Part shown: one piece after another, positions 1 through 64,000 of the stretch
Position numbering within the stretch: position 1 is the first letter of the stretch
Layout of the letters: every line of letters begins with the position of its first letter
Assembly: GCF_000165485.1 (NCBI RefSeq)
Contig: NC_014623.1
Span: 2,685,501 to 2,749,500 of the forward strand
Direction of reading: 5' to 3'
Origin: Stigmatella aurantiaca DW4/3-1
GTDB lineage: Bacteria; Myxococcota; Myxococcia; Myxococcales; Myxococcaceae
DNA length: 64,000 nt
Notes under the pieces: generated by a model
What the model saw: the letters and a program-made list of their open reading frames with translations, nothing else
What the model was told of the DNA's origin: nothing
Database searches by the model: none
Position numbers and translations under genes: made by a program

Positions 1-230
1 CGCTGGGAGGGGGGTCAAGACCAGACGCCTGGGTAGCAAATGACCTACACCTGGACGCAGGGGGCTTTCATCCCAACAGGCAGAATCCCACCACATAAAA
101 TTTACGGCCTGGCCCGCTCCGGTTCGTGAACAAGCAATCTGTAGCCGTGCAGTGGGGGTTGACGGAGCCCCGCGCATCCGGACTCGGCTTCATCCATGCA
201 ATGGCACTCCCCACGAAGGGGAGAGCGTCC
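1..230. other. left-edge stretch with no supported gene
   Basis: No reading frame here has both a plausible start and myxobacterial codon bias. Around 95-105 the sequence turns AT-rich and contains TAAAAT, a possible -10 box for the small secreted gene at 231, but no convincing -35 box is visible 16-18 bases upstream. The first 40 bases could be the tail of a gene outside the window. Confidence 0.4.
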
Positions 231-581
231 ATGACCAAGTTGCTGCTCATCGGGTTGGCTTCGCTGAACATCACCACGGCAGAACTTCAGGAGACGGCTT
301 CGTGCACGGCCACCGTGACGGGCCCCACCTTCGGTTTCAGCGGGCGCATGTACTTCCACTTCACCACCACGTGCGACGCCGTCGTGGACAGCATCACGAT
401 CGACGCCACGGTTGCGGGGCCGAGCCAGGCGTCCGGCACGACGACGTGCACCCGGGCGGATACGTGCTCGTTCATGCTGCCGGTGACCTACAAGCGGGGC
501 ACGTGGACCTGGACGAACGACAGCACCTATACGGCCGATGGCGCGTCGGTGGGCACCAAGACCATGACGTTCGTCCAGTAG
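231..581 (+). CDS. small secreted protein of unknown function
   Basis: About 116 residues. The start at 231 is chosen because a purine-rich GAAGGGGAG lies just upstream and the N-terminus then reads as a short signal sequence (MTKLLLIGLASLNITTAEL). The mature part is Ser/Thr-rich, predicted beta-rich, and has four cysteines (in ETASCTAT, TTCDA, TTCTR and DTCSF) that could form two disulfides in the periplasm or outside the cell. An earlier in-frame ATG at 126 exists but would bury the signal sequence. I recognise no family. The size and cysteine pattern fit a small exported adhesin or inhibitor, but that is a guess. Confidence 0.6.
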   Translation: MTKLLLIGLASLNITTAELQETASCTATVTGPTFGFSGRMYFHFTTTCDAVVDSITIDATVAGPSQASGTTTCTRADTCSFMLPVTYKRGTWTWTNDSTYTADGASVGTKTMTFVQ

Positions 582-749
582 TCCCGAGCGGTAGGTTGTC
601 CTGATTCCGGTGGGTTGGCCGCTCCGGTGTGCCCCCGCCCGTGGATCCCGGTGCAACGCCCGCCTGGGGGGGGCTTGAGCGGCGGCACCTTCGCGACGCA
701 TCCTCTGTCTCCGGTATCTGGTGGATCCGTTTCTGGAGCGCACGGCCAA

Positions 750-1184
750 GTGAACTCCGCGTCCTTCACCCTGAGCAATGAGCCCCTGGAGCGCGTCCTC
801 CACGTGCGCATGGAGGGGTTCTTCGAAGAGGGTGAGATGCAGGAGTTCATCCGGCGCTACCGCAAGGCGACGGCCTGCTACGGCGGTCAGCCTTACCTGG
901 TGCTGGCGGACATGCGCAGCATGCGGATCGCCAGCCTGGCCGTGTCCCAGCTCTTCGGCGGACTCATTCAAGAGGCACGGCGGCAGGGGGTGGTGTGCTG
1001 TGCCCACCTGTCCTCGTCCACCGTCCAGCGGTTGCAGGTCGCGCGGCTGGCCCGCGAGTACTCCGGGGACAGTGATGTGACGGTTCACGTCACCTCGCTC
1101 GAAGAGGCGCGAGAGGTGCTCGAGGCGCAGCGCCGCCGGCTGATACCGGGAGTCCCGGCGCTCCGGGGGCCCGGCCGTCCTTGA
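750..1184 (+). CDS. STAS/SpoIIAA-like small cytoplasmic protein
   Basis: Likely 144 residues from a GTG at 750 with GGAG about 12 bases upstream; the frame is open from 615 but the extra N-terminus is Pro/Gly-rich and unlike a real protein. The sequence alternates strands and helices: LERVLHVRMEGFF, YLVLADMRSM, a long helix up to LFGGLIQEARRQGV, a strand VVCCAHLS, and a C-terminal helix EEAREVLEAQRRR. This is the pattern of SpoIIAA/STAS-like proteins that act as small binding modules in bacterial signalling, and the pattern is my main evidence. No catalytic residue is recognisable. It stands alone, so its partner is unknown. Confidence 0.65.
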   Translation: MNSASFTLSNEPLERVLHVRMEGFFEEGEMQEFIRRYRKATACYGGQPYLVLADMRSMRIASLAVSQLFGGLIQEARRQGVVCCAHLSSSTVQRLQVARLAREYSGDSDVTVHVTSLEEAREVLEAQRRRLIPGVPALRGPGRP

Positions 1185-1381
1185 GCCGTGCCTGCCGGGC
1201 AGAGGGGGGGCCCGCCAGCGCTTCGGTCCCCCCCATCGCGTGGCACAGGTGTCACATGTATATGCCATCGGCACGGGCGCCCAACGAAGGAGGCCGTGCA
1301 CCGTTGCGCTTCACCCGGGCGATGACTTCATTGGCGCCCAACGCCCAACCCGGCTCGTGATTGATGACAAGCATTGCCATT

Positions 1382-1395
1382 CTCCCACGTGGGAG
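1382..1395. promoter_or_regulatory. 14-bp perfect palindrome
   Basis: CTCCCACGTGGGAG is self-complementary with no spacer, so it is a poor RNA hairpin but a good two-fold site for a dimeric regulator. It is followed by a GTTTT stretch. It lies about 355 bases before the GTG of the lipoprotein gene and about 200 after the STAS-like gene. Confidence 0.3.
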
Positions 1396-1574
1396 TGTTT
1401 TCCCCCTACTGCCAGGATGTTTCTGAGAACGGGGCTCGTTTCCCTCGGGAAATGGGCCGACGGGCCGGGTATGATGAGCGCATGTTGTAACAAGCTCACG
1501 GACCACCCTACGGGGCTTGAATGAATTTCCTGAAATGCTCGGTTTTAGCTTGAAGGTCCTGGTGTGCTGAATAA

Positions 1575-1601
1575 GATGAGGGGTCTGTGATGAGGGGTCT
1601 G
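1575..1601. repeat. tandem 13-bp direct repeat
   Basis: GATGAGGGGTCTG occurs twice with a 14-base period (1575-1587 and 1589-1601), about 150 bases upstream of the GH-A lipoprotein start. The short spacing, near 1.3 helical turns, could suit cooperative binding of a regulator, or it may be a recent slippage duplication. Confidence 0.4.
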
Positions 1602-1749
1602 CGCTGGTGGGACATGGCCAGGGACCCTCTGATAGGTCTGTCTCGAAGGTGCTGCGGCGCGTAGTGATTCAGGGCAACGGTCCGCCACGCCCTGTGAGCG
1701 GCTTGCCACCCTCCCCCACACGGGCTCCCCTGGAGCCAAGGAGTGCAGC

Positions 1750-3549
1750 GTGAACAGCGTGAACAAAGAGGTGCGCAGGCCGGGAAATCTCCGGCGGGCC
1801 GTGGTGCTGATGGCAACCGTGCTGGGGGCTTGTGGGCCCGTGGAGGAGGGCGCGAGTGGGGCCGGGGGAGCCCCGGCTGGCGTGGCCGAGCAGGAGGCGC
1901 TGGCGGGTCTCACCTTGGGGATCGTCGCGGGCAACATCCGCACGGAGGCGGTGGACCAGTCGCTCAGCACAAACGCGGACGAGATCTACTGTGAATTCAA
2001 CCAACTGGGGGCGCAGTGGGTTCGCATTGACGCGGACCAACTGGACACGGGCACGCCCGTCTATGAGGCGATTGTCCAGAAGGCCCACGCCAAGAACATC
2101 AAGGTCAATATCGTAGTGCCCGCGCGTTACTGCGGCTCGGACAGCGACCAGGCAGCGATCAACGCGTTCACCTTCGCCTACGTGAGCCACCTGAACGCCC
2201 TGGCCAACAGCCTCTTCAAGGGCACGGCGAAGGCGGACGCGTACGAAATTGGCAACGAGCCGAACGTCACCGAGGCGGCCTGTCCGGATGGGGTGAGCCG
2301 CTATCGCGTGAGCCCCAACGCCTTCGCGCATCTCTTGCGCGCGGTGTGGAACTGGAAGACCACCAATGGCCGCACAGAGCTCATCATCAGCGGTGGCATG
2401 CGCAACACCTACCTCACCGAGCCTTACTGGACGCCCTTCTTCAACTCGGCGGGGTTCAAGTTGGCCGACGGCCAGACGAAGCACCGGCCCTTCGACTACT
2501 TCGGCATCCACCCGTACAACCCGAACAACCTGGACGTGCAGTGCATCAACACAGGCAGCAGCGCCTGCTTCGGCACGTGGAAGGCCAACCTGACCTCGGG
2601 GTTGAAGAGCGTGGCCACGCGGGTGAACACCGCCACGGGCAAGTCGGACTCGAAGCTCTTCGCCACGGAGTTCGGCCTCCAACTCGCCGAGCCCATCGTG
2701 GGTTCGACCACCCCCACATGTGGCCCCAACAACTGCGTGATCAACCTGCAGCAGATGGCGGCGGGCATGGACGCGGCGGCCAACGCGCTGGTGAGCAGCG
2801 GCGTGACGCCCTTTGGCCTCTGGTACAAATACCGCGACGACTCGCAGGAGCTCTTCGGCCTGCGCGGTGTGTGGAACGGCACCAAGTACCTGGCCAAGAC
2901 GCAGGTGTGGAACAAGTACCGCACCCTGGCGGGCGGCTCCACGAACACGGACCCAGACGTGTGCTGGTCGCTGGGCGCTCAGTACTTCCCGCTGGTCTTC
3001 GATACCAAGGACGCGCGCCGCACCACCGTGACGTACGAGTGGTTCCTGGACCACTACAAGGCCGAGTGTGCCCCCGGTGAGCGTCTCCTGGGCTTGTCCC
3101 GGGCCACCACGGGCGGTTGGGCCCGCACGGCCCTCTGCTACACGGACAGCGTGTCCGCGCCCCGCTACGAGCACCCGGTTCAGGGCGTGCCTCCCACCGG
3201 CTGCCAGTCCCGCTCCGTCCTCGGTGGGGACAATCGCGGCACGACGGCCTCGGGCGACTGGGACTCGGGCTTCGCCAAGGCGGAGTGCGGCCTCAACGAG
3301 TACGTCGCCGGTGTGGCGCAGAGCCCGGACAACAACTTCGCGGGCATCCTCTGCTGCCCGGCGGCGGGGACCACGCGTGCCTCCTGCACGCCGCGCGTCT
3401 TCGCCAGCCAGGACAACCGGGAGACAACGGCCTCGGGCAACTGGGACGCCGCCGGCACCAAGGGGGAGTGTGGCACCGCGAGCTTCGTGGCGGGGGTGAG
3501 CCGCGACGCCAACGGGGATCCGCACGCCCTGCTGTGCTGCGCCGAGTAA
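1750..3549 (+). CDS. secreted lipoprotein, clan GH-A glycoside hydrolase with C-terminal repeat module
   Basis: About 599 residues from a GTG with AAGGAG seven bases upstream. The N-terminus is a lipoprotein signal (VVLMATVLGACGP), so the protein is likely membrane-anchored outside the cytoplasm. Residues about 45-410 look like a TIM-barrel retaining glycosidase of clan GH-A: EIGNEPN gives the acid/base Glu near 170, and FATEFGLQ gives the nucleophile Glu near 307 at a strand end. The C-terminal ~160 residues contain an internally duplicated cysteine-rich unit (GDNRGTTASGDWDS and QDNRETTASGNWDA, each followed by a conserved EC and a CC pair). This may bind substrate or surface. GH5/GH39-like families are possible; the substrate cannot be read from the sequence. 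Confidence 0.8.
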   Translation: MNSVNKEVRRPGNLRRAVVLMATVLGACGPVEEGASGAGGAPAGVAEQEALAGLTLGIVAGNIRTEAVDQSLSTNADEIYCEFNQLGAQWVRIDADQLDTGTPVYEAIVQKAHAKNIKVNIVVPARYCGSDSDQAAINAFTFAYVSHLNALANSLFKGTAKADAYEIGNEPNVTEAACPDGVSRYRVSPNAFAHLLRAVWNWKTTNGRTELIISGGMRNTYLTEPYWTPFFNSAGFKLADGQTKHRPFDYFGIHPYNPNNLDVQCINTGSSACFGTWKANLTSGLKSVATRVNTATGKSDSKLFATEFGLQLAEPIVGSTTPTCGPNNCVINLQQMAAGMDAAANALVSSGVTPFGLWYKYRDDSQELFGLRGVWNGTKYLAKTQVWNKYRTLAGGSTNTDPDVCWSLGAQYFPLVFDTKDARRTTVTYEWFLDHYKAECAPGERLLGLSRATTGGWARTALCYTDSVSAPRYEHPVQGVPPTGCQSRSVLGGDNRGTTASGDWDSGFAKAECGLNEYVAGVAQSPDNNFAGILCCPAAGTTRASCTPRVFASQDNRETTASGNWDAAGTKGECGTASFVAGVSRDANGDPHALLCCAE

Positions 3550-3639
3550 TCCAAGTCCGTGAACCTGGGAGGGCAGCTCCTCGCCGCTGCCTTCCCAGGC
3601 AAGCCGTTCGCCCGTCGGCGTGAGCGCGCGGGCAGGTCC

Positions 3640-4683
3640 TCAGTGAATGGGGACCTCGTTCTCGTTGTTGCGCTCGGCCGCCCGGCGCGACAGCTCCGTC
3701 AGCCACGAGCGCGTCAGGGGGGTCTCGCTCTGGCTGCCCTTGAAGCGCTCCGGGCTGCTGTCCTGCGGCAGGTACCGGTTCACGAAGGCCATCAGCGCCG
3801 CCGTCAGCTGAGGGGCCAGCGTGCGCACCACGGCGCCCAGCTTCGCGGGCAGGCCCACCAGCACCTCCGCATCGCCCCGGCGGACCGCCGCGAGGATCTT
3901 CCGCGCTACCCGCTCCGCGTTCATCGAGAGCCCCGGCAGGGAGTCGCTCACGGAGAACCAGGCGTATTCCCCCTCGTGGTTTCCCTTGAAGGAGGCATTG
4001 CGCGGACTGCCCGTGCGCATCAGCCCCGGGCACACCGTGGTGACCTGGATGCCGTCCTGGGCCAGCTCCGCGTGCATCCCGTCCGACAAGCCGACCAGCG
4101 CGAACTTGCTCGCGCTGTAGGGCACCAGGTGCGGCACGCTGATCTTCCCGCCAATGGAGGCGATGTTGACGATGCGCCCCTGCCGCCGCTTCTTCATCTC
4201 CGGAAGCACCGCCAGCGTGGCGTAGAGCGGCGCCCAAAGGTGGATGTCCATCGCCTCCTTGAAGTCCTCCAGCGTCATGGCCTCGATGGGGCCCGCCTGG
4301 ATGATGCCGGCGTTGTTCACCAGCACGTCCACCGGGCCCAGCGTCTCCTGAACCTCGGCGACCATCGCCTCCACCTGGACGGGGTCCGTCACATCGCAGG
4401 ACACGGCCATGGCCTGGCCCCCCAGCGCATCCAGCTCCGCGCGGGCACGCGCCAGCGTGGACTCTTCCCGGGCGCAGATGGCCACGCGCGCGCCCTCCTG
4501 GAGGAATTGCCGCGCGAGGATCAACCCCAGGCCCCGGGAGCCCCCGGTGATGAGCACCGTCTTGTCCCGGAAGCTCAGGCTCGAGCGCCGCAAGGCCCGG
4601 AGCCCCATCACCGTGCCGATGCCGGCGGCGGCGAAGGTCCCGAAGGTGAAGCGAGAGGATTCCTTCTTGTGGCGCTCTGCCAT
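3640..4683 (-). CDS. short-chain dehydrogenase/reductase (classical SDR)
   Basis: 347 residues from an ATG with GGGAG upstream. An N-terminal ~40-residue extension with a short hydrophobic stretch (TFAAAGIGTVMGLRAL) may tether it to the membrane. The Rossmann core follows with the nucleotide motif TGGSRGLG, the structural motif NNAG, and the catalytic Ser and YSASK Tyr/Lys pair. A C-terminal helical tail of about 80 residues ends in ERNNENEVPIH. Such long SDRs usually reduce or oxidise lipophilic alcohols or ketones with NADP(H); the substrate is not evident. It converges with the lipoprotein gene and is divergent from the aminotransferase at 4859. Confidence 0.9.
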   Translation of the reverse strand: MAERHKKESSRFTFGTFAAAGIGTVMGLRALRRSSLSFRDKTVLITGGSRGLGLILARQFLQEGARVAICAREESTLARARAELDALGGQAMAVSCDVTDPVQVEAMVAEVQETLGPVDVLVNNAGIIQAGPIEAMTLEDFKEAMDIHLWAPLYATLAVLPEMKKRRQGRIVNIASIGGKISVPHLVPYSASKFALVGLSDGMHAELAQDGIQVTTVCPGLMRTGSPRNASFKGNHEGEYAWFSVSDSLPGLSMNAERVARKILAAVRRGDAEVLVGLPAKLGAVVRTLAPQLTAALMAFVNRYLPQDSSPERFKGSQSETPLTRSWLTELSRRAAERNNENEVPIH

Positions 4684-4858
4684 GGTGCGCTCCCTGTCTG
4701 CCGTGGCACTCACGAAAGGGTGCAGGCCTGGACCCCTCTCAAGGTATTCATCCCGTCCGCGAGCCCTCCGCCGGAGGCCTCGCGCGGCGCTTGCCTGCCC
4801 GGAAGGAGGGGAGACGCCCGGACGGTGCCGGGGCAAGCAGGCATGGAGAGGACCTGAG

Positions 4859-5974
4859 ATGCGCATTCCGGACTTCAAGCTGGAGCGGTACTTCGCGCGG
4901 TGGGAGTTCACCGCGCCCCACCTGTTGTGCTCCTCGGACATCGAGGGGTGGCGCATGGCGGAGCTGTTGGCGCTCGCGGATCCCGAGGCCCGGGACCGGT
5001 GGGAGCACCTGACGCTCGGATACACCGAGTCCACCGGCCTGCCCGCGCTGAAGGAGGCCATCGCGGCGCTCTACCCGGGGCTCTCCGCCGGACAGGTGCT
5101 CACCTTCGCGGGGGCCGAAGAGGCCGTGTTCGTCCTCATGAATGTGTTGCTGGGGGCTGGGGATCACGCCGTGGTGACGTGGCCGGGTTACCAGTCCCTG
5201 CATGAGGTGGCCCGGGCCACCGGGGCGGAAGTGACGCTGCTGCCCTTGCGAGAAGAGGAGGGGTGGGGGCTGGATCTCGAGGCCTTGCGCCAGGCCTTGA
5301 GGCCCCACACCCGGCTGCTCGTGGTGAACTTTCCCCACAACCCCACGGGTGCGCTGCCCGAGCCGACCCTCTTCGAGGCGCTGTGCGCGCTCGCCGAGGA
5401 ACGTGGGGTGTACCTGCTGTCCGATGAGGTGTACCGCCTGCTGGAGCATGCCCCCCACCGGACGCTGCCCGCGGCGGTGGAGCGCACGGCGCGGGGCCTC
5501 AGCCTCGGGGTGATGTCCAAGGCCTTTGGCCTGGCGGGGCTGCGGGTCGGGTGGCTCGCCTGCCGGGACGACGCGGTGTTGCAGCGGTGCGCGGCCTACA
5601 AGGACTACACCTCCATCTGCAACAGTGCCCCGAGCGAGGTGCTCGCCCTCATCGCCCTGCGGGAGAAGGAGAAGGTGCTCGCCCGGAGCCGGGCCATTCT
5701 CGAAGGCAATCTGAAGCTCCTGGATGCCTTCTTCCTTCGCCATGCGGACACCTTCCGCTGGGTGCGGCCTCAGGCGGGCAGCGTGGGTTTTCCAAGACTG
5801 CTGCGAGACATGCCCATCGCTGACTTCTGTCAGTCGCTCGTGGAGCGTGAAGGGGTGTTGTTATTGCCAGGCACCGTCTATGACTTTCCTGGCAATCACT
5901 TCCGGCTGGGGTTCGGCCGTACCCGCCTCCCCGAAGCACTCTCCCGGTTGGAGCGCTTCATCACGGCAGGGTGA
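4859..5974 (+). CDS. class I/II pyridoxal-phosphate aminotransferase
   Basis: 371 residues; ATG with GAGAGGA close upstream. The frame is open further upstream but that part is antisense to the SDR. Fold-type I features are complete: YTESTGLPALKEAI at the N-terminus, NFPHNPTGALP with the Asn that contacts the cofactor, LSDEVYR with the Asp paired to the pyridine nitrogen, and MSKAFGLAGLRVGW with the Schiff-base Lys near 221. The conserved Arg binding the substrate carboxylate is in FRLGFGRT. Such enzymes transfer amino groups between amino acids and 2-oxo acids in the cytoplasm. It belongs to the subgroup beginning FKLERYFARWEF; the exact substrate is unknown. No operon partner is visible. 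Confidence 0.9.
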   Translation: MRIPDFKLERYFARWEFTAPHLLCSSDIEGWRMAELLALADPEARDRWEHLTLGYTESTGLPALKEAIAALYPGLSAGQVLTFAGAEEAVFVLMNVLLGAGDHAVVTWPGYQSLHEVARATGAEVTLLPLREEEGWGLDLEALRQALRPHTRLLVVNFPHNPTGALPEPTLFEALCALAEERGVYLLSDEVYRLLEHAPHRTLPAAVERTARGLSLGVMSKAFGLAGLRVGWLACRDDAVLQRCAAYKDYTSICNSAPSEVLALIALREKEKVLARSRAILEGNLKLLDAFFLRHADTFRWVRPQAGSVGFPRLLRDMPIADFCQSLVEREGVLLLPGTVYDFPGNHFRLGFGRTRLPEALSRLERFITAG

Positions 5975-6152
5975 GGTCGCTTCCAACCCACTCAATACAT
6001 TTGACACATCGAGTCAGTTTCTTCTCAAAGCTCCCATTCTTCAAGGCTATCGCTTTATTAGGGAATGCCGCCGTAAGCTGCGCGCGCTCCCCTGCCGGAC
6101 TCACCTCTCGCGGGGGACACACTCTCAATCCCCCCTCATTGGAGGCGATCGC

Positions 6153-7037
6153 ATGAAAAAGCTGTTCTCTGCCGTCATCTTGGCTGTGACCGTTCTGGTG
6201 GTTCCGGAGGCATCCGCCACCAATTACACCCTGTGGATCCATGGCCGGAATAGCGGCAAGACCCAGGCTGGCAATTACAATGACTTCAGCTATTGGGGGC
6301 CCAGTGGCACCGCCGCGGGGGTGAACAAGAAGGCGGTGAACTGGAATGGGACGCAGAAAGTAGGCAGCGAGAACGGCCGCATCCGGGATGCGCTGGATTG
6401 TTTCTGCACCGGAAACAACTGGTGCTACATCGCGGCGCACAGCGCCGGAAACCTGCAGATTGGCTATGCGCTGTCGCTGCATGGCGGATCGGCGCGTTAC
6501 AAGAAGAACGCCTCTCCCAATGCCAGTGGCGTGTGCGGCAACACGGATGGCACCACGCAAACGGGTTGGAACATCAAGTGGGTGGACGTGGCTTCGGGCG
6601 CGGGCGGCGGCAGCGAGCTGGCCGACGTGGGCGAGTGGGCGGTGAGCGAGCCGCTGGTGAGCGATCTGGTCACCACCACCTCGCGTTCCATGTATGACCA
6701 CAACAACACGCGCTCCAAGTGGTTCTACATGTTCGCGGGTGCCAAGGGCACATTCTACGCGGCCATCCTGCCGGGCCAGGATGACGAGGCTGTGTCCTAT
6801 CACTCCACGGGCGGGGTCTCGGGCTCCTCCGGCGGCTCCTACTGCAATCCCGGAGACTTGTTCTGCTCCGGAACGCTGAACACGGGCACCAATGCATGCA
6901 GCGATGGAAGGGCCAAGTGGAGCTACCACTCGGTGTCCTTGCGCGATGATGGGGAAGCCTACAACCACCACGCCAATGGCAACTGGGCGGGCATCATCGG
7001 CCCTGTCCGCGCGGACGTGGTCAAGTACGCCTACTGA
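6153..7037 (+). CDS. secreted alpha/beta-hydrolase-like protein
   Basis: 294 residues from an ATG with GGAGG eight bases upstream. A clear Sec signal peptide (MKKLFSAVILAVTVLVVP, cut near EASA-TN) is followed by LWIHGRNSGKT, resembling an oxyanion-hole strand of serine hydrolases, and YIAAHSAGN, a G-X-S-X-G-like nucleophile elbow with Ser near 97 (Ala replaces the first Gly). Cysteine pairs (CFCTGNNWC, CNPGDLFC) suggest disulfides. A His in YHSVSLRDDGEAYNHHANG could complete the triad. A myxobacterial exo-lipase or esterase is the best guess. The next gene begins 13 bases after its stop and is probably co-transcribed. The leader region 5975-6152 is unusually AT-rich for this window. Confidence 0.75.
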   Translation: MKKLFSAVILAVTVLVVPEASATNYTLWIHGRNSGKTQAGNYNDFSYWGPSGTAAGVNKKAVNWNGTQKVGSENGRIRDALDCFCTGNNWCYIAAHSAGNLQIGYALSLHGGSARYKKNASPNASGVCGNTDGTTQTGWNIKWVDVASGAGGGSELADVGEWAVSEPLVSDLVTTTSRSMYDHNNTRSKWFYMFAGAKGTFYAAILPGQDDEAVSYHSTGGVSGSSGGSYCNPGDLFCSGTLNTGTNACSDGRAKWSYHSVSLRDDGEAYNHHANGNWAGIIGPVRADVVKYAY

Positions 7038-7050
7038 GTGAATCGCCCCC

Positions 7051-8340
7051 ATGTCCCTGCCCCCTTCTGATTCGGTTTCCGGTTCCCGGCCCCGCCGCGC
7101 GGTGTGGCTGTTGTTGCTCATTCCTCTGGTGCTCGGAGGAGCGTGGTGGGCCTGGGTCCCCGGGGAGGACGGGGGCGGGGAGCCCTTGGACGGCAGTGAC
7201 ATGGCAGGGGCGGAGGGGCGCGCGGGGGCTCGGAGAGACCCGCGTGCGTCCGCCGGACTGAACCCGAAGGCCGCGCACCCCCAGGCGGCGCGGCCTTTGG
7301 GGAAGCCCCCCCGCTCGCCCGAGGAGGAGGAGCGGGAAGCAAAGCGAGCGCTTTGGGAGAAACGGCTTGAGCGGGCCCGGTTCACGCTCGACACGTACCG
7401 GCAGGGGACGCGCTACCCCCCCCAGTCGCGGCCCATTCGAGAGCATCCGGATCAGGAGCAGCTCCCCTCACCGGAGCGTGCCCAGCCCTTGAGCAAGGAT
7501 GCCCGGGATGTGCAGCTTCGGTTGAAGCAGGAGAAAGTCTTTGTCGTGGGCGACGAGCTCGTTCACTTCTACGTGGGGTGCGAGAACGCGAACACCCAGG
7601 AGCCCCTTCCGTGCGAGGTGGTGGGGGGCATGGCCCACGAGGCCGAGCACATGGTGGGGGCCGCGGGCGCTCCCGCGGGGGTGCCCCTGGTCTTCGGGGA
7701 TGACGGCAGTCAGGGAGATGTCGTCGCCCGGGATGGCACCTTCACCGCGCGTTTCCAGCCGTCGAAGCAAGGCTTTCCGATGTTCTCTGGCACGCTGCGC
7801 GTCTCGTTCCAGGTCCGCTCCGGGAGCCAGGAGGGGCGTGCGTTCTTCGACATCCTTTATACGCCCGTGCCTCCGGCCGTGTTGACCGGCAAGGTGCGCG
7901 AGGTGGTGGAGCAAGGCTCCCTTCAGCTCTACCTGGGCATCCAGGTGCGCAAGGCGGGCCGCTATGTGCTGACAGGGCGTGTGGATGACGAGGCGGGCGT
8001 GCCCTTTGGCCATGTGTCCTTCAATGAAGAGCTGGCCGAAGGCGCGCACGAGGTGAAGTTCACGCTCTTCGGCAAGCTGCTCGTCGACGAGGCGCCCTCC
8101 TTTCCGTTGAGGCTGCGCGATGTGGATGGGTTCCTGTTGAAGGAGTCAGGAGACCCCGATCGCGAGCTGATGGCGGCCCTGCGAGGCTACGTCCATGCCA
8201 CGCGCGAGTATCCGCCCACGGTCTTCTCCCCGGACGAGTGGCAGTCGGAGGAGCGCACCCGCTACCTCGATGAGTTCACCCGGGACGTGAACGACGCCCA
8301 GAACCAACTCGACGCCGTCGGGGGAACTGGCACACCGTGA
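7051..8340 (+). CDS. membrane-anchored protein of unknown function, partner of the secreted hydrolase
   Basis: 429 residues. A Pro/Arg-rich start is followed by one membrane segment (AVWLLLLIPLVLGGAWWAW, about 27-45), placing the rest outside the cytoplasm. Residues 50-140 are charged and low-complexity. From about 150 the chain is predicted beta-rich with two Ig-like modules: one containing FVVGDELVHFYVG and a final one with GRYVLTGRVDDEAGVPFG. Only 13 bases separate it from the hydrolase and no ribosome binding site is seen, so it is probably translated by coupling. A chaperone, anchor or activator of the hydrolase, as lipase foldases are for lipases, is an attractive but unproven role; it does not look like a lipase foldase. 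Confidence 0.7.
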   Translation: MSLPPSDSVSGSRPRRAVWLLLLIPLVLGGAWWAWVPGEDGGGEPLDGSDMAGAEGRAGARRDPRASAGLNPKAAHPQAARPLGKPPRSPEEEEREAKRALWEKRLERARFTLDTYRQGTRYPPQSRPIREHPDQEQLPSPERAQPLSKDARDVQLRLKQEKVFVVGDELVHFYVGCENANTQEPLPCEVVGGMAHEAEHMVGAAGAPAGVPLVFGDDGSQGDVVARDGTFTARFQPSKQGFPMFSGTLRVSFQVRSGSQEGRAFFDILYTPVPPAVLTGKVREVVEQGSLQLYLGIQVRKAGRYVLTGRVDDEAGVPFGHVSFNEELAEGAHEVKFTLFGKLLVDEAPSFPLRLRDVDGFLLKESGDPDRELMAALRGYVHATREYPPTVFSPDEWQSEERTRYLDEFTRDVNDAQNQLDAVGGTGTP

Positions 8341-8349
8341 GTGCGCCGG

Positions 8350-9987
8350 TCAGCCTTCGGAACCGTCCGGGGTGTCCTCGGCCGAAGGTTCGAAGGTAGG
8401 GGCGGCGGGGGCCAGGGCCCCGAGCATCGCGGCGGTGAGGGAGGGGTCGTCGGGAGCCAAACCTCCCGCGAACAGTCCCGCGCCACGCCCCTGGGACTCG
8501 GCCAGGGCCTCGGCGGGGGTCACGCTGGCGGAGGAGAGCGCCTCGATGAGTTCGTCATTGCCCAGCACCGCCACGGCCCGGGCCGCGCTCGCGGCGTAGA
8601 GCGTCACCAGCATGTCGGGCGGGGTGTCCGTGGGGAGGCTGGCACCCAGCAGTGTCTGGCTTTGGGCGTGGAGGGCGGGCACCACCGTGTCCCACGCAAA
8701 GGCTCCCACCGTGCCGCCCACGAGCAGGATGCGCAGCACCTCCGCGCGCAGCGAGGCCTCCGAGTCCTGGAGTTCCCCCATGCGCTCGGGATCCATGAGG
8801 AGCTGCGTCCAGGCGGTGCCGAGCCCTTCCACCTCTCCTTGAAAGAGCAGGGGGGCCAGGGGGCCCAGCAGGCTGGCGGTATCGTCCCCGAGCTGGGAGA
8901 GCTGGGACGCGTAGAGCTGGGTGAGCGCCGCCGCCACTTCTCCCAGGGCATGCGGGGCCAGGCCCAGCCCCGGGATGCCCAGCACCTCGCCGCTCAGCGC
9001 GCCCAGGGGGAGCTGTTCTCCGGTGCGGAGCCTCTCCACGGTCTGGCAGGCGCTCTGGGTGAGCCTCTGGGCCACCGCCGAGCCCACGGGCCCTCCCAGT
9101 GCCATGCCCAGGTGGCCCATGGCGGTCGCGAGGAACCCGAGTGCCACGCTGTCGCTCACGCCGGGCGGTAGGGATTGCCGGGCCAGGGCCTCCTCGGTGA
9201 AGGCGGGCAGGTTCTGGAAGAAGCACTGGTGCTGCAAGGCCGCCAGCACCAGCAGCTGGGCCACCTGCTGGGGCGCGGTCTCGGCGAGACATTGCGCCTC
9301 CAGCTCCCGCAGCCCCTCCGCGGCGGCGTTCGCGAGCGCAAGCCGAGGCTCTTTCACGGGGGTGTCGTCCTGGACCGTCTGGAGGATGTCTTCCGCCAGC
9401 GCGTGCATGGCGTGCGCGGCTTGATCCGGGCGCAACACGTGGGGAATCAGCACCGCGAGCGCCTGGGCATCCACGGGCCGCGCCAGGGAGGCCAGCTCGG
9501 GGAACCGGGGCACCAAGGCCTCGGGGAACCGGGCGATGGGGGCGACCTGCTCGGGCTCGAAGGCCTGGAGTGCGAGCTGGGCCTCGTGGGCGGCCATGCT
9601 GGTGAGGTTGCCCGTATATAAGGAGAGCAGCTCCAGCAGGAACGTGGGCCGCACCAGGAAGAAGGAGAGGTTGGCCAGGCGCTGGGCGGGGGACAGCCGT
9701 GGGTCCCCGAAGAGCTGCTGGCCCAGGGGCTCCGAGAACAGGGCCTCCCACTGGGCCATGTCTTGCTGGCTGGCTTCGGGATCGCTGGGATGGCGCGCGC
9801 GGGCCAGGGAGGCCGCGAGGCCCTGCTGGAACTCGCGCTCCTGGAAGGACTGGGCGTCGGCCTGGAGGAGGGCCTGCGTGAGCAGGGCCTCCGTGGTGGG
9901 CTGCCGTGGCAGCGCCGCGGACGCCAGCAGCAGCCGGCCCAAAATCGCTGCACCGCGGGGAGGGTGTGTGTCCGGGGGCGTCTGCAT
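8350..9987 (-). CDS. large helical protein of unknown function
   Basis: 545 residues, almost wholly helical, rich in Ala, Leu and Gln, with few Lys and no signal peptide, so probably cytoplasmic. It has repeated patterns of the kind LxxLxxLAxPxxAQALAVLIP, suggesting an alpha-solenoid. Its start codon shares one base with the stop of the upstream gene (TGATG overlap at 9985-9989), so the two are translationally coupled and probably interact. The final ~40 residues are acidic and disordered. I do not recognise the family. Confidence 0.75.
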   Translation of the reverse strand: MQTPPDTHPPRGAAILGRLLLASAALPRQPTTEALLTQALLQADAQSFQEREFQQGLAASLARARHPSDPEASQQDMAQWEALFSEPLGQQLFGDPRLSPAQRLANLSFFLVRPTFLLELLSLYTGNLTSMAAHEAQLALQAFEPEQVAPIARFPEALVPRFPELASLARPVDAQALAVLIPHVLRPDQAAHAMHALAEDILQTVQDDTPVKEPRLALANAAAEGLRELEAQCLAETAPQQVAQLLVLAALQHQCFFQNLPAFTEEALARQSLPPGVSDSVALGFLATAMGHLGMALGGPVGSAVAQRLTQSACQTVERLRTGEQLPLGALSGEVLGIPGLGLAPHALGEVAAALTQLYASQLSQLGDDTASLLGPLAPLLFQGEVEGLGTAWTQLLMDPERMGELQDSEASLRAEVLRILLVGGTVGAFAWDTVVPALHAQSQTLLGASLPTDTPPDMLVTLYAASAARAVAVLGNDELIEALSSASVTPAEALAESQGRGAGLFAGGLAPDDPSLTAAMLGALAPAAPTFEPSAEDTPDGSEG

Positions 9988-11162
9988 CAGGCCTGCATGA
10001 CAGAGCGGACGAAGTCCGCGAGGCGCGGCTCACCGATCTGCTGGAGCAGGGCCTGGGTGGCCTCGGGATGAGCGGAGGCGGTCAGGGCGGCGGCGCGCTG
10101 GAAGGGGAGGGCCTCTCCCTGGCTGGGGGCCTGTCCTTGCTCATAGAGGGCCCGGGCCAGTTGCGCCTGCTGCTCGGGCGTCCCCCGGGAGGAGACCTGC
10201 TGGGCGGCCTCCATCGGATCCTTGCCCTCGGCCAGCGCGCCCGTGGGGCCCATCAGGCCCGCGAACTCCTCGGCGGAGAGCGGGAGCACCTCATCGGTCG
10301 AGGCCAGAGGGGCCTCCGAGGCTGGCCGTGCACCGGGCAGGTCATCCAGCGAAGGCATGAAGGCATCCGCGGCGGCCTGCTCCGCCGAGGGCTCCGCGTG
10401 AACGGGCACATCGTCGAACGAGGGCATGAAGCCGTCCCCCGACGTGGCGAAGGCGTCCGAGGGGCTGAAGGTGCTGGCGAGCTCGGAGAGGACCTCGTCG
10501 CGCGCGGCCCCCTCGGGCATGTCGAGCACGAGGTCGGTGTCGCTGCGAGACAGGGTCAGGGTGCGCGTCATCCCCGGGTTCGCTTGCTCCCAGGCCGCGG
10601 CATCCGGGAACGGGGTCTCTGGTGCCGAGGCGTCGGTGACGCGGCCATCGGCGTGCTGTACCACCGAGCGGCCGGGCCCATCCCCCTCGGAGGTGTACAG
10701 CAGCACGGAGTCTTCCTCGCCAGCCAGTTGGGCGGACTGCTCGAGGTCGGCTGGAGCCGTCAGCCCAGAGGAACGTCCAAGGTCCTGCGAGGGATCCAGC
10801 GACGCCTGCGCCGCGGACGAGCGGGAAGCGGAGGAACTCCAGGAGTGGCTTCCAGGAGGGGGCGGAATGTTCGTTCCAAGCAGGTGCTGGTACCGGGGCA
10901 GGGCGGCCTGGAAGTCGCTCAGGCCCGCGTACCCGCGAAGCATCTCCGCGTTCCGAGGCTGGCCCGCGAGGCCCGGGGCATGCGCGGACAGGGGGGAGCG
11001 CTCTACCTCCTGGGCGGACTGGAAGTCGCTCTGGCCCGAGAAGCCCCGCTGCACGGGGGCCACGGGCGCGGGAGGGGCCTGCCGGATGGGCGCGAGCGCC
11101 TCATAGCGGGTCGCCCACGCCGTTGAAGAGATACCGGAGAGAATTCTGCGGATGGAGCTCAT
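9987..11162 (-). CDS. unrecognised protein with disordered linker, coupled to the helical protein
   Basis: 391 residues from ATG at 11162, preferred over a GTG at 11180 because GAGGTG sits six bases upstream. The first ~130 residues are Ser/Ala/Gln-rich and mostly disordered, with two similar short motifs (PVQRGFSGQSDFQSAQE and LRGYAGLSDFQAALPRY). A beta-rich segment follows (DSVLLYTSEGD, GMTRTLTLSRSDTDLVLDMP), then two copies of GFMPSFDDVP / AFMPSLDDLP in an acidic linker. The C-terminal ~120 residues are helical and contain EEQAQLARALYEQGQAP. The layout suggests a scaffold with short linear motifs. It overlaps the next gene by one base and so forms an operon with it. Confidence 0.75.
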   Translation of the reverse strand: MSSIRRILSGISSTAWATRYEALAPIRQAPPAPVAPVQRGFSGQSDFQSAQEVERSPLSAHAPGLAGQPRNAEMLRGYAGLSDFQAALPRYQHLLGTNIPPPPGSHSWSSSASRSSAAQASLDPSQDLGRSSGLTAPADLEQSAQLAGEEDSVLLYTSEGDGPGRSVVQHADGRVTDASAPETPFPDAAAWEQANPGMTRTLTLSRSDTDLVLDMPEGAARDEVLSELASTFSPSDAFATSGDGFMPSFDDVPVHAEPSAEQAAADAFMPSLDDLPGARPASEAPLASTDEVLPLSAEEFAGLMGPTGALAEGKDPMEAAQQVSSRGTPEQQAQLARALYEQGQAPSQGEALPFQRAAALTASAHPEATQALLQQIGEPRLADFVRSVMQA

Positions 11163-11227
11163 CAAGGCACCTCGCGGCACGGAGAACGGGCAGCATCCTC
11201 ATTGTCGCCTGGAGCCGGTGGAAGTTG

Positions 11228-11647
11228 CTACCCCGGATGGCTGCTCGAGCCCTCCTCCGCATGGGCCTGTGCCTTCTGCTCCCGGTACTCCGAGATGTGG
11301 GCGTACACGCTCTCGGGGAACTGGAGATCCTTGTAGACGTTGCCCGCGTCGGGGTCCTCTGGATGGGGGACGATGGGGAACGCCTGCTGCGCCTGGAATT
11401 CCAACACCTTCTCCCGGCGGGGAGGGCTGTAATCCCGGCCCTTCACTTGCTCCACCAGCGCCCGGGCCTGCTCTTCGGCACAGTCCGGATCTTTCTGGAG
11501 CAGGGCGATCAACTCCTCCTCGTCCACGAAGTGCCGCGCCACCATCGCGAGCACCAGCCGGCCGTAGTGGCCGATGTTCTGTCCCTCCTCGAGCGAGTCG
11601 AGCAGGTGGGCCATCATTCCATTCTTCCGCAGCGCTTCGAGTGCCAT
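11228..11647 (-). CDS. small helical cytoplasmic protein of unknown function
   Basis: 139 residues if it starts at the ATG at 11647, which has GGAGAGG nine bases upstream; an ATG at 11674 lacks such a site. The sequence opens with ALEALRKNGMMAHLLDSLEEG and continues with LVLAMVARHFVDEEELIALL, followed by a Pro-containing loop and EKVLEFQAQQAFPIVPHP. It resembles small all-helical adaptor proteins, and no catalytic motif is seen. It lies 65 bases upstream of the two-gene operon on the same strand and may be its first gene. Confidence 0.7.
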   Translation of the reverse strand: MALEALRKNGMMAHLLDSLEEGQNIGHYGRLVLAMVARHFVDEEELIALLQKDPDCAEEQARALVEQVKGRDYSPPRREKVLEFQAQQAFPIVPHPEDPDAGNVYKDLQFPESVYAHISEYREQKAQAHAEEGSSSHPG

Positions 11648-11701
11648 GGCACGGTGCCTCTCCGAAAAGTCCAACCCAGGGGGTCACGTCTCTGGGTTCC
11701 T

Positions 11702-11721
11702 GTCTGAAAAGATGTTCAGAC
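11702..11721. promoter_or_regulatory. inverted repeat upstream of the 11228-11647 gene
   Basis: GTCTGAA and TTCAGAC form a perfect 7-bp inverted repeat around AAGATG. It lies about 55 bases upstream of the start at 11647 on the minus strand, a usual place for an operator, in an otherwise featureless gap between divergent genes. Confidence 0.35.
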
Positions 11722-11909
11722 CGGGCGGTGTTGTCAGCCCGGGGCCGGGAGGGGGCGGCGCCCCGTGGATGGATGCTTGCCCCTCGCCCGGGCTTGCGGC
11801 GCGGGTGGCTGCCGTCCTGCACTGTGCTGGAGGCGCTGGCCGCCGACTGTGCCTTGCGCTTGGGGTGTCCCCCTTGTAGCTCCTCTTGCAGTCAACCAGG
11901 GAGAGACCC

Positions 11910-12062
11910 GTGGAAATGTTGATCGGCGTCGTGGTGATGGTGCTCCTGGTCGTGGTGCTGGGGCCTGGGCTGTGGAGCTCAAGCCTGAGCCTGCGCAAGG
12001 AGCAGGATGCGCGGCGCAAGCGCGAGGATGAGCGCGCCAAGCAGGGGGCGGAGAAGCCGTGA
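11910..12062 (+). CDS. 50-residue single-pass membrane protein
   Basis: A GTG start is preceded by GGGAGAG at five bases. The product is one hydrophobic helix (MLIGVVVMVLLVVVLGPGLW, residues about 3-22) followed by a strongly charged tail (LRKEQDARRKREDERAKQ) that would lie in the cytoplasm by the positive-inside rule. A second in-frame start is the ATG at 11916. A strong hairpin terminator begins five bases after the stop, which supports a real, separately expressed gene. Proteins of this type often modulate larger membrane complexes; the partner is unknown. Confidence 0.6.
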   Translation: MEMLIGVVVMVLLVVVLGPGLWSSSLSLRKEQDARRKREDERAKQGAEKP

Positions 12063-12066
12063 ATGA

Positions 12067-12100
12067 ACCGGGTGAAGCCCCTTGCGAGGCTTCACCCGGT
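12067..12100. terminator. 13-bp hairpin between convergent genes
   Basis: ACCGGGTGAAGCC and GGCTTCACCCGGT form a perfect 13-bp stem with an 8-base loop. It begins five bases after the stop of the 50-residue membrane protein and 45 bases beyond the stop of the minus-strand gene at 12145, so it may end transcription from both sides. No long T-run follows, as is common in GC-rich genomes. Confidence 0.75.
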
Positions 12101-12144
12101 CCGAGGAGCAGTCCCAAGAGCTCCGCTTGAAAGGTGAGCCGCGG

Positions 12145-13890
12145 CTACCAGCTCACCGAATCGAGGTAGACGGTTCCCGACCAGGCGCCATTGGTGAAGA
12201 TCTCGAGCCCCAGCTCGGCGAGGGGCGAGACCGCGTTGGCGGGCACCTGGAGGGTGAGGGTGTTCCAGCTCCCCGCTGTCATGGGCTCGGTGCTCACCCA
12301 CGCGCCGGTGTACTTCCACCCGCCGCCCGCGCCTTGGATGATGAAGGGCTGCAACCCGCTGACGCGGCTGTTGGGCGGAAACCAGACCCGGAACGAGAGC
12401 GTCTTGCCCGCGGGCACGGAGACATTGCCCACGGACACCTTGACGAGCCCTCCCGAGCCCGTGGACACCAGTTGTGCCGCCAGCGAGTGCGTGCCCGCCC
12501 AGGCCTGCTCGGTGGAGGACGACACGCCCTTGAGCATCTCCCCCCACATGACCCAGTTCTGGAGACCGTCCTCGAAGTGGAACGGCGCCGTGTCCGTGGG
12601 CGGCGGCCCGGTCTCGGGATCATCGCTCGGCAGGGGCAGCCCTCCTGCCTGCAGGAAGGCGGCGGCCCGGCTCTTCATGAAGAGCTGCCCATCTGTATAG
12701 AGGTCGTTCGTGTAGGAGCTCTGCCGGCCCTCTCCCCGGCCGAAGAGCAGGGCGATGACGCCGCTGCTGGCGAACTTCGCCAGGTGGGCGGTGTCGCCGG
12801 CGCCGAAGAAGTACTCGGCGCGGTTGTCCTGATAGCCCGCGCGCGGGGTGTCGCCGGTGTTGTCCACGTTGAGGTGGTTCGAGTTGCCAAGCGGGATCTG
12901 CCACAGCACCCAGCGCTTCTGGGAGGCCACGTTCCACAGGCGCAGCCACTCCGCGTAGCGGTTGAAGCTCTTCGAGGTGATGGGCGCCGTGTCGCTGGGA
13001 TCCCACCACCGATCCTGGCCGGAGGCGCGCTGGTAGAACTCTGCGTCGCGATCCAGCGGATCCGCCACCAGCACGTCCCACATGGCGCCCGTCACATTGG
13101 GCGCCAGGCCCAGGGGCTTGAGAAACGTGTGGACCTTGGCCACCTCGGGCTCCAGCGGATCTGTCAGGGAGAAGTGCGCGATGTCCTTGCCGCTTGCCCA
13201 GGCCGAGATGTGGAGGCCCAGGAGGGCGTTGTTGGCCCCCACCGCCTTGCGCAGTTGGAGGAAGGCGAGCCCCCAGCCGGCCACCGTATTGGGCAGTCCC
13301 GCCAGCTCTGGCAGGCCCGTGGCCGCCACCGCCGCGTAGGCATTGGGATTGTCCTGGGACTGATGCTCCATCAGGGCGAAGCCATCCGCCTCCATCAGGA
13401 TGAGCACCGGCTTGCCGAAGTCCTTGGCCCGCTGCATGAGGAGCTTGAAGTCCTCGAAGTAGCTCTTCATGGTCGCCGTGTTCTGCGCCTTGACGAGGAA
13501 CTGGGCCTCGCCGCCGCCGGGCTCACCGTTCAGCTGGTAGTACTGAATCGCGGGCAGATAGCCCTGGAGATCGCACTCCTTCATGTACTGAAGGCCCCAG
13601 GAGCCATCGTGCTGCCCGTAGCCGAAGTTGTTGGCCCAGCCTTTGACGAAGTAGCGGTAGCGCACGTGCCAGGGCACCCCGCTGTCCTTCATCCACGTCT
13701 TCCCTGTCTCCTCGAACAGTCCCACCATCAGCTTCGGGGGGAGCCCCGCGGGAATGCTTCCCACTGCGGGCGCCACCGCCGCCGTGCTGTTTCGCCAGGG
13801 CACGTCTTGCTCCGGGACCGTTGAGGCCCATCCCGGTTGCCAGGCCATTCCCACCCCCACCATCGCCGCCCATACCCATGTTGGTCTCAT
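12145..13890 (-). CDS. secreted carbohydrate-active protein with C-terminal binding module
   Basis: About 581 residues if it starts at the ATG at 13890, which gives a clean Sec signal (MRPTWVWAAMVGVGMAWQ); an ATG at 13926 is also possible. Residues about 40-430 resemble a TIM-barrel: KLMVGLFEETGKTWM, LPAIQYYQLNG, PVLILMEADGFALM, LLGLHISAWASGKDIA, and WVLWQIPLGNSNHLN occupy the strand ends typical of glycosidases or phospho-sugar enzymes. A Pro-rich linker (DPETGPPPTDTAP) leads to a ~150-residue beta-sandwich (FHFEDGLQNWVMWGE ... VYLDSVSW) characteristic of carbohydrate-binding modules. The family is not certain and the catalytic acids cannot be assigned. Confidence 0.75.
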   Translation of the reverse strand: MRPTWVWAAMVGVGMAWQPGWASTVPEQDVPWRNSTAAVAPAVGSIPAGLPPKLMVGLFEETGKTWMKDSGVPWHVRYRYFVKGWANNFGYGQHDGSWGLQYMKECDLQGYLPAIQYYQLNGEPGGGEAQFLVKAQNTATMKSYFEDFKLLMQRAKDFGKPVLILMEADGFALMEHQSQDNPNAYAAVAATGLPELAGLPNTVAGWGLAFLQLRKAVGANNALLGLHISAWASGKDIAHFSLTDPLEPEVAKVHTFLKPLGLAPNVTGAMWDVLVADPLDRDAEFYQRASGQDRWWDPSDTAPITSKSFNRYAEWLRLWNVASQKRWVLWQIPLGNSNHLNVDNTGDTPRAGYQDNRAEYFFGAGDTAHLAKFASSGVIALLFGRGEGRQSSYTNDLYTDGQLFMKSRAAAFLQAGGLPLPSDDPETGPPPTDTAPFHFEDGLQNWVMWGEMLKGVSSSTEQAWAGTHSLAAQLVSTGSGGLVKVSVGNVSVPAGKTLSFRVWFPPNSRVSGLQPFIIQGAGGGWKYTGAWVSTEPMTAGSWNTLTLQVPANAVSPLAELGLEIFTNGAWSGTVYLDSVSW

Positions 13891-14047
13891 GACGTCGAAA
13901 GCTAGGAATGGCCCATCCCGTTTCATTCCCTGGCCTTTGGGCCTGCCTTGAGTGCGGCGGGGCGGACGGCCCCGACTTCAGGACGGCTTCTCGCCCTGGC
14001 TCGGCCCGCGGGGAGGGGCAGGCGGGGCAAGCCCGGCCTCCCGTCCA

Positions 14048-14545
14048 CTAGCGCGGCATCTTCACCCGTCGGCGGCGCACGGTGTCCGCTCCCCCCAGCG
14101 AGGTGAGGACGCTTGCGAGCAGCTCCTTTGCCTGCTTCACCGCACGGGGGCTGTGCTCTTGCGCGAAGCGCTGCTCGAACTCGGCCCGCACGGCCCGGCC
14201 CAGTTCGACGGCGGCCAGCCCTCGCGCCGAGAGGCGGATCCGGCGCACGCGCGCATCGCCGGAGGCGACCTCCTCGACGAAGCCCTGCTTTTCCAGCTCG
14301 GCGATGGTCTTCGACGTGGCCTGCTGGGTCACCTCCATCAGCGCCGCGAGTTCGCCGATGGACCGGGCCCCCCCAAGCAGGTGTTGAAAGACGAAGCCGT
14401 GCGCGTGGCGCAGCCCCTGGAAGCCCGCGGCGTGCATCTCCTCGAGCACCAGATCATTCACGCGCATTCCCACGAAGAGGGCCAAATGGCCCAGGTCCAG
14501 TGCATCCAGGGAAACGGAGGAGGGGCCGGGGGCTCGCCGTGGCAT
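14048..14545 (-). CDS. MarR-family transcriptional regulator
   Basis: 165 residues from an ATG at 14545 (no strong ribosome binding site). The winged-helix region SIGELAALMEVTQQATSKTIAELEKQGFVEEV is followed by a wing RVRRIRLSARG, and flanking helices VNDLVLEEMHAAGFQGLRHAH form the usual dimer interface. It is divergently transcribed from an NTF2-like gene across a 63-base gap holding overlapping inverted repeats, the classical arrangement for a MarR repressor controlling itself and its neighbour. The ligand is unknown, probably a small lipophilic compound. Confidence 0.88.
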   Translation of the reverse strand: MPRRAPGPSSVSLDALDLGHLALFVGMRVNDLVLEEMHAAGFQGLRHAHGFVFQHLLGGARSIGELAALMEVTQQATSKTIAELEKQGFVEEVASGDARVRRIRLSARGLAAVELGRAVRAEFEQRFAQEHSPRAVKQAKELLASVLTSLGGADTVRRRRVKMPR

Positions 14546-14563
14546 TCGCTGGGTCTTGCATTC

Positions 14564-14594
14564 ACAACCAAGGTTGTGCAACTGTGGTTGCACA
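14564..14594. promoter_or_regulatory. overlapping inverted repeats, MarR operator candidate
   Basis: Two dyads overlap: ACAACC-AA-GGTTGT (14564-14577) and TGTGCAAC-TGTG-GTTGCACA (14575-14594, perfect 8-bp arms). They fill the gap between the divergent MarR and NTF2-like genes, ending 14 bases before the NTF2-like ATG, where they would block both promoters. Arm length and spacing match MarR-type operators. Confidence 0.65.
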
Positions 14595-14608
14595 CCGAGG
14601 AGGACGCC

Positions 14609-15007
14609 ATGTCCACGATGAATCTCGAGCTTGTCCGGAGCTATCTCCAGGCCCTGGAGCAGGGCGCAACGGGGGAGGCCCTCGCCCGCTTTTTTCACCC
14701 CGGTGTCTCGCAGCGAGAGTTCCCCAACCGGCTCACCCCGGCTGGGGCGGCGCGAGATCTGCGGGCGCTGCTCGAGGCCGCGGAGCGAGGCCAGAAGGTG
14801 ATGACCTCACAGCGCTACGACGTCCTTCAGGCGATGGCGGAAGGAGATCAGGTGGCCCTGGAGATCGACTGGAGCGGCACGCTCGCCGTCCCCTTGGGCA
14901 CGTTGCCCGTGGGAGGAACGATGCGCGCCTGGATCGGCATGTTCGTGACCGTTCGTGACGGCCGGATCTTCTCTCAGCGTAACTACGACTGTTTCGAGCC
15001 GTTTTAG
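14609..15007 (+). CDS. SnoaL/NTF2-like protein
   Basis: 132 residues; ATG preceded by GAGGAGG. The order of elements fits the NTF2-like cone fold: helix LELVRSYLQALEQGATGEALARFF, strand HPGVSQREFPN, helix RDLRALLEAAERGQ, then curved strands (YDVLQAMAEGDQVALEIDWSGTL, MRAWIGMFVTVRDGRIFSQRNYDCFEPF). The family contains hydroxylases, isomerases and ligand-binding proteins and cannot be assigned by sequence alone. Its divergent partner is a MarR regulator, so it probably protects against or processes a small compound sensed by that regulator. Confidence 0.85.
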   Translation: MSTMNLELVRSYLQALEQGATGEALARFFHPGVSQREFPNRLTPAGAARDLRALLEAAERGQKVMTSQRYDVLQAMAEGDQVALEIDWSGTLAVPLGTLPVGGTMRAWIGMFVTVRDGRIFSQRNYDCFEPF

Positions 15008-15075
15008 CCTCGGGCTTTGTGCTCACCTTTCCCACCCCGCCCTACTTTGAAACAGGACGTTTGGGTGTGTTGCGA

Positions 15076-15102
15076 TTGACACGCTGTCGCATGACTTAGA
15101 CG
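15076..15102 (+). promoter_or_regulatory. putative promoter of fibro-slime copy 1
   Basis: TTGACA at 15076 and TAGACG at 15097 are separated by 15 bases, slightly short for sigma-70. The block is identical at copy 2 apart from one base in the spacer. The ATG at 15111 comes eight bases after the -10 box and has no ribosome binding site, so the message may be leaderless. Confidence 0.45.
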
Positions 15103-15110
15103 ATGGCCGC

Positions 15111-16862
15111 ATGTCCGACGCACAGTGTTCTGCGAGCCTCTCGCGATTTACAGCCCTTGCGCTTCTTCTGGCCCTTGCGGCTTGTGGTGGCGGCAACCCG
15201 ACGGATCCCAAGCCGGATGGAGGGGGCCCTGGGGACACCCCCGACGCTTCGACGGATGGGGGCCGTGACGGAGGAGGGCCGGTGGACCCCCTCGATTGCG
15301 GCAACGGCATCCTCCAGGCAGGGGAGACCTGTGACGATGGCAACTTGAACAATGAGGACGGGTGCTCGTCGGCTTGTTCCGTCGAGTCGGGGTGGATCTG
15401 CCGGACGCCGGGCCAGCCGTGTGTGCTGAACGTCTGCGGAGACGGAGTGCGAGGCCCGAAGGAGACGTGCGACGACTTCAACACGCGTTCGGGGGATGGG
15501 TGCAGCGCCACGTGCGCGGTGGAGGCAGGGTGGAACTGCCCCAGCGGCGGCGGCAACTGCCAGGCGGCCAGGTGCGGCGACAACATCATCGCGGGCGACG
15601 AGGAGTGTGAGGACGGGAACGCCGCGGCGGGAGACGGGTGCAGCGCGACGTGCCGCCTGGAGGAAGGGTTCAAGTGCCCGGTGGCGGGCCAGGCGTGCTC
15701 GCGCACCACGTGCGGAGACAAGAAGGTGGAGGGGACCGAGCAGTGCGACGATGGCAACAACGACATGGGGGATGGGTGCTCGCCGCTGTGTAAGCGAGAG
15801 CCCTCGTGCACCAACGGCAACTGCACGGCCATCTGCGGTGACAACCTCATCCTGCCAGGCAGCGCTGAGGAGTGTGATGACGGCAACGTGCGCGACAACG
15901 ATGGGTGCTCGTCCACCTGCAAGCTGGAGCCTGGCTTCCAGTGCAAGCAGATCGAGAGCGAGCCCCCGCCCGAGGTGAAGATCCCGGTCGTCTACCGTGA
16001 CTTCATCGGCAACGATCAGACCCATGCCCAGAAGCATGCCGACTTTGAGAGCGTGACGGGCAGCGGTGAGCTCGGGATCGTCAAGAACCAGCTGGGCGCG
16101 AATCAGAAGCCGGACTATGCGAAGGACGGCCAGCAGAGCTCCAGCACCCACGGCAAGGCCAACTTCGACCAGTGGTACAGCGACTCGCCGAAGAGCAAGA
16201 CCATCGTCGAGACGCTGACCCTGGTTCAGGAAAAGGACGCCCAAGGCAATCCGACAGGCAACTACGTGTATTCCAACAGCAACTTCTTCCCGCTGGACAA
16301 CAAGGGCTGGGTGGCGACGGGAGACGAGCCTCGGCGCAACGGTAACCACAACTTCAGCTTCACCAGCGAGAACCGGTACTGGTTCGAGTACAAGGGGACG
16401 GAGAAGCTCTCGTTCACCGGCGACGATGATGTGTGGGTTTTCATCAACAAGAGGCTCGCGCTGGATCTCGGCGGGGTTCACTCGGAACAGAGCGGAACGG
16501 TGGATCTCACCCCGGCCTCGGCCGCCACGGCGTACAACCTGCGGAAGGGGGGCGTCTATGAGGCGGTCGTCTTCCAGGCGGAGCGTCACACCACCCAGTC
16601 CAACTACAAGCTCACCCTGGGCAACTTCACCACCCGGCGGACGGAGTGCACGAGCAGCTGCGGGGACGGGGTGGTGCAGCCGCCGGAAGAGTGTGACTCG
16701 GGAACGAATCCGGGAGGCTATGGCCAGTGCGCGCCTGGGTGCATCTTTGGACCGAGGTGCGGGGATGGAATCGTGCAGGAGGCGTTCGGAGAGAGCTGCG
16801 ACGACGGGAACGATGACAACGACGACCTGTGCAGCAACACCTGCAAGCCGCGCATCGGCTGA
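15111..16862 (+). CDS. fibro-slime domain lipoprotein with cysteine-rich repeats (copy 1)
   Basis: 583 residues. A lipoprotein signal (LALLLALAACGGG) is followed by a Pro/Asp/Gly-rich linker, then five ~40-residue units of the myxococcal disulfide type (CGNGILQAGETCDDGN, CGDGVRGPKETCDDFN and so on, each with a following DGCSxxC). Residues ~295-500 form a fibro-slime (PA14-like) domain with VYRDFIGNDQTH, FFPLDNKGWVATG, YWFEYKGTEKLSFTGDDDV and WVFINKRLALDLGGVH; two more cysteine units close the protein. The family is known from Dictyostelium pre-stalk factors and myxobacterial surface proteins and probably binds sugars in the extracellular matrix. A near-identical paralogue lies at 44656. A hairpin follows the stop. 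Confidence 0.92.
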   Translation: MSDAQCSASLSRFTALALLLALAACGGGNPTDPKPDGGGPGDTPDASTDGGRDGGGPVDPLDCGNGILQAGETCDDGNLNNEDGCSSACSVESGWICRTPGQPCVLNVCGDGVRGPKETCDDFNTRSGDGCSATCAVEAGWNCPSGGGNCQAARCGDNIIAGDEECEDGNAAAGDGCSATCRLEEGFKCPVAGQACSRTTCGDKKVEGTEQCDDGNNDMGDGCSPLCKREPSCTNGNCTAICGDNLILPGSAEECDDGNVRDNDGCSSTCKLEPGFQCKQIESEPPPEVKIPVVYRDFIGNDQTHAQKHADFESVTGSGELGIVKNQLGANQKPDYAKDGQQSSSTHGKANFDQWYSDSPKSKTIVETLTLVQEKDAQGNPTGNYVYSNSNFFPLDNKGWVATGDEPRRNGNHNFSFTSENRYWFEYKGTEKLSFTGDDDVWVFINKRLALDLGGVHSEQSGTVDLTPASAATAYNLRKGGVYEAVVFQAERHTTQSNYKLTLGNFTTRRTECTSSCGDGVVQPPEECDSGTNPGGYGQCAPGCIFGPRCGDGIVQEAFGESCDDGNDDNDDLCSNTCKPRIG

Positions 16863-16879
16863 GCGGTGTAGGAAGGGGG

Positions 16880-16898
16880 GCCGCGCCCAGTGCGCGGC
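16880..16898 (+). terminator. hairpin after fibro-slime copy 1
   Basis: GCCGCGC and GCGCGGC form a 7-bp stem with loop CCAGT, 17 bases after the stop. The same hairpin sits after copy 2, so the terminator belongs to the duplicated unit. Confidence 0.6.
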
Positions 16899-17053
16899 TC
16901 CCTGCCCCCCTGGCAGGGAAGCAGCCTCGGCCGGGGGGAGGTGCGGGGGAGACGCCCGCATTCCGGGACCCCCTGGGTCAAATCCGTTGAAGACAGAGTA
17001 GACTGGGTTTCAGACGCCGTTCTGCTCTGTCCTCCTTCCTGGCCCAATCGCGC

Positions 17054-18883
17054 ATGAAGCTCAGCCTTGCAGCTCGGGTGACCGCAGCCTTCTTGCTGGT
17101 GGTGTTCGTGCTGACGTTTGGCAGCGTGGCGATGGTGGCCCTGTCGCTGCGCAAGAGCCTCGAAGAGGGGCTCGCCCGGAACATGGAGCAGGACATCGTC
17201 AGCTGGCACGGGCTCCTGGAGCAGGAGGGCCGGGTGCTCGCGGCGGCGGCGCGCGGGGTGGCGAACGGGCCCGTGCTTCGCTCGGTGCTCGCGGGAGACG
17301 CGGAGTCCACAACGCTCCAGGGGCTTGTCGAGGAGCAGCGCTCGCTGGTGGGCGTGGACCTGCTGCTGCTCGTGGATCCGTCCGGGAAAGTGAGGGCGGG
17401 CAGCCTCTCGGGTTCGATGTCCACGGAGCCTCCCGTGGAGGAGTTGCGCGAGCACACCGGCCTGCTCCTGATCGAGGACGTTCCCTACTGGAGCGTGAGC
17501 ACGCCCGTGGAGGCGCGGGGACGCGTGCTCGGCTTCCTCATCCTGGGTGTCCGCCTGGACGAGGGCCCCGTGCGAAGGTTCCAGGAGCAACGGGGCACGG
17601 AGATGATGTTGCTGATGGGGCGGAGCGTGAGCGCCCGGGGCCTTCACTCGGTGAAGCCCCAGGATGTGCTCCCGGTGCTGCCCTCCACGGGGGACTTCCG
17701 CCGCTTCCTGGTGCTGCGTGGGGTGCGGGTCCTCGCCGCGCAGGTGCAGGTGGGCGAGGGGCTGCGGCTGGTGCTCGTGCGCAGCGCCGAGGAGGACTAT
17801 GCCCGCTTCCACTCCACCCAGTTGGGGCTCGTGGGGCTGGGGGCCGCGTGTGCGCTCATCGCCGGCGCGGTGGCCTTTCTCATGGCCCGGCGGGTGACGG
17901 AGCCGCTGCGGCAGCTCACCGCCGCCGCGGCGCGCGTGGTGGCGGAAGGGGATTTCCGGGGGACGCTGGAGGTGTCCTCACGGGATGAGATCGGGGAGCT
18001 GGCCACCTCGTTCCGGCAGATGATGCACCAACTGAGGGACGTGCTGCTCGCGCTGCGCGCGGCCTCCACGCAGTTGGAGGCCGCCGCGACCCAGCTCTCC
18101 ATGGAAGCGTCCGAGCAGAACCGCACGGCCACGCGGCAGGTGGCCGCCCTCTACGAGACCCAGGTGACGGCGCAGGAGCTCCAGCGCAGCTCCCAGGCGG
18201 CGGCCCTGCGGGCCCAGACCATTCTTCAGGTCGCCGAGCAGGCGGATTCGCTGGGGAGCGCGGGCGAGCATTCCCTGGAGAGCAGCGTGGGAGGGCTCAC
18301 GCACATCCGCGAGCAGGTGGATCAGATCGCCCGGACCAGCCAGGAGCTCCAGCAGCGCACCGCCCAGATCGGCGGCATTACCCAGACGGTAAAGGATCTG
18401 GCGGACCAGTCCAACATGCTGGCACTCAATGCCGCCATCGAGGCGGTGCGCAGCGGCGAGCACGGCAAGGGCTTCGGCGTGGTGGCGCGCGAAATCCGCT
18501 CCCTGGCGGACCAGTCCGCCGAGGCCACGGGGCGGGTGCAGGAGATCCTCACCGACATCAGCCGCGCGATTGCCGCCACCGTCCATACCAGTGAGAGCGG
18601 GGCGCGCGAGGTGGAGGGCGGGCTGGCGCAGGTGCGCGCCACGGGAGACAGCCTGCGTGCGCTGGCCACCCTCATTCACGACAATGGGCTCGCCGTCCGG
18701 GAAATCGCCGAGACCGTGAGCCAGCAGGATGCCGGCATCGCGCAGATCTTCGAGGCGTTGAGGGATCTGTCGATGCTCTCCCAGGAGACCGTGACGCGCC
18801 TGACCGCCACGGAGCAGGCTGCCTCGAAGCTCTCCCTGGCCTCACGGGAGGTGGGCTCCATCGTGGGCCAGTACAAGCTTTGA
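17054..18883 (+). CDS. methyl-accepting chemotaxis protein
   Basis: 609 residues. Membrane segment 1 (about 8-32, VTAAFLLVVFVLTFGSVAMVAL), a ~220-residue sensor region of Cache-like type (YWSVSTPVEARGRVLGFLILGV is typical), membrane segment 2 (about 257-277), a HAMP domain (RRVTEPLRQLTAAAARVVAEGDF ... EIGEL), then a coiled-coil signalling domain whose tip NMLALNAAIEAV and GFGVVAREIRSLADQS are the contact for CheA/CheW. No C-terminal NWETF-like tether for CheR is present. No che genes are nearby, so it is an orphan receptor working through a cluster elsewhere. A TAGACT motif at 16999 may be part of its promoter. Confidence 0.93.
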   Translation: MKLSLAARVTAAFLLVVFVLTFGSVAMVALSLRKSLEEGLARNMEQDIVSWHGLLEQEGRVLAAAARGVANGPVLRSVLAGDAESTTLQGLVEEQRSLVGVDLLLLVDPSGKVRAGSLSGSMSTEPPVEELREHTGLLLIEDVPYWSVSTPVEARGRVLGFLILGVRLDEGPVRRFQEQRGTEMMLLMGRSVSARGLHSVKPQDVLPVLPSTGDFRRFLVLRGVRVLAAQVQVGEGLRLVLVRSAEEDYARFHSTQLGLVGLGAACALIAGAVAFLMARRVTEPLRQLTAAAARVVAEGDFRGTLEVSSRDEIGELATSFRQMMHQLRDVLLALRAASTQLEAAATQLSMEASEQNRTATRQVAALYETQVTAQELQRSSQAAALRAQTILQVAEQADSLGSAGEHSLESSVGGLTHIREQVDQIARTSQELQQRTAQIGGITQTVKDLADQSNMLALNAAIEAVRSGEHGKGFGVVAREIRSLADQSAEATGRVQEILTDISRAIAATVHTSESGAREVEGGLAQVRATGDSLRALATLIHDNGLAVREIAETVSQQDAGIAQIFEALRDLSMLSQETVTRLTATEQAASKLSLASREVGSIVGQYKL

Positions 18884-18910
18884 GGCGTGCCTGGCGCGGA
18901 GCCTCCGGGG

Positions 18911-20410
18911 TTACTGGGGCTGTCCTTCGCGTCCGTTGCCCCCGCCCTCGGTCACCCAGCCCGAGAGGGCAGGGCCCGTGGGGGCTCCCAGCTCGTAGGC
19001 GTGAAGGCCCAGGAAGACCGTGCTGTCATTGCCGGCGTCCCAGTTGAGCCGGGCGCCCAGGAACAACCGGCCCTGGTGGAGTGCCGGGGGCGTCACGAAT
19101 GGCGCTTGGCCTTGGAGTTTGCAGGCTGCCAGCTCCTCTCCCTCCTGGGAGAACTCGTGCAGGTAGGAGTCGAAGTAGGAATCCTCCCCCTGGCACCCGA
19201 ACTCGCAGTCCTCCGGGACGGGGCGATCCACCAGCAGGAGCGAGCCCCGGGCGGTGAGCAGGGGCGCGGAAGGCGAGCTGCCCACGGGCAGCGTCCAGCG
19301 GAGCGCGCCATCCGTCGCGTCCAGTCCATAGAAGAACTGGCCGCTCACGTGGGGCTCCGTGGGGCATGAGGGCCCCGTGCACCGGCCATCCGCGAGGGCC
19401 AGCAGGTCCTTGCCCCCGAGCGCCACGTTCCCGTGCGGGTAGGGGCCAAAGGGGAGCTCTCCCTCGGAGCGGTGGTGGGGGATACCGGCAACGTCCAGCG
19501 AGGCCCGGAAGGCACCGGTTCCGGTGTCCGCGAGCTCCTCGCTCGACAGCAGCAGCGTTTCGCCGTTCACGGCGATGGGCTCCCGGTGGCCTGCGCGCTC
19601 CGTTTGCCACCGGGGCGTCCCGGCCGCCGTATAGGAGCGCAACTGGGTTTGCTCGCGGCCCCAGTCATAGGTGGACGTGTAGAGGTGGCCCTGCGCATCG
19701 GCGATGGGCTGGGACAGGCGCTCGGGGGTGTTCACCTGCCAGGAGCGCTCACCCGTGGCCGCGTCCAGGGCGATCAGCGCGTTGCACGTCACGCTCTCGC
19801 CATAGGCGTGCACGGCCACCACGATGTGGGACTGGGCGAGGACGGGGGCGGAGACCCAGGCCCAGGTGCACCCCGCGTCGAGCAGGGGCGTGAGGGGCGT
19901 GGTCCAGAGGACGCTGCCGTCCGCCGCCGCCAGCGCCGAGACGCGGGGCGCGGCCCGATCGAACGTTCCGTAGAGGTGTCCGCCGGAGATGAGGTCCACG
20001 TGGACGTACTCCGTTCCCGAGAGGGCGCGCCGGTACCGCGTGGCCCCGTCCCGGGTAAGCGAGAGGACGTCGCAGATGCGCTGCTCGAGGGGGCCGTCCT
20101 CCGAGATGTCCCAGAAGCGGGGACACTCCGTGGCATAGAGGTTTCCCTCGGCGTCCAGGGTTCCGTTGAACTCGAGCGCGAGATCGTCGCGCGGGACGTA
20201 GGACCAAGCCAGCTGGGCCGTCTCCTCGGGGCCCGAGCACGACGCGATGGACCGGCTGTCCGGCGTTTCTGGAGGCTCCAGCAGGGGCCCCGGCGCCTCG
20301 GAGGGGGGAAGGGACTGAGGCTCCCCCACCGTGGACAGAGAGCCTGCTTCCTCTGGGGCGCACCCCGCCACCACACAGAGTCCCGCCACCACGCTCCACG
20401 TCCAACCCAT
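18911..20410 (-). CDS. PQQ-type beta-propeller lipoprotein
   Basis: 499 residues from the ATG at 20410, chosen because GGGAGG lies upstream and the lipoprotein signal (SVVAGLCVVAGCAPE) then starts at residue 1. After a Pro-rich linker the chain is a series of WD-like blades with the PQQ-repeat signature: LDAATGERSWQVNT, LDATDGALRWTLPV, LAAADGSVLWTTPL. These are repeats of BamB-like propellers and quinoprotein dehydrogenases, but the catalytic metal ligands of the latter are absent, so it probably acts as a binding scaffold on the outer membrane. Numerous Cys may be disulfide-bonded. Confidence 0.85.
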   Translation of the reverse strand: MGWTWSVVAGLCVVAGCAPEEAGSLSTVGEPQSLPPSEAPGPLLEPPETPDSRSIASCSGPEETAQLAWSYVPRDDLALEFNGTLDAEGNLYATECPRFWDISEDGPLEQRICDVLSLTRDGATRYRRALSGTEYVHVDLISGGHLYGTFDRAAPRVSALAAADGSVLWTTPLTPLLDAGCTWAWVSAPVLAQSHIVVAVHAYGESVTCNALIALDAATGERSWQVNTPERLSQPIADAQGHLYTSTYDWGREQTQLRSYTAAGTPRWQTERAGHREPIAVNGETLLLSSEELADTGTGAFRASLDVAGIPHHRSEGELPFGPYPHGNVALGGKDLLALADGRCTGPSCPTEPHVSGQFFYGLDATDGALRWTLPVGSSPSAPLLTARGSLLLVDRPVPEDCEFGCQGEDSYFDSYLHEFSQEGEELAACKLQGQAPFVTPPALHQGRLFLGARLNWDAGNDSTVFLGLHAYELGAPTGPALSGWVTEGGGNGREGQPQ

Positions 20411-20516
20411 GACACGCCTCCCGCCCTTCAAGGTGATGCGGGAGGCTGGTCACTCGATTATTCCCGCGCAACGCTCGTGGGACGGAGCGAGCGCTTTGCT
20501 GACCGGCAGGTGGTGC

Positions 20517-21278
20517 TCAGCCCGGCTCGCCGCCATCGATGGCGTAGGCCGCGCCCGTGATTCCCGCCGCGGCCTCCGATGCCAGGAAGAGACACACGGC
20601 CGCCACTTCGTGGGGCAGGATGATCCGGCCCATGGCGTTCATCGCCGCGAGCGCCTCGCGAGCCTGCTCCTGGGTGCGCCCGGTGGCCTGGGTGATGCTG
20701 CCCACGGCGGAGGAGAACATGTCCGTCTCCACCCAGCCTGGGTTCACCTGGTTCACCGTCACGCCCTTGCGCGCGTACTCCACCGCGAGCGCCCGCGTCA
20801 TGCCGAGCAGGGCGTGCTTCGAGGCGCAGTAGGCGGAGGTGTAACGGGCCCCGCGGGTCGCCGTGATGGAGCCGATGCTGATGACGCGCCCGCCGCCCGC
20901 TGCCACCATCGAGGGAATCAGCTCCCGGCAGAAGATGAAGGGCGCCGTCACGTTCACCGCCATGACGCGGTTCAGATCCTCCGTGCGGGTCTTCGTCAGG
21001 GGGGCGGACAGGGTGATGCCCGCGTTGTTCACCAGCACCCGGGGCGCTCCCGTCTGGAGCACCGTGCGGCAGGCCTCCAGCACGGCGGCCTCGTTCGCCA
21101 CATCCACCGCCAGCGGGCGCAGCGCCTCGCCCGCCTCTTTCCGCAGCTCCTCCAGGGCCTCCGCGGACCGGGCCAGCGCCCACACGTCATAACCCTCGCG
21201 GATGAAGGCCAGCGCCACTTCCCGGCCGATGCCCCGGCTGGCACCCGTCACCACTGCCGTCTTCTTGGGAGTCGTCAT
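20517..21278 (-). CDS. short-chain dehydrogenase/reductase, FabG-like
   Basis: 253 residues, the normal length for classical SDRs. Motifs: TGASRGIG for NAD(P) binding, NNAG, catalytic Ser in SIGSI, YCASK, and PGWVETDM. The C-terminus ends AAGITGAAYAIDGGEPG, the usual form for FabG-like 3-oxoacyl reductases and hydroxybutyryl dehydrogenases. No ribosome binding site precedes the ATG at 21278. Its start faces that of a glutaryl-CoA dehydrogenase-like gene 121 bases away, suggesting shared control and perhaps a shared acyl-CoA pathway. Confidence 0.9.
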   Translation of the reverse strand: MTTPKKTAVVTGASRGIGREVALAFIREGYDVWALARSAEALEELRKEAGEALRPLAVDVANEAAVLEACRTVLQTGAPRVLVNNAGITLSAPLTKTRTEDLNRVMAVNVTAPFIFCRELIPSMVAAGGGRVISIGSITATRGARYTSAYCASKHALLGMTRALAVEYARKGVTVNQVNPGWVETDMFSSAVGSITQATGRTQEQAREALAAMNAMGRIILPHEVAAVCLFLASEAAAGITGAAYAIDGGEPG

Positions 21279-21399
21279 GGGGCGGAGGATAGCCAGACCG
21301 GCCCGGGAGCAGGGGGCTTCCGTGGCGCCCGGGCGTGGTTTGACGGCCCCAGGGCTGGGGGTTACAAGCCCGCGCATCCCGCCCACCCGAGGACACCCC

Positions 21400-22581
21400 A
21401 TGCCGCGCGCGGAGATCACCGATCTGCTCCTCATCGAGGAGTTGCTGACGGACGAAGAGAAAGCGGCCCGCGACACCGTGGCCCGCTTCGTGGACAAGGA
21501 AGTGCTGCCCATCATCGGCCACCACTTTCGCGAGGGGACTTTTCCCGCGCACCTCATCCCAGGGCTCGCGGAGATGGGCGTGCTGGGCGCCAACCTCCAG
21601 GGCTACGGCTGCGCGGGGATGAACACCGTCAGCTATGGCCTCATCCTCCAGGAGTTGGAGCGAGGGGACTCCGGGCTGCGCTCCTTCGCCTCGGTGCAGG
21701 GCTCGCTGTGCATGTTTCCCATCCATGCCTACGGCAGCGATGAGCAGAAGGAGCGGTTGCTTCCGGGCATGGCCCAGGGGCGCCTCATCGGGTGCTTTGG
21801 CCTCACCGAGCCGGACTTCGGGTCCAACCCGGGCGGCATGCGGACCCGGGCGGTGAAGGACGGGGACACGTGGGTGCTCAACGGCGCCAAAGCGTGGATC
21901 ACCAACGGCGCCATCGCGGATGTGGCGGTGGTGTGGGCCAAGACGGAGGAGGGGGGCGCCGAGTCCATCCGGGGCTTCCTGGTGGAGAAGGGGATGCCGG
22001 GGTTCACGGCGCGGGAGATTCCCGGCAAGTTCTCGCTGCGCGCCTCGGTGACGAGCGAGCTGTCCTTCCAGGACGTGCGAGTGCCCGGGCGCAATGTGCT
22101 GCCGAAGGTGACGGGCCTGCGCGGGCCTCTGTCTTGCCTCAACAACGCACGCCTGGGCATCGCCTTCGCGGTGACGGGGGCGGCCATCGCTTGCTTCGAG
22201 GGGGCGCGCGAGTACGCGCTGGCCCGCAAGCAGTTCGATGGCAAGTCCATTGCTGGCTACCAGCTCACCCAGGAGAAGCTGGCGGACATGCTGCAAGAGA
22301 TCGTCAAGGCGCAGCTCCTGGCCCTGCGGCTGGCGCGGCTCAAGGACGAGGGCAAGGCAACCCCCGTGATGGTGAGCTTGGCCAAGCGCAACAACGTGAA
22401 GGCCGCGCTGGACATTGCCCGCTCGGCGCGTGGGGTGTACGGCGCCAACGGCATCACCGACGCGTACCCGCCGGTCCGGCACATGCTCAACCTGGAGAGC
22501 GTCTTCACCTACGAAGGCACCCATGAGGTGCACACGCTGGTGCTGGGCAAGGCCATCACCGGCATCGATGCCTTCAACTGA
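21400..22581 (+). CDS. gcdH: glutaryl-CoA dehydrogenase
   Basis: 393 residues, the usual family length; ATG with GAGGA upstream. It is a flavin-dependent acyl-CoA dehydrogenase: FGLTEPDFGSNPGGM binds FAD/substrate, the middle beta domain contains WITNGAIADVAVVWAK, and TYEGTHEVHTLVLGKAITG carries the catalytic base Glu near 372. The strings NTVSYGLILQELERGDSGLRS and the C-terminal VLGKAITGI are characteristic of glutaryl-CoA dehydrogenases, which oxidise and decarboxylate glutaryl-CoA to crotonyl-CoA in lysine and tryptophan breakdown. I could not confirm the Arg that anchors the substrate carboxylate. The SDR divergent to it may act nearby in the pathway. Confidence 0.88.
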   Translation: MPRAEITDLLLIEELLTDEEKAARDTVARFVDKEVLPIIGHHFREGTFPAHLIPGLAEMGVLGANLQGYGCAGMNTVSYGLILQELERGDSGLRSFASVQGSLCMFPIHAYGSDEQKERLLPGMAQGRLIGCFGLTEPDFGSNPGGMRTRAVKDGDTWVLNGAKAWITNGAIADVAVVWAKTEEGGAESIRGFLVEKGMPGFTAREIPGKFSLRASVTSELSFQDVRVPGRNVLPKVTGLRGPLSCLNNARLGIAFAVTGAAIACFEGAREYALARKQFDGKSIAGYQLTQEKLADMLQEIVKAQLLALRLARLKDEGKATPVMVSLAKRNNVKAALDIARSARGVYGANGITDAYPPVRHMLNLESVFTYEGTHEVHTLVLGKAITGIDAFN

Positions 22582-22583
22582 AC

Positions 22584-22627
22584 CCAGGCGCAGGGGACCC
22601 TCCTGGGAAGGAGGGGCCTGCGCCTGG
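22584..22627. terminator. bidirectional terminator between gcdH and the DUF2058 gene
   Basis: CCAGGCGCAGG and CCTGCGCCTGG form a perfect 11-bp stem. The enclosed 22 bases can fold into a second small hairpin (CCCTCCT/GGAGGGG). It occupies nearly all of the gap between two convergent genes. Confidence 0.75.
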
Positions 22628-22647
22628 TCAGGAGCGGGGCGGGGCCG

Positions 22648-23454
22648 CTACGAAGCTTGCGGCTCGGTGTTGCCGGGGGCCGGGGCGGCGTTTTCCTCGC
22701 CCGTGGGCGCGGCGCTCTCGGTCTCGGGGGCGCCCTCGTCGGCCTCGGGCTCGTCCGGAATCTCCGGCGCGGTGCCCGCGGCCTCCGCCGCCTGCTGCGT
22801 CTTGACGTCCTCATCGCTCATGAAGCCGATGGGGCTCTCCTTGCGGTTGAGGAAGCGCACCGCCTTCTTCGAGAGCGTGAACATCTGCTCCGCCGTGGCG
22901 GCTGGCACGAGCGAGTGTTCAATCTGCGCCGGTTCGGGACGCTCCACCACCGCGAGCACGCCATCCTCCAACTGCTTTGCCTGGGTGGGGCTCAGCTCCA
23001 GCCGGCGCAGCTTGCCCTTGCGGGTCATGAAGTAGAACGTCGTCTCGCCGGGCTCGGTGGCCACCTGGGCGCCTTGCACCAGCTCCCGCAGGGCCTTGTC
23101 CAACTCCGCCTGCTTCTTCGACTCGATGCGCTGGTACGCCTTGGAGCCGGGAAGCGGGGGCAGCTTGGGGATGGGCCGCTCGGAGGCGGTGGGCGCTGGG
23201 CGTCCTGGAGGGGGACGGCTCGCTTCTCGCCGGGGCGGGCGCTCGTCGTCCCTTCGCGGGGGCCGATCATCCCGGCGGGGAGGCCGATCGTCCCTTCGCG
23301 GGGGCCGCTCGTCCCGGCGAGGCGCCGCACCCTCTGGGCGCTGCGACTGGACAGGGGGCGGGCGGCGGGGGGCCGGGGCGCTCGTCTCTGCTTTCTTGGC
23401 CTGATCCTCGGATACGAGGCCTGCTTTCAGGAGTTTGTCGCGCAGGTTCTGCAT
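22648..23454 (-). CDS. DUF2058-family (YaiL-like) protein with RRDDRPP repeats
   Basis: 268 residues. The start MQNLRDKLLKAGLVSEDQAKKAE is the signature of the DUF2058 family, whose members are cytoplasmic and possibly RNA- or ribosome-associated. Residues 42-85 are an inserted Arg/Asp/Pro tract with RRDDRPP repeated about four times. The conserved core (about 95-200) contains KKQAELDKALRELV, TTFYFMTRKGKLRRLELS and MFTLSKKAVRFLNRKE. The C-terminal 65 residues are acidic and disordered, giving a basic head and acidic tail, as in some nucleic-acid chaperones. It is divergent from the lipoprotein gene at 23553. Confidence 0.85.
   Translation of the reverse strand: MQNLRDKLLKAGLVSEDQAKKAETSAPAPRRPPPVQSQRPEGAAPRRDERPPRRDDRPPRRDDRPPRRDDERPPRREASRPPPGRPAPTASERPIPKLPPLPGSKAYQRIESKKQAELDKALRELVQGAQVATEPGETTFYFMTRKGKLRRLELSPTQAKQLEDGVLAVVERPEPAQIEHSLVPAATAEQMFTLSKKAVRFLNRKESPIGFMSDEDVKTQQAAEAAGTAPEIPDEPEADEGAPETESAAPTGEENAAPAPGNTEPQAS
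23225..23330. repeat. tandem repeat coding for RRDDRPP units
   Basis: About five imperfect copies of a 21-base unit (core CCTTCGCGGGGGCCGATC on the plus strand) lie within the DUF2058-family gene. Most variation falls at third codon positions, which indicates selection on the peptide. Confidence 0.7.
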
Positions 23455-23552
23455 GGGTCCGGCGTTCTATCCCTTGCACAGCCGGGCGCAAGGGGCGCTT
23501 GCCGCCTCTGTACGCGCCACGTAACTTGCGCCGTCCGCCCGCCGGAGGAGCC

Positions 23553-24566
23553 GTGAGCCGTTTCAAGAGGTCCGCACTCGTCGCCGCCTTGGCGCTTTCC
23601 GCCTGTTCCGACCCTGTCGACAAGGCGGCCAAGGCGCGCATCTTCTCGGCGGAGGACCCTCCGAAGGTGGTGGCCTCGGCCGCCGAGAAGCTCCCCCCGG
23701 AGGACGTGGCCGACAACCCCCTGGTGGCCCGGCGCATCCTCGGCATGGACGCCGCGGAGGTCACCGAGCGCCTGGGGCCGTACACCTACAAGGCCACCCT
23801 CTCGTACGAGTGGACCACCGGGGATGCGCCCCCTGTGAAGGTGTCCGAGACGCGCACCTTCCAAGCGGGCCCGGGCGGTGTCAGCGGCGACTTCCATGGT
23901 GTGCTGGAGAACAGCCGGGACCAGGGCCTGGAGGTGATGCGGGTGGAGGGCAAGGTCTACGCCCGCAACCGCTACGGCACCTTCCGCCAGCGCCTGCGTG
24001 ACCGGGGCATGGCCGAGCGCACCCGCACGGAGCTGACCGGCGCCATCCGGGACGTGGACAGCCTGTTCCAGGGCCGCCTGCAACTGACCCCCCAGGGGAC
24101 GGTGATCTACGAGGGCCGGACCGCGTGGCGCTATGACGTGAAGCTGGGAGAGGCCTCCGAGGCCCCTGCCGTGGGCAACCTGCCCGCGGTGCTGGACCCC
24201 AAGGGGGGCCGGGACGAGACCACCCGCCGAAGGCTCGCCTTCTTCGAGCACCGCGTCCCCCAGTCCCTGGTGGGCGAGGTCCTGGTGGATGCCGAGACCT
24301 CCGTTGTCCTCAAGGTCCGGCTGAACGGCCACCTGGTGGTGCCCGCGGGCAAGGCGGCCGAAGGCGCGGAGCTGCGCATGTCGCTGAACTCCGACCTGAG
24401 CGGGATTGGCCAGGACCCCCAGCTCAAGCCGCCCGAGAACTTCCTGCCCGATGCCGACAAGCCTCAGGGCATTGCCGATGCCCTGGACCGCTTCGGAATC
24501 CCACGCAACAAGGCGGATGGGGGCACCGCGGGAGCCGCGGGCCCCGCCGAACCCGAGGACGAATAG
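23553..24566 (+). CDS. lipoprotein of unknown function
   Basis: 337 residues from a GTG with GGAGGAG upstream. A lipoprotein signal (SALVAALALSACSDP) is clear. The mature part is predicted to be a beta-rich domain: YTYKATLSYEWTTGD, EVMRVEGKVYARNRYGTF, GTVIYEGRTAWRYDVKL, EVLVDAETSVVLKVRLNGHLVVP. This resembles LolA/LppX-type half-barrels that bind lipid. The C-terminus is a Gly/Ala/Glu-rich tail (DGGTAGAAGPAEPEDE). A role in envelope lipid handling is inference from fold-like pattern only. Confidence 0.7.
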   Translation: MSRFKRSALVAALALSACSDPVDKAAKARIFSAEDPPKVVASAAEKLPPEDVADNPLVARRILGMDAAEVTERLGPYTYKATLSYEWTTGDAPPVKVSETRTFQAGPGGVSGDFHGVLENSRDQGLEVMRVEGKVYARNRYGTFRQRLRDRGMAERTRTELTGAIRDVDSLFQGRLQLTPQGTVIYEGRTAWRYDVKLGEASEAPAVGNLPAVLDPKGGRDETTRRRLAFFEHRVPQSLVGEVLVDAETSVVLKVRLNGHLVVPAGKAAEGAELRMSLNSDLSGIGQDPQLKPPENFLPDADKPQGIADALDRFGIPRNKADGGTAGAAGPAEPEDE

Positions 24567-24705
24567 GACCTCGGGTGGGTGGGAGGCTCCTTGCCTGCTC
24601 TGACCGCCGTGTCCTTCTGGGACGGGTGGCACAGGAGGGGGCGGCTGTAAGTGCCTGGAACAAGGGGGAATCCCCGTGGCCTCGGCCTTGCTGAGGACCG
24701 GGGGC

Positions 24706-25236
24706 ATGCGCTGCGTGTGGGTGTTCCTGATGGTCTGCTGGGGCGGGTGGGCGGGGCCTGCGTGGGCCGGGTCTGCCCAGAGCCTGGCGCTTACCTTTTC
24801 CCCGGTGGGCGGGTTCCTGCTGACGCAAGCCGCGGACGGAAAGGCGGGGGGGTACAGCATGGAGGTGGGCTGGTCCTACCGCCGGACGCAGGCCCTCGTG
24901 GAAGTCGGTGGGCACGTGGCCTCCAGCAGGCTGCTCACCGCGGCCACCCCCGTGAGTGTTCGTTTGACACCATTTCGGGAAGCACGCCTCAGGCCTTCCT
25001 TGGGCCTGGGGGCCAGCTTCCTGATTCCCCATGTGCGGGCCGTCGCCCGGCAGGAAGGCCACCCCGGGCTGCTCGTGGGGCTGGAATTGAGCGCGGGGCT
25101 AGAATTGGGCCTCGGAGAGGGTTGGTTCCTCTGCTCGGAGGCCTATTATCAGAACTTCTCGGCCGAGCCGGAGCCGCTTTCGGGGGAGCGCCAGGGCATG
25201 TCTTCGGTGTTCCTGGGGGTGGGGTTCCGCCTGTAG
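24706..25236 (+). CDS. small outer-membrane beta-barrel-like protein
   Basis: 176 residues when started at the ATG at 24706 (GAGGA upstream), which gives a good Sec signal (MRCVWVFLMVCWGGWAG, cut near AWA-GS); a GTG at 24676 is the alternative. The mature chain alternates hydrophobic residues and ends in a terminal aromatic/hydrophobic strand (MSSVFLGVGFRL), typical of outer-membrane barrels of about eight strands. No ligand is evident. Its stop codon is inside a strong hairpin. Confidence 0.7.
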   Translation: MRCVWVFLMVCWGGWAGPAWAGSAQSLALTFSPVGGFLLTQAADGKAGGYSMEVGWSYRRTQALVEVGGHVASSRLLTAATPVSVRLTPFREARLRPSLGLGASFLIPHVRAVARQEGHPGLLVGLELSAGLELGLGEGWFLCSEAYYQNFSAEPEPLSGERQGMSSVFLGVGFRL

Positions 25237-25256
25237 CGCGCCATTCTGCGCGCTAC
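25233..25256 (+). terminator. hairpin that includes the stop codon
   Basis: GTAGCGCGC and GCGCGCTAC form a perfect 9-bp stem with loop CATTCT. The stem contains the TAG stop (25234-25236) of the barrel gene, so the terminator overlaps the coding end. No T-run follows. Confidence 0.6.
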
Positions 25257-25285
25257 ATCCGGGCAGCAAGATGTTGGAAGAAAAT

Positions 25286-25313
25286 TTGACCCACCTCTTG
25301 CGTCTTCTAGAAT
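25286..25313 (+). promoter_or_regulatory. sigma-70-type promoter of the Lys/Ala-rich protein gene
   Basis: TTGACC (25286) and TAGAAT (25308) with a 16-base spacer match the housekeeping consensus at five of six positions each. Transcription would start near 25320, giving a ~65-base leader. A 10-bp palindrome AGACGCGTCT at 25332 lies in the leader. Confidence 0.65.
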
Positions 25314-25385
25314 CCCCACCGGTTGCGGCCCAGACGCGTCTGACATGCTCACATGTTCAGCGGCTGCCACTTCAAGGGAGCACAG

Positions 25386-25730
25386 ATGGAGCGCAAGGTC
25401 GGTAGTAGCACGGTCACGACGAAGGAGGTCAAAACGGCGCTGGAGAAGGCGCGCACGTTGACGTCCGAAGAGGAGAAGGTGCTGCGGATGCGCCATGGCG
25501 CTGGCGCTCCCAGTCCCCGCGCTCCGCTCCCTCGCGCCGCGGGCAACAATGAGGAGCTGGCCGACGAGCTGCTCGTCATCGAGATGCAGCTCATGAAGGC
25601 GATGCGCGCGCGCACGGGCCAGGTGAAGACGGGCAGCAAGAGCACCGTGAAGGCCGCGGCCCCGGCGAAGGAGCCGGCCAAGAACGCGGCGAAGGAAAAG
25701 ATCGTCCGCGCGCTGCGCAAGAAGAAGTAG
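25386..25730 (+). CDS. small Lys/Ala-rich basic protein
   Basis: 114 residues; ATG preceded by AAGGGAG, preferred over an in-frame ATG at 25353. The N-terminal ~70 residues are helical and mixed-charge (EVKTALEKARTLTSEEEKVLRMRHG, NNEELADELLVIEMQLMKAM). The C-terminal 45 are basic, with KTGSKSTVKAAAPAKEPAKNAAKEKIVRALRKKK, like the tails of bacterial histone-H1-type DNA-binding proteins. An architectural nucleic-acid role is inferred from this tail only. It has its own strong promoter. Confidence 0.75.
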   Translation: MERKVGSSTVTTKEVKTALEKARTLTSEEEKVLRMRHGAGAPSPRAPLPRAAGNNEELADELLVIEMQLMKAMRARTGQVKTGSKSTVKAAAPAKEPAKNAAKEKIVRALRKKK

Positions 25731-25748
25731 TCCGCCGCGCGGCAACCC

Positions 25749-27269
25749 CTAGTGGTTGAGGATGGCCACGAGGCGGGCACCCGCCTCGGGCAGCGCCAGC
25801 GGCGTGCCTGAAATCTCCGTGGAGAGCGTCTCCGCGTCATCGGTCCCGCCCTTGGCGAACAGCCCCTTCAACCACTCCCCCGCGGCTGGGTTGCGCCAGA
25901 AGTCCTCGTTGAAGCGCTCCCGGAGCCGGGCCGTGAGCCGCGCCTCCAGGGCCCAGGCGCGCAGGTACCGCGCCGAGTAGAGCTGGGGGTCGACGTCGAA
26001 GAGGAAGTAGCCCGGGTGGGGCTCCACGAAGAGCGCCCTCCGTTGGCCGGCCGCGTACTCCTCGGCCCGTTCCTCCGAGGGCCCTCGGGTGAAGAGGGAC
26101 ATCTCATAGGGCAGCTTCGCGCAGTGCCGCCTCAGCACCGCCAGGGCCTGGAACGCGGCGAGCCGCACGGCATCCTTGGCCACGGGGGTGGGCAATTGCA
26201 GGTAGCGCTTGAGCCACTCGGAGGACAGCAGCAGGCGCTCCGTGAGGGCCGCGAAGCCCTCGGTGACCGAGGCATCCCCCAGGCGGCGCAGCTCCACCGG
26301 CAGCGTCTCGGCGATGTGGGCCAGGTGCTGGGCATGGCCGCACTCGTGGAGCAGGTCTCCCAGGGCGTCCATGCCTCCACGCGCCTGGAGCACCAGCCGG
26401 ACCTCGCCGGGCACGTGCACCGCGGCAACGAAGGGGCGGTGCGCCTTTCCGGGCCGAGGCTCGTCATCGATGCGGATGCGCCCCCGGGCCGTGGGGGGGA
26501 AGTTCCAGTCATTCAGCCAGCGCATCACCGCGGGGGCCAGGCCCTCGCGCAGGAAGAAGGAGTCCATCCAGGGCGCCTGGAGCGCGGCCTGCAAGTCATG
26601 CCGCCGGGCATTCCCTCCGGGCAGCGCGCGCAGGGTGGGGTCGATCTTGTGCAGCACGTAGCCGAGGACGTCGCGGTAGGCGTCCTCCGTGAGCCGCAAG
26701 GTCTCGTTTGCCGCCTCGACGAGCTTGCCCAGGGCGATGCCAGACACATCCTCCCGTAAGGTGGGATAATCCTGGGCCCCAAGCTGCTCGGCGGTCTGGA
26801 GGGCTGCCTCGCGCCGCGCGCCGTACCGGCCTTTTTCCGACCAGAGGAAATTGCCCACGGCCCGCTCCAGCAGGGCTCGCCGCCCCCGGTTCGGCTCGTG
26901 GGGAATCTGGGCGAGCGCCTCGCCGAAGGACAGGGCCTGGTCGTCCAGCGCCATGCGGGCGTGGGCCTCCAGCTTCGCCACCGCTTCCACGTCTCGCGCG
27001 GCGAGGCCCTCTTCGACTTGCCCGGCGATCAGCTCCCGCAGGAGCTGAAGGCGGCGCACCCCCAACGGCTCATTCTTGGCGCGGGCTTTTTCCAGCGCCT
27101 CGGTGGCGGCAGCGAAGGTTTCCGCTGAGGACAGCTCTGGGAAAGAGGCATGGAGGGCGGCGACGGGCAGCTCTGGGGAGAGGCCTGCGCCATGGCGGTA
27201 GTGGAGGTTGGCCAGGTCGGCGAGGAAGTCGTCCAACCTCGCACGCACGGAGTGCACGGGACGGTCCAT
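25749..27269 (-). CDS. M3-like zinc metallopeptidase
   Basis: 506 residues, all helical, no signal peptide. The zinc motif HECGHAQHL (residues 308-316) is of the HEXXH type and its context resembles the M3 motif HEFGHALH. The third ligand is probably the Glu in DASVTEGFAALTERLL. The N-terminal half is a long helical region as in oligopeptidase F/thimet-like enzymes, which degrade short peptides inside the cell. Overall length is shorter than thimet oligopeptidase (about 680). No catalytic residue seems missing. It converges with the basic protein gene; the sigma factor gene starts divergently 147 bases away. Confidence 0.8.
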   Translation of the reverse strand: MDRPVHSVRARLDDFLADLANLHYRHGAGLSPELPVAALHASFPELSSAETFAAATEALEKARAKNEPLGVRRLQLLRELIAGQVEEGLAARDVEAVAKLEAHARMALDDQALSFGEALAQIPHEPNRGRRALLERAVGNFLWSEKGRYGARREAALQTAEQLGAQDYPTLREDVSGIALGKLVEAANETLRLTEDAYRDVLGYVLHKIDPTLRALPGGNARRHDLQAALQAPWMDSFFLREGLAPAVMRWLNDWNFPPTARGRIRIDDEPRPGKAHRPFVAAVHVPGEVRLVLQARGGMDALGDLLHECGHAQHLAHIAETLPVELRRLGDASVTEGFAALTERLLLSSEWLKRYLQLPTPVAKDAVRLAAFQALAVLRRHCAKLPYEMSLFTRGPSEERAEEYAAGQRRALFVEPHPGYFLFDVDPQLYSARYLRAWALEARLTARLRERFNEDFWRNPAAGEWLKGLFAKGGTDDAETLSTEISGTPLALPEAGARLVAILNH

Positions 27270-27347
27270 AGGCGGGCGGGCACGCTAACAGGAAGCCAGC
27301 CTCAGGGGTGGGGCAGGGGAGGGAATCGTCCTTCGGATGATGCTCCA

Positions 27348-27371
27348 GGAATAGTGGCTCTCCGCGGCGTA
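27348..27371 (+). promoter_or_regulatory. putative ECF-type autoregulated promoter
   Basis: GGAAT at 27348 and CGTA at 27368, 15 bases apart, match the general form of ECF sigma factor promoters (GGAAC/T-N15-16-CGT). It lies about 45 bases upstream of the ATG of the ECF sigma gene itself, where positive autoregulation is the rule for this class. Confidence 0.45.
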
Positions 27372-27415
27372 CCAGAAGGGGATACCCCGAGGCATCCCAC
27401 GAGGAGGACGAGACC

Positions 27416-28099
27416 ATGCAAGCAAGGGAGCCCGTGGAATCCCTTTTGCGATGGGTCCCCTCTGTGCCAAGTAGCTTCCCTGTGGAGTTCCCGTTCCGAT
27501 CTGCCAGCTCCCGATCCCGGCAGCGGGCTCGGGAGCCTGAGGCTTCTGGAGACCCCCGCCCCTCGGCCCCGGCGGCCGGCGATGCGGCGGAGTTTCAGCG
27601 GGTGCTCGCCAGCTGCGAGGCGAAGCTGGAGGAACGGGCCCGCTTCCTGTGCCGGGGCCGCAACCCCTCGGATGCCCGGGATCTCTTGCAGGACACCTAC
27701 GAGCGGGCCTTCCGCGCCTTCCATACGTACGACCGGAATGCGCCCCCGATGCCGTGGTTGGCGTCCATCCTCGTCCGGCGGTTTCTCGACATGTGCCGGC
27801 ACGACAAGCGCCACCCCGAGCAGGAGTTCACCGAGGCCTTGGACCAGGCGCGCGAGGAGGCCGAGCCCGCCGAGCCCTGGGGGGGCTACACGCTGGACGA
27901 TGTCTGGCGAGCCGTGGACCTGCTGCCCGAAGAGTTCAGGGACGTGGTGCGATTGAAGGACATGGAAGGGCTCTCGTACGCCCAGATCGGCAAGCGCCTG
28001 GGCATCGCGCCCATGACGGTGGGCACTCGGATCTTCCGGGCGCGCAAGAAGCTCAAGGAGATCCTCCTGAAGCAGGCGGAGAAGGGGGGCGGGCGATGA
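27416..28099 (+). CDS. ECF (sigma-70 family) RNA polymerase sigma factor
   Basis: 227 residues; ATG preceded by AGGAGG. The first ~60 residues are a Pro/Arg/Ser-rich extension not found in standard ECF factors. Region 2 is recognisable (ARDLLQDTYERAFRAFHTYD, WLASILVRRFLDMCR) and region 4 has the recognition helix-turn-helix LSYAQIGKRLGIAPMTVGTRIFRARKKLKE. There is no region 3, so it is a typical ECF factor that steers RNA polymerase to a small regulon. The stop overlaps the start of the next gene by ATGA. That gene begins with a zinc-finger anti-sigma domain, so the two form a sigma/anti-sigma pair made in fixed ratio. Confidence 0.93.
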   Translation: MQAREPVESLLRWVPSVPSSFPVEFPFRSASSRSRQRAREPEASGDPRPSAPAAGDAAEFQRVLASCEAKLEERARFLCRGRNPSDARDLLQDTYERAFRAFHTYDRNAPPMPWLASILVRRFLDMCRHDKRHPEQEFTEALDQAREEAEPAEPWGGYTLDDVWRAVDLLPEEFRDVVRLKDMEGLSYAQIGKRLGIAPMTVGTRIFRARKKLKEILLKQAEKGGGR

Positions 28100-31029
28100 C
28101 ACCTGCCTGCGAGCAATTGGCCGCCTTCGTGGACGGCGAGCTTTCCCCCCAGGAGGCGGCGGCCTTCCAGGAGCACCTGACGGGCTGTGAGGACTGTCAG
28201 GCGGGGCTGATGGACCAGGTTCAGGCCAGCGTCGCCGTGCACGCCGCCGGTGAGACGTCCCGGAAGGGCACCCGGACGCCCTTCCAGCCCATGTGGGCCC
28301 AGCGGCGGACCCGCGTCCTGGCCTACTCCGTGGGGGCCGTGGCCGTGCTGCTGCTGGGTGTCCTGGCGGTGCGTGGGGCAGGGGCTCCCCCGAAGGATCC
28401 GCTGCTGCTGGCCATGGCGGAGACGCGGCCGCTGGAAGGATGGCTCAGCTATCCGGGCGCGGATCGCCACCGTCCCCTGGCCACGATGCGCAGCGGTGCC
28501 GTGGGCACGGCGGCGCTGGATCACCGGATCCTGGCGGAGCTCGAGGATCGCGGGGACTTCCACGGGGTGGCGACGGCCTACCTGCGCGCCGGGGAGTTCG
28601 CGCGCGCCGAGCAGTTCCTGGACCGCGTGCCCTCCTCGCCCGAGGTGGACAGCGACCGCGCATTGGCGGCGCTGGGGCGGGGAGAGCACGAGCGGGCGCT
28701 GGGGCTGTTGGAGCACGCGCTGGCGGCGGCCCCCGAGAGCCTGCGGGTGCACTGGAACCGGGGCGTCGTGCTCCGGGCGATGTCCTTGGAGCTGGCCGCG
28801 TCGGCCGAGTTCCAGCAGGTCGCGGACAAGGCCGAGCCGGGCTGGAGCGAGGAGGCCCGGCAACTCGCGGGCGGGCTCCGCGCCACCGCGGAAGCGCGCC
28901 GGCAATCGTGGCAGTCCCTGACCGAGGCGGGGCAGGCGCTTGCCTTCCAGGGAACGCCCATGCCCGCGACGATGGTGCACCGCAACCCGGGAAGGGTGCG
29001 GCTGTACCTGTACCATGCGCTCCGGACCGCGGTGTCGCGGGAGCAGGTGCTCGCGCTGCTGCCGCTGGCCCAGTCGCTGGACCAGGTGTCCCGGACGCGC
29101 ACCGCGTCCAGTTCCGTGCAGAGCGTCGCCCAGGCGAACTTCACGAAGCGGGCGCCCCTGGCGGAGACGTACCGCGCGCTGTTGTCGGATCCAGGGGCGC
29201 TGCCACCTCCGGCGGCGGCGGCCTACCTGGAGCGGCTCCGGCGCTCGGGGGAGCAAGACCTGCTCCTGGGAGCCATCCTGCTGCTCGGGGCCGAGCGTCG
29301 TCACCTTGCCGAAGTGGAGCGGCTCGTTCAGGGGTCGGAGGACGTCCTCTGGTACCGGGGGCCCCTGGTGAAGGCCCAGGCCTCGGAGGAGATGGCGCGG
29401 GGCGCGGGCCTCGCGGCCGAGCAGCGGCTCCGGGACGCGGTGGAGGAGTACCGCCGGGCAGGCCTGGACTACCGGAGCATCTCGCTCCAGGAAGAGCTCA
29501 GCACCCTCTACAACAAACTGGATCGCCGCCGGGAGGCCATGCAGGTGGCGCGCGAGGCGCTGGAGGCCGCTCGCCGGACCGATGACTGGTTCCACGAGGA
29601 TCTGCTCGTCTTCGATCTGGTGACCAGTGCCAGGTTGAGCCATGAGCCCGCGCTGGCCCGGGCCTACCTGGACGAGTACCTGCGGCGCTCCCCGGAAGAC
29701 TGCGCGAGGCGCGCGGAGTACCACTATTTCCGGGCCCTGCTGGCCGTGGAGGCGCTGGATGCCACGGGGGCGCGGCGTGAGGTGGCCCAGGCTCAGACGT
29801 GCCCGGCGGCCCCGACGCTGTTCGAGATCGCCGTCTACGGTGACCTGCTCCGCTTTGGAGCGACCGAGGCCGAGCGGGCGCGGGCCGAGGACCGGATTCG
29901 CCTCCTCCGCCAGGACACCTCGCTTGAGCCGGACCAGCGCCTGCTGTTGGAGCACCTCGCGGGCCGCATCCTTATCGAGAGGGATCGCCCCGCGGGACAA
30001 CGGATCCTGCGGGAGGTCATCGCCGGGGCAGAGCCACTGAGGGCAACCCATATCGAGGCGCGCAAGGCCTGGTCACACAGCTACCAGGCCTTGGTCAGGG
30101 ACGCGGGCAAAGCCGGGGAGTTCGACGCGGCCATCGCCCTGCTCTCCGCTGAACTCGAGCGTGCCGCGCCGCCGGCGTGCCTGCTCGCCGTGGCCGGCCA
30201 GGACGAGCGGGTCCTCTTCGTCGCGCGAGGCCCCCAGGGGGACTTGCGGGGGGCGTACCTGGAGGGGCTCACCCGCTCCCTGCACGAGACGGTTCCCCCA
30301 GTCCCCGCCGCGCTTCGGGCCGTGCTCGAGGGCTGTGACACGGTGAAGGTGCTCGCGGAGCCCCTGCTTCAGGGACGGCCGGGCCTGCTGGGGCCGGACC
30401 AGGCTTGGAGCTACCTGGCCCCCAAGGTCCGGGGACCGCATGCCCCGGCTGCGGGGACCTCGTTCAAACACGTGGTGGTCTCGGCCGTGGAGCCGCCCGC
30501 CTCGCTGGGCCTGCCTCACTTGCTTCCCTGGAGCCGTCCGCCGGAGTTGGGCGAAGTCCACCTGCGGGGCCCCTCCGCGACCCCGGAGGCCGTGCTGGCC
30601 GAGCTCACCGATGCCACCCAGGTGGAGTTTCATGCGCATGGCCTGAGCCGCCTGGGCTTCTCCGATGCGTCGTTTCTGGCGCTTTCTCCGGGAGCCGATG
30701 GCCGCTACGCGCTGACGGCGGCGGACCTTCAGGGCCGCTCCCTGCGCGGGGCCCCGCTGGTGTTGCTGGCGGCGTGCGAGGCCAATGTGGGGGCGCTGCG
30801 CTACCACGATGTGTGGAGTTTGCCCGCGGCCTTCGTCCAGGCGGGCGCGAGCTCGGTGGTGGCCCCGTCTTCCCTGGTGCCGGATGCCGAAGTGGGCACT
30901 TTCTTCCAGGAACTGCTCGAGCGCGTCGATGGGGGGGCCACCGCTGCTCAGGCCTTGCGCGACACCCGGGTGGCCTGGCTCCAGAAGAAGCCTACGCGTT
31001 GGGTAGAGGACCTGGTGGTGTTCGAATAA
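28096..31029 (+). CDS. anti-sigma factor / membrane / TPR-like / CHAT protease fusion
   Basis: 977 residues. Residues 1-40 are a zf-HC2 anti-sigma domain with C5 and H27-x3-C31-x2-C34 (EHLTGCEDC). A single membrane helix follows at about 74-93 (VLAYSVGAVAVLLLGVLAV). Residues ~120-640 are helical hairpins with TPR character (DRALAALGRGEHERALGLLEHAL, EELSTLYNKLDRREAMQVAREALEAA). The last ~300 residues are a CHAT domain, a caspase-like cysteine protease fold: FHAHG with His848 before Gly, and LLAACEAN with Cys894, match the His/Cys pair. One membrane pass would put the TPR-CHAT part outside the cytoplasm. The gene overlaps the sigma factor by ATGA and a secreted-protein gene follows at 71 bases. 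The fusion suggests that CHAT activity or its ligand controls release of the sigma factor. A signalling target other than itself is equally possible. Confidence 0.9.
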   Translation: MTPACEQLAAFVDGELSPQEAAAFQEHLTGCEDCQAGLMDQVQASVAVHAAGETSRKGTRTPFQPMWAQRRTRVLAYSVGAVAVLLLGVLAVRGAGAPPKDPLLLAMAETRPLEGWLSYPGADRHRPLATMRSGAVGTAALDHRILAELEDRGDFHGVATAYLRAGEFARAEQFLDRVPSSPEVDSDRALAALGRGEHERALGLLEHALAAAPESLRVHWNRGVVLRAMSLELAASAEFQQVADKAEPGWSEEARQLAGGLRATAEARRQSWQSLTEAGQALAFQGTPMPATMVHRNPGRVRLYLYHALRTAVSREQVLALLPLAQSLDQVSRTRTASSSVQSVAQANFTKRAPLAETYRALLSDPGALPPPAAAAYLERLRRSGEQDLLLGAILLLGAERRHLAEVERLVQGSEDVLWYRGPLVKAQASEEMARGAGLAAEQRLRDAVEEYRRAGLDYRSISLQEELSTLYNKLDRRREAMQVAREALEAARRTDDWFHEDLLVFDLVTSARLSHEPALARAYLDEYLRRSPEDCARRAEYHYFRALLAVEALDATGARREVAQAQTCPAAPTLFEIAVYGDLLRFGATEAERARAEDRIRLLRQDTSLEPDQRLLLEHLAGRILIERDRPAGQRILREVIAGAEPLRATHIEARKAWSHSYQALVRDAGKAGEFDAAIALLSAELERAAPPACLLAVAGQDERVLFVARGPQGDLRGAYLEGLTRSLHETVPPVPAALRAVLEGCDTVKVLAEPLLQGRPGLLGPDQAWSYLAPKVRGPHAPAAGTSFKHVVVSAVEPPASLGLPHLLPWSRPPELGEVHLRGPSATPEAVLAELTDATQVEFHAHGLSRLGFSDASFLALSPGADGRYALTAADLQGRSLRGAPLVLLAACEANVGALRYHDVWSLPAAFVQAGASSVVAPSSLVPDAEVGTFFQELLERVDGGATAAQALRDTRVAWLQKKPTRWVEDLVVFE

Positions 31030-31100
31030 CCTCGGAATAACCCAGGCCCTGGGCGTAGAGGAGGGGAATGGTCATCCCGAACACCTCTTGGAGGTATGGA

Positions 31101-31616
31101 ATGAAGCGTGAACTCCTCCTGACGCTGCTCACGGTGGGGACTGCGACGAGTGCCCTGGCCAAGGAGCCTCCCCGCGTCACCACCACTCCCCAGGTTCCTC
31201 AGACCCCCCAGGCCACGGTCCCCGTGCAGAGCGCGACGCCCAAGGCTGTCCTCGCAACCCCCGTGGCCGAGCCTTCCTACTTCGACATCGTGGCCTCTGA
31301 TGACAGGGGGCATCGGGTGGCGACCTACCGGTTCATCCGGCGCACCCGGGAGATCGTCGTGCTGAAGCCCTCGCGGGAAATCGAAGACATCGCGGCCTTC
31401 AGCAAGATCAGCAGCCCTGGCGATTACGTGATCGCCGTGGCCCCCGAGAAGAAGCCGAAGCCCAATCCGCCCAACCCCGGAGAGGAACTCCGGACCTCGT
31501 GGACGGTGCCCCGGGCAGAGCTTCAAGAGGCGATGACGAAGGTCCAGGCCAAGGTGCCGGCGGCGAAGGGCTTCTTCGTCGGACAGTTCGCCGAGGATGT
31601 CGCCCTCGGGAAGTAA
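31101..31616 (+). CDS. small secreted protein downstream of the sigma/CHAT pair
   Basis: 171 residues from the ATG at 31101 with GGAGGT five bases upstream (an in-frame ATG at 31068 lacks this). Sec signal MKRELLLTLLTVGTATSALA; then a Pro/Thr/Gln-rich linker (TTTPQVPQTPQATVPVQ) and a ~110-residue domain with YFDIVASDDRGHRVATYRFIRRT, DIAAFSKISSPGDYVIAVAP and ELQEAMTKVQAKVP. I do not know the family. It follows the CHAT fusion on the same strand at 71 bases, so it may be in the operon and is a candidate substrate or sensor partner of the external CHAT domain. Confidence 0.7.
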   Translation: MKRELLLTLLTVGTATSALAKEPPRVTTTPQVPQTPQATVPVQSATPKAVLATPVAEPSYFDIVASDDRGHRVATYRFIRRTREIVVLKPSREIEDIAAFSKISSPGDYVIAVAPEKKPKPNPPNPGEELRTSWTVPRAELQEAMTKVQAKVPAAKGFFVGQFAEDVALGK

Positions 31617-31619
31617 CGG

Positions 31620-31634
31620 CCGGCGGTACGCCGG
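31620..31634. terminator. short hairpin between convergent genes
   Basis: CCGGCG-GTA-CGCCGG lies in the 21-base gap between the secreted-protein gene and purU. The small loop and lack of T-run make it a modest terminator. Confidence 0.4.
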
Positions 31635-31637
31635 GGA

Positions 31638-32507
31638 TCAGGCGAAGACGATGGTCTTGTTGCCATCGACGATGATGCGATCCTCGGCGTGCCAGCGCAC
31701 GGCGCGTGCCAGCACCTGCCGCTCCAGGTCCCTGCCGAGGTGGCGCAGTTCGGGCACCGCATGGCGGTGGGACACCCGGGCGGTGTCCTGCTCGATGATG
31801 GGGCCTTGGTCCAGCTCGGATGTCACGTAGTGCGCCGTGGCGCCAATCAGCTTCACCCCCCGCTCATACGCCTGCTTGTACGGATCCGCGCCGACGAAGG
31901 CCGGCAGGAAGGAGTGGTGGATGTTGATGATGCGCTGGGGGTAGTGCGACACGAACCCCGCCGAGAGGATGCGCATGTAGCGCGCGAGCACGACGAAATC
32001 CACCTGGCCTTCCAGCAGCGCCAGCATGCGGGCCTCTGACTCCGCGTGGGTGGCCGCTTCGACCGGGACGTGCTCGAAGCGCACCCCGAAGCGCTCCACC
32101 GCCTCCCGGAGGTCCGGGTGGTTGGAGATGACCAGGGGCAGGTCCACCCGGAGCTCCCCGCGCTGCCAGCGCCAGAGCAGATCCATCAGCGCATGGTCAT
32201 GCTTCGAGACGAGGACGCCCATGCGGGGCTTGTCGGCGGCGAAGCTCAGGCGCCAGTCCATCTCGAAGCGCTGGCCCACGACGTCTCCGAACGACTGCTT
32301 CAGCGTGGCCCGGGACACGTCCAGGTGGGGCGTCTGGAACTCCAGGCGCATGAAGAAGCGGCCTCCCGACGGATCGGTGGAGTATTGATCCAGCTCGGTG
32401 ACGTTGGCGCCATGGTGGTACAGGAACGTGGTGACCGCCGAGACGATGCCGGGGCGGTCGGGGCAGGTGATGAGCAAACGGGCCGTCGTCTCGAATTGGG
32501 TGGTCAT
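31638..32507 (-). CDS. purU: formyltetrahydrofolate deformylase
   Basis: 289 residues from ATG 32507; ATGs at 32549-32552 with GGGGAAG upstream are an alternative and would add 15 residues. An N-terminal ACT domain (RLLITCPDRPGIVSAVTTFL) is followed by a formyltransferase-like catalytic domain with RIINIHHSFLPAF (Asn and His) and ELDQGPIIEQD (Asp), the catalytic triad of PurU. The enzyme hydrolyses 10-formyltetrahydrofolate to formate and tetrahydrofolate, balancing one-carbon pools and supplying formate for purine synthesis. It is divergent from the photolyase gene. Confidence 0.95.
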   Translation of the reverse strand: MTTQFETTARLLITCPDRPGIVSAVTTFLYHHGANVTELDQYSTDPSGGRFFMRLEFQTPHLDVSRATLKQSFGDVVGQRFEMDWRLSFAADKPRMGVLVSKHDHALMDLLWRWQRGELRVDLPLVISNHPDLREAVERFGVRFEHVPVEAATHAESEARMLALLEGQVDFVVLARYMRILSAGFVSHYPQRIINIHHSFLPAFVGADPYKQAYERGVKLIGATAHYVTSELDQGPIIEQDTARVSHRHAVPELRHLGRDLERQVLARAVRWHAEDRIIVDGNKTIVFA

Positions 32508-32647
32508 GAGCGCCAGGGGCTGAAGGCCAGCGGTACGGGAAGCGTTCATCATAACGGCTTCCCCGACGCGCCGAAGCCCCGGATGCTTCTGTTCTCTTGG
32601 ACTTGGACGGAGGTGGCGATAAGGGCGTCCTGGACAGGGGGCACGCC

Positions 32648-34057
32648 ATGGCACGCAGGAAGGTCGAGGAGAGTCGGCTCAAGCGGCTCAAGGACCATGC
32701 AGCGAAGGGCGGTGACTACGTTCTCTACTGGATGCAGCAGAGCGCCCGGGCGGAGCACAACCCCGCCCTGGAATATGCGATCCAGCAGGCCAACGCCGCG
32801 AAGCTCCCGTTGTTGGTGGGTTACGGGCTCATGGACGGCTACCCCGAGGCCAATGTCCGCCACTACCGCTTTCTGCTGGAGGGGCTCCAGGACTGCCAGC
32901 GGACGCTGGCGCACCGGAAGATCCCCTTCGCGCTCCAACGGGGCCCGCCGGACGAGGTCGCGCTGAAGCTCTCACGGCAGGCGGCGCTCGTGGTCTGCGA
33001 CCGGGGCTACTTGCGGCACCAGAAACAGTGGCGCCAGACGCTGGCCGCGAAGGCCTCCTGCCCGGTGGTGCAGGTGGAAGCGGACGTGGTGGTGCCGGTG
33101 GAGGCCGCTTCGGGCAAGGCGGAGTACGCGGCCCGCACCCTCCGGCCGAAGATTCACCGTCTCTGGGAGGAGTACCTGGTGAGGCCCACGTCCACGCCCC
33201 TCGAGGTGGACTCCCTGAAGCTGGGGGTGAAGGGACTGAACCTGGACGATGTCGGCGCGGTGCTGGATCGGATGGCGCTGGACCGCTCGGTGCCCCCGGT
33301 GCACCACTTCTTCCGGGGGGGCACAAGCGAGGCGAAACGGGTGCTGCGAGGGTTTGTCACCCGGCACCTGCCCGAGTATCAGGAGAACCGTCCGCACCCC
33401 GAGACGGACCACGTCTCGCACATGAGCAAGTACCTCCACTTCGGACAGATCAGCCCGGTGGTGGTGGCGCTCGCGGCCCGGGAGGCCCGGGCCCTGCGGC
33501 CTCAGCGGGACACGTTCCTGGAGGAACTCATCGTCCGGCGGGAGCTGGCGCAGAACTTCGCCGAGTACACGCCCCAGTACGATGATTACACGAGCCTCCC
33601 GGCATGGGCGCGCAAGACGCTGGCGGCCCATGCGGGCGACAAGCGCCCCTTCCACTACACGAAGGCGCAACTCGAACAGGCGCGCACGCATGATCCCTAC
33701 TGGAACGCCGCCATGCGGGAGATGCGGTACACGGGCTACATGCACAACGCCATGCGCATGTACTGGGGAAAGAAAATCCTCGAGTGGGGCCGCACCCCCG
33801 AGGAGGCGTACCGGACGGCGTTGACGCTCAACAACACGTACTTCCTGGACGGCCGCGACGCGAACTCCTTCACCAACATTGGGTGGGTCTTCGGCCTGCA
33901 TGACCGCCCCTGGGGACGGCGCGCCATCTACGGCACCGTGCGCTCCATGTCCGCGAAGGGACTGGAGCGAAAAGCAGACATGGAAGCCTATCTCGCGAAG
34001 GTTGACGCGCTCGTGGAGGAAGCGAAGGCCGCGGGGGTGCGCTTCGCGGAGGACTGA
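32648..34057 (+). CDS. class II cyclobutane pyrimidine dimer photolyase
   Basis: 469 residues; ATG preceded by AGGGGG. The family-specific C-terminal signature is complete: TLNNTYFLDGRDANSF, TNIGWVFGLHDRPWG, and before it MREMRYTGYMHNAMRMYWGKKILEW. The N-terminal Rossmann part (YVLYWMQQSARAEHNPALEYAI) is also typical of class II enzymes. These FAD-dependent enzymes split UV-induced thymine dimers using blue light, in the cytoplasm. Myxobacteria often have several. The purU gene is divergent, with no functional link known. Confidence 0.95.
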   Translation: MARRKVEESRLKRLKDHAAKGGDYVLYWMQQSARAEHNPALEYAIQQANAAKLPLLVGYGLMDGYPEANVRHYRFLLEGLQDCQRTLAHRKIPFALQRGPPDEVALKLSRQAALVVCDRGYLRHQKQWRQTLAAKASCPVVQVEADVVVPVEAASGKAEYAARTLRPKIHRLWEEYLVRPTSTPLEVDSLKLGVKGLNLDDVGAVLDRMALDRSVPPVHHFFRGGTSEAKRVLRGFVTRHLPEYQENRPHPETDHVSHMSKYLHFGQISPVVVALAAREARALRPQRDTFLEELIVRRELAQNFAEYTPQYDDYTSLPAWARKTLAAHAGDKRPFHYTKAQLEQARTHDPYWNAAMREMRYTGYMHNAMRMYWGKKILEWGRTPEEAYRTALTLNNTYFLDGRDANSFTNIGWVFGLHDRPWGRRAIYGTVRSMSAKGLERKADMEAYLAKVDALVEEAKAAGVRFAED

Positions 34058-34094
34058 AGTCCTGGCGCAGCCCCCCGCGTCGAAGCCCTGCGCA

Positions 34095-41869: not shown

Positions 41870-42640
41870 TTACCGCTTCCGGGGGCCGACCAGACCGAAC
41901 GTCGCTCCCTGGGGATCATCGGCGATGATGATGAAGCTGCCGCCGGGGATCTCGGCTGGACCGTAATGAATCTTGGCGCCCTTGCTGGAGGCGGTTTTCG
42001 TGGCGACGTCGATGTCGTCGACCCCGAAGTAGAAGGTCCACATCGGTGGCGCGCCCGGTTTTCGGGCCATGACGGCGCCCACCATCTGTCCGTTCTGTTT
42101 AAAGAACTGGTAGTCGCCCATGTCGCCCATCGGCATCGCGTCGCCTTTCGTCCAGCCGAAGCGGCCGCTGTAGAAGGCGAGGGCCGCCACCGGATCGTTG
42201 GTGGCAAGTTCGTTCCATTGGCAGTGGCCCGTCTTCTCGGCGTGGAACGAGGTGCTCGTCCCATCGACCGCGCCCCGCATCACGTAGAACATCACGCCTT
42301 GCGGATCCGCGACCATCGAGAAGCGGCCGACGCCCGGGATGTCGGTCGGTGGCACGTGGCGAGTTCCCCCTGCGGCGACGATGCTGGAGACCGCCTCGTC
42401 GACGTCGTCCACCGCGATATAGCCCAGCCAAATGGGGCGCTGCCCCGCGGAGGCCGCCTCCGTGGGAATCGCCAGCAAGCCGGCCACGTCGGTCTCACCC
42501 GCTCCAAAGAGGGTGTAGCCCCTCATCCCATCAGGAGTGTGGGAGCGCCAGCCAATCACCGCGCCGTAGAAGTCGGCAGCGGCGCGGGTGTTGGACGTCA
42601 GCAACTCGTACCAAATGAAATCGCCTCGATGATTCGCCAT
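41870..42640 (-). CDS. VOC-superfamily (glyoxalase/dioxygenase-fold) protein
   Basis: 256 residues from the ATG at 42640 with GGGGAGAG upstream. It has two tandem VOC modules, each of the beta-alpha-beta-beta-beta type: FIWYELLTSNTRAAADFYG ... ADPQGVMFYVM and CQWNELATNDPVAALAFYS ... ADDPQGATFGLV. Such two-module proteins include bleomycin-resistance-like binders, glyoxalases and hydroxyphenylpyruvate-type enzymes. The usual metal-binding His/Glu set is not clearly conserved, so binding rather than catalysis is likely. The upstream DUF1428 gene ends 11 bases before it, giving a two-gene operon. Confidence 0.88.
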   Translation of the reverse strand: MANHRGDFIWYELLTSNTRAAADFYGAVIGWRSHTPDGMRGYTLFGAGETDVAGLLAIPTEAASAGQRPIWLGYIAVDDVDEAVSSIVAAGGTRHVPPTDIPGVGRFSMVADPQGVMFYVMRGAVDGTSTSFHAEKTGHCQWNELATNDPVAALAFYSGRFGWTKGDAMPMGDMGDYQFFKQNGQMVGAVMARKPGAPPMWTFYFGVDDIDVATKTASSKGAKIHYGPAEIPGGSFIIIADDPQGATFGLVGPRKR

Positions 42641-42651
42641 GTGCTCTCCCC

Positions 42652-43005
42652 TCAAATGTCCAGGATGGGAACGAAGCCGCCAAAAATCATTCGCTTGGCG
42701 TCGAAAGGCATCTGGGTTCCCAGTGCCTTCATGCGCGGGTCGTTGAAGATTCGCTCGTTCGCGGCGTCGCGCACCTCTTTGGACGGATACTCGAACCAGC
42801 TGAACACCACGACCTCGTCGTCTTTGGCCTGCACCGCTCGCCGGAAGTCGGTGAGCTGTCCGTTGGGCACGTCGTCACCCCAGCACTCGACCATGCGCGT
42901 GGCGCCGAACTCCTTGAACAGCGGTGCCGCCTCGGCGGCGTGCTGGCGGTACATCTCCTTGTTGGCCGCAGGCACGGCGGCCACGAAGCCTTCCACGTAC
43001 TTCAT
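42652..43005 (-). CDS. DUF1428-family protein (YbaA-like)
   Basis: 117 residues from the ATG at 43005 with AAGGAG upstream. The conserved start MKYVEGFVAAVPAANKEMYR and VVVFSWFEYPSKEVRDAANERIFNDPRM identify the DUF1428 family, a ferredoxin-like dimeric alpha/beta fold of unknown function. It is the first gene of an operon with the VOC protein. A MarR gene is divergent, 84 bases away, with an operator between them, so the operon is probably under MarR control. Confidence 0.92.
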   Translation of the reverse strand: MKYVEGFVAAVPAANKEMYRQHAAEAAPLFKEFGATRMVECWGDDVPNGQLTDFRRAVQAKDDEVVVFSWFEYPSKEVRDAANERIFNDPRMKALGTQMPFDAKRMIFGGFVPILDI

Positions 43006-43053
43006 TGGTGCTCTCCTTGGAGATGTGTGGGAACTCAGGCCATCGCCACTGCA

Positions 43054-43082
43054 TTGACACAATGGGTTGATATCAACATACT
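43054..43082 (+). promoter_or_regulatory. promoter with internal MarR operator
   Basis: TTGACA (43054) and CATACT (43077) are exactly 17 bases apart. The spacer holds GTTGATATCAAC (43066-43077), a perfect 12-bp palindrome with the TTGATATCAA core usual for MarR operators, which would block polymerase. The MarR ATG at 43090 is seven bases after the -10 box, suggesting a leaderless message. The operator lies about 60 bases from the divergent DUF1428 start. Confidence 0.75.
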
Positions 43083-43089
43083 TTGCGGC

Positions 43090-43530
43090 ATGTCAAGATT
43101 GGTGCCCTTTGAGGCCACGCTGGAGGTGCGCGATGCGTGCCTGTGCCTGCATGTCCAGCGTGCCGCGCGCGCGCTGGCGAGGCGCTTCGACGAAGCGCTG
43201 CGGCCCGTGGGGCTGACCCATGGGCAATTCTCGTTGATGATGGCACTCAACCAGCCGCGGTCTCCCACCCTCGGAGCGGTCGCGCGGCTGCTGGCGATGG
43301 ATCGCACGACGTTGACCGCCGCCTTGAAGCCGCTCGAGCGCGACGGTCTGGTCTCGATCCAGGCGGCGCCAGATGACCGCCGGAGCCGCCTGTTGACGCT
43401 GACGGGGAAGGGGCTCGAGGTGCTGGCCTCCGCCGTGCCGATCTGGCGCGACACCCACGCCGCCATCGAAGCGGGGTTGCCAAGGGCCTGGCCCGATGCG
43501 CTCAGGGCCGGGTTGCTCGCGCTGTCTTGA
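43090..43530 (+). CDS. MarR-family transcriptional regulator
   Basis: 146 residues, typical for the family. The DNA-binding part is SPTLGAVARLLAMDRTTLTAALKPLERDGLVSI followed by the wing DDRRSRLLTLTGKG. It probably represses itself and the divergent DUF1428-VOC operon through the palindrome at 43066. A ribosome binding site is not seen. Cys residues near the N-terminus (DACLCLHVQ) might act as a redox sensor, as in OhrR-type members, although that is speculative. Confidence 0.92.
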   Translation: MSRLVPFEATLEVRDACLCLHVQRAARALARRFDEALRPVGLTHGQFSLMMALNQPRSPTLGAVARLLAMDRTTLTAALKPLERDGLVSIQAAPDDRRSRLLTLTGKGLEVLASAVPIWRDTHAAIEAGLPRAWPDALRAGLLALS

Positions 43531-43580
43531 GGCGCTTGAGCAACCCGGTGGGCCGAGGGGCCGTGCGGAGCCTTCGCGCC

Positions 43581-44501
43581 TTACTGCGGCTGGGGCTGGC
43601 GAATCTCGATGTGGTACGCCGGGTCGCCATCGGCGGGGCCCAGGAACTTCGAGACCTCGGGGTGCGCCCGGATGGCCTCCTGGAAGGCCTCCCGCTTGTC
43701 GGCCGGGATCGAGCTGGGGGCGATGTCAACGACGTTGAGCTGGGACGGGTCCGCCAGGTGGCGCGACACGTTGGAGGGCCCCAACTCGTTGATCTTGTCC
43801 ACCATGGCCTGGAGCGTCTGCTCCTTCGTCAGCCCCGCATCCACGGCGGCCGCGTAGCTGTCGATGACCTGGTCCCCGAACTTGCTGTAGAGGTCCTTCT
43901 GCGACGCGATGCCCTTGGCCTGGAGGTTATCGTACATGGCCCGCGCCTGATCCTCGGGGGTCCGCGCCGTGCTGGAGATCGTCGCCGAGGTGACCCCTGC
44001 CGAGGCCATGATCTCTCCCAGCACCGCCTGCGAGTGGGCGCTGACGGCCGCGGCGTCGGCTTTCGGTCCATAGGTCAGGTTGGCCGTCTGCGGGGCCACC
44101 TCGGGCCGGGCCTGGGGGATCGGCGCCGGCTTCTCGAAGGCCCCCAGCGGTCCCATGGGCGTGGCCTGGGTCAAATTGGCCGCGAAATCCGGTGCGGTCA
44201 GCGTGGGGACGTTTTCCACGGGCGTGGGGCTCAGCATGTTCGCCGTGAACTGCGGCGCGGTCAGCGAGGGCATTCCCGCGGTCGGCGTCGCGGCGGTGAA
44301 GCTGCTGACGTTGAAGTTGGTCTGCGCGGTGATGGCGGCCTTCTCCACCGCGGCCGCCTCGGCGGCCTTCTTGTCTGCCTCAGCGGCCGCTTGCGTACTT
44401 GCCGACGTTTGTGACGTTTGGGACGACTTCGACGCGTTGTCACTGACGGACGAAGAAGACCCTCTGCTGGAACTTGAGCCACCGACGGAATCGACACCCA
44501 T
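43581..44501 (-). CDS. M15-like peptidase-domain protein with disordered N-terminus
   Basis: 306 residues from the ATG at 44501 with TGGAGG five bases upstream (an ATG at 44513 lacks a site). The first ~140 residues are Ser/Ala/Thr-rich with repeated TAPxFxAN motifs (LTAPQFTANMLSP, LTAPDFAANLTQA). The last ~155 residues have the order of an M15 D-Ala-D-Ala carboxypeptidase/endolysin fold: SSTARTPEDQARAMYDN, SRHLADPSQLNVVDI and PAYHIEI, with the His-Asp-His set that binds zinc. The usual Glu before the final His is not obvious. There is no signal peptide, so if active it must be exported by another route. It converges with the MarR gene. Confidence 0.75.
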   Translation of the reverse strand: MGVDSVGGSSSSRGSSSSVSDNASKSSQTSQTSASTQAAAEADKKAAEAAAVEKAAITAQTNFNVSSFTAATPTAGMPSLTAPQFTANMLSPTPVENVPTLTAPDFAANLTQATPMGPLGAFEKPAPIPQARPEVAPQTANLTYGPKADAAAVSAHSQAVLGEIMASAGVTSATISSTARTPEDQARAMYDNLQAKGIASQKDLYSKFGDQVIDSYAAAVDAGLTKEQTLQAMVDKINELGPSNVSRHLADPSQLNVVDIAPSSIPADKREAFQEAIRAHPEVSKFLGPADGDPAYHIEIRQPQPQ

Positions 44502-44620
44502 TTCGGCCTCCATTGGTCTGCGCTTATGTGCGAATGAGGAGCCTAAACTAGCACGGAGTGTGTCTTTTCCTCCAGGTTCTCCGAGGGGTCATCTGATGTA
44601 GGTGTAGGGGGAGGCTGCGA

Positions 44621-44647
44621 TTGACACGCTGTCGCATGGCTTAGACG
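44621..44647 (+). promoter_or_regulatory. putative promoter of fibro-slime copy 2
   Basis: TTGACA at 44621 and TAGACG at 44642, with the same spacing as at copy 1 and one base changed in the spacer. The ATG follows eight bases after the -10 box with no ribosome binding site. Confidence 0.45.
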
Positions 44648-44655
44648 ATGGCCGC

Positions 44656-46398
44656 ATGTCCGACGCACAGTGTCCAACGAGTCTTTCGCGATTCGCAGTC
44701 TTTTCTCTTCTTCTGGTCCTGACCGCCTGCGGTGGCGGCAACCCGACGGATCCCAAGCCGGATGGAGGGGGCCCTGGGGACACCCCCGACGCTTCGACGG
44801 ATGGGGGCCGTGACGGAGGAGGGCCGGTGGACCCCCTCGATTGCGGCAACGGCATCCTCCAGGCAGGGGAGACCTGTGACGATGGCAACTTGAGCAATGA
44901 GGACGGGTGCTCGTCGGCTTGTTCCGTCGAGTCCGGATGGATTTGCCGGACGCCGGGCCAGCCGTGTGTGCTGAACGTCTGCGGAGACGGAGTGCGAGGC
45001 CCGAAGGAGACGTGCGACGACTTCAACACGCGTTCGGGGGATGGGTGCAGCGCCACGTGCGCGGTGGAGGCAGGGTGGAACTGCCCCAGCGGCGGCGGCA
45101 ACTGCCAGGCGGCCAGGTGCGGTGACAACATCGTGGCAGGCGACGAGGAGTGTGAGGACGGGAACGCCGCGGCGGGAGACGGATGCAGCGCGACGTGCCG
45201 TTTGGAGGCGGGATTCAAGTGCCCGGTGGCGGGTCAGGCGTGCTCGCGCACCACGTGCGGAGACACGAAGGTGGAGGGGACCGAGCAGTGCGACGATGGC
45301 AACAACGACATGGGGGATGGGTGCTCCCCGCTGTGCACGCGGGAGCCCTCGTGCACCAACGGTACGTGCACGGCCATCTGCGGTGACAACCTCATTCTGC
45401 CTGGGAATACGACCGAAGAGTGTGATGACGGCAACCTGCGGGACAACGATGGGTGCTCGTCCACCTGCAAGCTGGAGCCTGGCTTCCAGTGCAAGCAGAT
45501 CGAGAGCGATCCGCCTGCCTTTGTCGAGATCCCGGTCGTCTACCGTGACTTCATCGGCAACGATCAGACCCATGCCCAGAAGCATGCCGACTTCGAGAAC
45601 AAGAACGGCTCGGAGAAGGGCCTGGTCAAAGCGGACCTGGTGAACAACAAGCCGGCCTATGCGAAGACGACGGGAGGAAGTACCACCACGAATGGCGAGG
45701 CGCTCTTCAACCAGTGGTACAAGGACTCGAGCCGGAGCAAGACCGAGGTCTCGACCTTGAGGCTGACCCGGCAGGGTACGAGCTCTTCCTATGTCTTCGA
45801 CAACCCGGACTTCTTCCCGCTCGATAACAAGGGCTGGGTGGCGACGGGTGAGGAGCCCCGGCGCAACAACAACCACAACTTCAGCTTCACCAGCGAGGCG
45901 CGCTACTGGTTCGAGTACAAGGGCACCGAGGTGCTTTCGTTCCGGGGTGACGATGACGTGTGGGTCTTCATCAACAAGAAGCTCGCCGTGGATCTCGGCG
46001 GTGTGCACGGGGCGGAGAATGGGAGCGTGGACCTCACGCTGCCCGCGGGCACCACCGTCAACACCAAGTACAGTATGAACAAAGGAGGCATCTACGAGGC
46101 GGTCGTCTTCCAGGCGGAGCGTCACACCACGGCGTCCTCGTACAAGCTCACGCTCGCCAACTTCACCACCCGGCGGACGGAGTGCACGAGTAGCTGCGGA
46201 GACGGAGTGGTGCAGCCGCCGGAAGAGTGTGACTCGGGAACGAATCCGGGAGGCTATGGCCAGTGCGCGCCTGGGTGCATCTTTGGACCGAGGTGCGGGG
46301 ATGGAATCGTGCAGGAGGCGTTCGGAGAGAGCTGCGACGACGGGAACGACGACAACGACGACCTGTGCAGCAACACCTGCAAGCCGCGCATCGGCTGA
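44656..46398 (+). CDS. fibro-slime domain lipoprotein with cysteine-rich repeats (copy 2)
   Basis: 580 residues with the same architecture as copy 1: lipoprotein signal (LVLTACGGG), five cysteine-rich units, a fibro-slime domain (VYRDFIGNDQTH, FFPLDNKGWVATG, YWFEYKGTEVLSFRGDDDV, KLAVDLGGVHGAENG), and two C-terminal units. Residues up to about 285 and the last 75 are almost identical to copy 1; residues ~310-385 (KNGSEKGLVKADLVNNKPAY and following) are clearly different. This suggests that the two proteins present related but distinct binding faces. A shared hairpin terminates it. Confidence 0.92.
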   Translation: MSDAQCPTSLSRFAVFSLLLVLTACGGGNPTDPKPDGGGPGDTPDASTDGGRDGGGPVDPLDCGNGILQAGETCDDGNLSNEDGCSSACSVESGWICRTPGQPCVLNVCGDGVRGPKETCDDFNTRSGDGCSATCAVEAGWNCPSGGGNCQAARCGDNIVAGDEECEDGNAAAGDGCSATCRLEAGFKCPVAGQACSRTTCGDTKVEGTEQCDDGNNDMGDGCSPLCTREPSCTNGTCTAICGDNLILPGNTTEECDDGNLRDNDGCSSTCKLEPGFQCKQIESDPPAFVEIPVVYRDFIGNDQTHAQKHADFENKNGSEKGLVKADLVNNKPAYAKTTGGSTTTNGEALFNQWYKDSSRSKTEVSTLRLTRQGTSSSYVFDNPDFFPLDNKGWVATGEEPRRNNNHNFSFTSEARYWFEYKGTEVLSFRGDDDVWVFINKKLAVDLGGVHGAENGSVDLTLPAGTTVNTKYSMNKGGIYEAVVFQAERHTTASSYKLTLANFTTRRTECTSSCGDGVVQPPEECDSGTNPGGYGQCAPGCIFGPRCGDGIVQEAFGESCDDGNDDNDDLCSNTCKPRIG

Positions 46399-46414
46399 GC
46401 GGTGTAGGAAGGGG

Positions 46415-46433
46415 GCCGCGCCCAGTGCGCGGC
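46415..46433 (+). terminator. hairpin after fibro-slime copy 2
   Basis: Identical stem GCCGCGC/GCGCGGC and loop CCAGT as after copy 1, 17 bases after the stop. Confidence 0.6.
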
Positions 46434-46496
46434 TCCCTGTCCCCTGGCTGGGCCTGTGTGGATGCTCAGTCCGGGGAGCGCTGCCTTCCCGCGCGC

Positions 46497-47402
46497 TCAG
46501 GCCGTGAGCGTCCGCAGGAAGTCGATGAAGGCCCTGACCTTGGCGGCGGGAAACTCGCGCGAGCGGTGGTAGACGTGAACAGGGTACCGCTCGTCTGACC
46601 ATGCCGGCAGGAGTTTGACCAGCCGTCCAGAGTCGATCAGCTCCCTCACGCTGAACTCGAAGGGTTGGCCCACGCCATGGCCGCTCAACATGGCGCTGAT
46701 GAGGCTCCCTGAATCGTTCACCATGAGCCGCCCCTGGACGTCGACCTGGACGACCTCGCGGCCTTGGTGGAATTCCCAATCGAAGTGGCGCCCTGTCCAG
46801 GTATTCCGCACGAGGATGCACTCATGTGCGCCCCGTGCCAGCTCACTCGGATGCTTGGGCCGTCCGCGCCGCGCCACGTACTCAGGTGATGCACAGGTCA
46901 GCACCTGGGAGCGGCCGATCTGCCGGCAGATGAGGCTGGAGGGCTCGGGCTCGCCAAAGCGCACCGCCATGTCCAGCCCTTCCGCGACCAGATCTCCGAT
47001 CCGGTCACGCACCACGAGCTCAAATGACAGCTCTGGATGAAGCGCGAGGAATTCGCCCAGGCGCGGCGCGAGCACGTAGTGGCCGAAGGCCGCATCGGCG
47101 TTGACGCGCAGGTGCCCGCGCACCGTGGCCGCGGCCCCCGTCGCCGCCGTGGCCGCGTCCTCGATTCCCGCCAAGTGGGGGGCCACCTCCTCGTAGAACC
47201 GCCGTCCCTCGTCGGTCAGGCTGACGGCCCGTGCCGTGCGATCGAAGAGCCGCACTCCGACCCGCTGCTCGAGCCGCGCCACGGCACGGCTCACCCCTGA
47301 CTGGGTGAGACCCAGCGCCTCCGCGGCCCGGACGAAGTTGCCCGCCTCCACCACCGCGGCCATCACCCCCATGCCACTCAGGAGTTTTCCATCGAAGGCC
47401 AT
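46497..47402 (-). CDS. LysR-family transcriptional regulator
   Basis: 301 residues, normal for the family. The N-terminal helix-turn-helix is FVRAAEALGLTQSGVSRAVARLEQRVGVRLFDRT, followed by a linker helix and a periplasmic-binding-like effector domain (FGHYVLAPRLGEFLALHPELSFELVVRD, DMAVRFGEPEPSSLICRQIG). It faces an SDR gene across 131 bases, the usual layout in which LysR proteins activate the adjacent divergent gene. In this case the SDR is a deletion remnant. Confidence 0.92.
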   Translation of the reverse strand: MAFDGKLLSGMGVMAAVVEAGNFVRAAEALGLTQSGVSRAVARLEQRVGVRLFDRTARAVSLTDEGRRFYEEVAPHLAGIEDAATAATGAAATVRGHLRVNADAAFGHYVLAPRLGEFLALHPELSFELVVRDRIGDLVAEGLDMAVRFGEPEPSSLICRQIGRSQVLTCASPEYVARRGRPKHPSELARGAHECILVRNTWTGRHFDWEFHQGREVVQVDVQGRLMVNDSGSLISAMLSGHGVGQPFEFSVRELIDSGRLVKLLPAWSDERYPVHVYHRSREFPAAKVRAFIDFLRTLTA

Positions 47403-47533
47403 GAATGAATCCCAGTCATGATTCCAGGGACATTTATGCGGTGGTGTCATGTGAGGTCAATCCGTAGCTTTTTCACGCCCCGGGCCGTCGGCGCGCAGCG
47501 CGGCGGACGGGAAACTCACGCGGGGACAAGGCC

Positions 47534-47833
47534 ATGGACATTCAGGGCAAGGTGGTAGCGATCACGGGAGCATCGCGCGGGATTGGCGAGGCGGCGGCCC
47601 GCTTGCTGGCGGAACAGGGCGCGAGGGTGGTCATGGGCGCCTGGCGAACCGCGCACCTGGAGGCCTTGGCGGCGGGGCTGGTCCAGAAGGGCGGGGAGGT
47701 GGCCTTTCGCCGCCTCGATGTGACGCAGCGGGAGGCGGAAGCCATTGCCAGGGTCATGGCCTTCGCCATCGGCCAGCCCGCGGACATCGACGTCAATGAG
47801 CTCGTCGTCCGCCCGACGGCCCAGGCTTACTGA
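47534..47833 (+). pseudogene. SDR gene with internal in-frame deletion
   Basis: The 99-residue product begins with a normal SDR nucleotide site (VVAITGASRGIGEAAARLLA) and first half-Rossmann (VAFRRLDVTQRE), then jumps directly to the C-terminal end usual for SDRs (AIARVMAFAIGQPADIDVNE, LVVRPTAQ). About 140-150 residues, including NNAG, Ser and YxxxK, are missing, so it cannot be an active dehydrogenase. The frame is kept and no extra stop is seen, as expected from a clean deletion. Partner LysR remains intact. Confidence 0.8.
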
Positions 47834-47909
47834 CGCTGGCGTGCGAGGCTCGGTGGCAATACATCTCTGTCCTTGGGGGCAGAGCCGTCTTGCCCCGTGA
47901 GGAGCACCC

Positions 47910-48884
47910 GTGAAGCGCAGGACTTTCCATGCCGAGGGCGTGCTGGTGGGCCGTCCCGTGGTGGAGGCCGTGGCCGCCCAGCTCGACGTCGCGGTGGAGC
48001 ATGCGCTCCAACTGGTCGAGGCCGGCGCGGTCTATGTGGGCGGCCGCCGCTGCCGGGAGGGCGGCCTCCGGCTGCGCGCCGGTCAGGTGGTGGCGGTGGT
48101 GCTGGAGGAGGGAGGACGGAGTCCCTTGGAGGCCCTCGCGCCGCCCCCCGCCCTGGGCGTCTTGTTCGAGGATGAGGCGCTGATCGCGGTGGACAAGCCC
48201 GTGGGGATCACCGCGCAGCCCACGGAGGGCCGGGCTGGGGGCAGCTTGGTGGATCTCGTGAGCGAGCGGCTGGGCCAGCTCGCGGGGCTGGTGCATCGAT
48301 TGGACCGGGAGACCTCGGGCGTCACCGTCTTTGGGAAGACGCCCCAGGCCACGACGGCGCTGGCGGCGGAGTTTCGGGAGGGCAGGGCCCGCAAGCGCTA
48401 TGTGGCGGCCACGGGGCCGGGGCTGCCCGCCTCGGGCACGGTGGACCTGCCGTTGTCCCGGGACCCGGCGCGCCCAGGACGCTGGCGCGCGAGCCGGGCC
48501 GCCAATGGCGTCCCCGCGCTCACCGACTTCCGCACGCTGTACTCGGGAGCGGATTTCTGTCTCGTCGAACTGCTGCCGCAGACGGGCCGCACGCACCAGC
48601 TTCGGGCACACCTCACGGCCCTGGGAGCGCCAATTCTCGGTGACTCGCGCTATGGCGGCGCGGCCACCGCGGGAGGACTTTCCGCGGGCCGCTGCCTCCT
48701 GCACGCGCAGGGGCTGGAGTTGGCGCATCCGCTCACCGGGGCAGCGTTGCGAATCGAAGCGCCCCTTCCCGGGGATTTGCGGTGCTTTTTCACGGCGGCG
48801 GAGGTTCAGGCCCCCGAGGGCCCCCTGCCCGTGCTCAGGCCGCGCACAGAAAGTCCACGCCCTCCACCCAGCCCCGGGCGGTGA
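47910..48884 (+). CDS. RluA-family RNA pseudouridine synthase
   Basis: 324 residues from a GTG with GAGGAG upstream. An N-terminal S4-like RNA-binding domain (LQLVEAGAVYVGGRRCREGG) precedes the catalytic domain with HRLDRETSG, whose Asp132 is the nucleophile, and LLPQTGRTHQLRAHL. These enzymes convert specific uridines of 23S rRNA or tRNA to pseudouridine. The last 50 bases overlap the end of the convergent glycosyltransferase gene. Confidence 0.93.
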   Translation: MKRRTFHAEGVLVGRPVVEAVAAQLDVAVEHALQLVEAGAVYVGGRRCREGGLRLRAGQVVAVVLEEGGRSPLEALAPPPALGVLFEDEALIAVDKPVGITAQPTEGRAGGSLVDLVSERLGQLAGLVHRLDRETSGVTVFGKTPQATTALAAEFREGRARKRYVAATGPGLPASGTVDLPLSRDPARPGRWRASRAANGVPALTDFRTLYSGADFCLVELLPQTGRTHQLRAHLTALGAPILGDSRYGGAATAGGLSAGRCLLHAQGLELAHPLTGAALRIEAPLPGDLRCFFTAAEVQAPEGPLPVLRPRTESPRPPPSPGR

Positions 48885-49848
48885 GGTCCGCGCGCAGCTC
48901 TTCGCGCGCCCAGCGCACCCCGACGCAAACGAGCAAGAGCCCGCGTCCTGGAGGGCCCAGAGCCTCCGCGGACACCACCGGGGTGTCGTGGATGCGGGTG
49001 CCCACCTTTCGAGGGTGGACTTCGATGAACCGCTCCACGCGGATGCCCTCTTCTTGGAGGAACCGGCTGAGCGTCAGCCCGCTGGGGCCTGCTCCCCACA
49101 CGGTGCACGGACGCCCATCCGCGAGCGGGCCCCGGGCGAGGTACTGGGCCTTGAGCCAGAGGAACCGCCGCTTCGCATATCGCGCGTCCGTCCGGGTCAG
49201 CCGTTGGGCACTGTCACGCCAGCGCAGCAGGACTTCCGGCAGGCTCCTCAACCCATACCCCGCGTGGAGCAGCTTGAGCCACAGGGCATAGTCTTCTGGG
49301 AAATCCCCGTCTTCCCAGCCGCCGGTGGTCTGGAGGGCTTCCCGTCTCAGGCACACGGAGGGGTGGCACAGCGGGCTTTCGATGAAGCGCGCCCGGTGGA
49401 GGGCCTCGGCGGAGGTGAGGCTGTTGAGCCAGGTGGCGTAGGCCTGGAGCGAGGGGCTGACTGGCTGGTCCTCGCGGAACAGTTCGACGCCCGTGCCCAC
49501 GCCGGCGAGGGCCGGGTCGGCCTCCAAGGCGGCCACGCTGGCCTCCAGCCGCCGGGGCAGCGCTTCATCATCGGCGTCCATGCGGGCCACATAGGGGGAG
49601 TCCGCGTGGGAGAGCGCGAGCTGGAGCGCGGCCACGAGCCCCCGGCCGCCCCCGTCCAGGACGGTCACCCTTCGGTCCTGGGCGGCCAGGCGCTGGAGAA
49701 CCCCGGGTGTCCCATCCGTGGAGCCATCCTCCACCGCGAGCACCCGAATCTCCTGGAAGGTTCCCTCCAGCAGGCTTTCCACCGCCCGTGTCACCGTGGC
49801 CTCGGCATTGCGGGCGGGAAGGAGGACGGTGACGACCGGGGCGGGCAT
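48835..49848 (-). CDS. GT2-family glycosyltransferase with C-terminal Rossmann-like extension
   Basis: 337 residues. GT-A features: VVTVLLPARNAEATVTRAVESLL (nucleotide binding), VEDGSTDGT, ARMDADDEALP with the DxD metal motif, and the acceptor-side Asp in DFPEDYALWLKL. After about 240 residues comes a ~95-residue extension with a nucleotide-binding-like VWGAGPSGLTLSRFL. It probably adds sugars to a surface polysaccharide or lipid on the cytoplasmic face. The start lies 21 bases from the start of the divergent TPR gene and its 3' end overlaps the pseudouridine synthase by 50 bases. Confidence 0.88.
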   Translation of the reverse strand: MPAPVVTVLLPARNAEATVTRAVESLLEGTFQEIRVLAVEDGSTDGTPGVLQRLAAQDRRVTVLDGGGRGLVAALQLALSHADSPYVARMDADDEALPRRLEASVAALEADPALAGVGTGVELFREDQPVSPSLQAYATWLNSLTSAEALHRARFIESPLCHPSVCLRREALQTTGGWEDGDFPEDYALWLKLLHAGYGLRSLPEVLLRWRDSAQRLTRTDARYAKRRFLWLKAQYLARGPLADGRPCTVWGAGPSGLTLSRFLQEEGIRVERFIEVHPRKVGTRIHDTPVVSAEALGPPGRGLLLVCVGVRWAREELRADLTARGWVEGVDFLCAA

Positions 49849-49869
49849 CGTGTGTAGACTGCCCCAGTG

Positions 49870-52800
49870 ATGGGTGGCGTGAGAAACGGGAAGAGCGCCG
49901 AGGGGCCCGGGGATTCCGGTGCCCGACAGGAGACGCTCGCCGTGGACGCGCGTGCTCCCGAGGGCGACAGCGCGGTGCACGGCAAGGTGGAGCGGCACCT
50001 CCAGGTGGCCGCGCGGCTGCTGCGCGAGCACCATGCCCCCAAGGCTTTCGGCGAGCTGGTCCGCGCCAGCCGCATCTTGCCCATGACCCCGCGCCTGGCC
50101 GCGGCGCTGGTGACCGTCTCCCTCCATGCGGGGACCGAGGCGGCCGCCATCACGCTGCTCTCCGCCTCGCTGGAGCAGGTGGAGGGGCAGGTTCACCGAG
50201 CGGTGCGCCGGCAGCTTGCCCGCGTGCTGCGCCGGGTGGAGCAACTGCCCCGCGCCATCGAGGCGTTGGAGGCGTTGCTAGGCCTGTTCCCGGAGGACCA
50301 CCGCTCGCGGCGGGTCCTTCAGGAGTTGTTGCAGCGCACCGGCCGGTGGGAGGCGCTCGTGGCGTCGCTGGAAAGCGAGGCCCATGAGGCGTTCGTCCGG
50401 GGCGAGTTCTACCGCGCGGCGCGGGCCACCCGGTGGCGTGCCCGCGTGCAAGCCGAGCAGCTTCGCAATCTGGCGCGGGCCGCGGAGAGCTACGGGAAGG
50501 CCGCCAATTACCTGGAGCAGATGGAGGATGCGGTCGGTGCCCTGTCCGTGCGGCTGGATGGGCTCCGGGTGCTGCACGCCGCGGGGGCTTCCGAGGCCGT
50601 GCTCACCGCCGCCTCGTCGGTGTGTCTGTCCGCGGGCTCCCGGCTGAACCGGGGGGCCGAGGTCCGGCGGGTGCTGGAAGAGCTGCGGCTCATTCCCGCG
50701 CGGGTCGAGCTTCCTCCGGAGAAGGGTCCCTCCGTGGGGCCCTCCCCGGAAGCACCGCCGCTCACGGAAGGGGGGGCGCTTCCCGAGGTGCTCCTCGCGA
50801 AGCCGGTCCCGGTCGCGGTGTCCTCGACGGCTCCCACCGTGGTCGAGATGCCCGCGGCCGTTGAGCCCGCGCCCCCGCCCGAGCCCGAGCCTCCCGCCGG
50901 GAACCCCGAGGATCCCGCCTCCCAGCAGCGGCTGGAGACGCAGCTCATCGCCCGGCAAGCCTGGCCCGAGCTGGCACAATTTTATCTGGCCCGTGCCGAG
51001 CGGGCGAAGGATCCCTCGGTCCGGGCAGAGGCCCTGACCCGGCTCGCGGAGGTGATGGAGACCGAGCTGGAGGATCCGGCGGGCGCCGCGCGCATGTATC
51101 AGGAGATCGTCACCTTGACCGGTGACCGCGTGGCGCTGAAGGAGCAGGTGCGGCTGCTGGCCAAGCGGGGAGATCCTTCGCTGGTCCAACGCGCGCTGAA
51201 TGAGGCGGTGCAGGGGGCGCGCTCCTCCAGGGCCCGGGCGAACGCCTACCTCACCCGCGCTGAGCGCGAGCTCGAAACCGGAGACTGGAGCAAGGCGAAG
51301 GCGGACTTCGAGACGGCGGAGGCGCTCACGCCAGGCTTGCTCCTGGTGCTCGCGGGGCTGGTGCGGTGTGTCTCCGACCAGGACAGGCCCTCCATCGCCG
51401 CCCGTCTGCGCGCCTCGCTGACCGCGGCTCCCCGGCGCTCTCCCGACCGGCTCGAAGCGCTGCGCGTGCTCGCCACCGTGGCCGAGAGCCCCCTCAAGGA
51501 TCCACGGCTGGCTCAGTGGGCCTGGTCGGAGGTGCTGGCCGAGGAACCTGGCGATACCCATGCGCGGGAGCAGCTCACGGGCCTCGCCCGGCTGCTCGGC
51601 GACAAGGACTCCCTGGGCCAGCTCCTGCGGGAGCAACTGGCGCGGGAGCCTCGCGGGCCCGCGGCGCGGCTTGCCCGCCTGGAGCTGGTCTCCGTGTTGG
51701 AGAACGCGGGCGACACGCAGGAGGCCCTCACCGAGCTGCGGCAGGCCGTGCGCTTCGAGCCCGGACACAAGGAAGCGTGGCTGCTGTTGGCGGACCGTCT
51801 CACCGCGTGCGGCCAGATTGGCGAGGCGGCCTGGGCGATGGAGCATGCCGCCACCGCCATGGAGGACGAAGAGGAGCGTCAGCACACCTGGGCCCGGCTG
51901 GCCCGGTTCTGCCAGGAGGTCCTCAAGGATCCTGTCCGTGCGGAGGTCTACTCCCGGCGTGCGGAGAACCTGCGCCGCTCCCGGGAAGAGCCCGATGCTC
52001 CCCTTGTTCCCGATGCTCCCCGGAGCGCCCGCATCCGGCGGGAGCGGGAGATGAGTGTCCCGCGCACCGTGATCCTCGTTCCGCCCCCAGGGATCGTGGA
52101 GCTGACCCCTTCAGGGCAGGCGCTGCCCCTCAAGCCTCCGTCCGAGACTCACGCCCCGGCCCCAGTTCCGCTGGACGACTCCCACTCTCCCACCATCGAG
52201 ATCGCCGCGGTGGCACCTCCCGGCGCGAAGATGCCGTTTTCCGAGGAGGAGCCAACGGCCACCGAAGCCCCTGAAGGCTTCGTTCCACCCGCCGAGCCCG
52301 TCCCCGCCGAGCCCGTCCCCGCCAAGTCCGAGTCCGCCCCGCTGGAAGCCACGCCCTTGAATGCCGAGAGCATGCTGGATGAGCTGCTTGGGGACTCCTC
52401 GCCCAATACCAGCACCTCCCTGACCGCTTGGTCCTGGCGGAAGCCCCGGCCCCCCGCCGCCCCCAGTGCCGAGAAGAAGGGAACCCAGTCCCGGAAGGCA
52501 CTTCCTCCCGAAGAGGAGAGGACGGCCCCCCGGGAGCGCACTGCGTCCAGAAAGCCTGTGCCTGCCCGGCCCCCCGAGACCGCGACCGTCCGGACCGTGG
52601 TGCCCAAGGCGGCCGTCCCCCCGCCGGAGGAGAAGGCCGCGGCGCCTTCCGAGCGCTCCACCCTGGCCCCCATCCCGTCGAAGGGGGGCACGTCCAAGCG
52701 GCCTGCCCTGGAGGTCTCCGCGGTTCGGTCTGCCACGGGGACCAAGGGGGCTCCTGGCGCCAGACGCCCGGCGGCGGACGACTCCCCCTTCGCGAAGGTC

Positions 52801-53892
52801 TCGCCCCGGGAGCCCGAGGGGCCCTCCGCGCCGGCGGAACCCAGTGGGCCCGTGCAGAACACGGCGTTCATCTCCTGGGAGGCGCCCCCGGGAAAGATGG
52901 AGCCGGTGCGCCGGATTGCCCGCTCCCGCGGGGGGACGTCCTCGGGGCCCGCGAAGGGGCCACCGTCCCACTCCGCCGGAGCCGAGCCTGCCGTGTTCCA
53001 GCAGGTGCGTGAACGGCCCCTGGACGAGAAGCTCTATCTCCAGGTCGCGGAGTACTTCGAGGAGCGCGGAGACGCGGAGCGCGCCGAGCTGATGCGGGAG
53101 ATCGCCGATGCGATCGAAGGGCGGGAAGGCTCCGCGCCGCGGGCCCTTCGCCAGCCCTTGTCGGCGGAGGAGCGCTCGGGGCTGAGGCACCCCCTGCTGC
53201 GCACGCCCCCGGGCGAGCTGCTCTCGTGTGTGGGCCTGGCGCTCTGCCGGCTCTTTCCGGCCTACGGCCGCGCCGCGGGCACCCAGGATCCCCTGCGTCC
53301 GGAACGAGGGCCGGGGGCGCCATTGGCCATCGAAGCCCTCAAGGCCACGGAGCGTCTGCTGGGCATCGAGGCGCCCGAAGTGGTCCTCTCCGAGGACAAT
53401 GGGCCGCCGTTCTCCCTGGTCTACACGAGTGCCCCGAGGCTCCTCGTGGGCAAGCAGGCGGTGCGGCAGGTGTTGTCGGCCGCCGAGCTGCGCTTCTATG
53501 CGGGGCGCGCGTTGCTGTGTCTCGGGCCGGAGCTGCTCGCCCTGCGCAGCCTCAAGAAGGATCAGGTCCTGAGGGGGTTGGCCCTCCTGGCCACGGTCTT
53601 GAAGGACAACCAGGTTTCAGGGCCCGAAGCCCGCGCGGTGCGAGAGGCCTTGAAGCCCCCCCAGCTTGCCCGGGCGGCGGCGTTGTTCGACTCCGCCACG
53701 CGGCAGTTCGATGTGTCCGCGCTCGCGGATGCGGCGCGGGATTCGGCCAACCGGGCCGGGCTGGTGGCCTGCGGGAGCGTGGGGCCCGCGCTCGCCTCAT
53801 TGCGGATGAAGCGGGCCCTGGAGCGCGAGGTGGTGGAGCTGGTGCGCTTTGCCGCCTCGGAACGCTACTTCCAGTTGCGCGCCTCCCGCTGA
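49870..53892 (+). CDS. large TPR-rich protein with disordered linker and conserved C-terminal domain
   Basis: About 1340 residues; an adjacent GTG at 49867 is an alternative start and no ribosome binding site is seen. Residues 35-270 and 350-720 are long runs of TPR-like helices (ERHLQVAARLLREHHAPKAF, RAIEALEALLGLFPEDHRSR, ANAYLTRAERELETGDWSKA, EALTELRQAVRFEPGHKEAW). A ~280-residue Pro/Ala/Glu linker follows, then a ~310-residue helical domain (DEKLYLQVAEYFEERGDAERAELMREIA ... ERYFQLRAS). No signal or membrane segment, so it is cytoplasmic and a probable scaffold. In myxobacteria such proteins are often linked to motility or polarity; nothing here proves that. I do not recognise the C-terminal domain. 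Confidence 0.8.
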   Translation: MGGVRNGKSAEGPGDSGARQETLAVDARAPEGDSAVHGKVERHLQVAARLLREHHAPKAFGELVRASRILPMTPRLAAALVTVSLHAGTEAAAITLLSASLEQVEGQVHRAVRRQLARVLRRVEQLPRAIEALEALLGLFPEDHRSRRVLQELLQRTGRWEALVASLESEAHEAFVRGEFYRAARATRWRARVQAEQLRNLARAAESYGKAANYLEQMEDAVGALSVRLDGLRVLHAAGASEAVLTAASSVCLSAGSRLNRGAEVRRVLEELRLIPARVELPPEKGPSVGPSPEAPPLTEGGALPEVLLAKPVPVAVSSTAPTVVEMPAAVEPAPPPEPEPPAGNPEDPASQQRLETQLIARQAWPELAQFYLARAERAKDPSVRAEALTRLAEVMETELEDPAGAARMYQEIVTLTGDRVALKEQVRLLAKRGDPSLVQRALNEAVQGARSSRARANAYLTRAERELETGDWSKAKADFETAEALTPGLLLVLAGLVRCVSDQDRPSIAARLRASLTAAPRRSPDRLEALRVLATVAESPLKDPRLAQWAWSEVLAEEPGDTHAREQLTGLARLLGDKDSLGQLLREQLAREPRGPAARLARLELVSVLENAGDTQEALTELRQAVRFEPGHKEAWLLLADRLTACGQIGEAAWAMEHAATAMEDEEERQHTWARLARFCQEVLKDPVRAEVYSRRAENLRRSREEPDAPLVPDAPRSARIRREREMSVPRTVILVPPPGIVELTPSGQALPLKPPSETHAPAPVPLDDSHSPTIEIAAVAPPGAKMPFSEEEPTATEAPEGFVPPAEPVPAEPVPAKSESAPLEATPLNAESMLDELLGDSSPNTSTSLTAWSWRKPRPPAAPSAEKKGTQSRKALPPEEERTAPRERTASRKPVPARPPETATVRTVVPKAAVPPPEEKAAAPSERSTLAPIPSKGGTSKRPALEVSAVRSATGTKGAPGARRPAADDSPFAKVSPREPEGPSAPAEPSGPVQNTAFISWEAPPGKMEPVRRIARSRGGTSSGPAKGPPSHSAGAEPAVFQQVRERPLDEKLYLQVAEYFEERGDAERAELMREIADAIEGREGSAPRALRQPLSAEERSGLRHPLLRTPPGELLSCVGLALCRLFPAYGRAAGTQDPLRPERGPGAPLAIEALKATERLLGIEAPEVVLSEDNGPPFSLVYTSAPRLLVGKQAVRQVLSAAELRFYAGRALLCLGPELLALRSLKKDQVLRGLALLATVLKDNQVSGPEARAVREALKPPQLARAAALFDSATRQFDVSALADAARDSANRAGLVACGSVGPALASLRMKRALEREVVELVRFAASERYFQLRASR

Positions 53893-53901
53893 GGGAGGGG
53901 C

Positions 53902-54765
53902 TCAGCCCACCTGCATCCGGATGGAGAGGGACAGCAGCCGGCCGCGGCCTTCGCCCTTGCCGAAGTCGTGCCGGTAGGCGAAGTCGATGCCGCCTCCCTC
54001 CTGCGTCATGAAGCCGAAGCCGACGCCGAGCTGCGAGGTGCGGCGGAAGGTGTCGTAGGAGTATCCCAGGCGCAAGGGAATCGCCTGCCCCACCAGGTAC
54101 TCCGCGCCCCCACTGTAGGTGAAGATGTTCTTCTCCTCGGTCTCGAAGTCCGCGCGGACGTCCGCCCCCAGCGTGAGCAGCCCCGTGAAGAAGCCCAGGT
54201 GGGCCGAGTAGTAGCGGGAGAGCAAGGGGTTATCGGTGCCGACGAGGTTGTGGGCGGAGAAGCCCAGCGTGTACGAGCCGCCCAGGCGCACCAGCAGGCC
54301 CGCGTCCACCGAGGTGTCGTTGACTTTCAGGGGATCGAATCCCCCCTTGAGCCGCAGGTAGTGCAAGGAGGAGCCGATCATCAGCCCCGAGGACAGGGGG
54401 AGGGCCAGGGCCAGTGTGGTGAAGTGGGCCGTGGCCCGGCCCGCGCCATTTCTGAGCGAGAGGATGTGGTAGTCGAGCCCCGCGGCCACGGCGCTCGTCT
54501 TGGCGTCCATCAAGGACACCCCGGCGAAGGCGTCCTTGTCCGAGGTGTCCCAGGCCCCGTGCAGTTCAATGCGGTACATCTTGAAGAGGGCGATCGCCGC
54601 GGGGTTTCCCAGGATGGACTCGGTGCCGAGCCCGTGGGCCAGGGTCGCTCCGCCCATGGCGTAGCCCCGCGCGGAGGAGATATCACGCAGGTCGTCGAAC
54701 TCGGCCTGGGCATGGGCGGCGGCGGAGACACACAGGGCAAGCAGAAGCGGCAGGCGGCTCAACAT
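53902..54765 (-). CDS. outer-membrane beta-barrel (PorV/PorQ-like) protein
   Basis: 287 residues. Sec signal MLSRLPLLLALCVSAAAHA. The mature N-terminus SSARGYAMGGATLAHGLGTESILGNPAAIAL is the conserved entry of PorV/FadL-like barrels (a G-rich motif near the NPA turn). Alternating strands follow (FAGVSLMDAKTSAVAAGLDYHIL, FTTLALALPLSSGLMIGSSLHYL, IPLRLGYSYDTF) to a short C-terminus RLLSLSIRMQVG. It may form an outer-membrane pore or anchor. It converges with the TPR gene and is divergent from the small exported protein at 54877. Confidence 0.82.
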   Translation of the reverse strand: MLSRLPLLLALCVSAAAHAQAEFDDLRDISSARGYAMGGATLAHGLGTESILGNPAAIALFKMYRIELHGAWDTSDKDAFAGVSLMDAKTSAVAAGLDYHILSLRNGAGRATAHFTTLALALPLSSGLMIGSSLHYLRLKGGFDPLKVNDTSVDAGLLVRLGGSYTLGFSAHNLVGTDNPLLSRYYSAHLGFFTGLLTLGADVRADFETEEKNIFTYSGGAEYLVGQAIPLRLGYSYDTFRRTSQLGVGFGFMTQEGGGIDFAYRHDFGKGEGRGRLLSLSIRMQVG

Positions 54766-54786
54766 GAGGGACCCATCCTAACCGCC

Positions 54787-54815
54787 TTGATGCCATGGGG
54801 GGCCATCACTAGATT
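54787..54815 (+). promoter_or_regulatory. sigma-70-type promoter
   Basis: TTGATG (54787) and TAGATT (54810) are 17 bases apart. The TAGAnT -10 box also occurs ahead of several other genes here. Start would be near 54822, giving a ~55-base leader to the ATG at 54877. Confidence 0.55.
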
Positions 54816-54876
54816 CGGCCCCCCCGATGTTCTCGCAGGAGACAAGGTGGGTTATCTCGAAGCGCATGGAGACGTC

Positions 54877-55629
54877 ATGAAGCGGCTGGTCGCTCTGGTC
54901 GGAGGGCTCGTCGCGTTCGCCGCGGGGGCCTATGTGCTGCCCGGCGGCTCCATCATGCGCCGGACGGTGAGTGCGCGTGAGGATGCCTCCATTGCCAACC
55001 TCCGCGTGGAGGGCTCGTATGTCTTCTTCGGGCCCGCGGCGAAGGAGGCGGGCACGGCGCTGGGGGTGTCCACGGAGCGCTCCGAGTTGGCCGCCGATGG
55101 GCTCATCCTCTTGAAGCCTCCGGAGCGGTGCCGCTTCGAGTTGGGGGCCCAGGATGGCAACCGCCTGGCCGTGGTGCAGGCAGGAGACCGGCGGCGCCAG
55201 GAGGGGCCGGAGCTTGCCGTGCTGTCCGCGGCCATGAGCCAGCTCTGCCCGCTGCTCACGGCGCGGTCCGGCGCCGATGGCGATGCGCGCGCGCAGCTGG
55301 AGCAACACCTCCAGGAACTGGGCATCGCCACGCGCACCACCTCGCTGGCGCGCTTTGGCGGCGAGGTGGCGTATGTGCTGGGAGATCCCGGGGACACCAA
55401 GCCCCAATTCTGGGTCTACAAGGACAATTTCCGTCCGGCACGGGTGCGCTGGTCGGACAAGGCCGGGACGGCCTGGGACGTGCGCTTCATCGACTATGCG
55501 TCGGCGGCGACGGGGGGCGCGTTGCCCCGGAGCATCGAGGTGTGGCGCGGCGGACAGCGGGCCCTGAGGTTCACGGCCATCCGGTCCGATGCGCGTGCTG
55601 TTCTCGCCGAGAAACTCTTCACCCCTTAG
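54877..55629 (+). CDS. exported protein of unknown function
   Basis: 250 residues; ATG with GGAG close upstream; the frame is open far upstream but that part is antisense to the barrel gene. An N-terminal signal (MKRLVALVGGLVAFAAGAYVLPG) may be uncleaved. The C-terminal ~100 residues (FGGEVAYVLGDPGDTKPQFWV, FRPARVRWSDKAGTAWDVRFIDY, PRSIEVWRGGQRALRFTAI) resemble LolA/LolB-type half-barrel lipid carriers. It is separately promoted and divergent from an outer-membrane barrel, so an envelope role is likely. Confidence 0.7.
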   Translation: MKRLVALVGGLVAFAAGAYVLPGGSIMRRTVSAREDASIANLRVEGSYVFFGPAAKEAGTALGVSTERSELAADGLILLKPPERCRFELGAQDGNRLAVVQAGDRRRQEGPELAVLSAAMSQLCPLLTARSGADGDARAQLEQHLQELGIATRTTSLARFGGEVAYVLGDPGDTKPQFWVYKDNFRPARVRWSDKAGTAWDVRFIDYASAATGGALPRSIEVWRGGQRALRFTAIRSDARAVLAEKLFTP

Positions 55630-55711
55630 GTTTCAGTGCTTGTCCCCCCGGGGAGAGGGGGATGTGGCTTCGGTGTAGCTCCCGCTGGCTGCCGGCCCCT
55701 ATCCTGAAGAC

Positions 55712-58207
55712 ATGTTTGATTGCGAGCGGACGCAGCTCTGGAAGAGGACCCTGGGCGAGCGGGAGGCGGATCCAGACCGGGCGGCGCGGGAACATTTGCG
55801 TGAGCACCTGCTCCGTTTGCACGAGCGGGCGGGGCTGGCGGCCGAGCAGATCCAGAAGGCCTATCCGTCCTTCGGGTGGGTTCGGCGCAGCGACCGCTTC
55901 GAGGTGTTGTGGGAGCGGGTGGACCTCATGCTGGGGCCTGCGTATCCCCTCACCGCCGCCGAAGCTTTCGTCCTGGGCAGCGCGCTGCTCGTGCAGGAGC
56001 TGGGGGTGGGGCTTGCGGGCATGCCCGGTGGCGAGGCCGTGCTGCGCGAGACGCAGGAGTGGAAGGATGCCCTGGCCGCGCGGATCCACCAGGAGACGGA
56101 CAGGGCCCCCACGCCCGCCGAGCTGAAGAACCCGGCGGAGGAATACATCCTGCTGTCCATGGACGATGCGCTCCACCTGCTGGCGTTGAAGCACGCCCAG
56201 CGCCTGGCGCTGTTCTCGTGGAAGGGGCCGCGAGGCGAGGAACTGCACCTGCTGGAGGATGAGGGGTTGCGGCGGCACTACGGGGCGCTTGTGGGGGAGG
56301 TGGCACAGAGCCATGCGTGGGATGCGTCCGAAGTGGGGCGGGTGTTCTCGGGGCGCCAACTCGCGGCGCCCCCGTTCGCGCCAGCGGATTGGACGGTGGA
56401 TGCGCTGAAGGTGGCCGCGGCGCTGCGGGCCGCGCGAACCCTGTTGATCGAGGAGCGGCGCCGCAGGCTGAGCCGGCCCACGCTCGTCCAGGACCGTCTG
56501 CTCTACACCTCGGTGGAGCCCTTCCTGCGGGGCGAAGCCGAGGTCTTCTGGACGTGCTTCGAGGCGCTGCGCGCGATCGATCGCGAACTGCGAGACGTGG
56601 ACACCTTGCTCCTGTCCAGTGGCCGGCCGCGCTTGAATGCCCGGGGGGTGGTGGACGCGGACGACGCGTCCCGGCTGTCCATCCACTTGAAGACGGAGGA
56701 TTGGACACCGGTGGATGCGCGGGTGCACGTCTCGGACGTGCCAGGACTGCTCGCGCAGATCGGCGGCGCGGCGCTGTACCGCAAGGATCCGTCGGTGCCG
56801 CTCCGAGAGCTCATCCAGAATGCCGCGGATGCCGTCCGGGCCCGGCGTGTGCTGGCGAACCTGGAGGGCGACTGGGGAACGATCACCGTCCGGGTCGGCC
56901 GGGACGCGCATGGCCGGTGGATCGAGGTCAGCGACACGGGGCTGGGCATGACCGAGCGCGTGCTGACCCGGCACCTGCTCGATGTGGGCAAGAGCTACTG
57001 GATGTCCGGGGAGATGCGCCGGGATCACCCGGGCCTGGCGGCCAGCGGCTTCCACCCCACGGGGCGGTTCGGGGTGGGCTTCTTCTCCGTGTTCATGTGG
57101 GGAGACCGGCTGCGGGTGACGTCGCGCCCCTTCCAGGAGCAGCGCACCCACGTCCTGGAAGTCGACAATGGCCTGGGCGCGCACCCCATCCTGCGTCCCG
57201 CCCAGCCTGGGGAGCAGCTTCCAGAGGGAGGAAGTCAGATCCGGGTCTGGCTGGCGCGCGAGCAGGATTGGGAGCAGATGCTCCTGGACCGGAGCGACCA
57301 GTGGGACCACTGGTCGGAGGCCGAGGAGCGCATCGCCTTCAGCGAGCTGCTGGGCCGCGTTTGCCCCACGCTGGATGTGACGCTGCAACTGGAGGAGCGG
57401 CCTGGCCATGCGGTGACGATCATCAAGGCCAACGACTGGCTGACGCTGGAGAGCACGCGGTTGTTGCGCCGCATTGGCAACACCACGCGCGGGGTCAACA
57501 CCGCGCTGATGGAGTTTCTGGCCCCCATGGTCCGGCCGGTGGTGGCCGAGAACGGCCAGTGCGTCGGACGGATCTGCATCGCCTCCGGCGCGATGCAGCG
57601 GTGGGCGGGTTTGTCGGTGCTCACGGCGGGGGGGATGCGGGCCCGGTACTCGCGGGAGTTCACCGGGGCGCTGCTCGCCACCACCGACGTGGCGACCCGC
57701 GACGACGCGGAGCCGCTCGCGATGCGCGAGGACCTGGCCCGGTGGGCCTCGGAGCAGGCCCGGCTGTGGGAGAAGTACCAGCTCAACTTCGAGGGGTACG
57801 AGCTCCACAAGCGGCTCGACATCGGGCTGGCGGTGCTCTCGTGTGGCGGGGAGCCTGGAGAGCTGCCCATGGGGTACCGTGCCGGGACGGCGCTGACGCT
57901 GGGCACGCTCCAGGAGTTCGTGGCGGACCGGGATGAGGTGACGCTGGTGGATGGCTCGGAGCGGGCCATGCGCAAGTTCTCCGAGATCGTCGTCGTTCCT
58001 TGCCATGAGGCGGGGCACAGCGCCGCGGGCCGGTTGCTCGCCCATCTGCCCGAGCTGATCGGCGTCTATCTCGCGAAGGCCTGGGGGGTGTCGATCCAGG
58101 AGGTCGTCGAGAACGTGCAGATCTCCGAGAAGGAGTGGAGCGCCAGCGATGGGCGCAAGCGCAGGACGTGGGTGTTCCAGCGGCCGGAGACGCCCCGGTT
58201 TCACTGA
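55712..58207 (+). CDS. HSP90-like (GHKL) ATPase with degenerate HD-like N-terminal domain
   Basis: 831 residues, no signal or membrane segment. Residues ~330-560 hold the complete Bergerat ATP site: N-box RELIQNAADAV (Glu366, Asn370), DTGLGM (Asp408), and GRFGVGFF (Gly451-456). The C-terminal part (YELHKRLDIGLAVLSCGGE) may be a client or substrate domain. Residues ~25-300 are helical and occupy the place where related proteins have an HD metal-hydrolase domain, but the expected His-Asp (as in YLHDIG) is replaced by LLVQELG, so hydrolase activity is unlikely. Proteins of this layout have been linked to bacterial conflict systems. No effector partner is adjacent, so it may be standalone. Start by a weak GAAG site. 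Confidence 0.85.
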   Translation: MFDCERTQLWKRTLGEREADPDRAAREHLREHLLRLHERAGLAAEQIQKAYPSFGWVRRSDRFEVLWERVDLMLGPAYPLTAAEAFVLGSALLVQELGVGLAGMPGGEAVLRETQEWKDALAARIHQETDRAPTPAELKNPAEEYILLSMDDALHLLALKHAQRLALFSWKGPRGEELHLLEDEGLRRHYGALVGEVAQSHAWDASEVGRVFSGRQLAAPPFAPADWTVDALKVAAALRAARTLLIEERRRRLSRPTLVQDRLLYTSVEPFLRGEAEVFWTCFEALRAIDRELRDVDTLLLSSGRPRLNARGVVDADDASRLSIHLKTEDWTPVDARVHVSDVPGLLAQIGGAALYRKDPSVPLRELIQNAADAVRARRVLANLEGDWGTITVRVGRDAHGRWIEVSDTGLGMTERVLTRHLLDVGKSYWMSGEMRRDHPGLAASGFHPTGRFGVGFFSVFMWGDRLRVTSRPFQEQRTHVLEVDNGLGAHPILRPAQPGEQLPEGGSQIRVWLAREQDWEQMLLDRSDQWDHWSEAEERIAFSELLGRVCPTLDVTLQLEERPGHAVTIIKANDWLTLESTRLLRRIGNTTRGVNTALMEFLAPMVRPVVAENGQCVGRICIASGAMQRWAGLSVLTAGGMRARYSREFTGALLATTDVATRDDAEPLAMREDLARWASEQARLWEKYQLNFEGYELHKRLDIGLAVLSCGGEPGELPMGYRAGTALTLGTLQEFVADRDEVTLVDGSERAMRKFSEIVVVPCHEAGHSAAGRLLAHLPELIGVYLAKAWGVSIQEVVENVQISEKEWSASDGRKRRTWVFQRPETPRFH

Positions 58208-58290
58208 GAGACACTTGGCCTGAACAGGGCAGGGTGCCTCGACGGCGGGAGGGGAAGCAGGGAGCCCTTTTCCGTCGCCGGGAAGTGGTC

Positions 58291-60567
58291 GTGTCGGAGC
58301 ACACCGCTACAGTGTTCCTCGTGAACGCGTCCGCTGCCCTTGCGTCCGTTGCCGTCGGCCGCCCTGTCCGGGGTGAGTTCACCTATGTCGTCCCGGATGT
58401 CCTCTCCGGGAGGCTGGTCCCCGGGCAGCGGGTGCTGGTGCCGTTCGGGCGCGGCACGGCCCTGGGCTTCTTCCTGGGGCCTGCCTCTCCGCCCGCCGAG
58501 GAAGGCGTCAAGCTCAAGCCCATCCAGCGCGTGTTGGAGGAATCGCCCTCCCTTCCGCCGGATCTCATCGCGCTGCTGCGGTTCGCCGCCGAGCACTACC
58601 GCTATCCCCTGGGCGAGGTGATTCGCAGCGCGCTGCCCCCAGGGCTCTCCAAGGCCGAGGAGGAGAAGGCGGCCCGGCCGGATGTGCAGCAGTTCGCGGT
58701 GGCCCGGGTGGCCGAGCCCCCCGCGGAACTGCGCCGGGCGCCCGCCCAGTCCGCCGTGCTCAACTACCTGCTGGCGGTGGGGGGCCGGGCGCCCTTGGAA
58801 GAGGTGGCCCACGCGATTCCCGGTGCCCGGGAGACGTTGAAGAAGCTGGCCTCGCGTGGCCTGGTGCACATCGAGGAGCAGGTGCTCCAGCCGGGCGTGC
58901 GCGAGGGGCTGGAGCAGGGCCGCCCCGCGCTGTTGACGCCCGAGCAGGGGGTCGCGGTGAAGTCGCTCCATGCCGTGCTGGAGGCGGGCGGCTTCCAGAC
59001 GGTGCTCCTGCACGGCGTCACCGGCAGCGGGAAGACGGAGGTGTACCTGCGCGCGGTGGAGCACGCGCTCTCTCAGGGCAAGGGCAGCCTCGTCTTGGTG
59101 CCGGAGATCGCCCTCACCCCCCAGTTGGTGGGGCGCTTCCGCAGCCGCTTCGGCGCGGAGGTGGCGGTGCTGCACTCGGGGCTGAAGGACCGGGAGCGGC
59201 TCTTCCACTGGCAGGCGCTGCGCAAGGGCACCGTGCGCATCGCCGTGGGGGTGCGCTCGGCCATCTGGGCCCCGGTGGAGAACCTGGGCCTGGTGGTGGT
59301 GGACGAGGAGCACGATCCGTCCTTCAAACAGGAGGACAAGCTTCGCTACAACGCGCGGGACATGGCGGTGGTGCGGGGCAAGCAAGCCGGCGCGCTGGTG
59401 GTGCTCGGCTCGGCCACGCCGTCGCTGGAGTCCCTGGAGAACGTGCGCCGCGGCCGGTACGGCGTGCTCGAGATGAAGAGCCGGGTGGACGACCGGCCCA
59501 TGCCGGGCATCGAGCTGGTGGACCTGCGCATCGAGCGTCCCCGCGAGGGGGGCCCCATTCTGGAAGAGGCCCCCATCCTCTCGCCGCCGCTGCTGGACGC
59601 GATGCAGGAGACGCTCGAGCGCGGGCAGCAGACCATCCTCTTCCTCAACCGCCGTGGGCACAGCACCTTCCTGCTGTGCGAGGTGTGTGGGCTGACGCTC
59701 AAGTGCTCGGACTGCGACGTGTGTCTCACCTTGCACCGGTCGTCCGCGCGGGTGGTGTGCCACTACTGTGGGTTGAACAGCCCCGTGCCGGACCATTGCC
59801 GTGAGTGCACGGGGCCGCTGCTCAAGCTGGGCATCGGCACCGAGCGCGTGGAGGCGGAGGTCGCCGAGCGCCTGCCTCACGCCCGCGTGGCCCGGCTGGA
59901 CCGTGATTCGGCCACCAGCGCCGAGCGCGTCACGGAGTTGCTGGCCGCCTTTGCCCGGCGCGAAATCGACGTGCTGGTGGGCACCCAGATGGTGGCCAAG
60001 GGGCACGACTTTCCCGGGGTGACCCTGGTCTGCGTGGTGATGGCGGACACCTCACTGGCCATTCCGGATTTCCGGGCTGCGGAGCGCACCTTCCACCTGC
60101 TCACCCAGGTGGCGGGCCGGGCCGGGCGGGGCAAGGACCCAGGCCGGGTGCTGGTGCAGACGTACAACCCGGAGTCCGAGCCCGTGAAGCGCGTGCTCGC
60201 CCATGACTTTGACGGCTTTGCCCAGCAGGAACTGGAGTGGCGCCGGGCGCTGGCATATCCCCCGTACACCCGGTTGGTGGCCATCCGGCTGGAAGGGGAG
60301 CACCCGGAGCAGACCGCCCGGGTGGCCCGGATGCTGGGGGACTTCCTCTCCCGCCGCATGCCTCCGGCCTCGGCCGGGGTGCGCATGCTGGGGCCCGCCT
60401 TGGCCCCCATCGCCAAGGTTCGGGGTCGCACGCGGTGGCAGATGCTCCTCAAGGCGCCGACACATGCGGCGCTCGCCCCACTGCTTACCCGGCTGGAGGT
60501 GAAGCTGGAAGAGGTTCCTGCCGGGGTCAAGGTGACAATCGACGTGGACCCTGGGGCCATGCTGTAG
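58291..60567 (+). CDS. priA: primosomal protein N' (replication restart helicase)
   Basis: 758 residues from a GTG at 58291 with a weak GGGAAG; a GTG at 58321 preceded by TACAGT at seven bases could be a leaderless start and would give a more usual N-terminus. Helicase motifs: GVTGSGKTE (Walker A), VDEEHD (Walker B), GSATPSLES (motif III), VGTQMVAKGHDFPG (V) and QVAGRAGRG (VI). The zinc region has eight Cys in CEVCGLTLKCSDCDVC, CHYCG, CREC. PriA reloads DnaB at stalled forks. The downstream receiver-like gene starts 16 bases after its stop and may be co-transcribed. Confidence 0.95.
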   Translation: MSEHTATVFLVNASAALASVAVGRPVRGEFTYVVPDVLSGRLVPGQRVLVPFGRGTALGFFLGPASPPAEEGVKLKPIQRVLEESPSLPPDLIALLRFAAEHYRYPLGEVIRSALPPGLSKAEEEKAARPDVQQFAVARVAEPPAELRRAPAQSAVLNYLLAVGGRAPLEEVAHAIPGARETLKKLASRGLVHIEEQVLQPGVREGLEQGRPALLTPEQGVAVKSLHAVLEAGGFQTVLLHGVTGSGKTEVYLRAVEHALSQGKGSLVLVPEIALTPQLVGRFRSRFGAEVAVLHSGLKDRERLFHWQALRKGTVRIAVGVRSAIWAPVENLGLVVVDEEHDPSFKQEDKLRYNARDMAVVRGKQAGALVVLGSATPSLESLENVRRGRYGVLEMKSRVDDRPMPGIELVDLRIERPREGGPILEEAPILSPPLLDAMQETLERGQQTILFLNRRGHSTFLLCEVCGLTLKCSDCDVCLTLHRSSARVVCHYCGLNSPVPDHCRECTGPLLKLGIGTERVEAEVAERLPHARVARLDRDSATSAERVTELLAAFARREIDVLVGTQMVAKGHDFPGVTLVCVVMADTSLAIPDFRAAERTFHLLTQVAGRAGRGKDPGRVLVQTYNPESEPVKRVLAHDFDGFAQQELEWRRALAYPPYTRLVAIRLEGEHPEQTARVARMLGDFLSRRMPPASAGVRMLGPALAPIAKVRGRTRWQMLLKAPTHAALAPLLTRLEVKLEEVPAGVKVTIDVDPGAML

Positions 60568-64000
<3,433 letters not shown>

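Follow-up and report, generated by a model that had tools for sequence, protein, structure and literature searches.

In the homA/homB pair of Helicobacter pylori, one segment of the genes is reported to evolve in concert through conversion within the genome, and Ka/Ks values of 0.374 and 0.234 are given for the divergent middle (PMC2795765). In myxobacteria, a surface protein of comparable build is the kin-recognition receptor TraA, which combines a PA14-type, lectin-like domain with Cys-rich repeats (PMC3325183, PMC6372800); its PA14 domain is N-terminal, and the repeats after it belong to the TIGR04201 family. In Fibrobacter, antibodies against fibro-slime proteins blocked 62% of cellulose adhesion in a study cited by PMC4668043.

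Here we describe a pair of genes (copies A and B) from a window of 64,000 nucleotides, the whole stretch of Stigmatella aurantiaca DW4/3-1 DNA that was analysed. The pair is a genuine, well-supported instance of concerted evolution by gene conversion, a pattern already known: parts of the two genes are closer to each other within a species than to their orthologues, and synonymous divergence is uneven along their length. A limited literature search on fibro-slime and gene conversion found no report on these genes.

The gene pair and its predicted products

The window has a G+C content of 68.6%. Copies A and B lie in it on the same strand, in direct orientation and with both reading frames open (Table 1). 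A repeat search pairs them at a distance of about 29.5 kb, in direct matches of 300 nt (94%), 195 nt (91%), 247 nt (82%) and 300 nt (92%). They are the only full copies, as the single-contig genome of 10,260,756 bases contains no other full-length one and no fibro-slime match besides these two at E 0.001.

Table 1. Positions of features of copies A and B, counted from the first nucleotide of the window
Feature	Position	Strand	Description or basis
Putative core promoter, copy A	15076..15104	+	Layout as in B: TTGACA, 17 nt, GACGAT, six bases to ATG
Copy A gene	15111-16862	+	ORF, 583 aa; paralogue of copy B
Copy A centre (A class) of PA14/fibro-slime domain	16035..16619	+	Quartet sites, trees, AU tests
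Putative core promoter, copy B	44621..44649	+	TTGACA 44621-44626, 17-nt spacer, GACGAT 44644-44649, 6 nt to ATG
Copy B gene	44656-46398	+	ORF, 580 aa; predicted surface lipoprotein, Cys-rich repeats flanking PA14/fibro-slime domain
Copy B putative signal peptide and lipobox (Cys25)	44656..44730	+	Sequence differs from copy A
5' block of copy B, homogenised: low-complexity linker plus five Cys-rich repeats (count by eye)	44731..45504	+	Quartet sites, ML dS
Copy B centre (B class) of PA14/fibro-slime domain	45583..46155	+	Divergence peak at 45583-45840
3' block of copy B, homogenised, with the last Cys-rich repeats	46156..46395	+	pS, quartet sites
Shared 3' GC hairpin, copy B	46407..46442	+	RNA fold of 46396-46450, -32.3 kcal/mol, z -2.8

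Both proteins have the same layout: a putative signal peptide with a lipobox-like Cys25 is followed by a low-complexity linker, by five Cys-rich repeats and the PA14/fibro-slime domain, and then by C-terminal Cys-rich repeats, the last of which forms the end of the protein (...CKPRIG). Cys25 is preceded by a hydrophobic stretch and is nearly invariant across 35 copies, and a scan with one regular expression finds a lipobox-like pattern in 16 of 25 other relatives. Pfam places DUF4215 in six stretches of each protein and PA14 (PF07691) at 32.3 and 33 bits (cut-off 24), and NCBIfam places TIGR02232 in six stretches of each and TIGR02148 (fibro-slime) at 91.2 and 87.1 bits (cut-off 45); both copies pass the curated cut-offs for TIGR02148, PA14 and the Cys-rich repeats (DUF4215/TIGR02232).

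An AlphaFold2 model of copy B (mean pLDDT 75; blocks of the centre mostly 81-93, two of them at 70 and 76) predicts a PA14 beta-sandwich at residues 289-504. The best structure matches to the centre model are 6qe7 (Z 10.0) and the PA14 sugar-binding domain 6m8m (Z 9.6), with an rmsd of 3.2-3.3 over 122-140 aligned residues; a Z near 8 being weak evidence by itself, the PA14 fold is accepted because the Pfam and NCBIfam matches agree. Foldseek at E 0.001 returns nine matches, seven to PA14 domain entries and two to a GH31 xylosidase, and a search of solved structures by sequence with alignment gave none at E up to 1. The motif GDDD at residues 431-434 shows no variation across 35 copies and, by analogy with the Asp pair that binds Ca2+ in flocculins and, according to modelling, in TraA (PMC3325183), may be the Ca2+ site of a lectin. 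We infer that both proteins are surface lipoprotein lectins on a Cys-rich stalk, their location and Ca2+-dependent sugar binding being predictions.

The likeness of the two copies extends from the core promoter through the 3' hairpin, except for the centre and the signal peptide. A 31-nt promoter motif, with at most three mismatches allowed, has just two sites in the 10.26-Mb genome, before A and before B (reversed control, 0), and TTGAC stands 34-39 nt ahead of the ATG in 24 of 33 copies, the start codons of the relatives having been chosen by us. There is no Shine-Dalgarno-like word in the last 16 nt before the ATG of A or B, and it is missing in 31 of the 33 copies. The promoter layout suggests a leaderless mRNA, a prediction for which a literature search on leaderless transcripts in Myxococcus xanthus gave nothing on myxobacterial promoters among the matches listed. 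Both copies are followed by a GC hairpin of about -32 kcal/mol (z -2.8 and -1.6); what the initial annotation called a shared terminator survives as this common hairpin but not as a T-run terminator, which was looked for at copy B and not found. Outside the genes, the homology spans about 40 nt on the 5' side (97.5% identity) and 56 nt on the 3' side (92.9%), and the 1.5-kb flanks of A and B give no further match to each other (blastn, E 1e-6).

Two near-identical copies with shared promoters could be expected of an adhesin pair that switches by phase or by cassettes, and the initial annotation had pointed to phase-variable adhesins. This seems extremely improbable here, where the genome offers only the two full copies and no additional fibro-slime match, and where both copies are open, in direct orientation and behind the same promoter. 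Inverted repeats of at least 16 nt are absent from the B region (two imperfect ones occur at A), none of at least 60 nt was found in the window, and the tandem repeats of the B region, the region checked for slippage tracts, are short and weak. Among cassettes, inverted repeats and slippage tracts, we thus found no feature indicative of phase variation.

Divergence along the genes and across related genomes

In steps of 60 alignment columns, identity between A and B is 0.93-1.00 over the greater part of linker and repeats (at A15781-15897 it is 0.78-0.88), drops to 0.40-0.73 at A16018-16317 and is back at 0.97-1.00 at the 3' end. Synonymous differences are distributed just as unevenly, with a pS of 0.40 in the signal peptide (columns 1-27) and of 0.05 in the C-end (columns 561-627, no amino-acid changes); the two halves of the centre have 31.1 synonymous differences at 71.2 sites and 34.6 at 80.8, together with non-synonymous changes and indels. 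Nei-Gojobori estimates of dS are 0.14 for linker and repeats, 0.65 and 0.63 for the centre halves and 0.05 for the C-end, and codon ML, which models codon bias, gives 0.25 in the repeats (columns 84-300) and about 2.5 and 2.0 in the centre halves; saturated ML values of dS (over 10), of which there are several, were excluded from dating. The similarity of the repeats is not a matter of synonymous constraint, as their ML dS reaches 1.7-1.9 between the window's own genome (G000) and a related one (G002), so that their synonymous sites are free to change.

The shared ends and differing centre noted initially are therefore confirmed by stepwise identity, by dS and by the short homologies outside the genes, with the exception that the shared N-terminus begins only after the putative lipobox, the signal peptide being divergent. 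Synonymous divergence is far from uniform, and the differences of the centre are not merely synonymous or due to indels. The longest identical run between A and B (179 nt) was reached in 0 of 2000 shuffles of the differing sites; since orthologue pairs used as controls also give low counts (7, 23, 63, 79 and 251 of 2000, with 139 for each of the G001 and G006 paralogues), this test is unspecific, and the case for conversion rests on quartets and trees.

The nearest genomes with the pair (G001, G002 and G003) carry it with 31-34 kb between the copies. In G000-G003, the 1.5-kb flanks of each copy match those of the same copy in the other genomes (the B 3' flank in G000, G002 and G003 only, not in G001), and the interval between the loci is largely collinear, with 22.8, 17.2 and 17.1 of 27.8 kb aligned in G001, G002 and G003. 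The A and B loci are therefore orthologous in these four genomes, and the pair is older than the species. In G004 and G006, flank synteny was detected at just one of the two loci.

Quartet sites in the two repeat parts and the C-end group the copies within genomes rather than by locus (46:1, 22:1 and 25:1 for G000/G002; 50:1, 19:1 and 19:1 for G000/G003; 42:3, 21:0 and 17:0 for G001/G002), with smaller ratios for G002/G003 (19:3 and 8:4 in the repeats, just 2:1 in the C-end). In the core of the centre (45583-45840 in B) the grouping is by locus: 24:2 for G000/G002, 21:2 for G000/G003, 33:2 for G002/G003 and 22:4 for G004/G006. Signal-peptide sites group by locus in G000/G001 (4:0) and G002/G003 (10:0) and within genomes in four other comparisons (4:2, 4:3, 6:1 and 6:2).

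Phylogenetic analyses give the same picture. The two copies are sisters in all six paired genomes of the genus in the tree of the joined flanks (94-100% bootstrap values), while the centre tree joins G004_1 with G006_1 and G004_2 with G006_2 (100/99 and 99/93) and places the eight centres of G000-G003 in one clade (100/99). Both trees have 29 rows, made up of 13 copies from the genus, 15 other Myxococcaceae-type loci and one Polyangium outgroup. The loci left out are L034, L035 and L037, which duplicate copies of G005 and G006, as well as L050, L051, L054-L057, the weaker matches L059-L113 and the interrupted third copy of G001. A clade of the B-locus copies is rejected by AU tests in the repeats (p 0.0003) and in the C-end (p 1e-6); in the centre core, it is the within-genome pair that they reject, for G000 (p 2e-5) and for G002 (p 8e-47). 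The signal is weaker in places: B copies form no clade in columns 441-545 (where such a clade is not rejected, p 0.20, and G004_2 stands apart from G006_2), the C-end tree alone does not make sisters of the two G001 copies or resolve the four of G002 and G003, and G006 is weakly homogenised (repeat synonymous-codon identity 0.71, repeat pair support 72/62).

In the whole-centre tree, G000_B sits on a long branch outside the other B copies, as might be the case if the B centre of G000 had come into one of the copies from a different lineage through horizontal transfer. However, the core (columns 346-440) puts the B copies of G000, G002 and G003 on one side of a branch (79/100, not strong), its quartet sites (24:2 and 21:2) agree, and all eight G000-G003 centres fall into a single clade, which makes such an import very unlikely.

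As the repeats group within genomes and the centre core by locus, it seems that recurrent gene conversion has acted on the ends of genes with two old centre classes. The conversion of flanks proposed initially is supported by the uneven dS, the six sister pairs and the grouping of the core alike. The sequences themselves show that the ends evolve in concert, that the centre core diverged long ago, that omega is below 1, and that the loci are orthologous in four genomes. We consider it quite probable that conversion has homogenised the ends while two ancient centre classes have remained under purifying selection, with tracts stopping at the centre and perhaps with different ligands for the two classes. 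Two duplicate genes for predicted lectin lipoproteins would have stayed at fixed loci about 30 kb apart, and non-reciprocal recombination, as the presumed physical process, would have repeatedly overwritten their promoters, the Cys-rich repeats of the stalk, those of the C-terminus and the 3' hairpins, leading to concerted evolution within each species. Recombination would take place between the near-identical sequences of stalk and ends, and its tracts would in most cases end where the centres become dissimilar (an identity of 40-73% over 300 nt). The two classes may therefore persist because this heterology acts as a barrier to most tracts, and perhaps also because the two lectins bind different ligands.

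To see how general the pattern is, we surveyed the family, where 63 of 96 genomes have a relative at E 1e-60. The 36 within-genome pairs compared represent 30 genomes out of the 33 that have at least two matches (three of 60 loci, L140, L144 and L160, failed the ORF filter and were dropped, and neither the third copies in G055 and G064 nor matches three and four of G001 were used). A spared centre, defined by an amino-acid likeness ten or more points below that of either end, was found in five of these pairs (G000, G002, G003, G004 and G006), all from the window's genus. G001 is reversed: its centres are of the A type at both loci (pS 0.04 and 0.05), and its C-end (0.32) and signal peptide (0.45) differ. 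In genus g19, for which the correspondence of loci was taken from match rank and sequence rather than from synteny, the first repeat groups by locus (30:1 in G053/G063, 44:2 in G063/G068 and also 53:0 in the G053/G063/G068 set) and the 5' part of the centre within genomes (13:2 in G063/G068, 13:0 in G053/G063), with the centre of G053/G068 grouping by locus (27:5). Synonymous-codon identity in G056 is 93% in the centre versus 75 and 78% in the ends. A general rule that the centre is always spared is rejected by the five of 36 pairs, the converted centre of G001 and the homogenised centres of several g19 genomes; judging from the reversed patterns in G001, g19 and G056, conversion tracts appear to hit different parts of the gene in different lineages.

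This patchwork is compatible with the absence of any selection keeping the classes apart. Tracts could fall anywhere, the centre of our pair simply not having been overwritten recently, and the classes would then be without functional meaning. The spared part does vary (C-end and signal peptide in G001, first repeat in G053/G063/G068, centre in G000, G002, G003, G004 and G006), and a heterology barrier would preserve an old island without selection; however, the same two core classes are found in G000, G002 and G003, and another pair in G004/G006, despite the later overwriting of the ends. We regard such neutrality as possible, with chances somewhat below even, and it overlaps with conversion around two selected classes in all but the two-ligand step.

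Selection on the centre

The initial annotation also proposed diversifying selection in the middle of the genes, which would mean that the ligand-binding centre is under positive selection and the flanks undergo conversion, as in kin-recognition receptors. A counting method without codon-bias correction (NG86) hints at it, with omega values of 1.08 in G002, 0.74 in G003 and 0.72 in G004 for the 5' half of the centre versus 0.10-0.26 for the linker and repeats of six pairs. As G or C makes up 92% of the third positions of the centre and this method ignores codon bias, these values were set aside. Pairwise codon ML, with code verified on simulated pairs, gives an omega between A and B of 0.12 (G000), 0.21 (G002) and 0.14 (G003) in the 5' half of the centre, dS being saturated in G004 and G006, and of 0.10, 0.32 and 0.18 in the centre core of G000, G002 and G003. 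Omega is below 1 in all 48 pair-by-segment estimates (12 pairs, four segments), and for each pair and segment a value of omega = 1 can be rejected at a nominal level of 5% (lowest 2dlnL 4.7, uncorrected for multiple tests). Site models of the centre, with branch lengths fixed from M0, reveal no class above 1: M2a improves on M1a by a 2dlnL of 0.95 for eight copies and 0.00 for 13, with w2 = 1.00.

One point in favour of positive selection withstands the correction, namely the higher ML omega of the G002 core compared with its repeats (0.32 vs 0.12). The G002 core evolves more freely than the repeats, yet its divergence is old rather than fast. We therefore rejected positive selection on the centre, the NG86 hint (one species) having been removed by the codon-bias ML and site models, and think it quite unlikely as an explanation of the pair. 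For the residues that differ between A and B, no significant clustering in loops was seen (42 of 117 positions in loops and helices versus 26 of 99 in strands, p 0.14). Of the two halves of the initial reading, conversion stands, as dS is not uniform, and selection for diversity does not.

A more speculative reading is that the A and B centres are distinct lectins for self- or partner-recognition on a shared stalk and promoter that are continually re-standardised, selection purging conversions of the centre and favouring those of the ends. We consider it unlikely. If true, both lectins would stay equal in level and reach, and a species that lost one of the types, as in G001, would be altered in its recognition behaviour.

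Comparison with known systems

The PA14 domain, the Cys-rich repeats and the predicted cell-surface location are common to TraA and the proteins described here, but the order of the domains is reversed, with five repeats of another family before the PA14 domain. Neither TIGR04201 nor MYXO-CTERM is among the NCBIfam matches of A and B at E 0.001. The immediate downstream genes encode, according to Pfam, a chemoreceptor-type protein on the same strand at copy A and a LysR regulator on the opposite strand at copy B, so that traB is not an immediate neighbour of either, and the centre shows no sign of a hypervariable domain. Identity with TraA is rejected on these grounds, and with its hallmarks missing, a function in kin recognition, as suggested initially, is not supported by what can be predicted from the genes. 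The pair points to a myxobacterial family of probable surface lectins. The fibro-slime proteins of Fibrobacter succinogenes, which presumably carry model TIGR02148, share the name of this domain family with A and B, in a different organism.

As for the mode of evolution, the GOT1p1/GOT1p2 pair of the copepod Tigriopus works similarly in the account of PMC3728101, and the centre of G001 resembles the kind of transfer described there; that pair belongs to a eukaryote and encodes a cytoplasmic enzyme. Long-lasting concerted evolution in prokaryotes has been described for 26 genes whose paralogues are, as here, closer within species than to their orthologues (PMC6053082). Those listed there are mostly genes for key pathways and complexes, whereas in A and B part of the gene escapes.

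The multi-species bacterial case presented here illustrates that gene conversion can make an old divergence pass for hypervariability, and warns that conserved ends around a divergent middle do not prove diversifying selection. Its closest known parallel is the homA/homB pair of H. pylori, which, like babA/babB, encodes outer-membrane paralogues and which, as far as the published account cited above goes, is also partly concerted, with a divergent middle and a ratio below 1. The proteins are unrelated to A and B, and in that account the middle of homA/homB is multi-allelic among strains and a 5' segment stays divergent, whereas our comparison is between species and finds both ends of the gene homogenised.

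A putative promoter and other features of the window

TTGAC is found 34-39 nt 5' of the ATG in 24 of the 33 related copies of the lipoprotein genes, and in many of them, by impression, it is followed about 17 nt further on by a hexamer resembling xAxxAT. A Shine-Dalgarno-like word is absent upstream of 31 of these 33 copies. The lipoprotein family probably has a conserved leaderless promoter, as predicted from these upstream sequences (see table for its putative positions in copies A and B).

Features of the window and their positions
Feature	Position	Domains or matches
Putative promoter, copy A	15076-15104	
1126-aa protein	27649-31026	Putative zinc-finger (zf-HC2), CHAT domain
831-aa protein	35647-38139	GH25 lysozyme domain, M23 peptidase domain, peptidoglycan-binding matches
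Putative promoter, copy B	44621-44649	
Cys-rich repeat, copy B residues 106-153	44971-45114	PAPP-A part (7y5q residues 864-913), structural match
Long array of in-register repeats	62677-63798	28 overlapping reference matches

The 831-aa protein is a predicted double cell-wall hydrolase, perhaps with a role in predation. Start-to-start spacing in the repeat array is often 18, 24 or 42 nt.

Copies in related genomes

Four genomes of another genus of the family, g19 (G053, G056, G063 and G068; loci L141, L142, L145, L146, L151, L152, L157 and L158), partly reverse the pattern of homogenised ends and divergent centre: the lectin centre is homogenised between their paralogues, most clearly in G056. 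The first repeat retains its locus identity in the other three.

The sister genome G001 carries a third copy at a separate locus (L020, G001:C2:3329862-3331508), the centre of which is broken by one in-frame TAG, and which looks like a pseudogene. Further copies in G038 and G040 (L132 and L138) each contain one in-frame TGA within the match.

A match to PAPP-A and a possible TraA-type receptor

The structural match between the Cys-rich repeat at residues 106-153 of copy B and part of PAPP-A has a Z of 7.0, with 40% identity across 48 residues. Elsewhere in the Stigmatella aurantiaca DW4/3-1 genome, a 751-aa ORF (L178 and L179, G000:C1:1173089-1173733) bears repeats of TIGR04201, the repeat family described for the kin-recognition receptor TraA, and may encode the TraA-type receptor of this genome.
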